This document shows, one piece after another, positions 1 to 64,000 of a DNA stretch of 64,000 nucleotides. The stretch lies in the NCBI RefSeq assembly GCF_004168285.1, contig NZ_SEWF01000017.1, positions 1-64,000 of the forward strand, read 5' to 3'. The notes beneath the pieces were generated by a model. It made no database searches, was not told the origin of the DNA, and saw only the letters and a program-made list of their open reading frames with translations. This DNA is from Emticicia agri (GTDB taxonomy: Bacteria > Bacteroidota > Bacteroidia > Cytophagales > Spirosomataceae). Position numbers and translations under genes: made by a program. Within the stretch, counting starts at the first letter, position 1; the number at the start of each line of letters is the position of its first letter.

Positions 1-561
1 TTCCAAATCTTGATAATCACTAGGCTTAAGCCAATAATATTTAGTATGCCTCCAAAGCCTTTCGATTCTGTTTAGATGTGGACTGTAAGCAGGCAAATAG
101 AAAATATAGAGCCCTTTGTTTTGCCACAATTCTAACTTTTCTTGAAAAACTTTGGCGTGATGAATTCTGGCATTATCAATTACTAAAACTGTTGGTTTTC
201 TAATTTTATCAATAAATATTTCTATTGAATTGATGACAAAATCAGCATTAATAGTACCTTTTACATCAAAAGTGTAAAGTTCATTTCCATCAGCATTCAT
301 CAACCCAAATACATTGATATTCTTGCCTTTTTGTGGCAGAATATAAACGGGTTCATCTGGAAATTGCCAGCAGTAAGGTACGACACAATTGAGCGAAAAA
401 CCAGCCTGATCACCATAAAATAAGTCAATATGACTTTGTTGGTGGAGCTCGAGTAAGTCATTTAAGCAGTCTTCTTTATATGCGTACTCAGAAGTGTTTT
501 GCTTTGACTTTAAACTTTTTCTGGCTCTTTTCCAACTGGCTCGACAAGTGTTTTTAAAAAA
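1..561 (-). CDS. IS630-family transposase, DDE catalytic part (orfB frame), cut by window edge
   Basis: This is the catalytic half of an IS630/Tc1-mariner type transposase, read on the minus strand and running off the window at base 1. The frame shows the family's linker motif SWKRARKSLKSKQN just after the junction. The DDE signature follows in order: a first Asp in FYGDQAGF, a second Asp in VIDNARIHH, and a Glu in LPAYSPHLNRIERLW. It has no start codon of its own. Its frame is -1 relative to the upstream HTH frame, and the only continuous reading is through a slip at the T TTT TTA heptamer (555-561). The end of the protein and the distal inverted repeat lie outside the window, so whether the copy is intact cannot be judged. 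Confidence 0.88.
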
Positions 562-941
562 CGCTCTAATGTTCTTTGAGAGAAGTCTTTCTGTAATGCT
601 TCTTTCAGTTCTTGACGTACTTTTTTCAGAGTCTGAGGGCTTGATTTTACTTTGCTTTTTACCAATGATTCATCAGCTGCATTGAAAATAGGTTTGCGAC
701 CCTGACCCAATTGATTGCGTAAACCTACTATCCCATGCGTTTCCCAACTGTCAAACCAGTTAGTGATGGTAGGGTGGCTTACTTGAAATATAGATTTTAG
801 GCTATACATATCATACCCCTGATGACTTAGCAATAGACAATGACAACGTTGTTTGAATTGATGATGGGTAGCATTTTTGTACCCTTCTTCCATTGTGATG
901 ACCTCACTTGGCTCTAATTTAATATATCGTTTTGCTCGCAT
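510..941 (-). CDS. IS630-family transposase, N-terminal HTH part (orfA)
   Basis: This 143-residue frame is the DNA-binding half of the IS630 transposase. It carries two helix-turn-helix-like segments (roughly residues 30-65 and 85-125); SHPTITNWFDSWETHG is typical of the helix-turn-helix of this family. The last 17 residues (after RFLK) look like out-of-frame tail. Homologous proteins would continue with the SWKRARKSLK segment, which lies in the -1 frame here. A U UUU UUA slippery heptamer is correctly phased in this frame at 555-561, so full transposase is probably made by programmed -1 frameshifting. The right inverted repeat should lie a few tens of bases above the start, around 945-990, but cannot be fixed without the other end. 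Confidence 0.85.
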   Translation of the reverse strand: MRAKRYIKLEPSEVITMEEGYKNATHHQFKQRCHCLLLSHQGYDMYSLKSIFQVSHPTITNWFDSWETHGIVGLRNQLGQGRKPIFNAADESLVKSKVKSSPQTLKKVRQELKEALQKDFSQRTLERFLKTLVEPVGKEPEKV

Positions 942-1153
942 AGAGCAAAGTTAACAATTTTAAAATAATTTTGTCGCATTACTTAATAATAAGAAAAAAC
1001 TTTCACACGCAGTTTGTATATTTACCTATTAGATAGAAAAGTAGAGATTTAAACCTGACTTGTATTGAGTATTAAATTGAATGATTTTGTACCGTGTTTA
1101 ATCGGATAGGCGAATTACTCGAAAATCCATTTGTTGTAGTATTGTTGTAGCAA

Positions 1154-1190
1154 GAAAAAAGGCAGCTACAACATCTCGTTATAACTGCCT
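1154..1190 (-). terminator. Rho-independent terminator of the tRNA-Phe unit
   Basis: Read on the minus strand, AGGCAGTTATAAC pairs with GTTGTAGCTGCCT (one mismatch) and is followed by a run of six T. It lies about 11 bases beyond the 3' end of the tRNA gene. Confidence 0.75.
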
Positions 1191-1201
1191 GAATATCAGT
1201 G

Positions 1202-1274
1202 TGGTAATGGACGGAATCGAACCGCCGACACAAGGATTTTCAGTCCTTTGCTCTACCAACTGAGCTACATTACC
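1202..1274 (-). tRNA. tRNA-Phe (anticodon GAA)
   Basis: The 73-base cloverleaf folds on the minus strand. The acceptor stem is GGTAATG/CATTACC with discriminator A. The D-arm contains AGCTCAGTTGGTAGAGC, the anticodon stem AGGA/TCCT encloses CTGAAAA (anticodon GAA), and the T-loop is GTTCGATTCC. The CCA end is not encoded. It is flanked by its own promoter and terminator, so it forms a single-gene unit. Confidence 0.97.
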
Positions 1275-1306
1275 CTATTACCACCATTCCCCGTGATTTG
1301 GGACTG

Positions 1307-1337
1307 CAAAAGTAGACAAAAAAAATTCAAGTACAAA
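1307..1337 (-). promoter_or_regulatory. Promoter of tRNA-Phe
   Basis: On the minus strand TTTG (1337-1334) is followed after 19 bases by TACTTTTG (1314-1307), matching the Bacteroidota TTTG-N19-TAnnTTTG promoter. The predicted start falls near 1300, about 26 bases before the mature tRNA. Confidence 0.65.
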
Positions 1338-1374
1338 CTTCTGCCAAAAAATTTCTTAAAAAATTTCTTTACTC

Positions 1375-1403
1375 TTGCATTATCCAAAATTTGACTATAT
1401 TTG
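1375..1403 (+). promoter_or_regulatory. Promoter of the Fe-S electron-transfer gene
   Basis: TTG (1375-1377), an 18-base spacer, and TATATTTG (1396-1403) fit the Bacteroidota -33/-7 consensus. Transcription should start near 1409, inside the palindrome that follows directly. Confidence 0.65.
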
Positions 1404-1427
1404 TATTAGTATGCTTGCATACTAATA
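1404..1427 (+). promoter_or_regulatory. Palindromic operator at the transcription start
   Basis: TATTAGTATGC and GCATACTAATA form perfect 11-base inverted arms around TT. The site begins on the base after the -7 element and covers the predicted transcription start, the usual place for a repressor of the MarR or TetR type. No regulator gene lies next to it, so the binding protein is unknown. Confidence 0.6.
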
Positions 1428-1478
1428 TGACAGTATAACAAAGACTTATTTCATCAGTATTTACCGAAACTGACTCGT

Positions 1479-2807
1479 ATGCAAATCCTATCACAAATCT
1501 TATTCATTATAGCATTAGGTATTGCTGCCTACTTTATCACCCGTCGGGTAGTGCTTATCAAAAAAACAATTCAGTTGGGTCATGCCGAAGACCGCACGGA
1601 TAGACCAGCCGAACGTCTTAAAACCATGCTATTGATTGCTTTTGGGCAAAAAAAGATGTTTAACCGACCTCTGATAGGGTTCATGCATTTCATTATCTAT
1701 GCTGGTTTTCTGATTATCAATATTGAGGTATTAGAGATTATATTAGATGGTATCTTTGGCACTCACCGATTATTTTTCCCCTTTTTAGGAGGTTTCTATA
1801 ATTTTCTAATCAATTTCTTTGAAGTTTTAGCCATAGGTGTATTAACAGTCTGTGTTATATTCTTACTCCGGCGTAATGTTTTAAAAGTACAACGCTTTCA
1901 GGAGAGTCGCCATCGGGAAATGAAAACCTGGCCCCGGAACGATGCCAATATTATATTAACCATTGAAATATTATTGATGTGGGCATTTTTAAGCATGAAT
2001 GCTGCTGATACAATTTTACAGGAGAGAGGCGTAGGACACTATGCAGAAGCCATAACAGGAAACTTTGCCATCAGTCAATGGCTTCACCCCATTTTTAGTA
2101 ACTGGAGCGCCACTGCTTTGGTTGCTTATGAGCGTTTTGCGTGGTGGTTCCACATTTTGGGCATTATGGCTTTTGCTTTATATGTTACTTATTCTAAACA
2201 CCTGCATATCTTTTTAGCTTTTCCGAATACCTATTTTTCTAACCTCAAGCCTAAAGGACAGATGGCGAATATGCCTGCTGTAACCAAAGAGGTGAAAATC
2301 ATGCTGGGCATTGAACAACCTGATACTACGCCTGCCGAAGTAGGCCGTTTTGGTGCGAAAGATGTAAAAGATTTGAGTTGGAAGAATCTGATGGATGCTT
2401 ATAGCTGCACTGAGTGTGGACGCTGCACAGCGGCTTGTCCGGCCAATATTACGGGCAAAAAGCTTTCACCAAGAAAAATAATGATGGATACCCGCGACCG
2501 ATTGGAAGATATCCAGAAAGGGTGGCTCAAAAACGGAGAAGAATATGATGATGGCAAAACTCTCTTAGGTGATTATATTTTGGAAGAAGAAATTTTAGCC
2601 TGTACCACCTGTAATGCCTGTGTACAGGAATGTCCGGTTAATATTTCGCCTCTCGACATCATTCTGGAACTCCGTAGATACAAGATTATGGAAGAATCTT
2701 CGGCTCCTGCTTCGTGGAATGGGATGTTCTCAAGTCTGGAAAATAATATGGCTCCCTGGAAATTTCCACCGGACGATAGATTCAATTGGGCAGATGGCGT
2801 TAAATAA
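1479..2807 (+). CDS. Membrane iron-sulfur electron-transfer protein (HdrD/GlpC-related)
   Basis: The first ~240 residues hold about six hydrophobic segments with His residues, resembling a NarI-like quinone-linked cytochrome b module. The C-terminal third has two 4Fe-4S motifs: CTECGRCTAACP near residue 310 and CTTCNACVQECP near 375. By family knowledge it would pass electrons between an acyl-CoA or organic-acid dehydrogenase (possibly through ETF) and quinone. The usual partner, a cysteine-rich CCG-domain protein, is not encoded next to it. The gene stands alone with its own promoter, palindromic operator and terminator. The substrate cannot be named from the sequence. Confidence 0.8.
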   Translation: MQILSQILFIIALGIAAYFITRRVVLIKKTIQLGHAEDRTDRPAERLKTMLLIAFGQKKMFNRPLIGFMHFIIYAGFLIINIEVLEIILDGIFGTHRLFFPFLGGFYNFLINFFEVLAIGVLTVCVIFLLRRNVLKVQRFQESRHREMKTWPRNDANIILTIEILLMWAFLSMNAADTILQERGVGHYAEAITGNFAISQWLHPIFSNWSATALVAYERFAWWFHILGIMAFALYVTYSKHLHIFLAFPNTYFSNLKPKGQMANMPAVTKEVKIMLGIEQPDTTPAEVGRFGAKDVKDLSWKNLMDAYSCTECGRCTAACPANITGKKLSPRKIMMDTRDRLEDIQKGWLKNGEEYDDGKTLLGDYILEEEILACTTCNACVQECPVNISPLDIILELRRYKIMEESSAPASWNGMFSSLENNMAPWKFPPDDRFNWADGVK

Positions 2808-2829
2808 TTAACCGTTAAATAAATAAATC

Positions 2830-2863
2830 ACTATTTTGTTTGGAGAAAAATAGTTTTTTTTTA
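2830..2863 (+). terminator. Terminator after the Fe-S protein gene
   Basis: ACTATTTT (2830-2837) pairs with AAAATAGT (2847-2854) and runs into nine T. It lies 23 bases after the stop codon. Confidence 0.7.
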
Positions 2864-3021
2864 TTATTGAAGTATTTTAATGCCTAAACATTTTGCACTT
2901 AGGAAATATTTTTTTTAATTTTACATAGGCTTTACAAAAATATGTTGGCATATTATTTGAGATAAGCTATTATATTTTAAATTTTAATTTTGCCTAATGT
3001 GCATTTTTGCCTCTAACCTCC

Positions 3022-3174
3022 ATGAGAAAATTTAATTCATCCATGTTTTTACAATGGATAGTTTTTATGCCATTGTTATTACCGTTGGCCATTGTAAGCG
3101 GGGCATTTGATGGTATTAAGCGTGTTTTTGAGCAAGCTACTTCTGATATTATCGAAAAAGAAGTAATATCTTAA
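3022..3174 (+). CDS. Small membrane protein, 50 residues, unknown function
   Basis: An ATG-started frame encodes 50 residues with one strongly hydrophobic segment (about residues 9-27, containing WIVFMPLLLPLAIVSGAF) followed by an amphipathic acidic tail (FEQATSDIIEKE). It stands alone between two terminators, 215 bases after the Fe-S gene, and ends 30 bases before a bidirectional hairpin. I do not recognise a family. A single-pass inner-membrane peptide is the most that can be said. The terminator placed just behind it supports it being expressed. Confidence 0.5.
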   Translation: MRKFNSSMFLQWIVFMPLLLPLAIVSGAFDGIKRVFEQATSDIIEKEVIS

Positions 3175-3199
3175 ATTAGCTTATAGCTTTCCAAATCCT

Positions 3200-3248
3200 A
3201 AAAAAAGCATCTGGCTTAAAGAAAACCTCTTTAAGACGCTGTTTTTTT
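3200..3248. terminator. Bidirectional terminator between convergent genes
   Basis: CTTAAAGA/TCTTTAAG forms the upper stem, with an AGC..GCT lower part. A run of A lies to the left and a run of T to the right, so it can serve the small membrane protein gene on the plus strand and trxA on the minus strand. Confidence 0.7.
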
Positions 3249-3260
3249 ATGGCTCTCCAA

Positions 3261-3560
3261 TCAGGCAAACTTCTCAATAATCCCTTTCAGTTGTGGTAGT
3301 GATAATACTCCTGACTGCCGCCACTTTAATTCGCTCTTTTTAAACAACATTAAAGTTGGTACACCTGAAACCTTGTACTTTGAGGCTAATTTAGGATTTC
3401 TATCTACATCAATTTTTACAATTTTAATAGTATCACCCTGATCTTGCGCTAATTGTTGCAGTGTGGGAGACAATACTTTGCATGGCCCACACCACTCCGC
3501 AAAAAAATCTATCAGAATTGGTGTCTCTGAGGCAATCAGTTCTTCAAATGTTCCTGTCAT
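3261..3560 (-). CDS. trxA: Thioredoxin
   Basis: A 99-residue cytosolic thioredoxin that reduces protein disulfides with electrons from thioredoxin reductase. It has the WCGPC active site at residues 23-27 and the conserved cis-proline in SGVPTLMLF near residue 69. The length is only slightly shorter than the usual ~105 and there is no signal peptide. It is a single-gene unit ending at the bidirectional terminator next to it. The ATG gives a normal N-terminus, so no alternative start is needed. Confidence 0.93.
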   Translation of the reverse strand: MTGTFEELIASETPILIDFFAEWCGPCKVLSPTLQQLAQDQGDTIKIVKIDVDRNPKLASKYKVSGVPTLMLFKKSELKWRQSGVLSLPQLKGIIEKFA

Positions 3561-3659
3561 TGTTGTCTATTTTTATGTATCATTTCTACTTAACAAATAA
3601 CTGGGTCTGGTGGTTTCAGACAATTACATACTTCACTAAAGTTTTACCATTCTATAGTT

Positions 3660-3667
3660 TATCTTTG
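3660..3667 (+). promoter_or_regulatory. -7 promoter element of the GH88/105 gene
   Basis: TATCTTTG matches TAnnTTTG exactly. It predicts a start near 3673, which leaves room for translation from 3723 or 3741. No convincing -33 TTTG is seen. Confidence 0.45.
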
Positions 3668-3740
3668 TACTGTAAGCAGCCATTCCTGGGGTGGCAACGT
3701 CTATATTTGTGCGATTACAACCATGATTAATATAGTATCT

Positions 3741-4874
3741 ATGAGCAAACACACCTTTACTTTATCTCTACTCCTCCTATGGGGCATTCACTCAACTTTT
3801 GCACAAAGTCTTCCCAAAAATCAAGACCTTATGAAAGTCATGACACTGGCTAACGAATACTTTATGCTGAAATGGTCTGATGTAAGTAAACCTATTGTAA
3901 GACCCGACCGCACTCGCCCAAGCAATATCTGGACAAGAGGTGTATATTATGAGGGACTAATGAGTCTTTATAAAATTGACCAGCAAAAACGCTATTACGA
4001 CTATGCGGTGGCGTGGGGAGAAGCACATAAATGGGGCTTGCGCAATGGTATTAAAACCCGGAATGCAGATGACCAGTGCTGCGGACAAACCTATATAGAT
4101 TTATATTTACTTGATCCTAAGCCCGAGCGTATTCATGACATTAAGGCTTCTATAGACAGTCTGATTAATAGTCCTAAAAAAGACGATTGGTCGTGGGTAG
4201 ATGCCTTGCAGATGGCTATGCCGGTATTTGCTCAATTAGGCGTTATTTATAACGATAACCGCTATTTTGAGAAAATGTATGAAATGTACATGCACACCAA
4301 AACCATGCACGGAGACAAAGGTTTGTATAACCCACAGGAAGGGCTATGGTGGAGAGATAAAGACTTTGACCCGCCTTATGTAACACCTGCAGGCAAAAAC
4401 TGTTACTGGTCTCGTGGCAATGGTTGGGTGATAGCTGCTTTGGTAAGGGTGCTTGATATTTTACCGAAAGATGCACCGCACCGGGAAGAATATGAAAAGA
4501 CTTATCTTGAAATGATGAACGCACTGCTCCCACTTCAGAGAACAGACGGCTTCTGGAATGTAAGTCTTACTGACCAGACAGATTTTGGAGGAAAAGAATT
4601 GACGGGTACTTCATTGTTTGTGTATGGAATGGCCTGGGGCATCAATAAAGGCTTATTAGACAAGAAAAAATTTTATGCGCCTATTGCAAAAGCCATGTAT
4701 GCTATTATGAATAACTGTATTCATCCGAATGGTTTTTTGGGTTACGTACAGGGTACAGGTAAAGAGCCTAAAGATGGTCAGCCTGTTACTTATGATAAGG
4801 TTCCTGACTTTGAAGATTTTGGTTTGGGCTGTTTTCTCTTGGCAGGCACCGAGGTGTATAAAATGAAGCGTTAA
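3741..4874 (+). CDS. Secreted glycoside hydrolase, GH88/GH105 (unsaturated glucuronyl/rhamnogalacturonyl hydrolase type)
   Basis: A 377-residue exported enzyme of the (alpha/alpha)6-barrel family that removes unsaturated uronic acids left by polysaccharide lyases. Residues 1-22 form a Sec signal peptide ending in TFAQ. Family features are WTRGVYYEGLMSLYKI near residue 50, NADDQCCGQTY near 95, DWSWVDALQMAMP (likely catalytic Asp) near 140, the YWSRGNGWVIAAL motif near 220 and the C-terminal DFEDFGLGCFLLAG. The start at 3741 is chosen because it begins the signal peptide; 3723 would add six residues. It is not in a visible polysaccharide utilisation locus, so the substrate is open. Confidence 0.85.
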   Translation: MSKHTFTLSLLLLWGIHSTFAQSLPKNQDLMKVMTLANEYFMLKWSDVSKPIVRPDRTRPSNIWTRGVYYEGLMSLYKIDQQKRYYDYAVAWGEAHKWGLRNGIKTRNADDQCCGQTYIDLYLLDPKPERIHDIKASIDSLINSPKKDDWSWVDALQMAMPVFAQLGVIYNDNRYFEKMYEMYMHTKTMHGDKGLYNPQEGLWWRDKDFDPPYVTPAGKNCYWSRGNGWVIAALVRVLDILPKDAPHREEYEKTYLEMMNALLPLQRTDGFWNVSLTDQTDFGGKELTGTSLFVYGMAWGINKGLLDKKKFYAPIAKAMYAIMNNCIHPNGFLGYVQGTGKEPKDGQPVTYDKVPDFEDFGLGCFLLAGTEVYKMKR

Positions 4875-4912
4875 TGCTGATTTTCCTGTTTTTTCTATTA
4901 AAATTCTGATAA

Positions 4913-4946
4913 AGCGCAGCTATGTTCCTACAATTAGCTGCGTTTT
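4913..4946 (+). terminator. Terminator after the GH88/105 gene
   Basis: CGCAGCTA (4915-4922) pairs with TAGCTGCG (4935-4942), followed by TTTT. Confidence 0.7.
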
Positions 4947-4959
4947 CCATTTAATTTCC

Positions 4960-4967
4960 TATTTTTG
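4960..4967 (+). promoter_or_regulatory. -7 element of the two-component operon
   Basis: TATTTTTG matches TAnnTTTG. The predicted start near 4973 lies before the ATG at 4989 but after the earlier in-frame TTG at 4965, which argues for the ATG as the real start. Confidence 0.5.
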
Positions 4968-4988
4968 GTAAAATCTAAAGCCACTATA

Positions 4989-5669
4989 ATGAAAATCTTA
5001 GTAATTGAAGACGAAGTCCGAACTATTCAACTCATCAGGCAAGGGCTCGAAGAGCAACAGTGGGAAGTTGATATAGCCTACGACGGAGCTATGGGTTTTC
5101 AATTGGCTACCCGGCAGGTTTATGCTCTTATTATCTCTGACATTATTTTACCCGGCATGAATGGACTGGAGCTTTGCCGGAAACTCCGTGAAGTAGGTGT
5201 CTCCTCTCCTATCCTGCTTCTGACAGCTTTAGGAACTACTGATGATAAAATTGAAGGCTTAGACGCAGGTGCCGACGATTATCTGGCCAAGCCATTTGAG
5301 TTTAAAGAACTGATGGCAAGAGTGAGAGCTTTGACCCGCAGAAGTATCGGTATTATACATACAGCTAATACCCTGAAAGTAGCTGACCTTGAAATGGACC
5401 TGGATACAAAAACGGTAAATCGTGCCGGACAAGATATTACTCTGACGGCTAAAGAGTTTGCACTATTAGAATATTTTATCCGGAATCAGGGCAGAGTTAT
5501 CTCCAAAGCAGAATTAGCTGAAAAAATATGGGACGTAACTTTTGATACAGGAACCAATGTAATAGAGGTATATGTCAATTTTCTACGAAAAAAAATAGAT
5601 AAAGATTTTGAATCTAAGTTACTTCATACACAGATAGGGATGGGGTATGTTCTCAAAGTAGTTGCCTGA
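4989..5669 (+). CDS. Two-component response regulator, OmpR/PhoB family
   Basis: A 226-residue transcriptional regulator. The receiver domain (1-120) has the acidic pair E7/D8, phosphoacceptor D51 in SDIILPGMNG, and the conserved Lys in AKPFEFKEL. The C-terminal winged helix (about 130-226) ends with the OmpR-type VIEVYVNFLRKKID and TQIGMGYVL motifs. It closely resembles CusR/CopR-type regulators, but the signal is not evident from the neighbours. The ATG at 4989 is preferred over the in-frame TTG at 4965 because the TTG lies inside the promoter. Its stop overlaps the kinase start by one base, so the pair is translationally coupled. Confidence 0.93.
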   Translation: MKILVIEDEVRTIQLIRQGLEEQQWEVDIAYDGAMGFQLATRQVYALIISDIILPGMNGLELCRKLREVGVSSPILLLTALGTTDDKIEGLDAGADDYLAKPFEFKELMARVRALTRRSIGIIHTANTLKVADLEMDLDTKTVNRAGQDITLTAKEFALLEYFIRNQGRVISKAELAEKIWDVTFDTGTNVIEVYVNFLRKKIDKDFESKLLHTQIGMGYVLKVVA

Positions 5670-7039
5670 TGACCAATATACGCTCACGGCTCACTTACCA
5701 GTTTATCATATTAGTGAGTGCCGTTCTTCTGTTTTTTTCATTCGGGGTCTATTTTTTCAGTAAATTATACCTCGAAAAGCGTTTTTATAAACGCCTGCAA
5801 GACCGTGCCATTACTACTACTACACTCTTGTTTGATATTCAGGCGGCCGATACTACTGTCTTAAAGTTAGTCAACGTGTCAGATAGAGAACTACTTACTA
5901 ACGAGAGTATTTCGGTATATAATGAATCTTTAGAGCAATTTATCTTCTTTACTCACCCATCCGATACCAGTTTTCATCAGCAATTGCTCCCATTAGTAAT
6001 AAGTAAAAACCCGGCGACTTATACAAAATTTAAAGAATATCAGGTATTAGGGATTCATCTGACAAATGAAGGCAAAGGTAATTGGGTAATTGTGAGTGCC
6101 ATTGACCTGAATGGCAAAGCTGCCTTGCAGGATTTAAAAAAAATTCTGATTGTAATGGTAGTTGTAGGGATTCTCCTTTTAGGAATTTCAGGCTGGATAT
6201 TTGCCAACAGAGCCCTGGCACCAGTTTCGGGTATTATCAGGCAGGTTAATCAGATTTTTCCCCGCAATGTAAAAAAACGGGTCGAGTATGCTAACCCCGA
6301 CGATGAAATAGGTATGTTAGTAGCCACCTTCAATCAGTTGCTCGACCGGATTGAAGAAGCGCTTATTACCCAGAAAATGTTTATAGCTAATGTATCGCAC
6401 GAATTAAAGAATCCTTTAACCAAAATCTATTCGCAGATTGAAATAGCACTTTTGCAGAAGCGGTCTCCGGAAGCCTACGAAAAAAGTCTTAAATCTTTAC
6501 AGGAAGATACCCGAACGCTTACCCAATTGACCAATACCCTGTTAAATCTGGCTACAGTAGTTGCCAATGCCGAAAATGTAAAATACAAAGCTATCCGGTT
6601 AGACGAACTTCTTTGGGAAGCCAAAAGTCAATTACAGAAATGGCATGAAGGATGCCAGATTCAATTAAATTTTACTGATTTCCCTGATGATGAAGAGGCA
6701 CTGATGATTCAGGGCAATGAAGCCGCCATGAAAGTAGTTTTCATGAATCTGATGGATAATGCCTGTAAATTTTCTGAAGATAATACTGCCATTGTCAACT
6801 TTACAGCCTCTGATTCTGCAATAGAAATTTCTTTCTTCAACAAAGGCCCTGTTATTCCTAAAAGAGATATTCCTTATATTTTTCAACCATTCTACAGAAG
6901 CAATGCATCTGCCCAGGCGGTGCAAGGGCATGGCGTGGGGTTAGCCATTGTAGCACAGATAACCCGTTTACATCAAGGCGAAATAAACGTAAAATCTACT
7001 GCTGAGGGTACTACTTTTACTCTGATTTTTACACGATAA
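5669..7039 (+). CDS. Sensor histidine kinase
   Basis: A 456-residue membrane kinase that should phosphorylate the regulator encoded just upstream. Membrane segments at about 11-31 and 158-178 enclose a ~125-residue periplasmic sensor region. A HAMP segment (ALAPVSGII..FNQLLDRIEEAL) follows, then HisKA with H244 in NVSHELKNPL, and an HATPase domain with the N-box NLMDNACKFSED and the G-box GHGVGLAIV. It is an orthodox kinase without a receiver domain, matching the CusS/ArlS-like class. No target gene is adjacent, so the stimulus is unknown. Confidence 0.93.
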   Translation: MTNIRSRLTYQFIILVSAVLLFFSFGVYFFSKLYLEKRFYKRLQDRAITTTTLLFDIQAADTTVLKLVNVSDRELLTNESISVYNESLEQFIFFTHPSDTSFHQQLLPLVISKNPATYTKFKEYQVLGIHLTNEGKGNWVIVSAIDLNGKAALQDLKKILIVMVVVGILLLGISGWIFANRALAPVSGIIRQVNQIFPRNVKKRVEYANPDDEIGMLVATFNQLLDRIEEALITQKMFIANVSHELKNPLTKIYSQIEIALLQKRSPEAYEKSLKSLQEDTRTLTQLTNTLLNLATVVANAENVKYKAIRLDELLWEAKSQLQKWHEGCQIQLNFTDFPDDEEALMIQGNEAAMKVVFMNLMDNACKFSEDNTAIVNFTASDSAIEISFFNKGPVIPKRDIPYIFQPFYRSNASAQAVQGHGVGLAIVAQITRLHQGEINVKSTAEGTTFTLIFTR

Positions 7040-7207
7040 TACCCCTATAACTACTCAAAACTACTCGCAATACAAAATACCGTATAAAAAAGACGGCTGG
7101 CACACTTTTTTATTACTCTCTATCTTCAAGACACTTAATTTACATTTTAAGCTAAATTTAAAGTCAGTTTAACGGCTATTTAAGTTAAGCATAGTTAGTT
7201 TGTAAGT

Positions 7208-8170
7208 ATGGAAATAACTGATACAAAAATGGCGTCTAACAGTAATCAAGGTATATTCAAAGTCTCGTTCGGAGTGCTGATAGGAATATTGGCCTTGCTT
7301 GGCTACTTGTTTATGGGCGCAAGAAACGACACATTTGAGCTTCAGAAATCACTGACTGAAAAAGTTGAGCAACTTTCTTCTACGCAGATAAAATTAGACT
7401 CAATTTCAAAGGTTTTAGATGAAAAAATAGCAAAAATCAACAAATTAGGTGGTAACATCGTCGAGTTGAAAAGGATTAAAGCACAACTGGAAAATGACAA
7501 GAAACTACTTAAATCTGATTTGAACTTTTCGATTCAGAAGTATAATGCCAAAATAAAAGACTACGAAAATTTTCTGACTGTTAAAGACAGAGAATTTAAT
7601 AACCTGAAAGAAGAAAATACTGAGCTAAAGGCCCGCACTGAATTGCTTGAACAAGAAAAACAAGAGGTATTAAGCGAAAATACTACTTTAAAGAGCGATA
7701 AAGAAACCTTATCGCAGACAGTAGCCGAATACTCTGCCGAAAATTATAACCTGCAACGGCAGGTAACCTTAGCCTCTTCAATGAAAGCCATTAATGTACA
7801 GGTAGCCGCTTTATCGGCCAATGGCAAAGCACGCGAAGGCAATGCTTTTAAATCATCACGTATTAACCGCCTTAGAGTTTCTTTTATTATGCCATCAAAC
7901 TCAATTGCTGTTAAAAACAGAAAAGACATTTATATAAGAATTCTTGATGAAAACGGGGGCTTGATAAGTGATAATGTAAACAGCGGTGTATTAGAGTATG
8001 AGGGTAACGAAATAGGTTATAGTATAAGACAAGGAGTGATGTTTGAAAACAACGACCAGAAAGTAGATATTATTTATGCACAAGAGGCACCTTATAACCC
8101 CGGAAAATATGAAATAGAAATTTACTGCGAAGGATTTAAAATTGGTAAAGGCGCATTTGAAGTAAAATAA
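7208..8170 (+). CDS. Membrane-anchored coiled-coil protein, unknown
   Basis: A 320-residue protein with one transmembrane helix at about 20-38 (VSFGVLIGILALLGYLFMGA), a long Lys/Glu/Leu-rich heptad region (about 45-195), and a compact C-terminal beta-rich domain (about 205-320) containing RVSFIMPSNSIAVKNRKDIY and KYEIEIYCEGFKIG. The topology suggests a short cytoplasmic N-terminus and a large periplasmic part. I recognise the architecture as common among uncharacterised Cytophagales proteins but cannot assign a role. It ends two bases before the next gene, so the two probably share a transcript. Confidence 0.7.
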   Translation: MEITDTKMASNSNQGIFKVSFGVLIGILALLGYLFMGARNDTFELQKSLTEKVEQLSSTQIKLDSISKVLDEKIAKINKLGGNIVELKRIKAQLENDKKLLKSDLNFSIQKYNAKIKDYENFLTVKDREFNNLKEENTELKARTELLEQEKQEVLSENTTLKSDKETLSQTVAEYSAENYNLQRQVTLASSMKAINVQVAALSANGKAREGNAFKSSRINRLRVSFIMPSNSIAVKNRKDIYIRILDENGGLISDNVNSGVLEYEGNEIGYSIRQGVMFENNDQKVDIIYAQEAPYNPGKYEIEIYCEGFKIGKGAFEVK

Positions 8171-8172
8171 AT

Positions 8173-9381
8173 ATGACTCTTTTACCTCCACGCAAACTAT
8201 TGTTGACCCATAATTATAAATATATGATTGTATTAAACGGCTTTAAAATATTTGTCTTGGCTATACTTCAGACTTTCGGAGAAATAGCCATAGAAGGGCT
8301 AAGAATTACAGTCAGAGCATTCAAGAAATTCCCACGCTCTTATATAGCAGTTTTCTATATGTTTATTGCTATGGCTTTTTGTTACTATCCGATTTTTGAC
8401 CATTGGGTAACAGGATTTATTATGATGAGCTTACCTGTAGCCGTATTGGCAGGTTTAATAGCGAGTTGTTATTTATTGTATAAAAAGCAGAAACTGATGG
8501 CTTCGGCGGGTTTTATATGGTTTTTAATGACTTTCCCGATAATTAAACGCTTTGTTGGAATACGTAATAACAAACCCGAAACGAACCACGCTCAATCGCT
8601 GAAAGTATTAAGTTTTAATAGCGAAAGTTTTGGAGAACAAAACGGACAAGGTGTTAACTGGGCCTCACTTAAATCGGATATAGCCTGTTTTCAGGAATAT
8701 TCTCCTAATGAAAACATTGAGTCTCAATACAGCAATAAATTGGTAAAACTGACGCCTTTTGACCAAGACCGACATATAGGTTTAGCGCTGTTTTCTCAGT
8801 ATCCGGTTGTGAAAGAATACAGCAAAATATGGGATAGAAAAGGTCAACCAAATATCAATGGCTTTATTTGTGCCGATATTGCCTATCATCAAGATACCGT
8901 ACGTGTCGTAAATGTGCATTTGTGGTCGATGGGTGTACGTATTAACCAGGCAACTGATGCCCTGAAAAAAGGAGATGTGAAAGAATTTGCCTTTGAGATT
9001 TTTGATACTTTTCGTCGTTTGAAAGAGGGTTTTGAGGCAAGAGACGAACAGATAAAAGAAATAGAATCATATGTATCGGGCAGTAAGTACCCTGTAATTA
9101 TTTGCGGAGATTTCAACGAAATTCCTTTTGGATATGTGTATGGAAAATTGAGCCTGAGTTTTAATAATGCCTTTGAAGAAGCCGGACAAGGCTTAGGATT
9201 TACATTGAACCGTCGCCCTTACTGGGTTCGGATTGATCAACAGTTTTTTAGCTCCGACTGGAAAGTGCAGTCTTGCCAGACAATGAAAGGCATCACTATT
9301 TCAGACCACTTCCCTGTCGTAGCCCAATACGTACTCAAAAAATCACTGGATAGACCTACTAATCTGGTGGCCAATCGTTAA
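8173..9381 (+). CDS. Endonuclease/exonuclease/phosphatase (EEP) family membrane protein
   Basis: A 402-residue protein with three N-terminal hydrophobic segments (about 60-140) and a C-terminal EEP metal-dependent phosphodiesterase domain. Domain motifs in order: LSFNSESFG, ACFQEYS (metal-binding Glu), VHLWSMG, GDFNEIPFG (Asp/Asn) and SDHFPVVAQY (Asp-His). The membrane part suggests action on a lipid or envelope substrate rather than DNA. ATG 8173 begins two bases after the preceding stop; ATG 8224 (MIVLNGF) is a plausible alternative. Its stop codon abuts that of the convergent SDR gene with no gap. Confidence 0.85.
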   Translation: MTLLPPRKLLLTHNYKYMIVLNGFKIFVLAILQTFGEIAIEGLRITVRAFKKFPRSYIAVFYMFIAMAFCYYPIFDHWVTGFIMMSLPVAVLAGLIASCYLLYKKQKLMASAGFIWFLMTFPIIKRFVGIRNNKPETNHAQSLKVLSFNSESFGEQNGQGVNWASLKSDIACFQEYSPNENIESQYSNKLVKLTPFDQDRHIGLALFSQYPVVKEYSKIWDRKGQPNINGFICADIAYHQDTVRVVNVHLWSMGVRINQATDALKKGDVKEFAFEIFDTFRRLKEGFEARDEQIKEIESYVSGSKYPVIICGDFNEIPFGYVYGKLSLSFNNAFEEAGQGLGFTLNRRPYWVRIDQQFFSSDWKVQSCQTMKGITISDHFPVVAQYVLKKSLDRPTNLVANR

Positions 9382-10194
9382 TTACAATTTAAGCATTTTT
9401 GCCAGAACTTTGTGGTAGGCGTTCGGAAAAACACGGGCAATCATATCCATCGTTCTGGCATCATTTCCTATCAGAATACGAGGCTTGTCTTTGGCAATGC
9501 CGTCTAATATAATAGCCGCTGCTTTTTCGGGAGAAGTTTTTAAGGCTATTCGTTCAAATTTTGCCATCGCTTTTTTCCCTTCTTCGTTATTTCTGTGCTG
9601 CCCCACACGTGAATTCCGGGTAATGTTGGTTTTAATACCACCGGGATGTACCGTTGATATTTTTACGTTGGTACGCAACAATTCAAATTTCAACACATCA
9701 GAAAAACCTTTTACAGCAAATTTAGCGGTAGAATAAGCCGAGTTCTCAGGCATACCCGTAATCCCATAAATACTTGATACATTCACAATATGTCCCTGAT
9801 TCTGCTTCACCAGATGGCGCAAAAAGGCCTTCGTCATGCGTACTACGCCCCAGAGATTAATATTCAGCAACCATTCAAAATCTGTCAGAGAAGTTTCTAA
9901 GAAACTGCCTGAGAACAAAGCTACTCCTGCATTGTTCACCAATATGAAACGTTCATGAAAATGTTTTTTGATAGTTTCAGCAGCAAAGGTTTTGATTTGT
10001 TCAGCATCAGAAACGTCTAAAATATATCCTTCAATAGTGCCTGTTGCCTGATTAATAGTTTCGTTTAAGCCAATTTCATTCACATCAGTAGCAATTACCC
10101 TTGCTCCGGCATCGGCTGCCTGAATAGCCAATGCCCTGCCAATACCAGAAGCAGCACCTGTTACTATAAAAATACTGTCTTTTATCTGGCTCAT
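9382..10194 (-). CDS. Short-chain dehydrogenase/reductase
   Basis: A 270-residue classical SDR oxidoreductase. It has the Rossmann glycine motif TGAASGIG near residue 14, the NNAG motif near 90, the catalytic Ser in VSSIYG and YxxxK in YSTAK near 155. The acidic residue after the second strand (ATDVNE) points to NAD(H). The PGG and TNIT region matches fatty-acyl/retinol-like SDRs. The start at 10194 removes a seven-residue extension that a start at 10215 would add. Substrate unknown. A terminator stands between it and the cupin gene upstream. Confidence 0.9.
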   Translation of the reverse strand: MSQIKDSIFIVTGAASGIGRALAIQAADAGARVIATDVNEIGLNETINQATGTIEGYILDVSDAEQIKTFAAETIKKHFHERFILVNNAGVALFSGSFLETSLTDFEWLLNINLWGVVRMTKAFLRHLVKQNQGHIVNVSSIYGITGMPENSAYSTAKFAVKGFSDVLKFELLRTNVKISTVHPGGIKTNITRNSRVGQHRNNEEGKKAMAKFERIALKTSPEKAAAIILDGIAKDKPRILIGNDARTMDMIARVFPNAYHKVLAKMLKL

Positions 10195-10221
10195 ATTGTT
10201 TTGTAGTTTATACAAAAATAA

Positions 10222-10250
10222 AAAAACAGGACAATATTCTATCCTGTTTT
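10222..10250 (-). terminator. Terminator between the cupin and SDR genes
   Basis: On the minus strand AACAGGA pairs with TCCTGTT, followed by seven T. It lies 24 bases past the cupin stop. Confidence 0.7.
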
Positions 10251-10273
10251 AGTAAGAGTTTTATTATTCGTTA

Positions 10274-10792
10274 TTATAACTCACAATATTTCTCTAATAA
10301 TTCATTTTGTACATACATCACCTGCTTCCCTTCTTCACTTAACAGAAACGTTTCAAGCGTAGCACCTGCCTCACCCAAAAAGTTAGAATCTGTCAGTTTA
10401 GAGATAATAGCCATATAAACCATGTTGTTATTCTCAACAGCGGCCAACCCTCCATGCTCCCCATCATTGTGTATGCCTTGCATGAGTGTTATAGCGTTTT
10501 CAAAACAAAGACTACCCGGTATTAAGGTAGTTTTCAACACAACTTTTGCATTGCCTATCTGGTAGTTGTGTACCATTTCCTTTTTAACTGTGGCCGACTC
10601 GCCCGCTTTCAGTATAAGCTCTTCGCTTCCATTCCATATTCTGATTTCTCCTTCTAATACCTCAAAAGTTTTATCAAATTTCCGATGATAATGTGGAGGA
10701 ATACTGGCACCCGCCGTAAATTCTGACTCTATTACGGTGCGCTTACCTTTGTTGGTTTTTACCGATTCTTTGATGAATGCTACCTTTTCCAT
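10274..10792 (-). CDS. Cupin-domain protein
   Basis: A 172-residue small-barrel protein. The cupin motif 1 region reads PPHYHRKFDKTFEVLEGEI with metal-ligand type His and Glu residues (about 35-53), and motif 2 is represented by EMVHNYQIGN. Such proteins are often sugar-binding or oxygenase-like, but nothing here fixes the reaction. The start at 10792 (MEKVAFIKES) gives the normal cupin N-terminus; an upstream in-frame ATG at 10888 would run through the terminator of the preceding unit and is unlikely. Confidence 0.75.
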   Translation of the reverse strand: MEKVAFIKESVKTNKGKRTVIESEFTAGASIPPHYHRKFDKTFEVLEGEIRIWNGSEELILKAGESATVKKEMVHNYQIGNAKVVLKTTLIPGSLCFENAITLMQGIHNDGEHGGLAAVENNNMVYMAIISKLTDSNFLGEAGATLETFLLSEEGKQVMYVQNELLEKYCEL

Positions 10793-10876
10793 TGCAGTAT
10801 TTGTTGTACAGTATTTACTGAATCTCATTAAGTAAGTAATTCTAATTAAGATGGTAGCTGTCAGGCATGTATATAA

Positions 10877-10907
10877 CAAAAAAGCCACACTAAATGTTAG
10901 TATGGCT
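10877..10907 (-). terminator. Terminator of the Gly-repeat protein gene
   Basis: On the minus strand GCCATACTA pairs with TAGTGTGGC (one wobble) around a five-base loop, then six T. It lies about 20 bases after the stop at 10929. Confidence 0.8.
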
Positions 10908-10928
10908 TCTTAAATTTATATTTTGTTA

Positions 10929-11774
10929 CTATTGCTTAATGATTAAGACATTAAATTGCGCATTGGTAGGTAGTAGAAAAGTACCCTCATTAAAAATCAC
11001 CCATTTACCTCTGTTACTATTATAAAATACACCTACAGGAGAGTTGTTATAAATCAACCCTTCAGGATTTAATCTTTGAGTGATAAAAACTAAACAATTT
11101 GGGTCTCCATTGCACATCGGATTATCTATATCTGTACTATTAGTGCCTATTTTATTGGCAACAGTGGCTGTATGAACAAACGCAGCCCTATTACTTCCTG
11201 ATACTTTTATAGTACCATTATCTATCTGTAAGGCAGTCCCGACACCTGTTCCCGAGTACGCTGCTTCTACACCAGCCCCATAATTACCAAGAGTTGCTCC
11301 CTTTACACCTACACCTGCATGATCAGGCTCAGAAGCAAAGCCATAAACTCCAAAACCACTTGGAGTTTCTCCATAAACTCCCCTACCAGATCCTGCCTGA
11401 TAGCCTATTACTCCAACACTACTAAAACCAGTACCATTATTGATGCCTCTTACACCTGCTGAATTATCCCCGGCTGAAGCTGTGGTTATAAGCCCGTAAA
11501 CTCCTGTAACTCCTGAAATAGCACTACTCCCATGAGTAATTGACGCACTCGACCCCCTTATACCAACTACAATTCCTGACATGGATGTATTCAAGCCATA
11601 CAAACCAGCACCTTTTCCGTTAGTTATGCCTGCAAAAGCATTAGCATTATTGTCGTCATTTTTTATCTGAACTTTTCCACCAGGTGCCCCTTCTTCTGTA
11701 ACCACTACATCAAGTTGGCCATAAGCTGACAAAGAAGCACTAAAAATAATAAATGAGATAAATGTTTTTTTCAT
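10929..11774 (-). CDS. Secreted Gly-rich repeat protein with a C-terminal beta domain
   Basis: A 281-residue exported protein. Residues 1-19 form a signal peptide ending in AYGQ. The middle (about 40-190) is a series of GVYG/GVKG/GVRG-type repeats spaced at 15-25 residues, such as GRGVYGETPSGFGVYG, resembling the beta-structured repeats of phage tail fibres and bacterial surface proteins. The last ~75 residues (CLVFITQRLNPEG, VGVFYN, KWVIFNEG) form a distinct compact domain. No T9SS C-terminal sorting domain is visible. It is a single-gene unit with its own terminator. Function unknown; a surface adhesin or fibre-like role is inference. Confidence 0.7.
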   Translation of the reverse strand: MKKTFISFIIFSASLSAYGQLDVVVTEEGAPGGKVQIKNDDNNANAFAGITNGKGAGLYGLNTSMSGIVVGIRGSSASITHGSSAISGVTGVYGLITTASAGDNSAGVRGINNGTGFSSVGVIGYQAGSGRGVYGETPSGFGVYGFASEPDHAGVGVKGATLGNYGAGVEAAYSGTGVGTALQIDNGTIKVSGSNRAAFVHTATVANKIGTNSTDIDNPMCNGDPNCLVFITQRLNPEGLIYNNSPVGVFYNSNRGKWVIFNEGTFLLPTNAQFNVLIIKQ

Positions 11775-11976
11775 AGTTTTATTTATTTAAGTAGGCAGTA
11801 CAAATAATTATTTAAGGGGTAAATGAAATTTCCTGTTTGGTAAGATTAAGACAGATATATTACTTATCAAAGGTATCTTTCAGGGAGAAGTTCACCAAAA
11901 ATAGCCGTCTTATACGGAAGAAATAGTAATCGAATGACGGGTAAAAAACAATGAATCGTTTTTAGGCTATTATAAC

Positions 11977-12010
11977 AAAAAACAGGATAAACCCTTCGGG
12001 TCTATCCTGT
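11977..12010 (-). terminator. Terminator of the ECF sigma operon
   Basis: On the minus strand ACAGGATAGACCC pairs with GGGTTTATCCTGT (one G-T pair) around a GAA loop, followed by a T run. It lies about 20 bases after the last gene of the operon. Confidence 0.85.
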
Positions 12011-12030
12011 CTGCATTCAAAACACTTAAT

Positions 12031-13116
12031 TTATTTCAATATAACACTACTAAAATTACCGTTTACAGTAATCCTGCATGTAGGAGCTCCCTTGCCTACC
12101 TTTCCTTCATAATATTTGGTAGGGTTAAAGTGGTAGCTTTCTTTCTTCTCAGTTTCTGTATTTCTGGTAAACGAGATACCTTTATCTTTCGGATAATCAA
12201 AATCACCATAATGGGCTTTGATATTAAAATCATAAGTGGTATTATCATCTAAGTGAAGTGCGACAGGCGAATAATTGGCTTTAATGTCCAGTTCTTTTAC
12301 ATTTTTCCCTATGCTTCCTAATTTAAAATCGCCGGAGAAGTCTAATTTCAGATTACCCGATTCTTTCAGCATACCTATTGAGCCGCTCGAATAACTGATT
12401 TTAGCATCAACCTTGCCTACTTCCTTTATATCAATATCGCCAAAGCTATTATTGAAATCAAAATTATCGGCTTTTTCCATCTTGATACCTGAGTAAGAAG
12501 CATTTAATTTGCCTCCGTTCATTGATTTGATATAGGAGTTCTGACAAAAAGCTATCTTGATATCCGACTCAGGGCTTAGAATATCTTCGGCAACCAGTTT
12601 CCCATAGCTTTGGTCAACTTTCAACGGTGTATTAAAGCTTGGGAGAAATGTATTTCCAAAAGAGTTTTTTACCTGAAGCGGATTTGATTTGGGCATATAC
12701 ACCATATAATCAATCTTCAATGAATGTTTCTCTCCCTTGTTGCTCCAGTTTCTGTTATCTGAGCGTTCGATATTGGTTTTAATACTCACCTGCCCGTCTT
12801 CTTTTTTGCCTGTTACATCAACCGAGTTAATAAAATCAGCCGCTCTATCGTCAGAAGAAGCATTGGCTACAATAAGTACCTCAACTTTTACCTCTTTTTT
12901 ATCCCAGAAATTGACTTTAATATCGCCAAACTGATTATGCAGAGATATTTTATCTGACGATGAAACCGGATAAGACAGGTTTACGGTTTTCTTTTTCTCT
13001 ATCCATTCTTTATCGTCATGATTGGCAAAAGTTGGTATAGCTGTCAATAGAAATAATGTCCAGAATACGCCTCTCTTTTTGGTGGAAAGGCTACACCATC
13101 GTTTTAATTTTTCCAT
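12031..13116 (-). CDS. Exported DUF4097-like beta-helix protein of the sigma operon
   Basis: A 361-residue protein with a signal peptide or anchor at about 16-32 (TLFLLTAIPTFA) after a basic start. The rest is rich in short beta-strand repeats with alternating hydrophobic residues (NQFGDIKVNFW, NSFGNTFLPSF, NNSFGDIDIKEV, HYGDFDYPKD), typical of DUF4097/DUF2807-like right-handed beta-helix proteins. It is the last of three genes and overlaps the preceding gene by 26 bases, so it belongs with the sigma factor. An envelope-stress or adhesion role is inference from the operon type. Confidence 0.75.
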   Translation of the reverse strand: MEKLKRWCSLSTKKRGVFWTLFLLTAIPTFANHDDKEWIEKKKTVNLSYPVSSSDKISLHNQFGDIKVNFWDKKEVKVEVLIVANASSDDRAADFINSVDVTGKKEDGQVSIKTNIERSDNRNWSNKGEKHSLKIDYMVYMPKSNPLQVKNSFGNTFLPSFNTPLKVDQSYGKLVAEDILSPESDIKIAFCQNSYIKSMNGGKLNASYSGIKMEKADNFDFNNSFGDIDIKEVGKVDAKISYSSGSIGMLKESGNLKLDFSGDFKLGSIGKNVKELDIKANYSPVALHLDDNTTYDFNIKAHYGDFDYPKDKGISFTRNTETEKKESYHFNPTKYYEGKVGKGAPTCRITVNGNFSSVILK

Positions 13117-13678
13117 TTTTAACTTCTTTAATTTTTTGAATTATTTGTAACTGTTGGTTTAACAGATCGATCTGCATAGTTAAGTTTTGTACCATCGCCT
13201 TCAGCAAATCTTCCGGGTTCGGATTTTGCGGTAATTCACTTTTAAGGCTCTGGTAATTTTTGTCTAACGCCTGTAATTCGGCATCAAACTGGTGGTAAAG
13301 CTGCGGGTCTTCTTTTTCTAAAGCCTTTAGTTCTTCTCTCTTCTGCTCTACCAAAGAGGCAAACTGTACGATTTCTTTGCCGTAGGTTTTTTCGTAGGCA
13401 CGTGGCAACTCTAAACTGGCAAAATCATTGGGAATCTGCGAATACATAAAAAATCCGTATCCTACTGTCAATAATATAGCAATTCCTGCGGCAATACTTA
13501 TACCTAATCTGGCACCACCAAATTTCACTACTTTTCCGTTCAGGCGTTTGCCTGCAGGTTGTTGTTCTGCAACCTCCACCTCAATTTTCTTCCATAAGGC
13601 TTTTGATGGCTCGTAGCTATCAAAGTCTTCACGGTTATCTCTCACGAATCTTTCTAAACGGTCTTTCATATCACTCAC
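13091..13678 (-). CDS. Single-pass membrane protein, probable anti-sigma factor
   Basis: A 195-residue protein with a cytoplasmic N-terminus (1-50, starting MSDMKDRLERFVRDNREDFD), one transmembrane helix at about 54-73 (LGISIAAGIAILLTVGYGFF) and a Glu/Gln-rich coiled-coil periplasmic part (about 100-185). Position directly behind an ECF sigma gene plus this topology fit a membrane anti-sigma factor. It lacks the HxxxCxxC zinc motif of ZAS-type anti-sigmas and is not a FecR protein, so this is inference from context. Its 3' end overlaps the start of the beta-helix gene. Confidence 0.7.
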   Translation of the reverse strand: MSDMKDRLERFVRDNREDFDSYEPSKALWKKIEVEVAEQQPAGKRLNGKVVKFGGARLGISIAAGIAILLTVGYGFFMYSQIPNDFASLELPRAYEKTYGKEIVQFASLVEQKREELKALEKEDPQLYHQFDAELQALDKNYQSLKSELPQNPNPEDLLKAMVQNLTMQIDLLNQQLQIIQKIKEVKNGKIKTMV

Positions 13679-13719
13679 CCTTTGCAGGGATTTTTTTAAT
13701 TGAATTAATTATAGTTTAG

Positions 13720-14364
13720 TTAAAACATTTGTCTGCCTATAATTTCCAACAACCTTTTTTTGGCTCGCATATATTGTGTCCGAGAGGTTGTCTCGTTTAT
13801 ACCCAATATATTTCCAATCTCTTCGTGGTCATACCCTTCAAATAAATACAGCGAAAGTACCACCCTGAAACCCTCCGGTAACTGTTCCATTGCCCTTCGT
13901 ATGCGTTCTACTTCGAGCTTTGTATGCTCTTCGTTGTATGAATCGTTTTCGGTATAATCGGCTAGTTCATACTCTTCTCCGCCAGAACTATAATCATCAA
14001 TATTTACCAGTTCTACTTTTCTCGACCTCAGATGATTGATGGCTTTGTTAACCACAATCTGTTTCAGCCATACACCAAAAGTTGCCTGCTGACGAAAGTC
14101 TCCGATTTTGGCAAACGCATCAATAAACGACTCCTGCAATACATCTTCAGCTTCACCTACATGGTTCAATATTCGCATACAGACACTGAACATAGCCTTA
14201 GAGTAATGCTTGTACAATTCGTACTGCGCTTTACTTTCGCCACGTTTACACTGCTCGACCAGATCGGCATGCTTGTTAATGAATACTGTATTTGTCAGAG
14301 GGTTATGCTGTTTTATGGTTTCAAACAAAAGACGCCTTGAAAAACAGAATGTTGCACGAATCAC
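13720..14364 (-). CDS. ECF-type RNA polymerase sigma factor
   Basis: A 214-residue sigma-70 family protein of the extracytoplasmic function class. Region 2 spans about 45-105 with AEDVLQESFIDAFAKIGDF. Region 4 (about 150-210) has the promoter-recognition HTH YDHEEIGNILGINETTSRTQYMRAKKRL in the usual place. It heads a three-gene operon with the membrane and beta-helix proteins. The first ~30 residues before NKHADLVEQCKRG are longer than usual, but no other ATG precedes the conserved part. The signal is unknown. Confidence 0.92.
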   Translation of the reverse strand: MIRATFCFSRRLLFETIKQHNPLTNTVFINKHADLVEQCKRGESKAQYELYKHYSKAMFSVCMRILNHVGEAEDVLQESFIDAFAKIGDFRQQATFGVWLKQIVVNKAINHLRSRKVELVNIDDYSSGGEEYELADYTENDSYNEEHTKLEVERIRRAMEQLPEGFRVVLSLYLFEGYDHEEIGNILGINETTSRTQYMRAKKRLLEIIGRQMF

Positions 14365-14417
14365 ATAAGATTTTTAAAAATCTCACGTAAATCATTGATA
14401 ATGAGCGGAATAAAATA

Positions 14418-15044
14418 TTAAAAAAAATAAGAGACAGAGAGTAAACTTAAAACAACACCTAAACTAAGACCCGCCCATACCTGCTTAGGCGTGTGGGCAT
14501 TGAGTTGCAAGCGAGCCCCAATCAAATATCCGGCGATAATCATTGAACACAAAAGCGGCACAAAGAGGCTTCCCTCACCAAATTTCACCATAAGGCCTGC
14601 CAAAGCCCCCACTACCCCACCGATACCTGCGGCATGTGCACTGATTTGCCACCAGAAACTAATGATAGCTACACAAAGAATAACAAGTGTGATACTCCAG
14701 AGTATATAAGCACAGGCAAAAAGGCTTGAATTTTTGGTATAGAGAAAATACCCTAAAATACCATAGATAACAGCAGTCATCAGATAAGGTATCCGGCGTT
14801 CTTGTAGGTTTTCCATTTTAAGGCTACTGATAATCCCCCAGCGTTTGAGCAGATAGACCAGATAAGCCGGTATAGCAAAAGTATAGATGAATACAAAGCC
14901 TAACACTATCCATTTGAATGTCATGTCCATTCCCTCAAGTCCTAAAGAAACAGGAGCTAGAAAGAACAGAATCAGAAACAGAAGAGTAGGCATTAACAGT
15001 GGGTGTAAGGTGCCGGATAAGAAGTTAGCTAATCGCGTATTCAA
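14418..15044 (-). CDS. PAP2-like membrane protein
   Basis: A 208-residue protein with about six membrane segments. SAHAAGIGG near residue 133 and HTPKQVWAGLSLG near 185 resemble PAP2 phosphatase motifs 2 and 3 (SGH, and His-x-x-x-Asp/Gln-x-x-x-G). The first motif (KxxxxxxRP) is replaced by the weaker LQERRIPY, so catalytic activity is uncertain. Lipid phosphatase or a non-catalytic relative are both possible. It starts about 320 bases from the divergent GNAT gene and ends 53 bases from the start of the sigma gene. Confidence 0.6.
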   Translation of the reverse strand: MNTRLANFLSGTLHPLLMPTLLFLILFFLAPVSLGLEGMDMTFKWIVLGFVFIYTFAIPAYLVYLLKRWGIISSLKMENLQERRIPYLMTAVIYGILGYFLYTKNSSLFACAYILWSITLVILCVAIISFWWQISAHAAGIGGVVGALAGLMVKFGEGSLFVPLLCSMIIAGYLIGARLQLNAHTPKQVWAGLSLGVVLSLLSVSYFF

Positions 15045-15147
15045 GGATATATTTTTTTTTCAAAGTTATCAGTTTTTTTTCAATGCACGAACTAAAACCT
15101 AAAGTGTATCGTTATTGATTGGCAAGTAAAAAAATCGGGTCTATATC

Positions 15148-15178
15148 TTGGATATAAATTTTAAACCAAACATCTTTG
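15148..15178 (+). promoter_or_regulatory. Promoter of the GNAT gene with a long leader
   Basis: TTG (15148-15150), 20 bases, then CATCTTTG (15171-15178) differs from the consensus -7 element only in its first base. The predicted start near 15184 gives a leader of about 180 bases. Confidence 0.5.
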
Positions 15179-15195
15179 TACTTGTCTAATAATAC

Positions 15196-15258
15196 ATGAA
15201 CATTCGTCTTCCCATAACGCCCGTTCGATTTGTCAGGTCCGAAAGGATCAGACTGTAG
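15196..15258 (+). other. Short leader reading frame (20 codons, Arg-rich) with hairpins
   Basis: An ATG about 12 bases after the predicted start opens a 20-codon frame with five Arg residues, ending at TAG 15256-15258. Its end overlaps a hairpin, GTC-AG-GTCC-GAAA-GGAT-CA-GAC (15232-15253). A second hairpin, GTTTTGCC/GGTAAAAC, follows at about 15261-15281. The whole region 15045-15362 holds no other gene. Translation-dependent control of the acetyltransferase is possible but unproven. Confidence 0.35.
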
Positions 15259-15362
15259 CCGTTTTGCCTGTGCGGTAAAACATCCCCTTCATTCAATTTT
15301 CTCTTTATTTCATTTTTAACAATTTTAGGATACAGCGTCTCCGTTTGTGGAAAGCCCAATAA

Positions 15363-16091
15363 ATGACGATGAATAACACAGAAATAATTTCCGACGACCA
15401 ATATATTGTAGAGATAGCTAACGAAAAGCACTACAGCTTAGCCGAAACGATTTGTGACGAGATGGCCGAAAGTGCTAAAGCCCGTGGTACAGGGATTGCC
15501 AAACGTTCTCCTGATTATTTGCGTGAGAAGATGCGTGAAGGTAAGGCTATCATTGCCCTGACAAAAACAGGGAAGTGGGTAGGTTTCTGCTACGTTGAAA
15601 CCTGGGAACATGGTAAGTTTGTAGCAAACTCAGGATTGATTGTTAGTCCTGATTTCCGCAAAAGTGGAATAGCCACGCGTATCAAGCAAAAAGCCTTTGA
15701 ATTGTCCCGTTCAAAATATCCAGATGCTAAAATCATAGGTTTAACTACAAGTCTGGCCGTAATGAAAATCAATTCTGATTTAGGTTATGAACCAACCACC
15801 TTTAGTGAGTTGCCTGCCGATGATGCTTTCTGGAAAGGATGTTCGAGTTGTGTGAATTATGATATTCTCACACGTACCAATCGTAAGCACTGCTTATGTA
15901 CGGGTATGCTTTTTGACCCTGTAGAAGCCAAGAAAAAAGAAGAAACAAGTAAACAGGATGATAACTGGGATTTTCTGAAAGAGTTGCCTTTATACGAACG
16001 TTGGATGAGTTTCAAACAAAGAATCTTATTACGACGCGAAGAACGTAGAAAAAAAAAATTGGCAGCCGCAAAGGAATTAGTGGAATTATAG
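15363..16091 (+). CDS. GNAT-family N-acetyltransferase
   Basis: A 242-residue protein whose first ~155 residues form an acetyl-CoA-dependent acyltransferase fold. Motif A is seen in SGLIVSPDFRKSGIATRIKQKAFEL (about 98-122), which contains the R-x-x-G-x-A pyrophosphate loop. The C-terminal ~80 residues carry several Cys (CSSCVNYD, CLCTGMLFD) and a very basic end (RREERRKKKLAAAKEL) atypical for small GNATs. Acceptor substrate unknown. ATG 15369 is a near-equivalent start. It is a single-gene unit with a structured leader and a strong terminator. Confidence 0.85.
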   Translation: MTMNNTEIISDDQYIVEIANEKHYSLAETICDEMAESAKARGTGIAKRSPDYLREKMREGKAIIALTKTGKWVGFCYVETWEHGKFVANSGLIVSPDFRKSGIATRIKQKAFELSRSKYPDAKIIGLTTSLAVMKINSDLGYEPTTFSELPADDAFWKGCSSCVNYDILTRTNRKHCLCTGMLFDPVEAKKKEETSKQDDNWDFLKELPLYERWMSFKQRILLRREERRKKKLAAAKELVEL

Positions 16092-16121
16092 ATACCATTA
16101 ATGGTATTATAGAATAAATCA

Positions 16122-16150
16122 GAGCCTCGTTTTATGAACGGGGCTTTTTT
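16122..16150 (+). terminator. Terminator after the GNAT gene
   Basis: AGCCTCGTT pairs with AACGGGGCT (one G-T pair) around TTATG and runs into seven T. Confidence 0.85.
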
Positions 16151-16173
16151 TGTGGTTTGAAAACGCAAGAACT

Positions 16174-16401
16174 ATGTATGAGTTTTTCAAAAAGTTCTCG
16201 AAAATCTTTGAACTAACTACCGGCTTTGCCATCACTATTTTTTCAGGAAGTATGATTCTTGGAGGGATTGCGGCGTACCTTCAGAGGGATATGTCCAAAA
16301 AACACCTTACCAATGAAGGCTATTTAGTTTTTGGTTTTATATTATTAATTATCTTCCTGTCAGGGATATTTACAATCTATAAAAACCTCCGTTCAAAATA
16401 A
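16174..16401 (+). CDS. Small two-helix membrane protein, unknown
   Basis: A 75-residue protein with two membrane helices (about 14-33 and 49-67) separated by a polar loop (QRDMSKKHLTNEG). The start at 16174 (MYEFFKKFSKIF) is chosen because the upstream in-frame ATG at 16150 lies in the T run of the preceding terminator. It lies 82 bases before pssA. I do not recognise a family. Confidence 0.6.
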   Translation: MYEFFKKFSKIFELTTGFAITIFSGSMILGGIAAYLQRDMSKKHLTNEGYLVFGFILLIIFLSGIFTIYKNLRSK

Positions 16402-16482
16402 TAATTTCTCATTACATGACATATTCTTATAGGAATATCGTAATTTTCAGCGCTTTAATTTCAACTACCCAAGCACCATCGT

Positions 16483-17235
16483 ATGAAACTTTTTACTGTT
16501 CCTAATCTCATGACTCTCGGCAATCTGCTATGTGGGTGTTTTGGGATTGTCTTTGTTTTTCAGGGTGAACTTACCTATGCTTCCTATCTTATTTTTATAG
16601 CAGGTATTCTTGATTTTTTAGATGGTTTTGTGGCTCGCCTGCTCAAACAACACTCTGCTATTGGTAAAGAATTAGATTCATTAGCTGATATGGCTACTTT
16701 TGGCGTATTGCCCGCTTTTATTGTAGCTAAACTCATCAGCGATACTATGCACAAAGGCTCTATACTTTCAGATTTTGTATCTTCTTCTATTGTTTCCCAG
16801 ATTTCATTTCATTCACTATCCTATATTGCTTTCATTCTGGCACTTTTTTCTGCCTTGCGGTTAGCCAAGTTTAATGTAGATACCCGTCAGTCAGATTCAT
16901 TTATTGGTGTACCTACACCAGCCAATGCTTTTGTAGTAGCCTCTTTCCCTTTAATTTTAGAATTCAATGCAAATTATGAGTTTATTATCCATAATAACCT
17001 CTTTCTGATAGGTTATACCTTAGTAATGAGCTTCCTATTAGTATCAGAAATTCCACTGTTTGCCTTGAAGTTTAAAAATTTTTCGTGGGTTGATAACAAA
17101 ATCAAGTACATATTTATAATTCTTTCCGTAATTTTGTTGGTGGTTTTGCAATTCTTAGGCATTCCATTGGTTATATTTCTATATATAATCTTATCTCTTA
17201 TTAATAAATCAGCCCCTGTTCCCAAAGGGGAGTAA
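16483..17235 (+). CDS. pssA: CDP-diacylglycerol--serine O-phosphatidyltransferase
   Basis: This 250-residue inner-membrane enzyme makes phosphatidylserine from CDP-diacylglycerol and L-serine, the first step to phosphatidylethanolamine. The CDP-alcohol phosphotransferase signature is complete: D44, D47-G48, A51-R52, G61, D65, D69. About seven membrane segments follow. The NLMTLGNLLCGCFG start is typical of the Bacteroidota enzyme. It is the first gene of a likely unit with purS (44 bases on) and the DUF membrane protein. Confidence 0.93.
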   Translation: MKLFTVPNLMTLGNLLCGCFGIVFVFQGELTYASYLIFIAGILDFLDGFVARLLKQHSAIGKELDSLADMATFGVLPAFIVAKLISDTMHKGSILSDFVSSSIVSQISFHSLSYIAFILALFSALRLAKFNVDTRQSDSFIGVPTPANAFVVASFPLILEFNANYEFIIHNNLFLIGYTLVMSFLLVSEIPLFALKFKNFSWVDNKIKYIFIILSVILLVVLQFLGIPLVIFLYIILSLINKSAPVPKGE

Positions 17236-17279
17236 AGCTTAAACAAAATCCCCCTTATCGGGAATGGGGGTTAATACTT

Positions 17280-17531
17280 ATGAAATTCCTCGCTTCGATT
17301 GACGTAATGCCTATCAAAGAAATTCTTGACCCTCAGGGAAAAGCTGTATTATTGGGTTTAAAAAACCTTGACATTCAAGGTTTTAGCGATTGCCGTATAG
17401 GCAAACACATTAATATGGAAATTGAGGCCGCCGATAAAGCTACTGCCGAAAGCATTGTAGAAGATGCCTGCAAAAAACTATTGGCCAACCTGATTATGGA
17501 AGAATATACTTTTGAGTTAACAGCTATCTGA
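17280..17531 (+). CDS. purS: Phosphoribosylformylglycinamidine synthase subunit PurS
   Basis: An 83-residue small subunit that bridges PurL and PurQ in the fourth step of purine synthesis. The sequence shows the family pattern: an initial beta strand ending in EILDPQGKAVLLGL, then GFSDCRIGKHINMEI, and a C-terminal YTFEL. Its length is typical. purL and purQ are not in this window, which is usual for organisms with a scattered pur pathway. Confidence 0.93.
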   Translation: MKFLASIDVMPIKEILDPQGKAVLLGLKNLDIQGFSDCRIGKHINMEIEAADKATAESIVEDACKKLLANLIMEEYTFELTAI

Positions 17532-17555
17532 TTCAAAAATTATCAATAAACCTTT

Positions 17556-18056
17556 ATGCAGAATCCATTTGAGGAAAATACTGTGCCTATGCGGCCTACA
17601 TTCCTGACTATCTTGTGTGTGCTTACTTTTTTGTGGAATGCCTATAAGTTTTATGGGGCTATTCCGAGTGTGTTTACACCCGAGAAAGTAGCCGCCAGTA
17701 AAGAACAGGCCAATGAAATGATGATGGACATGATGTCGAAGTACTTATCAGGCAAAGACCTCGAAGAAATGGAGAAAAGTCAGGAAGAAACGAATAAACT
17801 TTTTACCGAAAAAAATCTGGTGGCTTCAGGAATAATCACCATTATATCCAGCGTTTTATTGATTTTAGGAGGTATCTGGATGTGGGGGTTGCGAAAAAAA
17901 GGGTTTTATGTATATATTGCCGGCAATGCCATTGGGGTATTAGCCCCTATTTTTCTCATAGGTGGAATGATAGGGTGGTCGATAGGAATAGCCTCGCTGA
18001 TTAACGCTGCTCTTTTTACAGGCTTGTATGCCATACACTTAAAATATTTTTCTTAA
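17556..18056 (+). CDS. Membrane protein of unknown function
   Basis: A 166-residue protein with an N-terminal membrane segment (RPTFLTILCVLTFLWNAYKFY, about 13-33), a charged middle part rich in Glu/Met/Lys (about 45-85), and three closely spaced hydrophobic segments (about 90-163). It lies 24 bases after purS and before a strong terminator, so it is probably the last gene of the pssA-purS transcript. No function can be assigned. Confidence 0.7.
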   Translation: MQNPFEENTVPMRPTFLTILCVLTFLWNAYKFYGAIPSVFTPEKVAASKEQANEMMMDMMSKYLSGKDLEEMEKSQEETNKLFTEKNLVASGIITIISSVLLILGGIWMWGLRKKGFYVYIAGNAIGVLAPIFLIGGMIGWSIGIASLINAALFTGLYAIHLKYFS

Positions 18057-18084
18057 TTGTTAAGCAATTGTTAATGCTAAGATA

Positions 18085-18112
18085 AACCAACTCAAATTTG
18101 AGTTGGTTTTTT
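18085..18112 (+). terminator. Terminator of the pssA-purS unit
   Basis: AACCAACTCAAA pairs perfectly with TTTGAGTTGGTT and ends in a T run. Confidence 0.85.
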
Positions 18113-18161
18113 AATTTTATCCATCTTTTCTGGCTGTTAACGTATCTATCTACCTTTATCT

Positions 18162-19394
18162 ATGAAAAAACTATTATTGCTACTTTTCTTTTATAGCTCT
18201 ATTAGTTATGCCCAGATAGATTTTACCCGAATCTACCATCCCATCATCAACGAGGCCGAACTGGCTATTGTAGATACCAATTACCATGAAGCACTGGCAT
18301 TTTATAACGAAGCTTTTGCCAATGTAGAAAAACCCTTTGCCAAAGATTATTACAATGCTGCCGTTTGTGCCACAATAGTTGGTAAAATGCCTGTGATGTT
18401 CGACTTTCTGGAAAAAATTGTAGCCAAGGGTTATCAGATAGAAAATTTCAGACACGATTTCTTTTTTAAGAATGTAGCCGATACCTGCAAGCAATGGGCA
18501 AATTTTGAAAAGCAAGCCAAACTGATAAAACCTCAGATAAACACTGAATTGCGGGATTCGTTGCGGAATATATATCGTTTAATAACGAAGCCGCCTGTAA
18601 CTCCTATTACAGCCGAATTACGAAGTTACATTAAAGCGCATGAGAAAGAACAGAAATGGATGCCTGTTGATAGCCTGGTATTGATGAATAATATGCCTAA
18701 AAATCTACAGAATCAAGTAGATAGCCTTCGGAAACTTAACTCCATGAAAGAAGCTGATATTATAAGAGATAAACTCCTGATAGTGCTGAAAATGTTAGAT
18801 ATACATGGGTTTCTTGATGAAAACCTATTGGGCCTTAACCAATATTTTCAAACCAATATGCAAGGCCCGCCTTTTCGTAATAATACTGTTACTGCTAATT
18901 ATTCCTCCTCTTATTTGTATGAAAATACCCTTGTAGGTGATATACTCATGTTTAGTTCTTTTCAGCGGCAGGTAGATAAAATAGACATTTCTCCTATAAT
19001 TAAACAGGCCATCAGAGAAGGGAAAGCCCATCCGGTTATTATCAAGGCACTGGTCGGGTATTCTACTGACGAACCCTGTACGATGGGAAAGGTTTTAGTG
19101 ATGCAATTACGCCTGGAAGACAATATCAACTGCCCCAATAAAGACTGGGATATAAAAAAGGAAAAGTATTATTGGAAAAAAGAGAAATCTGCTACGCTAA
19201 GCGAAATAGAGATTAATGAAAGGCGACAAAACTTAGGTTTAGAGAAGTTAGAAGATGCCTATAGGAAAGCTTTTTTTAAATCCCGCCCTACGCCATTTCT
19301 TATTTATGGCGGCAGTTACCAGGCCGAGTTAGCGTATATACCTAACTGCGAATTGATTGATAAAATGATTAAAGGTGCCATTGTTTTAAGATAG
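18162..19394 (+). CDS. Secreted protein of unknown function
   Basis: A 410-residue exported protein; residues 1-17 form a signal peptide ending in SYAQ. The N-terminal part (about 25-120) has helical repeats similar to TPR units (YHEALAFYNEAFANVEKPFAKDYYNAAVCATIVGK is read as two helices at residues 41-75). The C-terminal part (about 215-345) resembles a small alpha-helical domain with GLNQYFQTNMQ and IIKQAIREGKA. I do not recognise a named family. It is a lone gene before glyA. Confidence 0.7.
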   Translation: MKKLLLLLFFYSSISYAQIDFTRIYHPIINEAELAIVDTNYHEALAFYNEAFANVEKPFAKDYYNAAVCATIVGKMPVMFDFLEKIVAKGYQIENFRHDFFFKNVADTCKQWANFEKQAKLIKPQINTELRDSLRNIYRLITKPPVTPITAELRSYIKAHEKEQKWMPVDSLVLMNNMPKNLQNQVDSLRKLNSMKEADIIRDKLLIVLKMLDIHGFLDENLLGLNQYFQTNMQGPPFRNNTVTANYSSSYLYENTLVGDILMFSSFQRQVDKIDISPIIKQAIREGKAHPVIIKALVGYSTDEPCTMGKVLVMQLRLEDNINCPNKDWDIKKEKYYWKKEKSATLSEIEINERRQNLGLEKLEDAYRKAFFKSRPTPFLIYGGSYQAELAYIPNCELIDKMIKGAIVLR

Positions 19395-19495
19395 AGAGCT
19401 TGCTCGAAATAGTATTTTTTCAAGAAAAAACCTGCTTATTAGAATTTTGTCAAAAGATTATTTGGTTCAAAATTTATGTTCTTACAACATTCCAT

Positions 19496-19503
19496 TAAAT
19501 TTG
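19496..19503 (+). promoter_or_regulatory. -7 element of glyA
   Basis: TAAATTTG matches TAnnTTTG. The predicted start near 19509 gives a 45-base leader. No clear -33 TTTG is present. Confidence 0.5.
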
Positions 19504-19553
19504 TACTTACTCTTATCATTCGTACTTCTTAAAACGTACATCAAATAATCAAT

Positions 19554-20846
19554 ATGTCTGTCCAAACATCGCTCTATCGTGATACCGAAATCTTCGATTT
19601 AATCACGAAAGAAAACAATCGCCAATTACATGGTATTGAACTGATTGCTTCCGAAAACTTCGTTTCGCCACAAGTAATGGAAGCTGCGGGTAGTGTACTT
19701 ACGAATAAATATGCCGAAGGGCTTCCGGGTAAGCGTTATTATGGAGGCTGTGAGGTAGTTGACCAGGTTGAGCAGATTGCCATAGACCGCCTGAAGGCTT
19801 TATTTAATCTTACATGGGCTAACGTACAACCACATTCAGGCGCACAAGCTAATATGGCTGTTTTCTTGGCGTGTTTACAACCGGGCGATAAAATTTTAGG
19901 CTTTAATCTTTCGCATGGTGGACACCTTTCACACGGTTCACCTGTAAATATCTCAGGTAAATATTTCCAACCTTTTTTCTATGGCGTTGAACAGGAAACA
20001 GGTTTAATCGACTGGAACAAAGTAGAAGAGACTGCGCACAAAGAAAGACCAAAATTAATTATTTGCGGTGCATCTGCGTATTCTCGTGACTGGGATTATG
20101 TACGTCTCCGCCAGATTGCCGATTCTATCGGTGCTATCCTTTTGGCTGATATTTCTCATCCTGCCGGATTAATCGCTAAGGGTTTATTAAACGACCCCTT
20201 CGACCAATGTCATATTGTTACTACTACTACACACAAAACGCTTCGTGGTACACGTGGTGGAGTGATTATGATGCGTAACGACTTCCCGAATCCTTTTGGT
20301 ATTACTACCCCTAAAGGTGAGGTAAGAATGATGTCGTCGTTGTTGGATTCAGGCGTATTCCCTGGCACTCAAGGTGGCCCGTTAGAGCATATTATTGCCG
20401 CTAAAGCCATTGCTTTTGGCGAAGCCCTGACTGAGAATTTCTATAACTATGCCATACAGGTTCAGAAAAATGCCCGTGTAATGGCTACTGAATTTGTCAA
20501 CCGTGGTTACAAAGTTATTTCAGATGGTACAGATAATCATTTAATGCTGATTGACTTGCGTCCGAAAGGTTTAACTGGTAAAATCGCTGAAAACTCGTTG
20601 ATACAGGCAGATATTACTGTAAACAAGAATATGGTACCATTTGACGATAAAACTGCCATGACGACCTCTGGTATGCGTGTAGGAACAGCTGCCATGACTA
20701 CCCGTGGACTGGTTGAAAAAGATATGGTAAGAATTGTAGATTTGATTGATGATGTCTTAATGAATCATGACAAAGCAACAACTGTTGCGGCTGTTAAAAA
20801 AGAAATCAATACCTGGATGCAGGATTATCCTTTATTCCAGTTTTAA
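19554..20846 (+). CDS. glyA: Serine hydroxymethyltransferase
   Basis: A 430-residue cytosolic PLP enzyme that interconverts serine and glycine and charges tetrahydrofolate with a one-carbon unit. PLP-binding K228 sits in [53 protein letters not shown] and the [10 protein letters not shown] Asp-x-x-His motif are all intact. The length matches the family. Monocistronic, with its own -7 element and terminator. Confidence 0.97.
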
Positions 20847-20877
20847 GATTAGATTCTCATACCAGTAAAAATAAGAA

Positions 20878-20905
20878 AAGCGTGGTTCAAAGAGCCACGC
20901 TTTTT
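20878..20905 (+). terminator. Terminator of glyA
   Basis: AAGCGTGG(T) pairs with (G)CCACGCTT around a short AT loop and ends in TTTTT. Confidence 0.85.
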
Positions 20906-20948
20906 GTCTAAACCTTAACTAAACCGTATGAAAATAAGAATCTTTATT

Positions 20949-21110
20949 AGACTTGTTGTGATGAAAAGTTTCGAGTAAAAAATCAAGTCATTTTTTGCTT
21001 AGTTGAGGCTTGTTATTGAGTTCATAGCAGAGCTATGGATGAAATAACAAACGAAAAGTAAGCGAAAAAGGGCTATTTTTGACCGAAATTCTTTTCATCG
21101 CAACAAGTCT
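20949..21110. repeat. 162-bp palindromic element, copy 1
   Basis: The outer arms AGACTTGTTGYGATGAAAAG match as inverted copies (20949-20968 and 21091-21110) with one difference. Inverted complementarity continues, imperfectly, all the way to the centre TAGC-AGA-GCTA at 21025-21035. The element fills almost the whole gap between glyA and the minus-strand gene at 21115, ending four bases before that gene's stop. It shares length, centre and internal blocks with copy 2 at 29092-29253. Confidence 0.8.
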
Positions 21111-21114
21111 ATTA

Positions 21115-21465
21115 TTAACCAATTACCTGGCAATCAAAATCTTGTTTAATAGCGAAGCACTCAAATTTTGCTTTTTCAAAAGACTCAAATGCAATGCTTT
21201 TGTTCTGAAACAACTTCTCTGTAAATAAACTGATAATATAACTGGCAAACATTTCTACAAACGACTGCTCAGTTGCGCTCTCCTCACATTTTGTTTCAAT
21301 AGTAGTCAATGAAGTTTTTATAGCTTGTACCTCTGTTAAAGCTACAGATTTATTACCAGCCTGATTAAGAATGCGCTTCTGTCCATAACTATTATGAGGG
21401 AAACTCAAAGCCATCGAATTGAGGCTGATTAATAGAGTTGCGAATAGTAATAATAGCTTTTTCAT
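21115..21465 (-). CDS. Small secreted protein of unknown function
   Basis: A 116-residue protein with a signal peptide (about 1-19, LLLLFATLLISLNSMA) and a mature part of about 95 residues with three Cys (TKCEES, KFECFAI, DFDCQVIG), which could form disulfides in the periplasm. No family is recognised. It is transcribed alone toward the palindromic element. Expression is plausible because the coding frame has a normal signal peptide and no disruption. Confidence 0.6.
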   Translation of the reverse strand: MKKLLLLFATLLISLNSMALSFPHNSYGQKRILNQAGNKSVALTEVQAIKTSLTTIETKCEESATEQSFVEMFASYIISLFTEKLFQNKSIAFESFEKAKFECFAIKQDFDCQVIG

Positions 21466-21769
21466 ATTTTTATTTTTTTAGAGAGCCTTCACCTTTCTTT
21501 ATTGACATTACAAAGATATATGTTTTGTTTGGTATTATGCAATACATAGTACTATTATTTTTCTTTGTTTTAGATGAATGGTCATATTCCTGGATAAACG
21601 GTAATTTTTACTTAATTAGTTTTGAACTCTTTTTTTATTCACACTCATTAGATGCAAAACCCTGATACAAAGTTGCACTATAAAAAATATTTTTTAAGCT
21701 AAAAAACGTTAAAGAGTGTTAAAACATCCGTGAAATGCCGTTTTTTTGGTGTGAATTGATTTTGGGCAA

Positions 21770-21801
21770 AAAAAAAGGGAGAAGCATTGAAGCCTCTCCC
21801 C
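21770..21801 (-). terminator. Terminator after gldN
   Basis: On the minus strand GGGGAGAGGC pairs with GCTTCTCCC around TTCAAT and runs into nine T, marking the end of the gldLMN transcript. Confidence 0.85.
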
Positions 21802-21823
21802 TCTCTGGCGATTAAGATTACTC

Positions 21824-22726
21824 TTAATACTCCCACAAATTATGTTCAAATTCCATCAACTCATGCTCTAATTGCTCTGACTTAAGCATACCTTCACGAG
21901 CCGATTTGTAGATATCATCTAAATCTCTGTCGCTGGCATTTGATTTTTTAGTAATTCTGCCATGGAACAAGCGTAATTCAAAAGCATCAGCTAAGTTTTT
22001 GTGTTGCGCTACATTGGCTGCATTGTACCAGATACATTTTGGATTAGAACGGAAATAACGCTCTAAATCTTTATATCTGAAATAAGCTACCGGACGGTCG
22101 AAACCTAAGGTAGTTTGTGCAGCCGGAATAACAATTCCTAACGACTGAATATCGAAGTACTGACGAGAGCGTTGTTTGTCAAAAATCCAATCTTCTTTCA
22201 ACTCAAGTGTAGTTAGCTGGCTCGGAAAATACTCGGTTGCACTGCTGGCAATAGCTGTTGGAGTAGAAAAACCTGCGCCTGTGGTATCAGTAGCAGTAGT
22301 AGCTTTATCGCCACCACCACCCCAGCCGTCGTCACTGCCGCCGCCTGCAGGAGTTTCAGCACCAAAACCTGCGTCTTTTTCTTCCTGCGATAGTCCACCA
22401 CCTTCTTCTTTCATTTGTAAACGCTCACTAAATTGTTCTAAAGTCAATTTAGTTGTCAATGAGTCATTGGTGTAGGCATCAAGCAAACCTGCTTTTACGG
22501 CTTCCATCAAATGCTTGGTAATCTCGGCACCTTTGGCAAAAAGAGGTTGATTCTGTTTTTCTCTTAAATCAATTTTTCTCCAAAGCGTTGTTTTGTACAT
22601 AACGTTTGAATCATTAATCGGACGCACCGAAAGCGGATTCAGATTGTTATTTGTTTTTTCCTGAGCTACTGCTAACTGGCTGGTTATTAGAGCAACACCC
22701 AAAGCCATGCCTTGTAATTTTCTCAT
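21824..22726 (-). CDS. gldN: Gliding motility/T9SS protein GldN (PorN)
   Basis: This 300-residue periplasmic protein forms, with the GldK lipoprotein, the ring-shaped T9SS component under the outer membrane. A signal peptide spans 1-21 (ending AVAQ). The family pattern includes the mature start with VRPINDSNVMYKTTLWRKID, and the DLERYF, WYNAANVAQHKNLADAFELR and KSEQLEHELMEFEHNLWEY blocks. A Gly/Ser/Asp-rich linker (about 110-145) is specific to this lineage. It is the last gene of the run gldL-gldM-gldN, 23 bases after gldM. Confidence 0.94.
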   Translation of the reverse strand: MRKLQGMALGVALITSQLAVAQEKTNNNLNPLSVRPINDSNVMYKTTLWRKIDLREKQNQPLFAKGAEITKHLMEAVKAGLLDAYTNDSLTTKLTLEQFSERLQMKEEGGGLSQEEKDAGFGAETPAGGGSDDGWGGGGDKATTATDTTGAGFSTPTAIASSATEYFPSQLTTLELKEDWIFDKQRSRQYFDIQSLGIVIPAAQTTLGFDRPVAYFRYKDLERYFRSNPKCIWYNAANVAQHKNLADAFELRLFHGRITKKSNASDRDLDDIYKSAREGMLKSEQLEHELMEFEHNLWEY

Positions 22727-22749
22727 TAGCTGAAATTTATAAATTATTT

Positions 22750-24348
22750 TTAATTCAAGGGTACTGTAACAATGACACTTCCTACGTCAACTGATTCAAT
22801 CTCGCCTTTGAAGTTTCTACGTTCTACTTTTTTTACTTCAATTACATAACGGTCTCCTGCTTGTGCTTGTTGTGCAAGGCTTGAAATATTTGCAGAGCCA
22901 CCGCCCGGTACATTTCCTACACGCTTGCTACCACGGGCAAGGTTTACTTCAAACTCAGATACCCGATAATTTGCGTCTTTAGGATTGGTAGCCTTAAAGT
23001 TTTCGTCAGCTGCAGCTACAGCTACAATACCTCTTAAACCTGCAGCAGATTCACCTCTTTTCTCATCCAGTCTTTTACCACCTTGTGTAGTGAAATAAAC
23101 GGTTGGTTTAGGCACACGACGAACTTTGAAAGGGAAATCTTTCAATTTATACCCACCATTGTTCACGCTTAAAACTACTTGTGCAGAATTAGGCACAACG
23201 GTTACTTTTCCGCCACCGCCCGGAATAAATTCTGCGCCAGACCCACCGAAAGTAGGCGCATATAAAGCACCTAAACCAGGAGATGATGTTTGCAATTCAT
23301 TGGCACATTTAAAGTATAATGGCGGCATAGAAGCAGACTCTATCTGTACAGAAGGTTGCAATACAGTATAAGTTTCTTCTTTGTTCATCGTTTTCATGCT
23401 TCCATCCGGAGCAGGATAAGATACGCTTGCGTTATAAGAGCGTTTCAACTGTCCATTTTTATCATACTCTCCACCTTGTGCAGTAATTTCATAAACCCCT
23501 CTACCATCTTTAATAGGTAATGCAGTACCATTGATACTGATACGAGGCGTAATAGATTTTGAATAGGCCCCGATAGCCACTTCTGCATGGTATTTCTGGC
23601 CTGCTACTACGGCACGGGCATCAGGAATAACTACTGCAAAAATTTCATCAAATTTGATTTCTTTAATCCCTACCTGAGTCGCCAGGTATTCCAATACCTG
23701 ACTTTCTAAGCGACGGGCTTCCGATTGTTTCTGGCTTAGTACTGCCAAAGCTGCCGGAACTGGTGTTTGGGCAAAATATAATTCAGAAAAATCCTTATTT
23801 CTTGTCGATGCATCCGTTTTAGCCAATGCCGGGTCTTGTGAAGCATCAATAGCTAATTCAGAGAATTTAGTATTAGGCGCAGCGAATTTTTGAAGAGCTA
23901 CACTAAAATCATTCAGTTTTTTCTTCAATTCGTATCCTTTCCCATTTTTATTAGCACCAACCATTAGAATAGCTACTTTTTCTTCTTCGGAAGGGTTTTT
24001 CACACCCCCTGTTACAGGGTCGATTCCGCCACCTGCGTTGATTACTTCCTGCTTTAAACCAGCAATATAACCGTCTATTTCAGCAGTCATTTTTCTTACT
24101 TCATTTGCCTGACGTAATACATCCGCATACTTTGCAGCAGTTGCATCCTTCTCAATTTTTTCTTTAATTGCTTGCACTGATTTACCGTTTGCATCATTTG
24201 CTGCTGAATTTGATCTTTCTATACTATTATTTAATAGTTGAAATTTCTGTAAAATAGCATTACTTATCTGGAGTGCCAACATTGCCGTCAGAACCAGATA
24301 CATCATGTTGATCATCTTCTGACGTGGTGACTCTTTTCCGCCTGCCAT
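22750..24348 (-). CDS. gldM: Gliding motility/T9SS motor protein GldM (PorM)
   Basis: A 532-residue protein whose N-terminal helix (about 12-32, INMMYLVLTAMLALQISN) pairs with GldL in the inner membrane, while the large periplasmic part (helical D1 domain and beta D2-D4 domains) reaches the GldKN ring. The GKESPRQKMINMMYLVLTAM start is the hallmark of the family. It uses the proton motive force to drive secretion and gliding. It lies between gldL (103-base gap) and gldN. The length is normal. Confidence 0.96.
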   Translation of the reverse strand: MAGGKESPRQKMINMMYLVLTAMLALQISNAILQKFQLLNNSIERSNSAANDANGKSVQAIKEKIEKDATAAKYADVLRQANEVRKMTAEIDGYIAGLKQEVINAGGGIDPVTGGVKNPSEEEKVAILMVGANKNGKGYELKKKLNDFSVALQKFAAPNTKFSELAIDASQDPALAKTDASTRNKDFSELYFAQTPVPAALAVLSQKQSEARRLESQVLEYLATQVGIKEIKFDEIFAVVIPDARAVVAGQKYHAEVAIGAYSKSITPRISINGTALPIKDGRGVYEITAQGGEYDKNGQLKRSYNASVSYPAPDGSMKTMNKEETYTVLQPSVQIESASMPPLYFKCANELQTSSPGLGALYAPTFGGSGAEFIPGGGGKVTVVPNSAQVVLSVNNGGYKLKDFPFKVRRVPKPTVYFTTQGGKRLDEKRGESAAGLRGIVAVAAADENFKATNPKDANYRVSEFEVNLARGSKRVGNVPGGGSANISSLAQQAQAGDRYVIEVKKVERRNFKGEIESVDVGSVIVTVPLN

Positions 24349-24451
24349 ATATATAGTAGTATTATACGGTTAGTAAAAATTTTAATTTAGAATTATTTTT
24401 TATCTCTCAATAATAGTTCCAAAACTTTATTGACGATAAAACAGATAACTA

Positions 24452-25267
24452 TCAGTTACCTCTCATAGCTGATAACATACTGCCGTAAACGTTATTCAAC
24501 GAGCTAAGGTTATTAGTCAATTTAGACATTTCTGATTTAAATTGTTGTGTTTCCTTAGAGGCCTCAGCCATATCCTGCATGGCAGTAGTCAAATTGCTAT
24601 AGAAAGCATTCATTGCTTTCAGGTGCTTGTTAGTATCTTGTAATTCTAACTCATATACGGCGTTCAATGCACCCATGTTTTGCGTAATTTTACCAAATTG
24701 CGCTCTGTACTCCTGTGCGTCTTTGGTAGCATCTGCCATACTGTTCATAGCTGTTACGGCTGTTCCGTAAGCACTGTTCATGGCAGTTACCTGATTTGAT
24801 GCTGTTTTTACATTTTTAGCATATTCGCTCGTTGCTACAGTAGCATCGCTCAGATCTGACATTTTAGCTACCTGTCCTGTTAAACTTTGGATACCTGATT
24901 TAAGGTTATCGAAAATATCAGGAGTAATTTTGGCATTTGCCAGCATATCGTCCATTTTAGCTGTTAAACCTGCACCTTGTGTTGGGGCAATATTTCTTTT
25001 TACAGGTTCGCCTGTATAATCATCAGCTAATTCAGGGTAAGCTCTTTCCCATTGGTAATCTACCGGAGGAAAAAGGAACGATTGGATTGCATATAGGACA
25101 AAAATTACTGCTTCTGTTGCTAATCCTATGGGAAGTAAAAATGCAAGGGCCTCATAGTGCATGATTTTACCCATTGCTCCTAAAATTACAACTGCTGCAC
25201 CCAATGCGTAAATTGTAGGTATAAATCTATCCCAAAAGAAATTCGTACTACTATTCTTTGCTGCCAT
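24452..25267 (-). CDS. gldL: Gliding motility/T9SS motor protein GldL (PorL)
   Basis: A 271-residue inner-membrane protein with two transmembrane helices (about 17-37 and 43-64) and a long cytoplasmic coiled-coil tail. The membrane part keeps polar residues known to matter in this motor: Y20, K34 and H37 in helix 1 and E52 in helix 2 (GLATEAVIF), the presumed proton-carrying Glu. The tail has repeating AMNSAYGT/AMNAFYSN/SLNNVYGS units, which suggests helical repeats. Five GldL with two GldM form the motor (established for the family). Confidence 0.95.
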   Translation of the reverse strand: MAAKNSSTNFFWDRFIPTIYALGAAVVILGAMGKIMHYEALAFLLPIGLATEAVIFVLYAIQSFLFPPVDYQWERAYPELADDYTGEPVKRNIAPTQGAGLTAKMDDMLANAKITPDIFDNLKSGIQSLTGQVAKMSDLSDATVATSEYAKNVKTASNQVTAMNSAYGTAVTAMNSMADATKDAQEYRAQFGKITQNMGALNAVYELELQDTNKHLKAMNAFYSNLTTAMQDMAEASKETQQFKSEMSKLTNNLSSLNNVYGSMLSAMRGN

Positions 25268-25570
25268 TTGTTTAAATAAATTAAGAGTTTTATTTTGTTA
25301 TGCTATAAAAAGGTTATTACGACACGAAATAAAGAATTTGTTGTTCTAATTAAAAATTAAAGCAACAAATTTATTTTATGGATTATAACGGTAGAACTTG
25401 TCTGAAATTTTATTACTCAAGTGATTTTAAATAATCTAACCGCTATGACAGAAATTCCATTTGGTAAAACTATGACTCTACAGACTCCTATTCAAAACAA
25501 TTGCGAAATATGAAGAGCGTATTCGTTTACGAACACCTGTTCTTCATACTTCGCAATAGATAAATTCATA
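25268..25570 (-). other. gldK-gldL intergenic region with a long hairpin
   Basis: This 303-base gap interrupts an otherwise tight cluster. At 25500-25557 lies a large hairpin, ATTGCGAA/TTCGCAAT outside, TATGAAGA/TCTTCATA in the middle and TTCGT/ACGAA at the top, starting 13 bases after the gldK stop. No strong T run follows. It could act as a weak terminator or RNA processing/stabilising site that separates gldK levels from gldLMN. The rest of the gap is AT-rich with no reading frame I trust. Confidence 0.55.
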
Positions 25571-26665
25571 TTATTCTCTGCCCGGAACGCTTCCCAAACG
25601 ATCCATTACGCAACGGAAACCGATATAAGAACGACGCTCGTTACGATACTCAAAAGTGTTAGTACCTGTTTCCAGGAAATAGGCTACATCTTTCCACGAG
25701 CCACCCTTAATTACTTTTCTTGGTTCGTTATCGTCATTATACACAGGGTTTAAGTCCCAGGTAACGGGCATATAAGATTCTGCGTAGGCATCCTGGCACC
25801 ATTCAGCTACGTTTCCTGCCATATTATATAAGCCGTAATCATTCGGATTAAAGGCATTAGATGGAGCCGTATAAGGATACCCATCAGCACGGTAGTTTCC
25901 ACGGTATGGTTTAAAGTTTGCCAAGAAACATCCTTTACCATTGGCTACATAAGGGTTACCCCAAGGATACTTTGCACCTTCTTTTCCGCCACGTGCTGCC
26001 CATTCCCATTCAGCTTCTGAAGGCAGACGGTAACGTGGAGAACGGAAAGATTTGTGTTCTGTTAAATAAGTATTGTACAATTGTGAACGCCATTTACAGA
26101 AATACTGAGCGGCATCCCAACTTACACCTACTACCGGATACATATCAAAAGCCGGAGAAGAGTAATAATTCTCGGTCATCTGATCGCCATTGTGATAAGA
26201 GAAATCTTTAGTCCATACTAATGTGTCAGGATAAAGAGTTGACATAATAAATTCTTCGCCCAATACTGAAACCGAATCTTCTACCATCCGATTCATAAAC
26301 TGACGATACTCATGGTTAGTAATCTCTGTGTCGTCCATGTAAAACGGCACAATCGTTACTCTCTTGTTCATTGAAACGCGCGCCGACATTACATCTTCAT
26401 CTGCTTGTCCCATCATTAAAGACCCCGAGGGAATCAGAACCATGCCATCTGGAGAGACCTGTTTGTAACCTTTACGAGCAAAAGCATTGATTTGCCCGTT
26501 ACGGATACCATCCATTCCAGCTTCTTTACTACTACCGTCTTTTCCTTTCTTTCCACCAAATAAACCACCGATCGGATTCTTACCAGAACCACAACCTTGC
26601 ATTATAATAATTGGGGCAACGATTAACAGACTTTTAAATAAGGTCTTAAGCATTTGCTTGTTCAT
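25571..26665 (-). CDS. gldK: Gliding motility/T9SS lipoprotein GldK (PorK)
   Basis: A 364-residue outer-membrane lipoprotein of the formylglycine-generating-enzyme (SUMF1) fold, partner of GldN in the periplasmic T9SS ring. The lipobox is IMQGC with C25. A Gly/Lys-rich linker follows, then the SUMF1-like core: VLIPSGSLMMGQ, PFYMDDTEITNHEYRQFM, PVVGVSWDAAQYFCKW, YRLPSEAEWEWAARGG, NVAEWCQDAY and RKVIKGGSWKD. The start at 26665 (MNKQMLK) gives the proper signal; 26677 would add four residues. Confidence 0.95.
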   Translation of the reverse strand: MNKQMLKTLFKSLLIVAPIIIMQGCGSGKNPIGGLFGGKKGKDGSSKEAGMDGIRNGQINAFARKGYKQVSPDGMVLIPSGSLMMGQADEDVMSARVSMNKRVTIVPFYMDDTEITNHEYRQFMNRMVEDSVSVLGEEFIMSTLYPDTLVWTKDFSYHNGDQMTENYYSSPAFDMYPVVGVSWDAAQYFCKWRSQLYNTYLTEHKSFRSPRYRLPSEAEWEWAARGGKEGAKYPWGNPYVANGKGCFLANFKPYRGNYRADGYPYTAPSNAFNPNDYGLYNMAGNVAEWCQDAYAESYMPVTWDLNPVYNDDNEPRKVIKGGSWKDVAYFLETGTNTFEYRNERRSYIGFRCVMDRLGSVPGRE

Positions 26666-26677
26666 AGCGTAAAACAA

Positions 26678-27154
26678 GTTAATAATCTATATTTTGGGGT
26701 ACTTACTCTATTTGTTGTAAAAACGAGGCTTATGAAAACATTATTGTATTAACAGACAAAGTTATCAAAAAAATTGGATTTTTCGGGTAATACTCCACTT
26801 GTATAGCAATTATTAAGCCAAAAAACGACAATTCAATCTGCTATTGAACCAATTCAGGTAATTTTATAAGCCCGATTGAAAATTAATCAATCACTCAAGA
26901 AAAGAGAAGGCAAGTCTCAGTTTTATTATTAAACGGCATAAATTGTGCCAAAATAACAATCTGAAGGTGATGGAATAAGAAGCTATTTAAACTCCTATTC
27001 ACTAATAGCATTTTTTTTCCTGATTAAACTTTAAAATTTTCCTTACCGGAAATATGTACTGCTTTTGCAAATTAAAGACCGAAGTTACAATAATTGTCAA
27101 AAAAACAGTTAAAAATTAATAAAAAAATCTTCTATACACCATACCCCTATAAGA
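26678..27154. other. Long AT-rich gap between porP/sprF and gldK
   Basis: These 477 bases contain no reading frame I can support on either strand. A weak hairpin GCTATT/AATAGC followed by eight T lies on the plus strand near 26981-27020, without a gene that would need it. The gap must contain the gldK promoter, but I see no good TTTG-N19-TAnnTTTG match. Confidence 0.4.
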
Positions 27155-28114
27155 TTAGTATCTGTATCTGGGTGTACGGATAATAGATTTTTTACCGGCT
27201 CTTGGAGGCGATAAGGCATAACTGAGCATTACCTCATGTGTTGTAGCACTTTTTGCCTGCGCTCCGCCTACAATTACATCTATGGCATATCCTACCCTTA
27301 AGTTACCATTTAAGATATTCGCACCTAATAGTGCAGTTACGGCATCGCCCACACGATAGCTCGCCCCTAAATAATACGTATTATCATACGTAGCTATAGC
27401 TCCTGCCGAAAAAGTAGTAATACTCATATTATTGAGGTTTCCACCTAACAAAAACATCGGGCTTACATCAATCATATACGATACGCCAAAAAGCATAGTT
27501 CCTGTCAGATAAGCACTACGGTCTAAAACATTGGTTGCCCCATTGGTGGCGTCGGTAGCCAGACCAAATTTAGGCTGGTTAAGGTGGTTGACTGAAAGAC
27601 CTATTGAGTAAGTGGGATTATAGAAATAAGCGCCTGCTCCTAAATCAAGTGCCGACTGGCTTACTATTCCTGTTCCTAAAAGAGGGTCATTATCATCTCT
27701 GGGGCGTAAACGTCCGTAATCTATTCCTCTGGTAAAAAGTCCGCCGTTTACACCCAAGGCCAACTGGCTACCCCCTACCGGAATATGATAGGCATAGGCT
27801 AATTTTAAATCACGTTGGATACTTGCACCTATTTTATCATTCACAAAAGTAAGTCCTAATCCACTTTTTATCATTTTAAGCGGCACATTGGCTGATATAA
27901 CCTGCGAAACAGGAGCTCCTCCATCGTCGAACGTACTCTGATACCCTGTATATTGTGTGCGGTAAATAGCCTGAAAACGTGTAACATTCTCTGAACCCGC
28001 AGTGGCCGGATTAAAGAATAGCTGATTAAAATAATAATGACTGAATTGCGTATCTTGTTGAGCAGTAGCTGTAAAAAGTGTCAGAGACAATATTACAATG
28101 TAAAATTTTTTCAT
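27155..28114 (-). CDS. porP: T9SS outer-membrane protein, PorP/SprF family
   Basis: A 319-residue beta-barrel protein with a signal peptide (about 1-18, ending ATAQ). The family start QDTQFSHYYFNQLFFNPATAGS, of which the first 20 residues are diagnostic, is intact, as are GVNGGLFTRGIDYGRLRP and the C-terminal LSYAL segment. PorP/SprF proteins connect the T9SS or the adhesin SprB to the outer membrane. Position directly before gldK matches porP-porKLMN order in Porphyromonas gingivalis, so it is probably the core PorP rather than one of the substrate-specific paralogues. Confidence 0.9.
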   Translation of the reverse strand: MKKFYIVILSLTLFTATAQQDTQFSHYYFNQLFFNPATAGSENVTRFQAIYRTQYTGYQSTFDDGGAPVSQVISANVPLKMIKSGLGLTFVNDKIGASIQRDLKLAYAYHIPVGGSQLALGVNGGLFTRGIDYGRLRPRDDNDPLLGTGIVSQSALDLGAGAYFYNPTYSIGLSVNHLNQPKFGLATDATNGATNVLDRSAYLTGTMLFGVSYMIDVSPMFLLGGNLNNMSITTFSAGAIATYDNTYYLGASYRVGDAVTALLGANILNGNLRVGYAIDVIVGGAQAKSATTHEVMLSYALSPPRAGKKSIIRTPRYRY

Positions 28115-28186
28115 AGTAGGCCAGGGGATATTCTGTTTTTTCCTTGAGCAATATAAGCAAAAATATTATTTGTAATATTATAACGA

Positions 28187-28219
28187 AAAAAATTAGGCTA
28201 AACTTGTAGTTTAGCCTAA
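28187..28219 (-). terminator. Terminator after the hemD-like gene
   Basis: TTAGGCTAAAC and GTTTAGCCTAA form a perfect 11-bp stem with a five-base loop and a T run on the minus strand. It separates hemD from porP/sprF, which must therefore have its own promoter. Confidence 0.88.
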
Positions 28220-28225
28220 TAAATT

Positions 28226-29014
28226 CTATGAAAGATGATTTGCTTTTTTTATGTAGAGTTCAAGTGCTCCGGTCATTGACGGAGCATTGGGCAGCGGTGC
28301 TTCTATATCAAGAATATAGCCTGCATCACGTATGGCTTTGGCCGTTGTTGGCCCAAAAGCTGCCAGCCTTGTATGGTTCTGTTGCCAGTTCGGGAAATTG
28401 GCGTCCAGAGACGTAATTCCTGACGGACTATAGAAACAGATAATATCATAGAAAACTTCTGTTAAATCAGATAAATCAGCAGGTACAGTTTCATACATAA
28501 TGGCTTCTGTTAGATGAAGGTCGTTACGATTCATCAGGTTTGGGATCTCATTACTTCTGATGTTTGAACACGGAAACAGGAATTTCTCGCTCTTATGCTT
28601 TAGAATCAGGGCTTCCAGGTCAGCTGCAGTTTTTTGTCCTACAAAAATTTTACGTTTTCTGATAACTATATATTTCTGTAAATAATTAGCCGTTTGTTCC
28701 GAAATACAGAAATACTTCATATCAATCGGTATTTCAATACGCAGTTCTTTGGCTATTCTGAAAAAATTATCAACTGCGTTTCTACTGGTCAGAATAATAG
28801 CCGTATGTGCTAAAATATCAACTTTCTGACGCCGGAAATCACGATGATCCAGGCCTTTGACCTCAATAAACGGGCGGAAATCTACTTTAAGATTGAATTT
28901 CTTAGCCAGTTCAAAGTAAGGAGACTTTTCGTCTGTTGGTCTTGCCTGTGTTACTAAAATGCTCTCAACTTTACGGAGGCGTTCTTGAAGAAGTTTATCT
29001 GTCATTTCACTCAT
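28226..29014 (-). CDS. hemD: Uroporphyrinogen-III synthase (HemD-like)
   Basis: A 262-residue two-domain protein of the HemD fold, which closes hydroxymethylbilane to uroporphyrinogen III on the path to heme. VESILVTQARP, the IILTSRNAVDNFFRIA segment, CISEQTANYLQKY and the C-terminal CFYSPSGITSL and LAAFGPTTAKAIRDAGY blocks fit the family. Sequence conservation in this family is low, so the assignment rests on these blocks. Its place among T9SS genes is common in Bacteroidota. The palindromic repeat copy 2 lies directly upstream. Confidence 0.85.
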   Translation of the reverse strand: MSEMTDKLLQERLRKVESILVTQARPTDEKSPYFELAKKFNLKVDFRPFIEVKGLDHRDFRRQKVDILAHTAIILTSRNAVDNFFRIAKELRIEIPIDMKYFCISEQTANYLQKYIVIRKRKIFVGQKTAADLEALILKHKSEKFLFPCSNIRSNEIPNLMNRNDLHLTEAIMYETVPADLSDLTEVFYDIICFYSPSGITSLDANFPNWQQNHTRLAAFGPTTAKAIRDAGYILDIEAPLPNAPSMTGALELYIKKANHLS

Positions 29015-29091
29015 CCAAATTGCGGGGTTTCAAATACAGAGTTTATTTCTGATATTAATTTTCAACAATAAAGTCAGTTTCATCAACTTTA

Positions 29092-29253
29092 AGAAACTGT
29101 TTGGATTAAATTTTTTGAATCAAAATGTATTATTTTTTATAAAGACAAGGCACTAAAACCGGAGCTTAGCAGAGCTAAGTGAGGATTTTAGTAACGCAGT
29201 ATTTGTAAAAAAGAATCATTTTGGGCAAAACAAGATTAATTCAAACAGTTTCT
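29092..29253. repeat. 162-bp palindromic element, copy 2
   Basis: The outer arms AGAAACTGTTTGRATTAA occur inverted at both ends (29092-29109 and 29236-29253) with one difference. The complementarity continues to the centre TTAGC-AGA-GCTAA (29166-29178). It has the same length as copy 1, an identical TAGCAGAGCTA centre and similar inner blocks such as ATTTTTTnnnnAGnnnAGGC on the left arm. It fills the gap between the hemD-like gene (77 bases before its start) and the DUF4271-like gene (13 bases after its stop). Confidence 0.8.
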
Positions 29254-29266
29254 AATTTCCTAACAC

Positions 29267-30421
29267 TTAAATAGCGAATCTGATTCCAAGTATGATTGGC
29301 AAAAGTTCAACAATGCAAAGGTACGAAATTAAATATAGACTTTGTATAGGTACACTTCGATTTATCGTAAAATACAGGATAAGAAACCTGATAAGATAGA
29401 ACAAAATCATAGGTGTATAGAGATAGGCCGTCCAGTTAAAATCAATCGGGAAGTACTCTAAAAACAAAATCAGCAATATCATTACTAGAAAAGTATAGAA
29501 AATAATAGAAGATTGAATGATTTTGAAATAATGCAGATCTACTACTTTCTCAAGATTAAATAACTGACCGATAAGGCTGATAAAAAAGTATTTAAAAATG
29601 AGTGCCATAAACACCGCCAGACAAATCCGGAAGTAATTAGATGCCAGTACACCCAGCGTTTCGCCTTCCTGCAAAAAGGTTCTCGCCCCAAAAACATAAA
29701 TACCTTTGCTTTGTAAGAGCATACAAAAAAAACTCATAATCATAGCCAGCATGACAATAAACATGATATTCATGCGGCTTAAAGGCTTGTTGATTAAAAA
29801 AGACTGGTCGCGAACCAGTGTATTAAACAGGTCCCGCAGGTTATAGTAACGTTCAAAAGCCCTTACGTAAGAGTTCGACAAGTAGGTAAACATAATAAGG
29901 ATGAACATCGACACCAGTACGAAGTAGTTTTTATAAGGAGTAGGAGCACGAGGTTGTGCTTTAATGCTCGATTCGGCCAGAACAATCGGCTTCTGGTTCA
30001 ACTGGCGTTTATAACCCAAATACAGTTTTTTATCTTCAATATTAGGAGATCCGTATAAGGTAATATATATCTGCGGCTGTTCATATACCTTATACAAACT
30101 GTCAATATTTAATACAATCCATTGATTAACCGGAATTTTCTGGCGCAGAGAGCCATTGATAAACAAAAAGTTGTCTTCTTTTTGAGCATGAATCAATAAA
30201 TGATAGCCCCGGTTACTTTCAATATCACAAAAAACAGTATGAGAAGGATAATTGACGTGCTGCTCGGCAATATAAGGTACATAGGCTTTCATGCGGTCGT
30301 TATAGACCTGCCAGTCGTCATGATAGTCATGCACCAGGTAATATCCACCGTTTGGCCCAACAGTTCCAGCAAACGAGTTAAAAGAAACCAACAGGAAAAG
30401 TATATAAAAGGCCTTTTTCAA
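29267..30421 (-). CDS. DUF4271-like membrane protein
   Basis: A 384-residue protein. A signal peptide (1-18) is followed by a ~150-residue exported domain, then about six or seven membrane helices (about 165-384) that contain the family-like FERYYNLRDLFNTLVRDQ. Such proteins neighbour hemD-like genes in many Bacteroidota, and the context suggests a link to the cell envelope or T9SS, but no biochemical role is established to my knowledge. The family name is from memory. It shares a strand with hemD, separated by palindrome copy 2. Confidence 0.65.
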   Translation of the reverse strand: MKKAFYILFLLVSFNSFAGTVGPNGGYYLVHDYHDDWQVYNDRMKAYVPYIAEQHVNYPSHTVFCDIESNRGYHLLIHAQKEDNFLFINGSLRQKIPVNQWIVLNIDSLYKVYEQPQIYITLYGSPNIEDKKLYLGYKRQLNQKPIVLAESSIKAQPRAPTPYKNYFVLVSMFILIMFTYLSNSYVRAFERYYNLRDLFNTLVRDQSFLINKPLSRMNIMFIVMLAMIMSFFCMLLQSKGIYVFGARTFLQEGETLGVLASNYFRICLAVFMALIFKYFFISLIGQLFNLEKVVDLHYFKIIQSSIIFYTFLVMILLILFLEYFPIDFNWTAYLYTPMILFYLIRFLILYFTINRSVPIQSLYLISYLCIVELLPIILGIRFAI

Positions 30422-30453
30422 TCTATTAAGCAGAATTTTTGCGCAAAATTAAC

Positions 30454-30482
30454 AAAAAAAGGTCAGATTTTTACATCTGACC
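30454..30482 (-). terminator. Terminator of sucD
   Basis: On the minus strand AAAGGTCAGAT pairs with ATCTGACCTTT and ends in seven T. Confidence 0.88.
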
Positions 30483-30508
30483 TTTATCATCTCTATAAAA
30501 TTTTTCAA

Positions 30509-31384
30509 TTATGCTTTACCAAGCGCTTTTAACATGGTAGCACCAATATCAGCCGGAGAGGCCACTACATGAATACCACATTCTGCCATGATTTTCATTT
30601 TTGCTGCTGCCGTATCATCAGCACCCCCAATAATAGCTCCTGCATGACCCATACGACGACCTTTAGGGGCCGTCTGGCCTGCTATAAAACCTACTACGGG
30701 TTTAGTACCGTGTTCTTTAATCCAGCGAGCCGCTTCTGCTTCCATACCTCCACCAATCTCGCCAATCATTACAATACCCTCTGTTTCAGGGTCGTTCATC
30801 AATAGCTCTACCGCTTCTTTAGTAGTAGTACCAATAATCGGGTCTCCACCAATACCGATAGCAGTAGTTTGTCCTAAGCCTGCTTTGGTCAACTGGTCAA
30901 CGGCTTCATAGGTAAGTGTACCTGATTTTGATACAACACCGATTGTCCCTTTTTTGAAGATAAAGCCTGGCATAATACCTACTTTACATTCTTCGGCTGT
31001 AATAACACCCGGACAATTAGGGCCAATTAAACGAACGTTTTTGCCTTGGATATAAGATTTTGCCACCACCATGTCTTTGGTAGGAATACCTTCAGTAATA
31101 CAAACGATTACCTTGATACCTGCATCGGCTGCTTCCATAATTGCATCTGCTGCAAACGCCGGTGGCACAAAAATAATTGAAACGTCTGCTCCGGTTGCTA
31201 GTACGGCTTGCTCAACTGTGTTGAATACCGGTTTATCCAAATGTAACTGGCCACCTTTTCCGGGTGTAACACCTCCTACTACATTAGAACCGTATTCAAT
31301 CATTTGTCCGGCATGAAAAGTTCCTTCAGAGCCAGTAAAACCTTGTACAATTATTTTAGAATTTTTATTGACTAAAACGCTCAT
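30509..31384 (-). CDS. sucD: Succinate--CoA ligase, alpha subunit
   Basis: A 291-residue subunit of the citric-acid-cycle enzyme that makes ATP or GTP from succinyl-CoA. The CoA-binding N-terminal domain has [19 protein letters not shown]. The C-terminal flavodoxin-like domain has the phosphohistidine H247 in [10 protein letters not shown] and [13 protein letters not shown]. Length and sequence are typical. sucC is not adjacent, as in many Bacteroidota. Monocistronic with a strong terminator. Confidence 0.97.
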
Positions 31385-31910
31385 TATATCATTGATTAGA
31401 TGATTAGTAGAATTTTTTATACTTAAAATGAGGGTAAACTTGTACTTTTCTCATTTTTACGTAAAAGTAGTTTGAAATGAGAGAAGTGCAAAAGTTTTTT
31501 TGAAGCAAAAACGCCGATACAGCAACAATAAAACACAAACAACTGATAATCAATCAATTACACAATAAAAATTATCCGTTAAAATATTATTTGATTTGCC
31601 TTAATCAGCTAAAAAGATAAAATAGGTGGTAGAAAACAATAAAAGTTTATAGATAGGGCCAAATGATGGTTTGTAAAAACAAACACTAAAGAGTAAGCTT
31701 GAATAGTTGATGCAAATATAGCATATTTCTCATAAAAAATATAAACTACAAAAGGTATTTTATGAAATTTTCTCATTAATAACATTAACTTTCTTACAAT
31801 CAATCCTTTATCATGTTCAGAAATTCTGGTTTCGTTATCAAATTCTGTTGAGTCCGGGGTTTAAAAGATAATTTTGATTTTCCAGTAGCCTTACTTGATT
31901 CAAAAAACAC
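31385..31910. other. AT-rich gap between divergent sucD and murB
   Basis: No coding frame of quality is present. Reading frames on the minus strand (about 31609-31803) are low-complexity, hydrophobic by AT-richness, and lack a start context. The region must carry the sucD promoter and ends with the murB promoter. Confidence 0.4.
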
Positions 31911-31918
31911 TAAATTTG
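31911..31918 (+). promoter_or_regulatory. -7 element of murB
   Basis: TAAATTTG matches TAnnTTTG. A start near 31924 lies between the two in-frame ATGs (31895 and 31949), which settles 31949 as the start codon. Confidence 0.55.
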
Positions 31919-31948
31919 TGCCATATTGAATTAACAATCTTCTTCTCA

Positions 31949-32965
31949 ATGACCATTCAGACCAACGTATCGCTTAAACCTTATAATACTTTCGGAATAG
32001 ATGCCACTGCTAAATATTTTGTAGAGGTTTCGAGCATTGAGCAATTGCAGGCTATTCTGCAAAATCCGGAATTTCAGGGTATTGAACGATTGATTTTAGG
32101 GGGTGGTAGTAATCTATTACTCACTAAAGATTTTGACGGCGTTGTAATCAAGATTGCTGTTAAAGGCATTGAAAAGCTGAAAGAAGATGACCAGCATATA
32201 TGGTTAAAAGTAGGTGCAGGAGAAGTATGGCATGATTTGGTACTGTATTGTGTCAATCGTAACTACGCAGGTATTGAAAATCTATCGTTGATACCCGGCA
32301 CAGTCGGGGCTGCTCCGATGCAGAATATCGGTGCCTATGGGGTAGAGATAAAAGAAGTATTTGAAAGCCTGGAAGCGATAGAGATAAAAACCGGAAAGAG
32401 CCGGATATTTACTAAAGACGAATGTCAGTTTGGCTATCGGGAAAGTATTTTTAAGCATGCAGTAAAAGGTGAATATGTGATTGTGAATGTCAATTTCAAA
32501 TTGAATAAAACACCTGTTTACCATATAGAATATGGGGCTATCAAAGATACCCTGAAAGAGATGGGTGTCGACCAGTTGAGTATTAAAGCTATCAGCGATG
32601 CAGTTATCAGTATCCGTCACAGCAAATTACCTAATCCGGCTGAAATTGGCAACGCAGGTAGTTTCTTCAAAAACCCTGAGATACCCAAAGCACAATTCGA
32701 TGTATTGAAAGAGCAATTTCCGGCTATTCCCTCCTATCCTGTCAACGAGCAAATGGTTAAAGTACCCGCAGGCTGGCTGATTGAACAAGCCGGATGGAAA
32801 GGCCAACGCTTTGGCAATATTGGTGTACATGCCAAACAAGCGCTGGTGTTGGTTAATTTTGGCGATGGGAAAGGCAATGAGATAAAAGAATTATCTCAGA
32901 AAATTCAGGATTCCATTAAAGAGAAATTCGGCATTCAACTTCATGCTGAAGTAAATTTCATCTGA
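31949..32965 (+). CDS. murB: UDP-N-acetylmuramate dehydrogenase
   Basis: This 338-residue cytosolic flavoenzyme reduces UDP-GlcNAc-enolpyruvate to UDP-MurNAc in peptidoglycan synthesis. Motifs: YNTFGIDATAKYFVEV at the start, the FAD loop LGGGSNLLLT, LIPGTVGAAPMQNIGAYG, the YRESIFK region, the catalytic Ser in NAGSFFKNP and the C-terminal VHAKQALVLVN. It belongs to the longer (E. coli-like) class. The start at 31949 is favoured by the promoter position. Confidence 0.95.
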   Translation: MTIQTNVSLKPYNTFGIDATAKYFVEVSSIEQLQAILQNPEFQGIERLILGGGSNLLLTKDFDGVVIKIAVKGIEKLKEDDQHIWLKVGAGEVWHDLVLYCVNRNYAGIENLSLIPGTVGAAPMQNIGAYGVEIKEVFESLEAIEIKTGKSRIFTKDECQFGYRESIFKHAVKGEYVIVNVNFKLNKTPVYHIEYGAIKDTLKEMGVDQLSIKAISDAVISIRHSKLPNPAEIGNAGSFFKNPEIPKAQFDVLKEQFPAIPSYPVNEQMVKVPAGWLIEQAGWKGQRFGNIGVHAKQALVLVNFGDGKGNEIKELSQKIQDSIKEKFGIQLHAEVNFI

Positions 32966-33182
32966 AACTCTATCACCTAAATTTTATTATCTGGTTAAAA
33001 GACCGCTAATCTGCTGGTTTTAACAATTCATCATTCCTGCAAAAATTTTTTCATTTCTGCGCAACCCTCCCCCTTGCTTTCTGCATCTTGTTTACGAAAA
33101 GCAATAAAAAAAGTCTTTTTAAAAACTCCGCGGCAGTTTTTCTAAATATATCCAGAATAAAACATTTTTAACGATTACAATT

Positions 33183-33917
33183 ATGAAAACGCTTGTAAAA
33201 ACAATTGCCGCATTAGCCGTTGCTATGACCATGAATTTCGGAGCTACAGCACAAGAAGAAGACCACTTTGGCACTTCAAAAGAGAAAGAGTATAACAACG
33301 ATTATACCGAGAAACATTATGAAAGAAAAGAAAGAAGATACAATATGTTTTCTCGCAGAGACTTTGGTTTATACTTGGGCTTGAATACGTATGAAACGAA
33401 AGATATGCCTGAATTAGATAACTGGAACTCTCGCTATATCGGATTAAGTTGGAAGAAAAACCATCGTTTGATTACCGGCAAGCAAGTAGATGTAGCTTTA
33501 GGAACCGGATTTGAGTTTGCCTGGAACAACTATATGTTAAAAGAGAATATTACTTTAGCCAATCAGGCTGTAGGAGCCGATTTTATAGAAGCAAAAGACC
33601 AGTTAGAAAAATCTAAATTAGTAGTTACCAATTTCAATATTCCGGTGATGTTGCAATTTGGTTTCAAACAAAGCAAATGGATATTGGGTTTGGGAGCATA
33701 CGGTGGTGCAAGAATTGATAGCTATACTAAAACCAAAGGCGAAAATGGCAATAAACGAGACCGTGGTGCTTATAACATGAACAAGTTTCACTATGGTTTT
33801 GCAGCAGAACTTGGCCATAAAAGTTTCACCTTATTCGCCCGTTATCAAATGACTCCTATGTTTAAAGATAACAACCCTGTAAATGGTAATAGTATTATGT
33901 TTGGTATTCGTTTATAA
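33183..33917 (+). CDS. Outer-membrane beta-barrel protein
   Basis: A 244-residue exported protein with a signal peptide (about 1-23, ending ATAQ), a charged stretch (about 25-55, many Glu/Lys/Tyr) and an eight-strand-type barrel region with alternating strands such as LYLGLNTYET, YIGLSWKKNH, VALGTGFEFAWNN, LGLGAYGGARID and TLFARYQMTPMF. The C-terminal strand ends IMFGIRL. It is like other porin-family proteins of Bacteroidota. Ligand unknown. It converges on the gene at 34089 with two hairpins between. Confidence 0.8.
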   Translation: MKTLVKTIAALAVAMTMNFGATAQEEDHFGTSKEKEYNNDYTEKHYERKERRYNMFSRRDFGLYLGLNTYETKDMPELDNWNSRYIGLSWKKNHRLITGKQVDVALGTGFEFAWNNYMLKENITLANQAVGADFIEAKDQLEKSKLVVTNFNIPVMLQFGFKQSKWILGLGAYGGARIDSYTKTKGENGNKRDRGAYNMNKFHYGFAAELGHKSFTLFARYQMTPMFKDNNPVNGNSIMFGIRL

Positions 33918-33932
33918 GGATATTCTACATCT

Positions 33933-33976
33933 ACCGTGGCACGGCTATCCTCGTCCAAGAATAGCCGTGCCACGGT
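33933..33976. repeat. GC-rich palindrome 1 (REP-like hairpin)
   Basis: ACCGTGGCACGGCTAT (33933-33948) and ATAGCCGTGCCACGGT (33961-33976) form a perfect 16-bp stem with a 12-base loop. It is much richer in GC than the surroundings and has no T run. It contains GTGGCACG, shared with the second hairpin. Confidence 0.8.
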
Positions 33977-34039
33977 TAATTTTGGATTAGACTATTCAAT
34001 ACTTTTAAAATCCCACAAGGTAGTTTATCCGAGTGCTTA

Positions 34040-34084
34040 AGCGTGCCACCCCCTTATTCGGGGCGAGTAGAGGGGTGGCACGCT
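34040..34084. repeat. GC-rich palindrome 2 (REP-like hairpin)
   Basis: AGCGTGCCACCCC (34040-34052) and GGGGTGGCACGCT (34072-34084) form a perfect 13-bp stem. The loop has its own partial CCCC/GGGG pairing. It ends four bases from the stop of the minus-strand gene and carries GTGGCACG, like hairpin 1. Confidence 0.8.
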
Positions 34085-34088
34085 AATC

Positions 34089-34550
34089 TTATATCTTCTC
34101 AAAATCCAAAGGCTGAATATCAGGTTCTACATATCCTAATCTTGCCTCTTTCGTAAAAAGATAGTCTTTCGAGTAAAAAATAAAAGCGTTGGCTCTATCT
34201 GAATATTTGCTTCGCAGGAACTGATTGCATACTCTTTCAAATGACTGTTCATCAGCCGAATACTTTATCCAGAACTCATTCAGAAGCCATATCCAGAAAA
34301 CAGTAATGGTATCATGATACCCACTATAATCTGTATTCTTTCCTCCTACCGATTCATTATAAATCGGTATATTCAATTGCATTTCGGCTAAAGCATTTTC
34401 ATAACCTAATTCAGCTACATGCCATAAACCTGTAATCAAATGCGCTTCGTGTGTCCACTCACTGACAGGAAGCGTTTTAGAGCGGAAGCCATCCACAATA
34501 TGCTCGAACTCTTTTTGGGTAGAAGGAATAGAGTACTCCATTTTAGGCAA
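34089..34550 (-). CDS. Protein of unknown function, 153 residues
   Basis: A soluble-looking protein with WTHEAHLITGLWHVAELG near residue 35, where two His lie three apart, and FWIWLLNEFWIKYSADEQSFERV near 85. The layout is all-helical with many aromatic residues. The HEAH motif could bind a metal, but this is speculative. ATG 34541 (MEYSIPS) is an equally likely start. Transcribed alone, convergent with the outer-membrane protein gene. Confidence 0.65.
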   Translation of the reverse strand: MPKMEYSIPSTQKEFEHIVDGFRSKTLPVSEWTHEAHLITGLWHVAELGYENALAEMQLNIPIYNESVGGKNTDYSGYHDTITVFWIWLLNEFWIKYSADEQSFERVCNQFLRSKYSDRANAFIFYSKDYLFTKEARLGYVEPDIQPLDFEKI

Positions 34551-34639
34551 ATTTTATTTTGAAATACCTACAAAAAAAGTCTAAATTCTGCCAATTTCAA
34601 AATATTATTCCGCAATCTTTTTCAGCTTTATATTTTTCC

Positions 34640-34647
34640 TATATTTG
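34640..34647 (+). promoter_or_regulatory. -7 element of the DoxX gene
   Basis: TATATTTG matches TAnnTTTG. The predicted start near 34653 excludes the upstream in-frame codon at 34645 and supports ATG 34666. Confidence 0.5.
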
Positions 34648-34665
34648 CCAAAAACTACTAATACT

Positions 34666-35082
34666 ATGAACCCTATTTTCGACCATACCATCCTTAAATT
34701 GATACAGGTTGCCATCTCACTTTTTGCAGGCGTCCTCTTTCTACAATCTGGTTTTGATAAAGTGATTGATTTCAGCGGCAATAAATCTTATATACAAAAT
34801 GTATTTGCCAAGACATTTCTGAGCGGTGTTTCAACTGTCTTATTTATTGTCATCACTATTTTAGAAGTAGCAGCAGGTATTACCAGTTTTTTAGGCGGAG
34901 TTTACTATTTTGTAGAAGGGCAAGCCGATTTTGCTGTTTTAGGATTAGAGTTAGCGGCATTGGCTATCTTGTCCTTATTTACAGGACAACGCATTGCCAA
35001 AGATTATGCAGGAGCAGCTTCGTTGGTAAGTTATTTCTTACTGATGGCTTTTGGTCTTTATTTATATTCTTTGCAGGGTTAG
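34666..35082 (+). CDS. DoxX-family membrane protein
   Basis: A 138-residue inner-membrane protein with four helices (about 11-28, 50-72, 78-96 and 118-136). The start LIQVAISLFAGVLFLQSGFDKV resembles the DoxX/MauE four-helix family (compare F-x-x-G-x-x-K-x-x-D/N). Some family members work in quinone-linked or thiol-redox pathways, but the role here is open. The start was chosen from the promoter position. Confidence 0.75.
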   Translation: MNPIFDHTILKLIQVAISLFAGVLFLQSGFDKVIDFSGNKSYIQNVFAKTFLSGVSTVLFIVITILEVAAGITSFLGGVYYFVEGQADFAVLGLELAALAILSLFTGQRIAKDYAGAASLVSYFLLMAFGLYLYSLQG

Positions 35083-35123
35083 AGGACGACTTAAAAAATC
35101 GTGCGGGCGGCGTTCCGTATACA

Positions 35124-36914
35124 TTAAAACCATTCGCTTTGCATATCTATAGTTACCTGGTCGGCACTTAGTAGTCGTTTTATCAATGAATCTGCTTTTA
35201 CCAGTTCGTACTCATAAAAATAACGCATAGTCATAATTTTCCCTTGATAGAAATCACGGTCTGAGTCGTGTGCTTCATATAGATTTTGTTGAGCAATAAT
35301 GGCTTGTTTGAGCCATTTCCAGGCAATGGTAACAAGGCCGAATAGTTCTAAATACAGCGTAGCATCTGATAGGTATTTCTCTATTTCTCCTTTTTGAGCC
35401 AGACCTAATAAATGCCCTGTAACCTGTTGCGCTTTACCCAAAGTTTTTTGTAATTGTTCAGCCAAAGGTTTCAGTTCATCTATGGTAACTGCTTCTGCTA
35501 ATGTACGGGAAACTTCCTCAAAGAAAACCTGTGCGGCTTTGCCTTGCTGCATCGTAATTTTCCTACCCAACAGGTCAAGTCCATGAATACCCGTAGTACC
35601 CTCATGTATCGGGTGAATACGTGCTTCGCGGTAATATTGCTCTACAGGAAAATCTGTTGTATAGCCGGCTCCGCCTAAAATCTGAACGGCCGCACTTGTA
35701 GAAAGACAACACATTTCAGAGGGGTATGATTTAGCAATAGGAGTCAGTAAATCTAATAATAGTTGTGCTCTTTCTTTCGCTTCTCCTTCGGCTACGTGTG
35801 CCATATCTGCCAGTTTACTGCAATACATCAGTAAAGCAAATGCGCCTTCCGTAACCGCTTTCTGAAACAACAGCATCCGCTTCACATCTGCATGATTAAT
35901 GATACTGGTCTGGGGTTTGGCTGGGTCTTTTTCTGAAATCTTTCTGCCTTGCGGACGTTCCTTGGCATAAACTAAAGAAGCATGATAAGCTGCCGTACCT
36001 ATAGAAACCGCATTCAAGCCTACGCCTATGCGGGCTTCATTCATCATCTGAAACATATAGTTCAGCCCTTTGTGTGGCTCACCTACCAGATAGCCCTCAC
36101 AATTATCGTTTGAGCCCATCATTAAATGTGCAATAGGTGCTCCTTTATAGCCCATTTTATGATAAACGCCTGCCGTAACTACATCGTTGGCCATCAATTT
36201 ACCATCGGCGTCGGCTCTTTGCTGAGGTACTACAAATAAAGATATACCCTTTGCCCCCAACGGTGCTCCTTTGATTTTGGCTAACATCAGATGCACTACA
36301 TTATCGCAGACATCATGGTCTCCACACGAAATAAATATTTTTTGTCCTTTAATCTTATAAACGCCATCCTGGTCAGTAGGCTCTGCTAAAGTAGTGATGT
36401 CAGATAATGAACTTCCGGCATTAGGTTCGGTCAGCGCCATAGTACCTTGCCACTCGCCGGAGTACATTTTAGGGGTGAAAGTATCTATCAGAGCCTGTGA
36501 ACCAAAACTGCGAATCAGATTAGCTGCTCCGGTAGTCAGAAAAGGAAAAACACTTGCCGAATAATTGGCTGTTTGAAAGATAAAGCCTGCGGCATTGAGT
36601 ATAGTTACCGGCAATTGTTGCCCACCTTCTTCATACGAAAACCCTGCGTTTATCCAGCCGTCCTGTCCGAATTGCTTAACAATAGGCTTCATACCCGGAT
36701 GCACCCTTATCTTACCAGCTATCAGTTGTGGCTCTTTTCTGTCCATTTCTGTCAGGAGCGGATATAACATTTTTTCGGCTATCTGCTGGGCAGCATCCAG
36801 AACCATATCGAACGATTCACGGTTATGATCCTGAAAGTAAGGATACTGGGTAAGTGCTTCGCTATCAAGCACTTCGTATAGATTAAACTGAATATCACGC
36901 TTTGAAAAAAACAT
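35124..36914 (-). CDS. Acyl-CoA dehydrogenase
   Basis: A 596-residue FAD enzyme of the long acyl-CoA dehydrogenase class, which introduces the first double bond of beta-oxidation. Seen are MALTEPNAGSSLSDITT (FAD/substrate loop), QKIFISCGDHD, the domain boundary GYLVGEPHKGLNYMFQMMNEARI, QILGGAGYTTDFPVEQYYREARI and a C-terminal four-helix extension (about 460-596) typical of the ~600-residue class. The catalytic Glu probably lies in IHEGTTGIHGLDLLGRK. Eight bases separate it from rnr upstream, so they are co-transcribed. Confidence 0.92.
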   Translation of the reverse strand: MFFSKRDIQFNLYEVLDSEALTQYPYFQDHNRESFDMVLDAAQQIAEKMLYPLLTEMDRKEPQLIAGKIRVHPGMKPIVKQFGQDGWINAGFSYEEGGQQLPVTILNAAGFIFQTANYSASVFPFLTTGAANLIRSFGSQALIDTFTPKMYSGEWQGTMALTEPNAGSSLSDITTLAEPTDQDGVYKIKGQKIFISCGDHDVCDNVVHLMLAKIKGAPLGAKGISLFVVPQQRADADGKLMANDVVTAGVYHKMGYKGAPIAHLMMGSNDNCEGYLVGEPHKGLNYMFQMMNEARIGVGLNAVSIGTAAYHASLVYAKERPQGRKISEKDPAKPQTSIINHADVKRMLLFQKAVTEGAFALLMYCSKLADMAHVAEGEAKERAQLLLDLLTPIAKSYPSEMCCLSTSAAVQILGGAGYTTDFPVEQYYREARIHPIHEGTTGIHGLDLLGRKITMQQGKAAQVFFEEVSRTLAEAVTIDELKPLAEQLQKTLGKAQQVTGHLLGLAQKGEIEKYLSDATLYLELFGLVTIAWKWLKQAIIAQQNLYEAHDSDRDFYQGKIMTMRYFYEYELVKADSLIKRLLSADQVTIDMQSEWF

Positions 36915-36922
36915 ATTTGCTT

Positions 36923-39274
36923 TTATCTTCTTCTTCTTTTGCCTTTATCTTTGTTAGCGCTGCTTTTGTCTGAACTTCTTTTTGCACCGCCTCTGCCTGA
37001 ATCACTTCTTCTTGATGAACCACCTCTTCCGTCCCGTCCTCTACTTTTATTGGCTGTGCCTGACGATGCTCTAAAGGCTTTTCCGCTTACGCTTACTAAC
37101 TCTAAATCCATGCTCCGGCGTTCTAAATCGGTAGTTTTCACACGTACTTTTACGGCTTCGCCAAAAGTAATGATTCGTCCGGTGCGTTTACCTACCAGAC
37201 GGAAATTCTCTTTATCTAGTTCATAAAAATCGTCGTTCAAATCTGCCAGACGTACCATGCCCTCACAATTGGTAGAAGTAATTTCAACAAAAATTCCGAA
37301 GTCAGTTACACCTGTTACTACGCCATCAAAAATAGTACTATGGTCTTGCATACTCATAAACTCGACCTGCTTATATTTAATAGAAGCACGCTCGGCTTCG
37401 GCAGCTAATTTTTCCCGGTCTGACGAATGCTTTGACTTCTTTTCGTATTCTTCCAGGCTTGGTGCTTTTTTCTTATCCAAATAATTCTGCAATAGTCTGT
37501 GTGCCATCATGTCGGGGTAACGACGAATGGGTGAAGTAAAATGGCTGTAATGCTCAAAAGCTAAACCGAAGTGACCTAATGGTTCAGTGGTGTAACGGGC
37601 TTTAGACATGGTTCTTACTGCCAGTTGTTCCAATACGTTCTGCACGCCTGTTCCTTCTACTTCCTCCATCATTTTATTCATGGTAGTTGATAGACCCTTC
37701 TCCGAATCAGTTCTGATGGTAAACCCTAAACGGGCAGCAAAATTGGCAAAGTTCAAGAGTTTCTCAGGGTTTGGCGGTTCGTGGGTTCGATAGACCATCG
37801 TATTGCCACTCTCCTGCTCTTCGCCCTCTTTAGTTTTCTTTTTACCTAAGTTAAAGACAAATTCAGCTACTTTTTTATTAGCCAATAGCATAAACTCTTC
37901 TATCAGCTTATGTGAGTCTTTACGTATTTTCAGCACTACTCCTAATGGTTTTCCATCAGTATCCAATTTGAATTTTACTTCATTGGTTTCAAAATTAATA
38001 GCGCCTTTCTTAAAACGTTCTTTTTTCAGGATTTTTGCCAGATGATTGAGTGTATGCAGTGGTTTAAGATATTTGAGTGCTACTTCATCAACTACTATCT
38101 GTCCTTCTTCTATTTCTAAAATCTCCTGCGCTTCTTCATAGGTAAATCTTTTATCTGAATGGATAATCGTCCGACCAAACCACTCACCTGCTACACGCCC
38201 ATCGTGGGTCATTTCAAAAACAGCCGAAAACGTCAGTTTATCCTCATTCGGACGAAGCGAGCAAAGATTATTAGATAATTTCTCCGGCAACATCGGAATA
38301 GTTCTATCAACCAGATAAACCGATGTGGCACGGTTTAATGCCTCCTCTTCTAACCTTGTCCCAGGTCTTACATAATGTGTTACATCCGCAATATGCACGC
38401 CTACTTCGTAATTGCCGTTTTCTAACTCACGGAAACTCAAGGCATCATCAAAATCTTTGGCATCATGCGGGTCAATCGTGCAGGTAAGAATATCTCTGAA
38501 ATCTCTTCTTTTTTGAATCTCTGCCTCGTCAATAACTTCCGAAATGGCCTCTGCTTCTTCCTCTAACTCTTTCGGGAATTTATTAGGCAAGCCAAATTCA
38601 GCTAAAATAGCGTGCATTTCAGCATTATTTTCACCTGCTTTTCCCAAGATTTCAATTATTTCACCAACAGCTTGTTGCGTATTAGTAGGATAAGCATTGA
38701 TTTTTACAATAACAAGATCGTTTTTAGTAGCTCCGTTGATTTTATCTTTAGGAATAAAAATATCTTCATGCAGACTTTTATGATCGGGTTTTACTAAGGC
38801 ATAATTACCAAATACCTGTACTTTACCTACTACTTCACTTCTACCTCTCTCTAAGATTTCTATTACTTTTCCTTCCGGGTTATCGCCCTTCCGGTAAAAT
38901 TCTCCGAATGTTGCTACTTTTACTAAGTCGCCTTCTATTGCACCGTTCAAATCATCAGCACTTACCCAGATGTCGGGCTTGCCTTCTTCATGTCTGATAA
39001 ACCCGAAACGTGCATTCACATGGTCGAGACGACCGATGACTGCATTGGCTTCGGCATCTACTGTATATTTTCCTTTATCTACCTGATATATTTTCCCTTC
39101 CTGCAACAAGTCTTCTATCACCATACCAAAGAGCATTTTTTCCTGCTTATTATGTACATCATAGTGTTGATAAAGGTCCTGCAGTGTATAAGGTTGTGTG
39201 GTATTGACCGACAAAAAAGCTAAAATTTCTGCCTTTTGCTGGTCATAATATGATTGATGTTTATTTTTTGCCAT
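36923..39274 (-). CDS. rnr: Ribonuclease R
   Basis: A 783-residue 3'-5' exoribonuclease that degrades structured RNA and works with SmpB-tmRNA in quality control; smpB lies nearby at 41432. Domains in order: N-terminal HTH (about 10-60), two cold-shock domains, the RNB catalytic domain with DAKDFDDALSF near 280, an S1 domain (GVVTGVTDFGIFVEI, about 640-720) and a Lys/Arg/Ser/Gly-rich tail (about 740-783) as in other RNase R proteins. The length is normal. Confidence 0.96.
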   Translation of the reverse strand: MAKNKHQSYYDQQKAEILAFLSVNTTQPYTLQDLYQHYDVHNKQEKMLFGMVIEDLLQEGKIYQVDKGKYTVDAEANAVIGRLDHVNARFGFIRHEEGKPDIWVSADDLNGAIEGDLVKVATFGEFYRKGDNPEGKVIEILERGRSEVVGKVQVFGNYALVKPDHKSLHEDIFIPKDKINGATKNDLVIVKINAYPTNTQQAVGEIIEILGKAGENNAEMHAILAEFGLPNKFPKELEEEAEAISEVIDEAEIQKRRDFRDILTCTIDPHDAKDFDDALSFRELENGNYEVGVHIADVTHYVRPGTRLEEEALNRATSVYLVDRTIPMLPEKLSNNLCSLRPNEDKLTFSAVFEMTHDGRVAGEWFGRTIIHSDKRFTYEEAQEILEIEEGQIVVDEVALKYLKPLHTLNHLAKILKKERFKKGAINFETNEVKFKLDTDGKPLGVVLKIRKDSHKLIEEFMLLANKKVAEFVFNLGKKKTKEGEEQESGNTMVYRTHEPPNPEKLLNFANFAARLGFTIRTDSEKGLSTTMNKMMEEVEGTGVQNVLEQLAVRTMSKARYTTEPLGHFGLAFEHYSHFTSPIRRYPDMMAHRLLQNYLDKKKAPSLEEYEKKSKHSSDREKLAAEAERASIKYKQVEFMSMQDHSTIFDGVVTGVTDFGIFVEITSTNCEGMVRLADLNDDFYELDKENFRLVGKRTGRIITFGEAVKVRVKTTDLERRSMDLELVSVSGKAFRASSGTANKSRGRDGRGGSSRRSDSGRGGAKRSSDKSSANKDKGKRRRR

Positions 39275-39284
39275 TTTGTTGTGT

Positions 39285-39307
39285 GGCGAACCCGCTTGTA
39301 GTTCGCC
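39285..39307. repeat. Small hairpin between hflX and rnr
   Basis: GGCGAAC (39285-39291) and GTTCGCC (39301-39307) form a 7-bp stem with a nine-base loop. There is no T run, so a weak terminator or processing site at most. It lies about 60 bases after the hflX stop. Confidence 0.45.
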
Positions 39308-39369
39308 TTATTATTTAATTTTTTAGTTTGGTTGAATAGTGTTACTACAATTGTGTGTTAATCATTCAA

Positions 39370-40626
39370 TTATTGCCATTCATACAATGGATTCAAAGAA
39401 GGATCCCAGTTCGGATAAATCTTGAAATGTTTTTCCTGAACTTTATCTAATAAAATATCACGCAACTCGCTGATATTTTCTTTGTGTTCAGCCGAAATGA
39501 ATACTACATTCTCTGTATTTTTGGTCAGATAGCTTCTTTTCAGTTTTTCCAGATTACGTTTCAAATCCTCTTCTGTTACAGTTTCAAGGTGTTCGTCCAG
39601 ATTCTCTTCTGTCTCGGGTTTAAAGAGGTCTAATTTATTAAACACCAGAACAGTCGGTTTCTCAGCCGCACCAATTTCTGCCAGTGTTGAATTCACTACT
39701 TCAATCTGCTCTTCAAAAGCCGGGTGAGAAATATCTACCACATGAATTAATACATCTGCTTCCCGAATCTCGTCGAGGGTCGATTTAAAAGATTCAATTA
39801 AAGAGGTAGGCAATTTTCTGATAAACCCGACAGTATCTGTTAAGAGAAAAGGGATATTTCCTAATACTACTTTTCTGACAGTAGAGTCAATGGTGGCAAA
39901 TAACTTATTCTCAGCAAATACCTCAGTTTTTGACAGACGACGCATCAGCGTTGATTTACCTACGCTGGTATAACCCACCAGAGCCACACGTACCAGTCGG
40001 CTACGTTCTTTGCGGCGGGTAGCACTTTGTTTATCTATCTTGTCTAATTTATCTTTCAAAAAAGCAATTCTGTCCTGCACAATCCGTTTATCCGTTTCCA
40101 ACTCCTTTTCTCCCGGGCCGCGCATACCAATACCCCCCTTCTGGCGGCTCAAGTGAGTCCACATACGGGTTAATCGTGGTAATAAATACTGATATTGTGC
40201 TAACTCTACCTGTCGTTTGGCCTGGTCGGTTCTGGCACGTTGAGAGAATATATTTAAAATCAACAAGCTTCTGTCTAAAATCTTTATATCCTTAAATGCC
40301 GCCTCTAAGTTACGTACCTGAGCAGGCGTCAGGTCATCGTCGAAAATAATCGTATCAACAGGGTTATCGGTAATCCATGTTTCTATTTCTTCTAATTTAC
40401 CTTTGCCTACAAACGTTTTCTGGTCGGCTCTTTCCAGTCTCTGCACAAATGTTTTTTTAGTAACAACTCCGGCTGTAGTAGCCAGAAAATCTAATTCGTT
40501 GAGGTAGTCATGCGTACGCTCAGCGTTTTGTTTCTGCGTAATCAGACCAACCAATACGGCGGTTTCCTGATGTTTAGCAGTAGAAAAAATGGGTGAATTA
40601 AGCAATTTTAAAAAATTTTGTTCCAA
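39370..40626 (-). CDS. hflX: Ribosome-associated GTPase HflX
   Basis: A 418-residue GTPase that splits stalled or stressed ribosomes. The N-terminal HflX domain (about 25-195, VGLITQKQNAERTHDYL, FVGKGKLEEI, DRSLLILNIFSQRA, GPGEKELETDKR) precedes the G domain with G1 GYTSVGKST at 218-226, G3 DTVGF near 263 and G4 NKLD near 330. A short C-terminal part follows. Near rnr and smpB it forms a group of ribosome-rescue genes. Confidence 0.95.
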   Translation of the reverse strand: MEQNFLKLLNSPIFSTAKHQETAVLVGLITQKQNAERTHDYLNELDFLATTAGVVTKKTFVQRLERADQKTFVGKGKLEEIETWITDNPVDTIIFDDDLTPAQVRNLEAAFKDIKILDRSLLILNIFSQRARTDQAKRQVELAQYQYLLPRLTRMWTHLSRQKGGIGMRGPGEKELETDKRIVQDRIAFLKDKLDKIDKQSATRRKERSRLVRVALVGYTSVGKSTLMRRLSKTEVFAENKLFATIDSTVRKVVLGNIPFLLTDTVGFIRKLPTSLIESFKSTLDEIREADVLIHVVDISHPAFEEQIEVVNSTLAEIGAAEKPTVLVFNKLDLFKPETEENLDEHLETVTEEDLKRNLEKLKRSYLTKNTENVVFISAEHKENISELRDILLDKVQEKHFKIYPNWDPSLNPLYEWQ

Positions 40627-41201
40627 ATAAAATAACTACTAAACTCTGTGAAAAGTTTCTGCACTCAATTACACATTCTGAGCAGATTGTATTCATAGAG
40701 GTGCTTACCAAAAGCAGTATAGAAAAGCCAGGTACGGAGAAGAGAAAAGCCATTGTTTTTCTGTACACTTTTTTTCCTACCCAAAAAACTATGGTCTTTT
40801 TTGGCAAGAATATAAATATAACAAAAAAAAATAAAAAAATTACATTTTTTTTTGAATAAATTTACGCCCAATAAAAAATGCCCATAGAAAAGAAAAAAAA
40901 TAAATAATTTACTGACTATCAATTATTTACACTTTAACGTATCCTTTTGATAAATAAACCAGGGAACTTGGCACAGTTTTAGAGTGTTAAATTCAGCGAT
41001 ATTAAAATATGCAAAAACAGGTAGAATAACTTGTTTTTGCAAGAAAAATCTCAATTTAATTGCGTTTTCATGTTTTATATCATAAATTGCGCTACTTAAC
41101 AGTAATACACGCAAAATTTGAATAGAGATACACAATTTGAGGAAGTAAGTGCATGAAATGAGGGTCGGTTTTGTATCAAAAATTATTCAGATTTGCATCG
41201 G
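40627..41201. other. Very AT-rich gap without a supported gene
   Basis: Long A and T runs (for example near 40822-40862) dominate. Several hydrophobic minus-strand frames (40665-40922, 40923-41135) lack a start context, overlap each other and look like consequences of composition. The hflX promoter must lie at the left end. No palindrome or RNA feature is evident before about 41160. Confidence 0.4.
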
Positions 41202-41326
41202 GGTGTTTCAATAATGTTTGAAAAACCTCACTTGGAATCGAATCCAGATAGAGCTTATACATGGATTATTAGGAAAGCACGTAAGTCGGAATCCCTGTCA
41301 CTATTTTTGAGGCAGGGATTTTTTTT
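41202..41326 (+). ncRNA. Possible small structured RNA before smpB
   Basis: A weak -7 element CAGATTTG (41188-41195) would start an RNA near 41202. It ends at a strong terminator, AATCCCTG (41290-41297) pairing with CAGGGATT (41313-41320) plus a T run. Inside, GTGTTTC-AATAAT near 41204-41216 can pair with ATTATTAGGAAAGCAC near 41265-41280, enclosing a ~48-base loop; the result is an extended interrupted hairpin. A 6S-like RNA or another small RNA is possible. A short frame (41214 onward) runs through the terminator and is unlikely to be real. Confidence 0.35.
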
Positions 41327-41339
41327 ATGCTTAACTTTG
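41306..41339 (+). promoter_or_regulatory. Promoter of smpB
   Basis: TTTG (41306-41309), 22 bases, TAACTTTG (41332-41339). The -33 element lies in the loop of the preceding terminator, so the two signals share DNA. Predicted start near 41345, an 87-base leader. Confidence 0.5.
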
Positions 41340-41431
41340 TATTATCCTTTAAGACAAACCGCTTGGCTTTTAGCGCATTTGTTGAATTATTAAGCGTATA
41401 GTCTATTTATTCTATACAACAGTATATACCT

Positions 41432-41887
41432 ATGAAAGAGAAAATTGCAAAAAAGATTGATGTATTTAACAAGAAGGCAGGATTTGAGTATTTCTTCTTA
41501 GAGAAGTATGATGCAGGAATGGTATTGACAGGAACAGAAATCAAGTCGATACGCATGAATAAGTTTAATATGACTGACGCCTATTGTTTTTTTATTGATG
41601 GTGAATTGTTTGTCAAAAATCTGAATATATCTAAGTACGACCAGGGAACGCATTATAATCATGACCCCTTGCGTGACAGAAAGCTTTTGTTGAAAAAAAG
41701 AGAATTGAAGCGACTGGATAATAAACTCACTGACCAGGGTCTGACCATTGTACCTACACGTTTGTTTATTAATGATAGTGGATTGGCTAAATTAGAAATA
41801 GCACTGGCAAAAGGTAAAAAACTCTATGATAAACGTGAGACCATTAAGGAAAGAGATGTATCCCGTGAACGTATGCGAGACGAATAA
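41432..41887 (+). CDS. smpB: SsrA-binding protein SmpB
   Basis: A 151-residue protein that brings tmRNA to stalled ribosomes for trans-translation. FNKKAGFEYFFLEKYDAGMVL, LTGTEIKSIR, DAYCFFIDGELFVKNLNIS and the C-terminal tail KGKKLYDKRETIKERD, which contacts the decoding centre, are all family-typical. The length is normal. The tmRNA gene (ssrA) is not found here; the candidate RNA upstream is far too short. Confidence 0.97.
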   Translation: MKEKIAKKIDVFNKKAGFEYFFLEKYDAGMVLTGTEIKSIRMNKFNMTDAYCFFIDGELFVKNLNISKYDQGTHYNHDPLRDRKLLLKKRELKRLDNKLTDQGLTIVPTRLFINDSGLAKLEIALAKGKKLYDKRETIKERDVSRERMRDE

Positions 41888-41931
41888 CAGACAGCTAACC
41901 ATTAGTATTAACCACAAAACTGACCAAACGA

Positions 41932-42735
41932 ATGCGCCCTAACCGATTGAAACAACTCTGGAAAGAAGATAAAACTGTAGTAAATGCCTGGGTTACGATT
42001 CCTTCTTCATGGACTGCCGAAGTAGTAGCACATTCGGGCTTTGATGCCATGACGATTGATGCCCAGCATGGATTAGCCAGCGACCATATGACAATTCTGA
42101 ACATGTTTCAGGCTATCTCTACTACAGATACCGTTCCGTTGGTACGGGTTCAATGGAATGAGCCTGCTTCGCATATGAAAATGTTAGATATGGGAGCCTA
42201 TGGAATTATATGCCCCATGATTAATACCCGTGAAGAATCAGAAAGTTTTGTAGGCGCTTGCAGATACGTACCCGATGGGTATAGAAGTTTTGGGCCTGTA
42301 AGAGCAAGTGTCTATGGCGGTGAAGGATATTTTGAGAAATCGACTGAAGAAATTGTAACAATGTCGATGATTGAAACGGCTGAAGCCTTAAAAAATGTAG
42401 AGGATATTGCCCTGACGCCTACCATGACCGGGCTTTATATAGGCCCCTGGGATTTGAGCATCTCTATGAGACGCCCCCGTCAAGGTGATTTTGATGATGT
42501 TGAACTCTTAAAAGCTTTTGACAAAGTATTAAACGCCTGTGCGAAAAACAACCTCATTGCCGGCATACAATGTCCCTCTCCGGAAGTGGCTATCAGAATG
42601 TCAGAAATGGGATTCAGGTTTGTAACAGCCGCCAACGATACTACTTTGCTTAAACAGGGGGCTGTTGATACCATAAAGAGGTTTCATCACAAACCTACTG
42701 ACGAACCTAAGAATGTAGATAATCCTTATGCTTAG
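41932..42735 (+). CDS. HpcH/HpaI family aldolase
   Basis: A 267-residue class II (metal-dependent) aldolase of the phosphoenolpyruvate-fold family, acting on 2-keto acids such as 4-hydroxy-2-oxoheptanedioate or 2-keto-3-deoxy sugars. Catalytic features: His in DAQHG near residue 46, Arg in VRVQWNEP near 75, the metal-ligand region, and YIGPWDLS near 172. The long ASVYGGEGYF insert is common in environmental homologues. It follows smpB by 44 bases. Its stop codon overlaps the stop of the convergent penicillin acylase gene. Confidence 0.88.
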   Translation: MRPNRLKQLWKEDKTVVNAWVTIPSSWTAEVVAHSGFDAMTIDAQHGLASDHMTILNMFQAISTTDTVPLVRVQWNEPASHMKMLDMGAYGIICPMINTREESESFVGACRYVPDGYRSFGPVRASVYGGEGYFEKSTEEIVTMSMIETAEALKNVEDIALTPTMTGLYIGPWDLSISMRRPRQGDFDDVELLKAFDKVLNACAKNNLIAGIQCPSPEVAIRMSEMGFRFVTAANDTTLLKQGAVDTIKRFHHKPTDEPKNVDNPYA

Positions 42736-45080
42736 GGTTTAAGAATCGTTGTTTTTTCTGCTACGTCTTTGATTCTCTTTTTAGAGAAATAAACAGGAAA
42801 ATATTGCCCTTTTGCCCACAGGTCTATCAAATCTTTGTAATGTGGGTCATCAGGGTTACCTGATTGTCCGGGTGCATTATTGCCAAGTGTTTTATCCCAG
42901 TCTTTGGTATCTATAATAATTCTGAAAGAAGCGCCATGTGTCTGATTCAGGCTATCACCTGTACTATTCACCGTTTCTCCATTTCCTCCTCTGATAAATG
43001 GCCCTACATTGATTTTATTTTTCATCTCTTCACCAACCAGGCCACTCATAGGGTGAGTGATATAAATATGTTTATTCTTTAACTGGCCATATTGCCAGTC
43101 GGTCATATCATTGCCAAGTCTTTTTCTGATAGCCTGAACAGCTTTTTCTAAACAGCCGATAATAAATTCGTTTCGCCCCTCAATAGGATTCATACCAAAT
43201 TCTTTTCTACCCGACACCAACCAATCAACCATTTTAGTAGTAGATAAGTATTTAATATACGTGCGGGCATTCTCGGGTACCATCAGCTTAATCAATTCTT
43301 TTTCCATCAGTTCGCTCCATTCTAAATAGATGGTAGCAGGAACAGAAGAAGGTTGCATATCAAAGTCCCAATCCAATAGTAGTTTTATGGCTTTTTCAGT
43401 GTCTTTGTCTTTAGAGGAGACACCTTTTAAGAGTGGCACAAAGTTTCGGGCAGGCAAAGACACATAATCATTCTGCAATTGCATAAAATCCGTCACGCTT
43501 TGTCTTTTGCCACTTCCTAAGACCTCTTCAATTCTATGTGCCCGGTACGGACTCGCCCACTCCCACCCGATGGCATTCCGGTAAGGGAAATTTTCCGGTG
43601 TAAGATTATCATTTGCCGTGATAATATAATTCTCGGCAGGATTCGATTTATTAGGCAGTTGTCTGATATTGAGATAACCCGCCCATTCATATCGCCCGTC
43701 TCCGGTAACTGGTACTAAACCATCCCAATTAGGGCGTACAGGTGAGATACCTACTGCTTGCCACCCTATATTGCCTTTTCTATCTGCCCAAATCATGTTT
43801 TCGCCCGGAATTCTACTAAAACTACAGGCCTCTCTGAACTCGTCCCACGATTTTGCCTGATTCATACGTAAACTGGCCAGATAAGGCGAACACCCAACTT
43901 CTAACCAGCCTGCTCTTACGGCAAATAATTTCTGATTATTGGCATCTTCAAATACCACAGGGCCATGCCTTGTGTATTTTAACTGAACAATCACTGGCTC
44001 AGCATTCATTACTTTAATGGTATCGGTAATGATTTTCAGATTTTCCCAAATACCCTTGTAGCGGTACTGGTTCGGATTCTTAGGGTTAGTTTCATATACA
44101 TACAAATCCTCATTATCGGTTTGAAAAATGGTTAGCCCCCATGCACCGTACTCATTATGTCCTATTGAAATGCCCGGTATGGTTGGCTCTCCACCCCCTG
44201 CTACATTCCAACCCGGTGCATTCAGGTGGCACCAGTAACGTAGGGCTGGCGTACTTTGTGCTCTATGTGGGTCATTAGCCAACATCGGAAAACCACTTTG
44301 TGAGATTTTACCACTAATCACCCAGTTATTTGAGCCTGTAAATCTTGAATCATCTATGGTATTTTCCAGAAAGCCGGTTTTTACTTCTTCTTTTTTAAAA
44401 CTTAAAGGCTTACGGAAAGCATCATATAACTCAAGTATATTCTGAAAAAGTAACTTTCCATCAATGTTCTTATCTAAATCAATATTGGGTTCGCCCGGAT
44501 GGAAATTCAGTATATCTTTTACTTTTTCCGCACCTAACAGATGGACTAATCTGCCATAATTCAGTTCTGATTGTACGTTACTCAATAGTCCCTGATGACG
44601 ACTGATAACTACTTCAGGTATCCAGGGCATGGGTTTAATATTTAATAGCTTAAACTCAAAGGGAAGTTTCTCAGGTGTCTTTAATATTTCAGCTATGTAA
44701 GCATTGATGCCCTTGACGAATGATTTTATAATAATGGCACTACGAGGGTGATAGTGATTAAGTTCCTGCTCAATATTTCCCCGGAATTTAAAAAGCCGGG
44801 TGCCAATATCTCTTTTAATATCTTTTGTACCCAATATTTCTGCAACGGTTCCTGTGGATTGTCTTCGCCACATTTCAAACTGAAAAAGACGGTCAGAAGC
44901 AGCAGAATAACCTTGTGCAAAGAACAGGTCTTCGTCGTTCTGGGCATAAATATGCGCAATTCCCCATTGGTCTTTGATTATCTCAACAGGTTTTTTAATT
45001 CCGTTGAGTTTCAAAGTATCCTGTGCTGATAGGTTTAAACTAAAAAAAACAAGATAGACCAATAAGAAGATTTTTCTCAT
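42732..45080 (-). CDS. Penicillin acylase family amidase (exported Ntn hydrolase)
   Basis: A 782-residue periplasmic enzyme. It has a signal peptide at 1-19 (SLNLSA-Q). The precursor should cleave itself before S250 in TGSNNWVISG, making Ser250 the N-terminal nucleophile of the beta chain; the family Asn and Arg regions are also present (for example IPGENMIWADRKGNIGW). Substrates in the family include acyl-homoserine lactones and beta-lactam side chains; which applies here is unknown. It starts seven bases after the upstream cytochrome gene's stop, so both are in one operon. Confidence 0.9.
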   Translation of the reverse strand: MRKIFLLVYLVFFSLNLSAQDTLKLNGIKKPVEIIKDQWGIAHIYAQNDEDLFFAQGYSAASDRLFQFEMWRRQSTGTVAEILGTKDIKRDIGTRLFKFRGNIEQELNHYHPRSAIIIKSFVKGINAYIAEILKTPEKLPFEFKLLNIKPMPWIPEVVISRHQGLLSNVQSELNYGRLVHLLGAEKVKDILNFHPGEPNIDLDKNIDGKLLFQNILELYDAFRKPLSFKKEEVKTGFLENTIDDSRFTGSNNWVISGKISQSGFPMLANDPHRAQSTPALRYWCHLNAPGWNVAGGGEPTIPGISIGHNEYGAWGLTIFQTDNEDLYVYETNPKNPNQYRYKGIWENLKIITDTIKVMNAEPVIVQLKYTRHGPVVFEDANNQKLFAVRAGWLEVGCSPYLASLRMNQAKSWDEFREACSFSRIPGENMIWADRKGNIGWQAVGISPVRPNWDGLVPVTGDGRYEWAGYLNIRQLPNKSNPAENYIITANDNLTPENFPYRNAIGWEWASPYRAHRIEEVLGSGKRQSVTDFMQLQNDYVSLPARNFVPLLKGVSSKDKDTEKAIKLLLDWDFDMQPSSVPATIYLEWSELMEKELIKLMVPENARTYIKYLSTTKMVDWLVSGRKEFGMNPIEGRNEFIIGCLEKAVQAIRKRLGNDMTDWQYGQLKNKHIYITHPMSGLVGEEMKNKINVGPFIRGGNGETVNSTGDSLNQTHGASFRIIIDTKDWDKTLGNNAPGQSGNPDDPHYKDLIDLWAKGQYFPVYFSKKRIKDVAEKTTILKP

Positions 45081-45087
45081 ATTACAT

Positions 45088-48000
45088 TTATTTATTCTGA
45101 ATAAACGCTATTAAATCGGCCATTTCTTTTACACTAATGGCATTTTCCAGACCATTCGGCATAATAGAACTTTCTGATTTTACCATTTTTGCCACATCTT
45201 TTTTCTGTATTACGCTTTCTTTTCCTCCCACTTCTCTAAGGGTTAGTACATTGGCATTTTCTTGCAATATCAAGCCTCCCATAGTAGTGCCATTCTTAAA
45301 AGTCAAAGTCCAGAAATCATACTTATCTGCAATTGAATTATTCGGATTGATAATCTCGGTCAGAATCGAAGTAGCATTTCTGCTTCTCAGGGTCGAAAGA
45401 TTAGGGCCAAAATTAACTCCATTCACCCCTTCAATCTGATGGCAGGTAGCACAGTTTTTCTCAAATACCTGTTTTCCGTTTGCCTGTACCCCTTTCATAT
45501 CCAATGCTTTCATATAACCTTGCAATACAGCCTTGCGGTCTTCGTTTACGGCCAGTACCTTACGGGCATAGGCACGGATATTGGTCTCTTCATAATTCAT
45601 CAGGTCAACCATTTGTCGCCAGCCAATGGCCGATTTATCAATCATTTTTTCTTCTAATGCCGCCAATAACAGAGGAATCCGGTCAGGCTTCGCCATGAAC
45701 AACTCCACTATTTTTTGCTGAATTGGTGCAGAGAAACCCTTAAAATTTTGTAGTAAGAATGTAAAGATAGCTTTATCTCCGATTTTACTTAGTGTTTTCA
45801 GGACACTTGCCTGTACAACTTCAGGTTCTTTTAGCGTCAATATCTGTAAAAAGTCTTTCTTATACGCATTGGCATTAGCCATTGAAAGCAATTGTACGGC
45901 ATCAGCACGCAGTTTTTCATCATGGCCTTTATCGCTCAATATATCTTTAGCTTCTTTTATTTTTCCTGAACTCCCTTTAGGTAAGCCTGTTACTTCTAAT
46001 AAATCCAGACACGCACTTCTGAACTCAGGTGAGCTTTGGTCTGAAAATGCCGTTAGCAGGCGTTCTTTATCTGCGTCAGTCAACGTAATAGTAATGCCTT
46101 TGTAATGCCAGAGTTTAGAGATTCCTTTTAGGGTAGCAGCTTTCCACCAATCATCATTTGCGTTTTCGCCCGTTGTACTTATATAAGAAAAAATAGCGGC
46201 AAACACTTCTTTATTACCACTATTAGCAATGGTAGCCCCTATATTAGAGAAAAACTCTGCGGTTTCTTCTGATTTTTCTTTAGCCAGTTCTTTTATGGCA
46301 AAATTAAATACCTGATTCTCTTTTCCGGCAAAGGAAGCAATACAGGCTATTCCTATCCATTTATCATGAAAATCTCTTTTCAGAATATCCAGACGAGCCT
46401 GTTCTGATTCAGGTGTTTTTACAAACCCTAATGTATTCAATAATTGAAACCTTACTTTGTTATTACCATCGTTGCGCAAGCTAACCAATTCTTTCTTCAG
46501 TTTTTCTGCATCGGGTTTTGCAGGCAATTGATTGATATAGTTTTCGGCCAATTTGATTCCATTTTCTCTTACACCTGCTTCTTCGTCACGAAACGCCTGA
46601 ATAATATCCTGACTTTCCACGCTTTTTAACCCGTCTAACAACCACAAGGCATGAATTTTTGCTTCAGGCAAGGTACTTTTACTCAGAATACTCCTTAAAT
46701 CGTTACTCACGCCTTTTGCCTGACGTTGCAACAATAACCTTTGCGCCGTGCGACGATACCAGATGTTTTCGTTCTCCAATAATTTTACCAGTTCAGCATC
46801 CGACTGTTTTGATAGGTTAAGTTTGCCGAGCCAGTTCATAGGCAAACCCTTTTCTGGTACTACCCTATAAATTCTACCTTTATCAGTACCATTATATAAG
46901 GCACCTGATTGATTGATTTCGTCAGACATCCATTCCGGATGTTCAACAATCTGACGGTAATAATCAATCACATATAATGCTCCATCTGGTCCGATATAGA
47001 AATTTACCGGGCGAAACCAATCATCTTTTGAGGCTAAAAACTCAGATTTTTCGTTCAATCGGCTGGCTGTAAAACTTGCGCCTGCCTCTTTAATCACATC
47101 AGCATGAACCATATTGTGCACAGGCTCACCTACAAAAGTTACATTTCTGAACTTATCTCCGAATGCGCCACCCAGATACCAGGTAACCCCGCATGAAGAA
47201 GTAATTACGCCCACATCTGTCAACAACTGATGATTCGGATTCTCGGTAATCGGGTATATTTCTGCTGCATTGCCGTGGTCTGAAATATCCTGAGTAGCAT
47301 TAGAAACTAATAAGTTCGGGTTATTTTTCAGGTATTGACTGGCTAAAACCTCATGAAACAAATGGTCGGCATTGCTGGTATATAAATGGTGCCCCCAGGC
47401 ATCCATTGTATGGCCAAATTGTGTCTCCCCAGACACTTCTTCTACCTGATAGCTGTCAGGCTTGAATCTTACCGCACGGCCATTGGCATTTTTACCTAAA
47501 GTTTGTCCATCAGGCTTATCCGGAAAATAGATGTTTTGGCCCTCATCACCAAACTCTTTTTTATATACAAAAGGTGTAACCACTGCCTCGTGTCCTAAAT
47601 AAATCCAGTTATCCAATTCAAAGCGGGGGGTATTCAGGTTATGTTGCGGATTAGAAAGGGCAAAGCCAGTCAGCATTACTTTTCTTATATCGGCCTTACC
47701 GTCATTATTGGTATCCTCTAAATAAATTACATCAGGGGTATCAGTAATAATAATGCCTTTCTGCCAGCGCATAATACCAGTAGGCAGCCGCAGACTATCG
47801 GCAAATACGGTACTTGTATCCGGATAGCCATCGTTGTCAGTATCTTTCAGTAATTTTACTTTTCCGGTTCTGGTCAAATCTAAAGGATAACCGTGCATTT
47901 CAACCACATACATATTTCCGTCTTCGTCAACCTCCATAGCTACGGGGTCTGCTATTAATGGTTCTGCGGCTACCATTTCTACTTTAAAGGCCTCCATGAC

Positions 48001-48108
48001 AGACAAAGATGCTAAGGCTTTCTGGTGTTCAGGCGAAAGTGTCTGTTGGGATGTTTTTTGCTGACAAGAAAAAAGCAGGCATAGCGAAATCAGGGAAAGG
48101 TAACGCAT
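45088..48108 (-). CDS. PVC-type heme-binding dehydrogenase lipoprotein
   Basis: A 1006-residue envelope protein with a lipobox (LLFSC, C15), an NHL/beta-propeller sugar-dehydrogenase-like half (about 40-430, with HTMDAWGHHLYTSNADHLF), a HEAT-like helical repeat region (about 450-860), and a C-terminal cytochrome c domain with CATCH near residue 880 and a distal Met. It probably oxidises a sugar-like compound and passes electrons to the respiratory chain. The start at 48108 is chosen for the lipoprotein signal; an upstream ATG at 48180 would hide it. It is the first gene of the operon with the penicillin acylase. Confidence 0.88.
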   Translation of the reverse strand: MRYLSLISLCLLFSCQQKTSQQTLSPEHQKALASLSVMEAFKVEMVAAEPLIADPVAMEVDEDGNMYVVEMHGYPLDLTRTGKVKLLKDTDNDGYPDTSTVFADSLRLPTGIMRWQKGIIITDTPDVIYLEDTNNDGKADIRKVMLTGFALSNPQHNLNTPRFELDNWIYLGHEAVVTPFVYKKEFGDEGQNIYFPDKPDGQTLGKNANGRAVRFKPDSYQVEEVSGETQFGHTMDAWGHHLYTSNADHLFHEVLASQYLKNNPNLLVSNATQDISDHGNAAEIYPITENPNHQLLTDVGVITSSCGVTWYLGGAFGDKFRNVTFVGEPVHNMVHADVIKEAGASFTASRLNEKSEFLASKDDWFRPVNFYIGPDGALYVIDYYRQIVEHPEWMSDEINQSGALYNGTDKGRIYRVVPEKGLPMNWLGKLNLSKQSDAELVKLLENENIWYRRTAQRLLLQRQAKGVSNDLRSILSKSTLPEAKIHALWLLDGLKSVESQDIIQAFRDEEAGVRENGIKLAENYINQLPAKPDAEKLKKELVSLRNDGNNKVRFQLLNTLGFVKTPESEQARLDILKRDFHDKWIGIACIASFAGKENQVFNFAIKELAKEKSEETAEFFSNIGATIANSGNKEVFAAIFSYISTTGENANDDWWKAATLKGISKLWHYKGITITLTDADKERLLTAFSDQSSPEFRSACLDLLEVTGLPKGSSGKIKEAKDILSDKGHDEKLRADAVQLLSMANANAYKKDFLQILTLKEPEVVQASVLKTLSKIGDKAIFTFLLQNFKGFSAPIQQKIVELFMAKPDRIPLLLAALEEKMIDKSAIGWRQMVDLMNYEETNIRAYARKVLAVNEDRKAVLQGYMKALDMKGVQANGKQVFEKNCATCHQIEGVNGVNFGPNLSTLRSRNATSILTEIINPNNSIADKYDFWTLTFKNGTTMGGLILQENANVLTLREVGGKESVIQKKDVAKMVKSESSIMPNGLENAISVKEMADLIAFIQNK

Positions 48109-48296
48109 AGAAGATATATTCAGAGTGTTAAAGTCTGTTGGTAAATTAGTAAAAAATAAGCGTTTATGCGCGCTAATCAATAATTAAAATCTTGGGTTAA
48201 GAGAATTTCCCGACTTATAAACCTTTAAGAGATAATAGCTACTCTCTTATTAGTACTTATACTCTCTTGCTTATTTGCTTATATACTATTAAACAT

Positions 48297-48320
48297 AAAA
48301 AAAGGGCTATTAAAACCCCT
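48297..48320 (-). terminator. Terminator of the small membrane protein gene
   Basis: On the minus strand AAGGGG...GCCCTT forms a short stem ending in seven T, about 37 bases after the stop at 48357. Confidence 0.5.
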
Positions 48321-48356
48321 TGCCATCTGTATAAATTTATCAGAAATAGCTCTGTC

Positions 48357-48701
48357 TTATTTTTTCAGATATAATCTTCTCAAACCTCCGGCTACGAAAC
48401 TAAAAATTAGAGACATCACTACGGCTATGTGTGAGGTAAACATGGCCAGATCTTCGCTTACAGGTTTAATAGGTTTAATATAATAAAAACTTATCACAAT
48501 AGCCCCTTGTATCAAAGCAAGAATCCAGCCTCTGCGAGGCTCTAAAAAACCAATCAGGAAACTTGAAAGTGCTATAGCAGACATAGCCCAGTATCCGGTT
48601 TCAACATGAAAATTAGTGTAGGCAATTAAAGAACCCGTACCTATAGCAACGAGTATATTTCTTACTAAAAGCAAATAGGTATTGTTTATTTTGGCTGTCA
48701 T
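48357..48701 (-). CDS. Small four-helix membrane protein, probable TetR target
   Basis: A 114-residue protein with four membrane segments (about 9-28, 32-52, 56-75 and 85-106) and a basic C-terminus (RRLYLKK). No family recognised. Its promoter carries two copies of the palindrome that also precedes the TetR gene at 50326, so it is probably controlled by that repressor. Efflux or membrane-modification roles would be guesses. Confidence 0.65.
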   Translation of the reverse strand: MTAKINNTYLLLVRNILVAIGTGSLIAYTNFHVETGYWAMSAIALSSFLIGFLEPRRGWILALIQGAIVISFYYIKPIKPVSEDLAMFTSHIAVVMSLIFSFVAGGLRRLYLKK

Positions 48702-48719
48702 TGGAGTAATAATTAAAAT

Positions 48720-48737
48720 TTAGAACAAATGTACTAA
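48720..48737 (-). promoter_or_regulatory. TetR-type operator site 1 on the -7 element
   Basis: TTAGAACAAATGTACTAA, an imperfect palindrome. On the minus strand it contains TACATTTG, a perfect -7 element for the gene at 48701. Repressor bound here would block the promoter. Confidence 0.7.
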
Positions 48738-48748
48738 AATATAATTAA

Positions 48749-48766
48749 TTAGAACAAACGTTCTAA
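48749..48766 (-). promoter_or_regulatory. TetR-type operator site 2 on the -33 element
   Basis: TTAGAACAAACGTTCTAA, the most symmetric of the three sites. On the minus strand it holds TTTG placed 21 bases upstream of the TACATTTG in site 1, so sites 1 and 2 sit on the two halves of one promoter. Confidence 0.7.
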
Positions 48767-48988
48767 TTATAATTTTTATTAAAACCCTCAAAAACTGTAA
48801 TGAAGCAACTTTTTCTACCAATGAAACGGTTGTTTTACTACTGAAATTTACCACTAACAAATTTATTTCACGCTGTTTTCAGACATTTTGCTTTCAATTT
48901 AGTTATACATACTAATTGTCTTAAAATACAATCCTCTCTGCTGGCATTACATTTTAAGACCTATTGATCACACAAATAAAACACAACA

Positions 48989-50230
48989 ATGAAAAAAGAA
49001 ATGCTAACAATCCTGGCAGCTACACTGCTTGGGCTCTCTTCTTGCAAAAACAATTCTACCAAAGCTCCTGAAACTACTGCCGATGGAGATAGTATCTCAA
49101 CAGCGGCTTCGGTAGAAACCGAAAAACCAAATACCAATTATAAACCTGCTTTTGACGGACAAACCAGAATAGCGGCGGTAAAAACGCAAACAGCTTTTGA
49201 GGGTGCTGTACTCACAAAAGACCTGAAAAAGCCCTGGGGCATTACAAGTTTGCCCGATGGCCGTTTATTAATTACAGAGAAAGAAGGTACTATGCGCATT
49301 GCTACTACTTCGGGTACGCTAAGTGAGCCTATTAAAGGCATACCGGAAGTTGACGCTAAAGGGCAAGGTGGTTTGTTAGGAATAACCATTGACCCGGATT
49401 TCAATACTAATCGCATGATTTACTGGACTTTTTCAGAAAAGCGTCCGGGAGGTAATCTTACATCAGTAGCTAAAGGAAAACTTTCGGCCGATGAAAAAAT
49501 GATTGAAGGAGCCACGGTTATTTACCGTGCTACTCCGGTTTATGATGGAGATAAACACTATGGAAGCAGAATTGTATTTGATAAAAGTGGTAATCTGTTT
49601 GTGAGTACCGGAGAAAGATCTGACCTTGAAACAAGACCTCAGGCACAGGATTTAAATTCGGCATTAGGCAAAGTTCTGAGAATAACCAAAGACGGTAAAC
49701 CTGCCAGTGGGAATCCTTTTGAGGGGAAATCTGGCGCCAGACCCGAAATATATGCCTATGGAAACAGAAATGTACAAGGATTGGCCTTGCACCCTACTAC
49801 AGGCGATTTGTGGGAAAATGAATTTGGCCCCAAAGGTGGAGATGAAGTAAATCTGATAAAAGCCGGAAAAAACTACGGCTGGCCAACCATTACCTACGGT
49901 ATTGAATATAAAGGCGAAAAAGTTGGCGAGGGTATTCAGCAGAAAGAAGGGTTGGAACAGCCTGTTTATTACTGGGACCCTGTGGTATCTGCCAGTGGTA
50001 TGACATTCTACAGCGGCAGCGCTATACCTGAATGGAATAATAATTTGTTTCTGGCCTGCCTGAGCAGTAAGCACATTGCCCGATTGGTGATTGAAAATAA
50101 CAAAGTTACAGGCGAAGAAAGATTGTTAGAGTCAGAGAACCAACGTTTCCGTGATATTACACAAGGTAAAGATGGGGCACTATATGCAGTTACAGACGAA
50201 GGTAGGTTATACAGAATATTCAAAAAGTAA
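48989..50230 (+). CDS. PQQ-dependent sugar dehydrogenase, lipoprotein
   Basis: A 413-residue envelope protein of the soluble glucose dehydrogenase/Hhip-like beta-propeller family, oxidising aldoses at a bound PQQ. The lipobox is LSSC (C19), followed by a Thr/Ser-rich linker. Domain signatures: LKKPWGITSLPDGRLLITEKEG, QGGLLGITIDPDF, the GSRIVFDKSGNLFVSTGERSD region, YGNRNVQGLALHP, WENEFGPKGGDEVNLI and NYGWP. The catalytic His equivalent should lie in the DKHYGSRI region. Single gene ending in an operator-like terminator. PQQ synthesis genes are not in the window. Confidence 0.9.
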   Translation: MKKEMLTILAATLLGLSSCKNNSTKAPETTADGDSISTAASVETEKPNTNYKPAFDGQTRIAAVKTQTAFEGAVLTKDLKKPWGITSLPDGRLLITEKEGTMRIATTSGTLSEPIKGIPEVDAKGQGGLLGITIDPDFNTNRMIYWTFSEKRPGGNLTSVAKGKLSADEKMIEGATVIYRATPVYDGDKHYGSRIVFDKSGNLFVSTGERSDLETRPQAQDLNSALGKVLRITKDGKPASGNPFEGKSGARPEIYAYGNRNVQGLALHPTTGDLWENEFGPKGGDEVNLIKAGKNYGWPTITYGIEYKGEKVGEGIQQKEGLEQPVYYWDPVVSASGMTFYSGSAIPEWNNNLFLACLSSKHIARLVIENNKVTGEERLLESENQRFRDITQGKDGALYAVTDEGRLYRIFKK

Positions 50231-50254
50231 ACCCTTACCAGAACTATAAAAGCA

Positions 50255-50294
50255 AAAACTCAATTAGAACAAATGTCCTAATTGAGTTTTTTTT
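50255..50294 (+). terminator. Terminator of the sugar dehydrogenase gene, overlapping a TetR site
   Basis: AAAACTCAATTAG (50255-50267) pairs perfectly with CTAATTGAGTTTT (50278-50290), followed by T to 50294. The loop and upper stem are operator site 3. Confidence 0.85.
50264..50281 (+). promoter_or_regulatory. TetR-type operator site 3
   Basis: TTAGAACAAATGTCCTAA differs from site 1 in one base. It lies 45 bases before the TetR ATG and upstream of the probable -7 element TATCTTCG (50296-50303), covering the -33 region. It suggests autoregulation. Confidence 0.65.
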
Positions 50295-50325
50295 GTATCT
50301 TCGCTAAAAATTCCCTGATTCTTTC

Positions 50326-50961
50326 ATGACCACCAAACAACGGATTCTTCAAACAGCATTACAATTATTTAATCAATACGGGGTTGATACAGTTACAGTA
50401 AGGCATATAGCCAAAGAACTGGGCATGAGCCACGGCAATTTGTGTTATCATTTCCCGAATACCGATGCCATTGCCGAAACACTTTATGAACAATTAATAG
50501 AAGAATTAAATAATGTCATTGAAGAACCCTCTGTTTTTAATACCATAAACTTACAGGCGTTTTATACCCTGGCTGCTTTTGTTTTTGAAAAACTCTATAA
50601 ATACAGATTTCTGATACAGGATTTTATCAGTCTTACCCGTAGAAATCCGAGGCTGAAACAAAAACACCGTGACTTGGTAGCCAGTCGCAGAGTTTTTTTT
50701 AGAATGGGTATGGAGGCAGGTATTCAGGCCGGATTTTTAAAACCTGATATTATTAAAGGACAGTACGAAAACTTTTTCAATCAGCTTTTTATCATTGGTG
50801 ATTTCTGGCTGGCAAGTGCCGAAATTCTGTTTGAGGGCAAAGAAGAAGATAAATTACCTACTTATCTGAATATTGCCTTTACTTTGATCGTACCCTACCT
50901 GACTGAGAAAGGTTTGAATGAGTATAAAGGCTTATTAAACAAAACAGAGTCGGTTAGCTAG
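50326..50961 (+). CDS. TetR/AcrR family regulator
   Basis: A 211-residue repressor. The N-terminal HTH (about 1-50) has RILQTALQLFNQYGVDTVTVRHIA and HGNLCYHFPNTDAIAETLYEQL, the standard TetR pattern. The C-terminal ligand domain is all-helical and similar to the class with FVFEKLYKYRFLIQDFISLTRRNP. It probably controls its own gene and the small membrane protein gene at 48701 through the shared palindrome. Ligand unknown. It ends in a bidirectional terminator that includes its stop codon. Confidence 0.9.
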   Translation: MTTKQRILQTALQLFNQYGVDTVTVRHIAKELGMSHGNLCYHFPNTDAIAETLYEQLIEELNNVIEEPSVFNTINLQAFYTLAAFVFEKLYKYRFLIQDFISLTRRNPRLKQKHRDLVASRRVFFRMGMEAGIQAGFLKPDIIKGQYENFFNQLFIIGDFWLASAEILFEGKEEDKLPTYLNIAFTLIVPYLTEKGLNEYKGLLNKTESVS

Positions 50962-50973
50962 CCGACTCTGTTT
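50942..50973. terminator. Bidirectional terminator between TetR and the M16 protease
   Basis: AAACAGAGTCGG pairs perfectly over 12 bases with CCGACTCTGTTT around TTAGCTAG. The TetR stop codon TAG lies in the loop. Confidence 0.85.
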
Positions 50974-50995
50974 CTGTAAATTGAGTATTAAACAA

Positions 50996-53857
50996 TTAAT
51001 TCTTTCCACTTCCCTGCACACCCGGAGCAGTACCTGTTGTGCCTGTTGCTGGCTTTTTATCGAAATCACCTGCTTTTACAATCGATATTTTCTTAGGGTC
51101 AACGTGTTTTTTCATGGCAGCATTTACTTGCTCTGCGGTTAGTGCTTCTACTTTTTTCTCAAAGTCAGCATCAAAAGCAAGAGTTCTGTCATAATAGAGA
51201 TAGTTATTCAAACGGCTTGATAACTCATTATCCTGCGAGCGAGATACACTGCGGCTTTGCAACCAACCTGCTTTTGCGGCTTTCAGTTCTTCTTCCGTAA
51301 AACCTTCTGTTACGACTTTATTCATTTCTTCAAAGAACGCTTTTTCCAGTTTCTCGGCGTTTTCAGGCGCATAGATAGCATAAGTCATGAAGCTACCTGA
51401 TTTATCAAATGGTGCACCCGATAATTGTGAGCCTACACCATAACTAAGCCCATCTTTCTGACGGATTCTGACAGCCAGACGAGAACTCAGGAAACCACCG
51501 CCTAACATATAGTTACCCAAAATAAGAGCAGGGTAATCTACATCAGTATCCTGTAAAGGCAAGTTCACACCTGCCAGGAACAATGCATTGGCTTTATCAG
51601 GGGTTTTAATGGCATTAGCACTCGGCGCAATATCCTGATAAACAGCCTGAATACGTTTGAATGGAGTAGGGTTTTTCCAGGTACCCAAAGAAGTACTGAT
51701 AATATTTTTAATGGTTGGCTCGTCAAAATCACCTACTACCGAAACAGTAGCGGCCGAAGCTCCATAGAAATCAGTATAGAACTTCTTCACGTCTTCTAAT
51801 TTCACGTTTTTCACATTCTCCAGTTGCTCGTCTAATGTTCCTACATAACGCACATCGCTCTTAGGATATGGATTCATGGTACGTTGGAATGCTGTGAAAG
51901 CCAGGCCCTGTGGGTCGCTTTTCTGAGACTCTATCTGTGCAATGCTTTCTTGTCTTAATTTCTCAAACTCGTTGGCATCAAATACCGGATTTTTCAGAAT
52001 ATCATTAACAATAGCCAATGCTTTTGGTAAATTATCTTTACTTGATTCGATATTCACCACAACGTTATTACCACCACCACCAATAAATACCTGCGATTTG
52101 ATTTTGTCAAGACTGTCTTTGATTTGCTGACGATTCAGGGTTTTAGTGCCTTTATTCAGCATCGAAGCAGTAAAAGAAGCGATGGTTTGCTTGTTTTGCA
52201 GACTTTGTTCATCGCCCATTCTTAAAGTAATATTGGCTCTTACCGTATTACCACGGGTTGATTTTTGTAGAAACGCATATTCAAGGCCATTAGGCTCTTG
52301 TCCACGTTTGGTACGATTTTCGATATTTGCCGGAGATGGGTCAAATGCCTCACCTTGTGCCACTACCGCACGACCTTTGTAGTTTTTCACTAAATCATCT
52401 ACATTTGGAGACTCAGGTACTTTTACACGGTCGGGAGTTTCTTCCGGTATAAATAAACCTATCGTACGGTTCGATGGCTTGAAATAGAATTTGGCTACAC
52501 GAGCTACATCAGCAGGGGTTATTTTTTCTATGGCATCACGGTAAATAAATACCAATCGCCAGTCGCCTGCACCAATGTATTCACTTAATTGCAGCCCTGT
52601 TCTTTCGGTATTGCGTAAAGTCAACTCAAGCGTTTTCAGAATTTCGTTTTTGGCACGGTCTACATCTTCTTTGGTAATTTCCATTGTCGGAACCGCATCT
52701 AAAGTAGCCAGCATGGTCTTTTTGGCATCTTCTAAATCTTTATCTTTCAGAACAGACGCATTAAAGTATAAAAATGTTGGGTCTTTGTTGGTAAACGAAT
52801 AAGCATACTGGCTTGATGCTTTTTTGGTTTCAACCAAGGCTTTATAAATTTTACCTGCCGGTTCGCTTGTCAGAATGCCTTGCAACACATCTAAAGCCGG
52901 ATAATCAGGGTGAGCATTGCCACAGATATGATAAGCCACACCAATAGCCTGCACATCTCCTACCCGACGTAAGGTAACCGAACGTTCACCATCCTGTACA
53001 GGTTCTACAGTGTAAGTAGGTTGCAATACACGTGTCGGACGAGGAATATAGCCAAAGTATTCGTTTATCATCTTAATGGTTTTGGCCTCGTCAATTTTTC
53101 CGGCTACCAACAATACCGCATTATCAGGCTGGTAGTATTTTCTATAAAATGCCTGCAAGTTATCAATAGGTACCCGCTCAATATCTTCGCGTGAACCGAT
53201 AGTTGAGTTACCATAGTTATGCCACAGATAAGCGGTTGAAATAACTCTTTCGCTCAATACGCTTTCGGGGTCATTTTCGCCCATTTCAAATTCATTTCTT
53301 ACTACTGAAAACTCTTTTTCCAGGTCTTCTTTTTTAATAAACGAATTTACCATACGGTCAGACTCTAAGTCTAAAGCCCATTTCAGGTTTTCTTCGGTTG
53401 CCGAGAAAGTTTCGAAATAGTTGGTACGGTCGAGCCAGGTAGTACCGTTCGGACGAGCACCATGGTCAGTCAGTTCTTGTGGAATATTGGTATGTTTGGT
53501 TGAGCCTTTAAACACCATGTGCTCTAATAAGTGAGCCATCCCTGTTTCGCCGTAACCTTCGTGACGAGAACCTACAAGATAGGTAATGTTTACCGTAATG
53601 GTCTGTTTTGAGGGGTCCGGGAACATTAAAACTCTCAGACCATTGCCCAGCATGTACTCTGTAATTCCTTCTACTGAAGTAACTTTTACCGGGTCCGGAA
53701 TCACCGGTTTTTCAGCCATCGCTGTAGCGTTGCCTTTTTTCTTTCTTTTTTTCTTTTCTTTTTTCTGGGCAAAAACATCGCCGCCAAACAAGAAAAGTCC
53801 CACAAGCAAAGTAATAGCAATCTGCCTGATTGGAAATTGTCGATAGGTTTTTAACAT
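50996..53857 (-). CDS. M16 family zinc protease, long form (two repeats), exported
   Basis: A 953-residue insulinase/pitrilysin-family protein. Residues 1-30 form a signal peptide ending in DVFAQ, followed by a highly basic segment. The active N-terminal half has the inverted zinc motif HLLEH (H109, E112, H113) and the third ligand Glu in VVRNEFEMGEND. The second half (about 500-930) repeats the fold without zinc ligands, with the R/Y pair region (RLAVRIRQKDGLSYGVGS). A likely periplasmic peptide-degrading enzyme. The start at 53857 gives the signal peptide; 53893 would add 12 residues. Confidence 0.92.
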   Translation of the reverse strand: MLKTYRQFPIRQIAITLLVGLFLFGGDVFAQKKEKKKRKKKGNATAMAEKPVIPDPVKVTSVEGITEYMLGNGLRVLMFPDPSKQTITVNITYLVGSRHEGYGETGMAHLLEHMVFKGSTKHTNIPQELTDHGARPNGTTWLDRTNYFETFSATEENLKWALDLESDRMVNSFIKKEDLEKEFSVVRNEFEMGENDPESVLSERVISTAYLWHNYGNSTIGSREDIERVPIDNLQAFYRKYYQPDNAVLLVAGKIDEAKTIKMINEYFGYIPRPTRVLQPTYTVEPVQDGERSVTLRRVGDVQAIGVAYHICGNAHPDYPALDVLQGILTSEPAGKIYKALVETKKASSQYAYSFTNKDPTFLYFNASVLKDKDLEDAKKTMLATLDAVPTMEITKEDVDRAKNEILKTLELTLRNTERTGLQLSEYIGAGDWRLVFIYRDAIEKITPADVARVAKFYFKPSNRTIGLFIPEETPDRVKVPESPNVDDLVKNYKGRAVVAQGEAFDPSPANIENRTKRGQEPNGLEYAFLQKSTRGNTVRANITLRMGDEQSLQNKQTIASFTASMLNKGTKTLNRQQIKDSLDKIKSQVFIGGGGNNVVVNIESSKDNLPKALAIVNDILKNPVFDANEFEKLRQESIAQIESQKSDPQGLAFTAFQRTMNPYPKSDVRYVGTLDEQLENVKNVKLEDVKKFYTDFYGASAATVSVVGDFDEPTIKNIISTSLGTWKNPTPFKRIQAVYQDIAPSANAIKTPDKANALFLAGVNLPLQDTDVDYPALILGNYMLGGGFLSSRLAVRIRQKDGLSYGVGSQLSGAPFDKSGSFMTYAIYAPENAEKLEKAFFEEMNKVVTEGFTEEELKAAKAGWLQSRSVSRSQDNELSSRLNNYLYYDRTLAFDADFEKKVEALTAEQVNAAMKKHVDPKKISIVKAGDFDKKPATGTTGTAPGVQGSGKN

Positions 53858-54101
53858 AATTTTGAGGTGAAATGAGGAATAATATACATACAAATAAACG
53901 CCAAAATGAGCATAAGTTTGTTGCCTATGCCTACTTTGTCGTTTTAAATTGCTATAACGAATTAAGGTAATTAAATAATTTAATGCAAACAGAAAATGTT
54001 AAGGTGTGTTAAACGTTGATGAATGGTTAATACCAATAAATTTGTAAATAGAAGTCTGAATGATAAAAGCAGGCTTTATTTAGTACCCAAATCATAGAAT
54101 A

Positions 54102-57100
54102 GTGCAAAAATTACTAAAAACATACCTTCGTCGGCTAACAAACCTTACTTCTCGTAACAGGTCGCTTTTACTCTTAAATTTACCTCAGGAACAATTTCTT
54201 GACTTACATAGTCTGAATTTTTTAGACAACAAACCCTCTTTTGACTATATCCATCAACTGATTAGTCAGAAAAACCAGATTACGTTATGTGATGTGCAGG
54301 ATAGTCGGTATGATAAAGTGAATGAGGTAAGCCAACGCCTGCGCAAACTGGCAAGAACCGAAAATTTTATTGAAGAAGAACGTGGAGCTAAAGATTTATA
54401 TGTGGCCTATCCGTTTATAAAAGGAAAACTTTCTGATGGCACTCCGGTGCGTTGCCCCTTATTGTTTTTTCCGGTTACTCTAAAAAACAATGGCAAAAAA
54501 TGGATTTTAGAACAACGTGACGAGCCTGTAAGCCTCAACAGAAGTTTTCTATTAGCGTATTCTTATTTCAATCAGATAAAACTACCTGACGAATGGTTAG
54601 AGAAATCGTTCGAGGATTTTGACAAAGATAGTCTGGCCTTTCGCACACAATTATATGAGTTACTGAAAGATAGTCCGGTTGAAATTAATTTCAATCAGGA
54701 GCTTTTTCAAAATCAGTTAATTGATTTTGAAAAATTAGCTAAATCGGAGTTAGACAGCAGTGAACGTAATGGAGAGCTAAAACTATATCCGCAGGCAGTA
54801 TTAGGTATTTTCCCACAGGCAGGTTCTTATCTGGTACCCGACTATGAAGAACTCATCAAAAATGCCGAAGAGGGACATTATGAATTAGATACTTTTGAAG
54901 AGTTATTTCAACACGCTACGCCTCCAACCAATCAGCCTTTGTTTAAAGAAGAAACTGCTTTTTTACCTTTTGCCATTGATGCCTCGCAGGAAGAAGCCAT
55001 CAAGCAGGTAAAAGAGGGGTATTCGATTGTAGTACAGGGGCCTCCCGGTACAGGTAAATCTCAGATGATTGCTAACCTGATAGCTGATTTTACGGCCCGA
55101 GGAAAAAAGGTTTTAGTAGTTTGCCAGAAGCGTGTGGCTTTAGATACTGTGTACCAGCGTCTGCAAAAAGTGGCTATGACCGACTTTGCGGCTTTGATTC
55201 ATGATTTCAAGAATGACAGAAAAGCCCTTTTTGAAAAAATTGCCGGACAGATAGAACGGATTGAAGATTATCAGAAGAAAAACAAAGGACTTGATGCCAT
55301 TTTTCTGGAACGCAACTTTACCCAAATCAGCCGCAGAATTGATAAGATTTCAGAAGAGTTGCAAAGCCTGAAAGATGCCCTTTTTGATGAATCTGTGTGC
55401 GGTACATCAGTAAAAGAGTTATATCTGAGCAGTAGTCTCAATAAACCTGCTATTGATTTACAAGACCTGTATAGGTCTTTCCCCTTTCATGAATTAGCTG
55501 ATTTTGAAGGAAGACTTAGCCGTTACCTTCAATACGAAGCTAAACTCAGAAGCGGAGCAGGCTATGAATTCTGGCAATTGCGCAACTCATTCAGCAAAAG
55601 AACTTTTACAGACCTTGTAAAAATTACAGATACTCTTGAGGCAGTTATGGGTTTTCAACAAAAGAACGGGCAATTATTCTCTATTATCGAGTTGAATCAG
55701 TTTGATGAAAATACCGTCCAGAATTTCATTAAATATTTTGAAAATACACAAGTCGGTGAGGTTTTCACTTCTATTGTTCAGGAGAAAAAATTCATCAGTA
55801 ACCGCCAGTTTGATTTAGAACAAATCTATACCGAATTAGCGCAATTGTTTACACACGAGGGCATTGAACAGAGTATTCCGGCCAGAGATTTGTTATTCAG
55901 GAAAACACAGGTAGAGAAAGCCTACTTAGCCAGCCAGTCAGGTCTCAACTCGCTTGTCTGGAAATTCTTCTCAAAAGATAAAAGAGAGATTGAACTATTA
56001 TTAGCACAAAACAGGCTACCACTTAATGAAGCAGGATTAGGCCTATTGAATAAGAAAATTCAGCAACGAATTGCGTTTGAAGACATCAAAGAAAAACTCA
56101 ATAAAAAAGAGGTTGTAATTGATGAAAAGGATAGCTGGGAGACTATCAAAAGCCAGTTGCGGAATTATATACTTGCTAATAAAGCCTATGCTATTTATCA
56201 ACAGGAAGAGTTTATTCGCCGTCAGACTACCGATATATTCACGCATGCAAAAGCATTTTCTGTTAATCCATTCAAAGATTTAGCTAAACTGATTGTTGAC
56301 ACCAAATTAGAGTTTGTGCAATGGCAGTTGTATGTATCTTACCAACAGATAGAGAATCTGGTGGCAAAACCGGAGTTAAAACAAGAATGTATTAGCTATC
56401 TTAAACAGAATTTTGATTTACTGGTAGAAGCTGATGAACTGAAGGAGTCTTTCAACACTACTGAATCAGACGTAATCAAACGTTTACTTGGCTATAATAA
56501 TCCGGCGGTAAGTACTACCGAGTTAACAGAGGTATTTCTGAACTCGCTACGCATAGCCTGGACACAACATATTGAAATGCTTTATCCTATTTTAAGAGGG
56601 GTTAGCTCTTTAAAAGTAGAGCAATTGGAAACTGAATTGCAGGAATGTGTGATTAAAAAGCAGGAGCTGAGTCAGGAGATATTATTACTGAAATTGCGTG
56701 AACAGACTTATCAGGATTTGGTAATTAACCGTCTTCAAAACGTGGTTACCTATCGGGAATTACAACACCAGACTACCAAAAAACGTAAACTGTGGTCGGT
56801 TCGGAAATTATTAGAAAATCATTCAGAAGAAATATTTAAGCTGATTCCCTGCTGGATGGCTTCCCCTGAATCGGTATCGGCTATTTTCCCGCTTTCAGGG
56901 CAAAATCCAACTGATTCACTTTTTGATTTAGTGATTTTTGATGAAGCCTCTCAATGTTTTGCCGAAAATGGTATCCCAGCCATTTATCGGGGTAAACAGG
57001 TAGTAATTGCCGGAGATTCTAAACAACTACAACCAACCGACTTATATCAGATTCGCTATGATGAGGACGCCGAAGATGAGACTGTTTTAGAAATAGACTC

Positions 57101-58007
57101 CTTGCTTGATTTAGCTGCCCAATACCTGCCACAATCTTGGTTAAGAGGTCACTATCGCAGTCATTCTTTAGACCTGATAGATTTCTCTAATCAGCATTTT
57201 TATAAAAATTCTCTTCAATTATTGCCGCATTATACCGAAATCAGCAAAAACAAACCTGCTATCAGTTATATCAAACTGGATGGCTATTGGGAAAATAATA
57301 CAAATCCGACTGAGGCACAAAAGGTATTAGAAATTGTTGAAGACTTGAAACGTAAAGCTCCGTCTAAAACGATTGGGGTAGTTACCTTCAACTTTAAACA
57401 GGCTGATTTGATTTATCAGACTATCTCACCGGTTCTGGGTGAGGGTTGGGGGGTAATAAAAAATATCGAAAATATACAAGGTGATGAATATGATATTGTG
57501 ATTTTCTCGATAGGCTATGCGCCTAACCTGAAAGGCAAGCTATTAATGAATTTCGGTAGTCTGAATCAGCAAGGCGGAGAAAACCGATTGAATGTGGCTG
57601 TAACCCGTGCAAGAGAATTTATTTATATTGTCAGTAGTATTTTACCTCACCAATTACAGGTTGACCAATCGCAGAATCAAGGGCCTAAGTTATTAAAAAA
57701 ATACCTCGAATATGCCTTAGAGGTATCGCAGGGAGATTATACGCCAGAACCGCATACAACAGAAAAATTCAATACCCGATGGCTATTGAAAAATCAGTTG
57801 GTACGTGAAAATCAGGGATTTTATTTAGAATTACCTTTCGCAGACATTACAGTAAAAGACTCGGGCACTTACGAATCTCTTATTTTAACAGACGATGATT
57901 TGTATTATGAGAGCATTACGCCAAAAGATGCCCACGCTTATCTGCCAATCAGCCTGCGTGCCAAAGGTTGGAAATTTGAAAGACTATGGAGCCGTAACAC
58001 GGAATGA
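54102..58007 (+). CDS. Large superfamily 1 helicase with DUF4011-like N-terminus
   Basis: A 1301-residue protein starting at GTG. The N-terminal ~290 residues (RRLTNLTSRNRSLLLLNL, LRKLARTENFIEEERGAKDL) resemble the DUF4011 region of large helicases. SF1 motifs: Walker A GPPGTGKS near residue 313, Walker B DEASQC near 947, GDSKQLQPTD near 974, and motif VI VAVTRAREFIYIV near 1164. A ~450-residue helical, coiled-coil insertion lies between. Such proteins occur alone and as parts of defence or repair systems; no nuclease or partner gene adjoins, so the role is unknown. ATP-driven nucleic-acid unwinding is the safe statement. Confidence 0.85.
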   Translation: MQKLLKTYLRRLTNLTSRNRSLLLLNLPQEQFLDLHSLNFLDNKPSFDYIHQLISQKNQITLCDVQDSRYDKVNEVSQRLRKLARTENFIEEERGAKDLYVAYPFIKGKLSDGTPVRCPLLFFPVTLKNNGKKWILEQRDEPVSLNRSFLLAYSYFNQIKLPDEWLEKSFEDFDKDSLAFRTQLYELLKDSPVEINFNQELFQNQLIDFEKLAKSELDSSERNGELKLYPQAVLGIFPQAGSYLVPDYEELIKNAEEGHYELDTFEELFQHATPPTNQPLFKEETAFLPFAIDASQEEAIKQVKEGYSIVVQGPPGTGKSQMIANLIADFTARGKKVLVVCQKRVALDTVYQRLQKVAMTDFAALIHDFKNDRKALFEKIAGQIERIEDYQKKNKGLDAIFLERNFTQISRRIDKISEELQSLKDALFDESVCGTSVKELYLSSSLNKPAIDLQDLYRSFPFHELADFEGRLSRYLQYEAKLRSGAGYEFWQLRNSFSKRTFTDLVKITDTLEAVMGFQQKNGQLFSIIELNQFDENTVQNFIKYFENTQVGEVFTSIVQEKKFISNRQFDLEQIYTELAQLFTHEGIEQSIPARDLLFRKTQVEKAYLASQSGLNSLVWKFFSKDKREIELLLAQNRLPLNEAGLGLLNKKIQQRIAFEDIKEKLNKKEVVIDEKDSWETIKSQLRNYILANKAYAIYQQEEFIRRQTTDIFTHAKAFSVNPFKDLAKLIVDTKLEFVQWQLYVSYQQIENLVAKPELKQECISYLKQNFDLLVEADELKESFNTTESDVIKRLLGYNNPAVSTTELTEVFLNSLRIAWTQHIEMLYPILRGVSSLKVEQLETELQECVIKKQELSQEILLLKLREQTYQDLVINRLQNVVTYRELQHQTTKKRKLWSVRKLLENHSEEIFKLIPCWMASPESVSAIFPLSGQNPTDSLFDLVIFDEASQCFAENGIPAIYRGKQVVIAGDSKQLQPTDLYQIRYDEDAEDETVLEIDSLLDLAAQYLPQSWLRGHYRSHSLDLIDFSNQHFYKNSLQLLPHYTEISKNKPAISYIKLDGYWENNTNPTEAQKVLEIVEDLKRKAPSKTIGVVTFNFKQADLIYQTISPVLGEGWGVIKNIENIQGDEYDIVIFSIGYAPNLKGKLLMNFGSLNQQGGENRLNVAVTRAREFIYIVSSILPHQLQVDQSQNQGPKLLKKYLEYALEVSQGDYTPEPHTTEKFNTRWLLKNQLVRENQGFYLELPFADITVKDSGTYESLILTDDDLYYESITPKDAHAYLPISLRAKGWKFERLWSRNTE

Positions 58008-58025
58008 TATTGACATTCCGTGTTA
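57995..58025. terminator. Hairpin overlapping the helicase stop codon
   Basis: TAACACGGAATG (57995-58006) pairs perfectly with CATTCCGTGTTA (58014-58025) around a seven-base loop. It includes the helicase stop (58005-58007). It has little T run and could serve both convergent genes. Confidence 0.65.
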
Positions 58026-58048
58026 AAGTCTTCCAAAAGTATATAGTA

Positions 58049-59101
58049 TTATTTCTTCTCCGGAAACACCACACTTGCTCCTATGCTTACCACTAATATA
58101 CCCACAATAACCAACAGCGAGTGAACATTAGTAAACCCAACTGCTGATAACTGATGATGTAAAAGCATTTTGACACCGATAAAACTCAATAAAATACCTA
58201 AGCCATATTTCAGGAAGCGGAAAAGACCCATGATACTTGCCAGGAAGAAAAACATAGAGCGAAGCCCCATAATGGCAAATACATTAGAGAAGAATACAAT
58301 ATAAGGGTCTTTGGTAATAGAGAAAATAGCGGGAATAGAGTCAACCGCAAAAACCACATCAGTACCTGCAATTACTAACATCACCAGAAACAATGGCGTA
58401 ATATACCATTTCTTAAATCGTTTATGATAGACTAAAAAATGGTCAATCACATTGCGTTTATAGACATTAAAATATTTAGAAGCAAACTTTACCACCGGAT
58501 GTTTTGCCGGGTCTATTTCTTCATCTTCTTCTTTATTCCGCAGGATATTAACTCCTGTATAAATCAGAAAAGCGCCAAAAATATACAGAATCCATTCAAA
58601 CTCCTGAATCAGGGCAGCTCCGATAAAAATGAAGATAAAGCGTAAAACAATAGAGCCTAAAATACCCCATACCAACACTTTCTTATAAAACTTCTTATGA
58701 ACGCCGAACGAATTGAAAATCAGAATAAATACAAAGATATTATCAACTGATAACGAATATTCTGTCAGATAACCCGTTAGATAATCAATCGCCATGCTAT
58801 TCTGAAAAGTCCTTAAAGCCGCTTCAAAATTCGGCGGGAGTTTCAACGACTCATAATACTTTTCCTTTACATCCTGTAGATGCGTTACATCACTAATATC
58901 ATGAATCAGATAGCCATACTGGCGAAGAAAAAAGAAAAAGGCAATGGCCAGCGAAACCCAGACGGCACTCCAGATACCAGCTTCTTTAAAACTTACCACA
59001 TGGCTTTTAGATTTACTGAATGCTCCCAGATCGAGAGCCATCACAAATGCAACAAAAATCGAAAACCCTATAAAAAATATAGTCTCACTTGATAATGACA
59101 T
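58049..59101 (-). CDS. TerC-family membrane protein
   Basis: A 350-residue inner-membrane protein with about eight helices, belonging to the Alx/TerC family of probable manganese/metal exporters. Family features are VAFVMALDLGAF near residue 20, TEYSLSVDNIFVFILIF near 115 with its membrane Asp, and DVVFAVDSIPAIFSI near 245. The tellurite-resistance name is historical; no other ter gene is present. Its ATG is adjacent to the divergent intergenic region preceding the GT2 gene. Confidence 0.9.
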   Translation of the reverse strand: MSLSSETIFFIGFSIFVAFVMALDLGAFSKSKSHVVSFKEAGIWSAVWVSLAIAFFFFLRQYGYLIHDISDVTHLQDVKEKYYESLKLPPNFEAALRTFQNSMAIDYLTGYLTEYSLSVDNIFVFILIFNSFGVHKKFYKKVLVWGILGSIVLRFIFIFIGAALIQEFEWILYIFGAFLIYTGVNILRNKEEDEEIDPAKHPVVKFASKYFNVYKRNVIDHFLVYHKRFKKWYITPLFLVMLVIAGTDVVFAVDSIPAIFSITKDPYIVFFSNVFAIMGLRSMFFFLASIMGLFRFLKYGLGILLSFIGVKMLLHHQLSAVGFTNVHSLLVIVGILVVSIGASVVFPEKK

Positions 59102-59301
59102 ATGAAATTTGCTAATACGAAATCTGCATTTCGTGTGTTAATTGTTATTAATTGGCATTTTGTTTGCCTGTTTATCATGAGTTGTGAGATAATTTATTCT
59201 TGGAAATCAGAAGAATCATACACTATTTTGCAACCCAATTCTAAAATGGTGATATTTCACCAAAAATCGGCTGCAAATTAGCACCGAAAACTCAATAATT
59301 T

Positions 59302-60042
59302 ATGTATAATAACAAAAAAGTAGTAATTGTAATGCCTGCCTACCGGGCTTCACAAACACTTGAACGTACTTACCGAGAAATTCCATTTGATATTGTTGAT
59401 GAAGTAATATTAGTTGATGATTACAGCCCGGACGATACCGCCGAAGTAGCCAAGCGATTAAACATTCATCATGTTATCAGACATGATATAAATAAAGGCT
59501 ATGGTGGAAACCAGAAAACCTGTTATAACAAAGCCCTTGACATAGGGGCAGATATTGTAGTAATGGTACATCCTGACTACCAATATACCCCAAAGTTAAT
59601 CAGAGCTATGGTGAGTATTATTGGCGAAGACCTTTATCCGGTAGTTTTTGGGTCAAGAATTTTAGGCAAAGGTGCCTTAAAAGGCGGTATGCCCATGTAT
59701 AAATACATTGCCAACCGTTTCCTGACTTTTTCACAAAACCTGTTAATGGGACAAAAACTCTCCGAATATCATACCGGCTATCGGGCATTTTCAAAACAGG
59801 TATTGGAAACTGTACCATTCAGTAAATGTGATGATGATTTTATTTTCGATAATGAAATGATAGCACAGATATTCTGGAAAGATTACGAAATAGCAGAAGT
59901 TACTTGCCCCACCAAATATTTTGAAGAAGCCTCTTCTATCAATTTTGTCAGAAGTTCCAAATACGGATTAGGAGTACTAAGAGTATCTCTTCTATACATG
60001 TTTGCCAGAATTGGCCTATTCAAATGGAACCTGCTTAGCTAA
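59302..60042 (+). CDS. Glycosyltransferase family 2 (polyprenyl-phosphate sugar transferase type)
   Basis: A 246-residue cytosolic or membrane-associated enzyme with a GT-A fold. VIVMPAYRASQTLERTY, EVILVDDYSPDDT (nucleotide-binding Asp pair) and VMVHPDYQYTPKLI (the DxD-like site) are typical of DPM1-like transferases that move a sugar from a nucleotide to a polyprenyl phosphate. YHTGYRAFS and DDDFIFDNEMIAQ follow as in that group. There is no C-terminal membrane domain beyond one hydrophobic segment. Acceptor unknown; likely cell-surface glycan synthesis. Confidence 0.88.
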   Translation: MYNNKKVVIVMPAYRASQTLERTYREIPFDIVDEVILVDDYSPDDTAEVAKRLNIHHVIRHDINKGYGGNQKTCYNKALDIGADIVVMVHPDYQYTPKLIRAMVSIIGEDLYPVVFGSRILGKGALKGGMPMYKYIANRFLTFSQNLLMGQKLSEYHTGYRAFSKQVLETVPFSKCDDDFIFDNEMIAQIFWKDYEIAEVTCPTKYFEEASSINFVRSSKYGLGVLRVSLLYMFARIGLFKWNLLS

Positions 60043-60061
60043 TAATAGAAGTCATAATAGT

Positions 60062-60101
60062 AACAGGGCGAATATCTGAATTGGTATTCGCCCTGTTGTT
60101 T
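60062..60101. terminator. Bidirectional terminator, GT2/metallophosphoesterase
   Basis: AACAGGGCGAATA (60062-60074) pairs perfectly with TATTCGCCCTGTT (60085-60097) and is followed by GTTTT. Confidence 0.85.
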
Positions 60102-61381
60102 TATACAGATTTCAATTCAAAAATTGTAATCTCAGGATAAATACCTAAACGACCCGGATAACCTATATAGCCAAATCCACGGTTCACATAGAGTTTCTGG
60201 TCTCCTTCTTCGTATAAACCTGCCCACTCTTTATAGCGCAATTGTACCGGCGACCACTTAAAATTACCTAATTCTACACCATATTGCATTCCGTGGGTGT
60301 GCCCGGCAAAAGCCACATCAATGTCTTTATACTTTGGTAAAACCTGATTTCTCCAATGGCTTGGGTCGTGCGAGAGCAACAATTTAACCGGATAATCCTG
60401 AGTATTAGCATTTGCTTTTTCTAAATTACCATATTTGGCAAATCCACCTGCACCCCAGTTCTGAATACCTAAAATTCCTATTTTTTCTCCATCTACTTTT
60501 AATTCACGATGTTCATCTATCAACAAATCCCAACCCATTGTTTTATGAGCACCCATTAAATCTATTAAGTTCTGTCGTTTTTTATCTGCCGATGCCCAAT
60601 CAGTATAATCTCCATAATCATGGTTACCAAGGGTAGAGAAAGTACCCAATGGGGCTTTAATTTTAGAGAAAATATCAATGTAGTCTTTCACTTCCGGCGC
60701 AATGTTATTTACCAGGTCACCTGTAAAGAAAAACACATCCGGTTTTTCTTTCATCAACATTTCTACGCCACCTTTTACTGCTGTTTTATTAAAAAAACTA
60801 CCTGAATGAATGTCAGAAAGCTGTGCAATGGTCATTCCATCAAATTGCTTCGGCAAGTTTTTCAGATTGAGTGTTACCCTTCTTAAATGATAATCATGCG
60901 CACCTGACAATATACCCCAGGTCATGCCACCTAAATGTAAACCACCTAAGGCCAGAGCCGATTTAGCTAAAAACTCCGAACGGCTAATACCCGTAGAGAC
61001 AGGTTGTAGATTATCGGTAACCGCAGATGGTTTTGAGGCAGATGTACTTTGAAAAAACGAGGCAATCCATTTAAAAAAGCGGATAATATCGTCAATAAAT
61101 AGTACCAATACCGAAAATACTTTTGATATATAGATAATAAAGACGCCTGCCATCACAAATGTCCTGAAACTGGCTTTAACCGGGGGTGCAGCAGGCATAT
61201 AGGTAAAGACTCCTATAAAGGCAATGATTGAAATAATGGTTAAACCCCAATACCCATAGCCAATTATCCGTTGAGTAAGCCCACTTGATGAACGCATCAC
61301 CAATTTAATTGCCTGCCAGACATATAAGTCTATCAGTACAAATACGACTGCCGCCAGGGCAAGTCCAAAAATTCTATTCAT
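60101..61381 (-). CDS. Membrane metallophosphoesterase
   Basis: A 426-residue protein with four N-terminal hydrophobic segments (about 5-25, 40-63, 75-105 and 140-165), then a calcineurin-like metallophosphoesterase domain. Metal-binding motifs: AQLSDIHSG near 195, TGDLVNN near 230, LGNHDYGDY near 258, LLSHDPSHW near 340 and FAGHTHGMQYG near 365. The sequence around SEFLAKSALALGG is typical of YkuE-like enzymes. The substrate, perhaps UDP-sugar or lipid precursor, is inference. Convergent with GT2. Confidence 0.9.
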   Translation of the reverse strand: MNRIFGLALAAVVFVLIDLYVWQAIKLVMRSSSGLTQRIIGYGYWGLTIISIIAFIGVFTYMPAAPPVKASFRTFVMAGVFIIYISKVFSVLVLFIDDIIRFFKWIASFFQSTSASKPSAVTDNLQPVSTGISRSEFLAKSALALGGLHLGGMTWGILSGAHDYHLRRVTLNLKNLPKQFDGMTIAQLSDIHSGSFFNKTAVKGGVEMLMKEKPDVFFFTGDLVNNIAPEVKDYIDIFSKIKAPLGTFSTLGNHDYGDYTDWASADKKRQNLIDLMGAHKTMGWDLLIDEHRELKVDGEKIGILGIQNWGAGGFAKYGNLEKANANTQDYPVKLLLSHDPSHWRNQVLPKYKDIDVAFAGHTHGMQYGVELGNFKWSPVQLRYKEWAGLYEEGDQKLYVNRGFGYIGYPGRLGIYPEITIFELKSV

Positions 61382-61568
61382 CTCGTTATGATAGTGTTTG
61401 TAAAACCGAATGAAAACAAAACGGTTTTATGAAAAATATGGTTTCCTCAGCCAATTTTTTAATCTTTATATATGATGAAAGGCATATTCTCTATGAAAAC
61501 AACCCTTATTTACCATATGAAAGGTAATATCGTTATTGTAATGGTATAAATCAAATTTAAATTTTCCC

Positions 61569-61584
61569 TACCAATCGTTTGGTA
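61569..61584 (+). promoter_or_regulatory. TetR-type operator overlapping the -33 element
   Basis: TACCAATCGTTTGGTA is a 16-base palindrome with one mismatched pair. The TTTG at 61578-61581 within it is the -33 element of the following promoter. A partial copy, GAACGTTTGGTA, lies at 62254-62265 before the dinB-like gene. Confidence 0.65.
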
Positions 61585-61608
61585 AAATAAAAACTCTTTG
61601 TACATTTG
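61578..61608 (+). promoter_or_regulatory. Promoter of the second TetR gene
   Basis: TTTG (61578-61581), exactly 19 bases, TACATTTG (61601-61608): a full match to the Bacteroidota consensus. The start near 61614 gives a 33-base leader. Confidence 0.75.
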
Positions 61609-61646
61609 TCCGGCTACGCGCCAATGGTCTTTATAATCAGATTTTA

Positions 61647-62204
61647 ATGCCTATTCAGAAAGTAACAAAAGAAGAAATCTTGCTAAAGTCGTCAGATGTT
61701 TTCCGAACCAAGGGATATCATAATACGTCTATGCAAGACCTTGCTCAAAACTGTGGATTATTAAAAGGCAGTCTTTACCATTATTTTCCGAGTAAAGAAA
61801 TGCTGATGAAAGACCTCCTGGTGTGGATTTACAATTACCTGAAAGAAAGGGTTTTTCCGATTGCACAAGATACAAGTCTTACCCCTGAAGAACGCATGGG
61901 AAAACTTCTGAAAAAAATGGGGAGGTTGCTTTTAGAAAAAGAGGGAGGTTGTCTGATAGGAAATACTACGCTCGAAACCGTAGGTGTGATACCTGAATTT
62001 CATGAAGTATTAAAAAATATCATGAATGAGTGGACAACCGCTCTGAAAGAAATTTTTATGACCCAGAAAGACCCGGAAACGGCATTCAAACTGGCTCAGC
62101 TAACCATTATGGAATTTGAAGGTGCAGTCATGTTTTCAAAACTGTATGGTGATAAACAGTATCTCTATGATGCTTTTAACCGTTCTATGCTGAAATTAAA
62201 ATAA
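61647..62204 (+). CDS. TetR/AcrR family regulator
   Basis: A 185-residue regulator. The HTH region (about 5-52) shows KEEILLKSSDVFRTKGYHNT, SMQDLAQNCGLLKGSLYHYF and PSKEMLMKDLL, the usual TetR pattern. The C-terminal domain resembles the AcuR/YcdC-like group (GGCLIGNTTLETVGVIPEF). A palindrome over its own promoter suggests autorepression. It may also act on the dinB-like gene 160 bases downstream, where a partial site lies. Confidence 0.9.
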   Translation: MPIQKVTKEEILLKSSDVFRTKGYHNTSMQDLAQNCGLLKGSLYHYFPSKEMLMKDLLVWIYNYLKERVFPIAQDTSLTPEERMGKLLKKMGRLLLEKEGGCLIGNTTLETVGVIPEFHEVLKNIMNEWTTALKEIFMTQKDPETAFKLAQLTIMEFEGAVMFSKLYGDKQYLYDAFNRSMLKLK

Positions 62205-62313
62205 GCAAGAAATAGAGAACCAAGTCCATTATATTTTTTTCGGATAAAGAAACGAACGTTTGGTATAATATATCATTGAAGATTTTAATAGTGCGTTAAC
62301 AGGTAATAGGTCA

Positions 62314-62336
62314 GGGAACGTGCCGTGTACGTTCCC
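62314..62336. repeat. Hairpin in the dinB-like gene leader
   Basis: GGGAACGT (62314-62321) and ACGTTCCC (62329-62336) form an 8-bp stem around GCCGTGT, 29 bases before the ATG. It could affect translation of the gene or be an inert palindrome. Confidence 0.5.
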
Positions 62337-62364
62337 ATGATTTTCATCATTAAATCTTACAATC

Positions 62365-62883
62365 ATGACAAAACCAGAACTACAACAAGCCTTGAAAGAA
62401 CGTTTCGGCAAACTTGCCAATGAAACCGAAAGCATAGAAGAAACTCAGTTTTTTGCTCCTATTGGTGAAAAATGGTCAGTTGCTGAAAACATGCTGCATC
62501 TTACACAATCAGCCAAAGGTTTTAATCAGGGATTAGCTTTTCCGAAGGAAGTATTAGTCAGACAATTCGGTAAGATTGACCGTCCGAACTTAGATTATGA
62601 TGGGGTAGTAAACGCTTACCTGACTATCTTAGGTACAGGTATCAAAGCCAGTGGTGCATTTGTTCCGATTCTACCCGAAAACCCATCAAAAACGATTCTG
62701 ATTAACAGTTTCGTTAAACATCACGAAATACTGGCCAATTATTTAGACGAATGGTCAGAAACAGAATTAGATGAAATTGTTATCAGGCATCCTGTTTTAA
62801 AACTCATGACAATCCGGGAAATATATTATTTTATGCACTATCACATTGGGCATCATCATAAAGCTATTCTGAAAGGTTTATGA
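62365..62883 (+). CDS. DinB-family protein (DUF664-like four-helix bundle)
   Basis: A 172-residue metal-binding four-helix protein of the DinB/YfiT superfamily. The first helix has GEKWSVAENMLHLTQSAKGF with its metal-ligand His. FVKHHEILANYLDEWSETEL and the C-terminal HYHIGHHHKAI provide the remaining His. Family members include thiol transferases and stress proteins; the substrate is unknown. It follows the TetR gene by 160 bases and may be its target. Confidence 0.85.
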   Translation: MTKPELQQALKERFGKLANETESIEETQFFAPIGEKWSVAENMLHLTQSAKGFNQGLAFPKEVLVRQFGKIDRPNLDYDGVVNAYLTILGTGIKASGAFVPILPENPSKTILINSFVKHHEILANYLDEWSETELDEIVIRHPVLKLMTIREIYYFMHYHIGHHHKAILKGL

Positions 62884-62888
62884 TAATT

Positions 62889-62985
62889 GTATCACGATTT
62901 TTCAAATCGTCGTTTCATAGTAATAGATAAAAAACTACTTAATCTTGTGTGATAGTCCACCTAAAGATTTAAAAAATCGTGATAC
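62889..62985. repeat. 97-bp palindromic element with 20-base arms
   Basis: GTATCACGATTTTTCAAATC (62889-62908) recurs inverted at 62966-62985 with one difference. The inside (57 bases) is only partly complementary. It begins six bases after the dinB-like stop. Unlike the two 162-bp palindromes it lacks the TAGCAGAGCTA centre. Confidence 0.7.
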
Positions 62986-63044
62986 GGTATAACCTACTCA
63001 AAACACTATCAAACATATTCAGTGCTTATCTCCCAAAAGATTTT

Positions 63045-63052
63045 TATATTTG
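63045..63052 (+). promoter_or_regulatory. -7 element of the redoxin gene
   Basis: TATATTTG matches TAnnTTTG; predicted start near 63058, an 85-base leader. No good -33 TTTG was found. Confidence 0.5.
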
Positions 63053-63142
63053 TCTGGTGATTAAATTTAAACTATCGGTATTAAAATAAATCTAATACAC
63101 GTACGTTTGTTTAAGCAGGTTTTTTATAAAAAATCACATAAC

Positions 63143-63796
63143 ATGAAAAAGAAAATTGGGTTGGTTTTGAGTTTGCTGGTAGGATTGGGTTTTCTCTCTC
63201 TCCCATCATTTGCTATAACTGATGATCAGCCCGAAACCTCAATAAAAAGATTAGCAGGTTATGGTATTGGTGATGCCGTTGCCGATTTCAAATTAAAGAA
63301 TGTAGATGGAAAAACGGTTTCTTTAAATGATTTCGCATCGGCCAAAGGCTTTATTGTAGTTTTTATCTCTAATCATTGTCCATTCTCCAAATCTTACGAA
63401 GACCGTGTAATTGCTATTGATAAAAAATATGCCTCACAAGGCTATCCGGTTATTGCTATTAACCCGAACGACCCCGAAGCTTATGAAGAAGACTCTTTTG
63501 TAAATATGCAGGCAAGAGCCAAAGAGAAGGGTTATACTTATCCATATCTGACCGACAATACCCAAACTATTACCAAAGCATTTGGTGCCATGCGTACCCC
63601 TCATGCTTTCGTATTGAATAAAGAAAACGGCAAAATAATAGTACATTATATTGGTGCAATTGACGATAACCCCCAAGACCCTGTCAATGTAACCAAGCAT
63701 TATGTAAGCGATGCTGTAAATAGTTTACTATTGGGAAAACCTGTGGTAACCCCTACTACCAAAGCCATTGGTTGTGCTATTAAATGGAAAACCTGA
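63143..63796 (+). CDS. Exported thioredoxin-fold redoxin (AhpC/TSA-like)
   Basis: A 217-residue protein with a signal peptide (about 1-24, LLVGLGFLSLPSFA). The thioredoxin fold has FISNHCPFSKSYEDR in the active-site position, so it keeps only one Cys (CPFS) rather than CxxC. AMRTPHAFVLN supplies the cis-Pro. It resembles the redoxin-domain family often annotated as peroxiredoxin-like or thiol-disulfide isomerase; enzymatic class is uncertain. The start at 63143 begins the signal peptide; 63107 would add 12 residues. Confidence 0.85.
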   Translation: MKKKIGLVLSLLVGLGFLSLPSFAITDDQPETSIKRLAGYGIGDAVADFKLKNVDGKTVSLNDFASAKGFIVVFISNHCPFSKSYEDRVIAIDKKYASQGYPVIAINPNDPEAYEEDSFVNMQARAKEKGYTYPYLTDNTQTITKAFGAMRTPHAFVLNKENGKIIVHYIGAIDDNPQDPVNVTKHYVSDAVNSLLLGKPVVTPTTKAIGCAIKWKT

Positions 63797-63824
63797 TAAG
63801 ATTGATTAATTGAAGTAATATTTT

Positions 63825-63860
63825 GCCATCTGCTTTTTTCAGGTGGCTTTTTTGTTTTTT
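63825..63860 (+). terminator. Terminator of the redoxin gene
   Basis: GCCATCTG (63825-63832) pairs with CAGGTGGC (63840-63847; one G-T pair) and runs into a long T tract. Confidence 0.8.
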
Positions 63861-63896
63861 ATTCCCGAACTTTACGAAAATTTCTATAATAGATTT

Positions 63897-64000
63897 ATGA
63901 GCAATAAACTCCCTTTGGTATTTCCTCCTGAACGCATGGAGAAACTCATGGCTTTCGACCGATTATTGACCATTATGGATGAGTTAAGAGAGCAATGTCC
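63897..64000 (+). CDS. mazG: MazG nucleoside triphosphate pyrophosphohydrolase, 5' part only
   Basis: The first 34 codons of a gene cut by the window edge. FDRLLTIMDELREQC followed by a likely Pro is the recognisable MazG N-terminus, where the protein would continue with PWD and the EExxE metal site outside the window. MazG hydrolyses aberrant or stress (d)NTPs. The ATG follows the redoxin terminator by about 40 bases. Confidence 0.85.
   Translation, partial: MSNKLPLVFPPERMEKLMAFDRLLTIMDELREQC

Follow-up and report, generated by a model that had tools for sequence, protein, structure and literature searches.

What is the long palindrome that lies between glyA and a small open reading frame in this genome, and why does a second one with the same centre occur nearby? 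The source genome (G000) is a 6.65-Mb draft, and the window, i.e. the whole stretch of 64,000 nucleotides that was analysed, covers positions 1-64000 of its contig C17. An earlier note on this DNA had described two near-complete palindromes of 162 bp, and had offered a mobile hairpin (MITE or REP-type), a structured RNA or a chromosome-architecture site as explanations.

Two long hairpins in the window

Near-complete palindromes were confirmed at both places by sequence and by folding, and each copy formed a single long imperfect hairpin. The DNA fold of a 150-nt stretch reached -30.2 kcal/mol (z -6.49) for copy 1 and -26.1 kcal/mol (z -6.76) for copy 2, and in both cases 0 of 200 dinucleotide shuffles was equally stable. 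Copy 1 extended from 20949 to 21110 on the + strand, taken as the strand whose centre reads AGCAGAGCT; it carried class C ends (AGACTTGTTGTGA) and was supported by the palindrome, the fold, empty sites in related genomes and a core match with the model R3. Copy 2, with class A ends (GAAACTGTTTGGATTAA), extended from 29093 to 29252 (+) and was supported by its palindrome and fold, many paralogues and empty sites. The length of 162 bp was therefore right for copy 1, while copy 2 measured 160 bp and 162 bp only when one flanking base was counted per side. The same triplet flanked each element on both sides, ATT for copy 1 (20946-20948 and 21111-21113, from the sequence and an empty allele) and TAA for copy 2 (29090-29092 and 29253-29255, from the sequence).

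The common centre TAGCAGAGCTA was located in both copies, at 21025-21035 and 29167-29177, as had been claimed. Matches of R2, a core-only covariance model trained on 24 copies of classes A and B with copy 1 left out, placed the conserved core at 20985-21074 (+) in copy 1 and at 29127-29217 (+) in copy 2, which belonged to the R2 training set. The core of copy 1 was composed of a T/A-tract stem, an asymmetric internal loop and the central cap at 21025-21035.

The neighbours of copy 1 were glyA (PF00464) and an ORF of 116 aa that had no Pfam match; those of copy 2 were a gene of the hemD type (PF02602) and one for a DUF4271 protein. No gene was found inside the 160-bp element, in agreement with the earlier note, and the sole match in an Rfam scan of the window was a tRNA at 1202-1274. 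Two other features of the window were recorded. Between copies 1 and 2 lie genes of type IX secretion, namely gldN, gldM and gldL (21824-25267), and two neighbouring GC-rich inverted repeats (33922-33987 and 34040-34084) have GTGCCAC-type blocks in common; no relation of these repeats to the core of the hairpins was seen in a search up to E 10.

Copies, end-classes and lengths in the genome

The pattern TWAGCAGAGCTWW occurred at 17 places in the genome and at 0 for the reversed control, so that chance can be dismissed, and 15 of the 17 were hairpins of this kind (L011 and L012 were not). When R2 was run on the genome, 79 matches at E <= 0.01 were obtained among 150 scored candidates, which gave 69 core places after removal of 10 opposite-strand repeats. 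Further copies with common internal blocks, on which the earlier note had made its reading depend, were thus present. At least five terminal-repeat classes were distinguished: class A with ends GAARCTGTTTGAGTTAA, which includes copy 2, class B with GAACCTGTTTAAACTT, class C, that of copy 1, class D with GAAGTTGTTTAGGRTTTT and class E with GAGTATGTTTAAATTTT. The 28 core places fetched late comprised 25 of class E, one of class D and two that were undelimited.

A set of 49 elements was defined from 59 candidate pairings after 10 chance or overlapping ones were removed by hand. The lengths were 159-162 bp in 26 elements, 173-220 bp in 17 and 39-122 bp in 6, full-length copies without inserts being about 160 bp. 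The short ones (L051, L101, L151, L066, L152 and L153; 39-122 bp) were class-A derivatives with both ends kept, as if the middle of the hairpin had been deleted.

Comparison of the 17 long copies with insert-free sisters revealed 30 inserted stretches, of 14 bp (16 cases), 16 bp (five), 12 bp (four), 15 bp (two) and other sizes (three). The inserts read CCGCGCGGCGTCCG, CAGTTCCACTGCGG, CTGCGTGGCAGCCG, GCGCAGCGGCGCACCG and similar, and were GC-rich in an AT-rich genome. Sequences of the CCGCGCGGCGTCCG kind (15-mer, up to 2 mismatches) matched 132 times in the genome and 0 times in the reversed control, and none of this type was found in the window. Clean micro-inserts were seen in the hairpin copies L007, L001, L010, L016, L113, L120, L045, L059 and L154. 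The same micro-insert was observed in other palindromic repeats, namely L137, L320 and L326 (ends near TGAACTATGATTTA), L140, L318 and L330 (GAGGGCGTCTCAAAAG), and L321, L329 and L336 (CCTCACCCCAACCCCTCTCC), and none of these three repeat families gave an R1 match to the hairpin core. Very small mobile repeats were reportedly described in cyanobacteria by Elhai in 2008.

Target duplications and empty sites

Exact 3-bp target duplications flanked 30 of the 49 elements (shuffled mean 8.2, maximum 17), the other 19 having none, and matches of 1, 2, 4, 5, 6 or 7 flanking bases were not in excess among the 49, apart from one 5-base match. TAA, TTA or TGA made up 20 of the 30 duplications; the targets of class B were varied AT-rich triplets. 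The result was repeated in other genomes, where 27 of the 43 elements that could be delimited among 51 loci showed the duplication (shuffled mean 8.1, maximum 16). Duplications delivered by one end-finder were left uncounted because that method rewarded duplications.

The site of copy 1 was empty in three genomes of the same genus (G102, G104 and G105). In G105 it read AATCTTTATTATTAGCC, with a single ATT where the hairpin of G000 stands between two. The site of copy 2 was also empty in these three genomes, with a diverged junction. Additionally, G104 carried a class-B hairpin between AAA and AAA (L282, G104:C12:524700-525500), downstream of glyA and about 80 bp upstream of the empty copy-1 site, which was missing from G000 and G105. 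One short glyA intergenic region took two independent insertions, one in G000 and the other in G104.

Matching ends, a 3-bp duplication, empty sister sites and a multi-copy superfamily of nearly fixed length mark the palindrome as a transposable element of the non-autonomous kind. Terminal inverted repeats, target duplications, many copies, filled and empty sites and the lack of a transposase gene are the features by which a MITE is recognised, and these hairpins can safely be called a foldback-MITE superfamily that duplicates 3 bp of its target. The mobile hairpin of the earlier note has strong support in these data.

These sites also bear on a static role. Both window copies are long hairpins directly 3' of gene ends, which would suit a chromosome-architecture site or an ordinary terminator. 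Their presence varies between sister species, and 0 terminator-like sites were found at 20800-21300. The hairpin is too long for an ordinary terminator, and glyA has a short hairpin and T run of its own near 20880-20907 (by eye), so this candidate was rejected. The architecture site lost its support because species of a single genus differ in the copies that they have, and a static role of either kind is hardly conceivable.

A probable IS5-family partner

An intact IS5-family element was found at G000:C22:60762-61710, with ends GAAGCTGTTTAAACTTTT and GAGGCTGTTTAAACTT and AAT on each side. Its transposase of 287 aa had the domains DUF4096 and DDE_Tnp_1 above the Pfam cut-offs, by which it is of the IS4/5 type of DDE transposases, and it matched NCBIfam IS5_3 at E 4.3e-29 with 101.8 bits, under the cut-off of 110. 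Relatives with the same kind of ends occurred in Spirosoma, Emticicia, a Flavobacterium and others. Class B ends differed by one base from those of this insertion sequence, and class D ends (L393) were identical over 17 bases to the ends of the insertion sequence in L298. No autonomous partner of classes A, C and E was seen among the matches listed, the pattern search having been run without C and E ends. This counts against mobilisation by IS5 enzymes, as does the occurrence of relatives of the transposase (E <= 1e-20) in only 7 of 22 hairpin genomes, compared with 36 of 222 genomes overall (P 0.044).

The likenesses of the class B and D ends suggested that the hairpins are probably mobilised by IS5-family transposases. 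The nearest groups within the family, which we take to be the IS1031/ISL2-like ones, resemble the hairpins in their ends and 3-bp duplications; the insertion sequences carry a transposase gene, whereas the hairpins hold none. IS1031/ISL2-like elements have a TNA target preference, to which the TAA, TTA and TGA triplets of the hairpins conform and from which the varied targets of class B depart.

The same properties bear on an origin as a REP/BIME-type element with a RAYT (TnpA-type) enzyme as its mover, which the earlier note had also had in mind. The hairpins are palindromic, intergenic and dispersed like REP sequences. The latter are palindromes of 20-40 bp (PMC3733652) and duplicate no target, whereas the present elements are about 160 bp long, duplicate 3 bp and have IS5-family-like ends, so that this origin is very improbable.

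A common core under different ends

The relation between the end-classes was evaluated with R3, a sequence-only core model from whose training copy 1 was left out. The loci tested with R2 and R3 had been found by R1, whose training included copy 1 and L020. R3 detected 25 of 40 held-out elements at E <= 0.01, including copy 1 (E 6.9e-10), and wholly missed 14, including L255, L257 and L265; R2 found 39 of the same 40. Elements with GGAAC ends were matched by R3 at E 3e-11 to 1e-7, and those of another family with TACCAATTT ends at 1.9e-8 and 2.2e-7. Among four class-E loci R3 gave one match, at E 0.65, and in a 7-kb search it recovered 24 of the 28 late-fetched places, most of them class E, at E <= 0.0031. 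Neither model matched any of 11 loci that had other palindromes or the micro-insert alone.

The core of copy 1 was 0.69 identical to class B and 0.50 to the class of copy 2, compared with a shuffled null of 0.29 (sd 0.05). Core and end identities were 0.69 and 0.46 for class A and GGAAC, 0.69 and 0.41 for classes B and C, and 0.68 and 0.53 for class C and TACCAATTT, the null applying to the core figures and the end figures standing without one. The arms of copies 1 and 2 had been called divergent. They look unrelated because each copy has terminal repeats of a different class, but the cores are related. Judged by the R3 matches and by core identity, the end-classes are one superfamily in which the core is common and the ends are uncoupled from it, either through exchange of ends or through ends that evolve much faster than the core.

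Within the family, R1 scans detected the hairpin in at least 22 of 222 genomes, the own one among them, and in at least 10 of 36 genera. Across the phylum it was detected in at least 6 of 395 genomes: the own genome, four that belong to a second family of the class and one of a more distant family. Outside the own family, at least 5 genomes in two other families carried it. These prevalences are lower bounds, as no more than 15 candidates per genome in the family and 8 in the phylum were scored under strict filters; in most sampled genomes no hairpin was detected. The length outside the own genome was 158-162 bp in 42 of 43 elements and 150 bp in one, a near-constancy that is partly built in because the model favours such lengths. 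A blastn search with one class-B copy gave no match in plasmids and phages.

It may be suggested, tentatively and as less than an even bet, that the folded core, a hairpin of constant length whose asymmetric loops are fixed and whose cap is TAGC-NNN-GCTA, is a module with a putative activity of its own, which was fitted with several IS-type ends and spread over Bacteroidota. If this is true, the core structure would be read by a host or transposase protein, as single-stranded DNA or RNA, and would ride whichever transposase is available.

Conservation of the fold

In 26 copies of the own genome, double changes were found in 24 of 33 stem pairs, counted on a structure predicted from the same alignment. 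Paired cells reached 93.0% compared with 74.1% after shuffling (0 of 500 shuffles reached 93.0%) and 39.7-51.5% with slid partners. Of five measures of covariation, further pair types alone were not above shuffles. Within subfamilies, two-sided changes exceeded independence in A1 (40 vs 7.6) and B2 (14 vs 2.9), and numbered 2 each in A2 and B1.

Among 51 elements from many genomes, conservation was highest in the T/A tract, with 1.30 and 1.36 bits, and in the central cap, with 1.29 bits. At 0.81 and 0.67 bits, the internal loops were more conserved than the adjacent outer stem segments, which were the lowest (0.33 and 0.34). The inner stem had 0.46 bits in its left arm and 0.75 in its right arm, the latter no lower than the loops.

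Inheritance of length and paired arms from one ancestral foldback MITE, with the arms matched by template-switch homogenisation alone, would leave the fold without function. The large excess of two-sided changes in A1 and B2 agrees with it, and hairpins are known to be maintained by template switching (PMC8794818). Against it, the internal loops at fixed places resist homogenisation and are, across several genera, more conserved than the adjacent stem segments, and the length is constant over genera and end-classes, albeit favoured by the model. We regard this explanation as rather unlikely, though it keeps some weight.

The main rival to a role at the DNA level is that transposition merely spreads a conserved core which acts as a functional RNA or in cis as a site of RNA processing (e.g. 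by RNase III), in which case the core in neighbouring transcripts would fold and then be cut or bound. Covarying stems with internal loops of higher conservation are consistent with such an RNA, as is the known action of ERIC and Correia hairpins in transcripts (PMC10969869, PMC2229807). G-T cells outnumbered A-C cells on the modelled strand by 74 to 37 overall and by 23 to 15 within subfamilies, which leans towards, rather than proves, folding of one strand. Against this, double changes within subfamilies (29) were more frequent than G-T intermediates (19; distinct events), and promoters around copy 1 were not in excess (1 found, 1.8 in shuffles). Gene arrangement also showed no preference: 44 of the 49 elements were evaluated with a crude ORF caller (>=80 aa), the other 5 being in loci below 1000 bases, and the 42 that could be placed lay between tandem (23), divergent (12) or convergent (7) genes, with none inside an ORF. 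Among 20 hairpin loci searched at E up to 1, Rfam returned four matches, all below the gathering threshold. The structured RNA of the earlier note thus gained covarying stems and conserved loops, but no Rfam family at threshold, and we consider an RNA function unlikely. The class-B loop GATGAG...CGAAA, which we liken to a hammerhead motif, was considered separately; the third stem and the cleavage site are missing, and a hammerhead-like core was rejected.

We favour a putative DNA-level role of the core, combined with template switching that homogenises the arms. The hairpin ends would be recognised, and the element moved, by an IS5-family DDE transposase supplied from elsewhere. The inner hairpin, with its T/A-tract stem, asymmetric loop and TAGC-NNN-GCTA cap, would be retained since its folding as a single strand is important, most likely at the level of DNA. 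In a single-stranded or extruded element, folding would join the two ends as the base of one stem, which would favour transposition, and the arms would be kept matched partly through template-switch copying between them. A foldback MITE with probable IS5-family mobilisation, a core putatively kept for its fold (likely at the DNA level) and template-switch arm matching is, taken together, a reading in which we have good confidence. The earlier suggestion that structure rather than sequence is kept, or that copies are homogenised, was a fair description, since the data fit both processes.

Comparison with known systems

MITEs are usually recognised by their ends, and their interiors drift. In these hairpins it is the ends that change, whereas the interior, which has covarying stems and conserved loops, persists from one genus and family to another. 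An old question, whether the hairpin of a foldback MITE is a by-product or a working part in transposition or RNA control, becomes testable with simple constructs. The superfamily also provides presence/absence markers for the genus, and in it arm-to-arm homogenisation and nested 14-bp insertions have left a natural record.

In a literature search that left subscription journals mostly outside, the end and micro-insert strings had no match in full text, which is no proof of novelty, and no MITE described for Cytophagales was found. None of the titles and abstract openings covered by this search named such an element.

ERIC, YPAL and Correia/NEMIS are likewise short mobile sequences of intergenic regions, and their transcripts fold into long stem-loops; they differ in lineage and sequence, most having TA at their ends (PMC2229807, PMC10969869). 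ERIC (RU-1) is 127 bp and YPAL (RU-2) about 168 bp long (PMC2759123). Unlike these, the present hairpins duplicate 3 bp, have ends like those of IS5 and combine one core with several end-classes. In the Bacteroidota symbiont Cardinium, MITECca01 is also an IS-derived MITE, but it is about 240 bp long and derived from the IS982 family (PMC9769881). The IS5-derived MITEs of Porphyromonas gingivalis (BrickBuilt, MITE293/700 and 464/PgRS) are, like the present hairpins, non-autonomous elements of Bacteroidota, and their ends match IS5-family elements of the same genome (PMC4596501). They combine similar ends with unrelated interiors and with duplications of varying length (PMC4596501). The present hairpins show the reverse pattern, with conserved interiors and differing ends in elements of about 160 bp that make 3-bp duplications.
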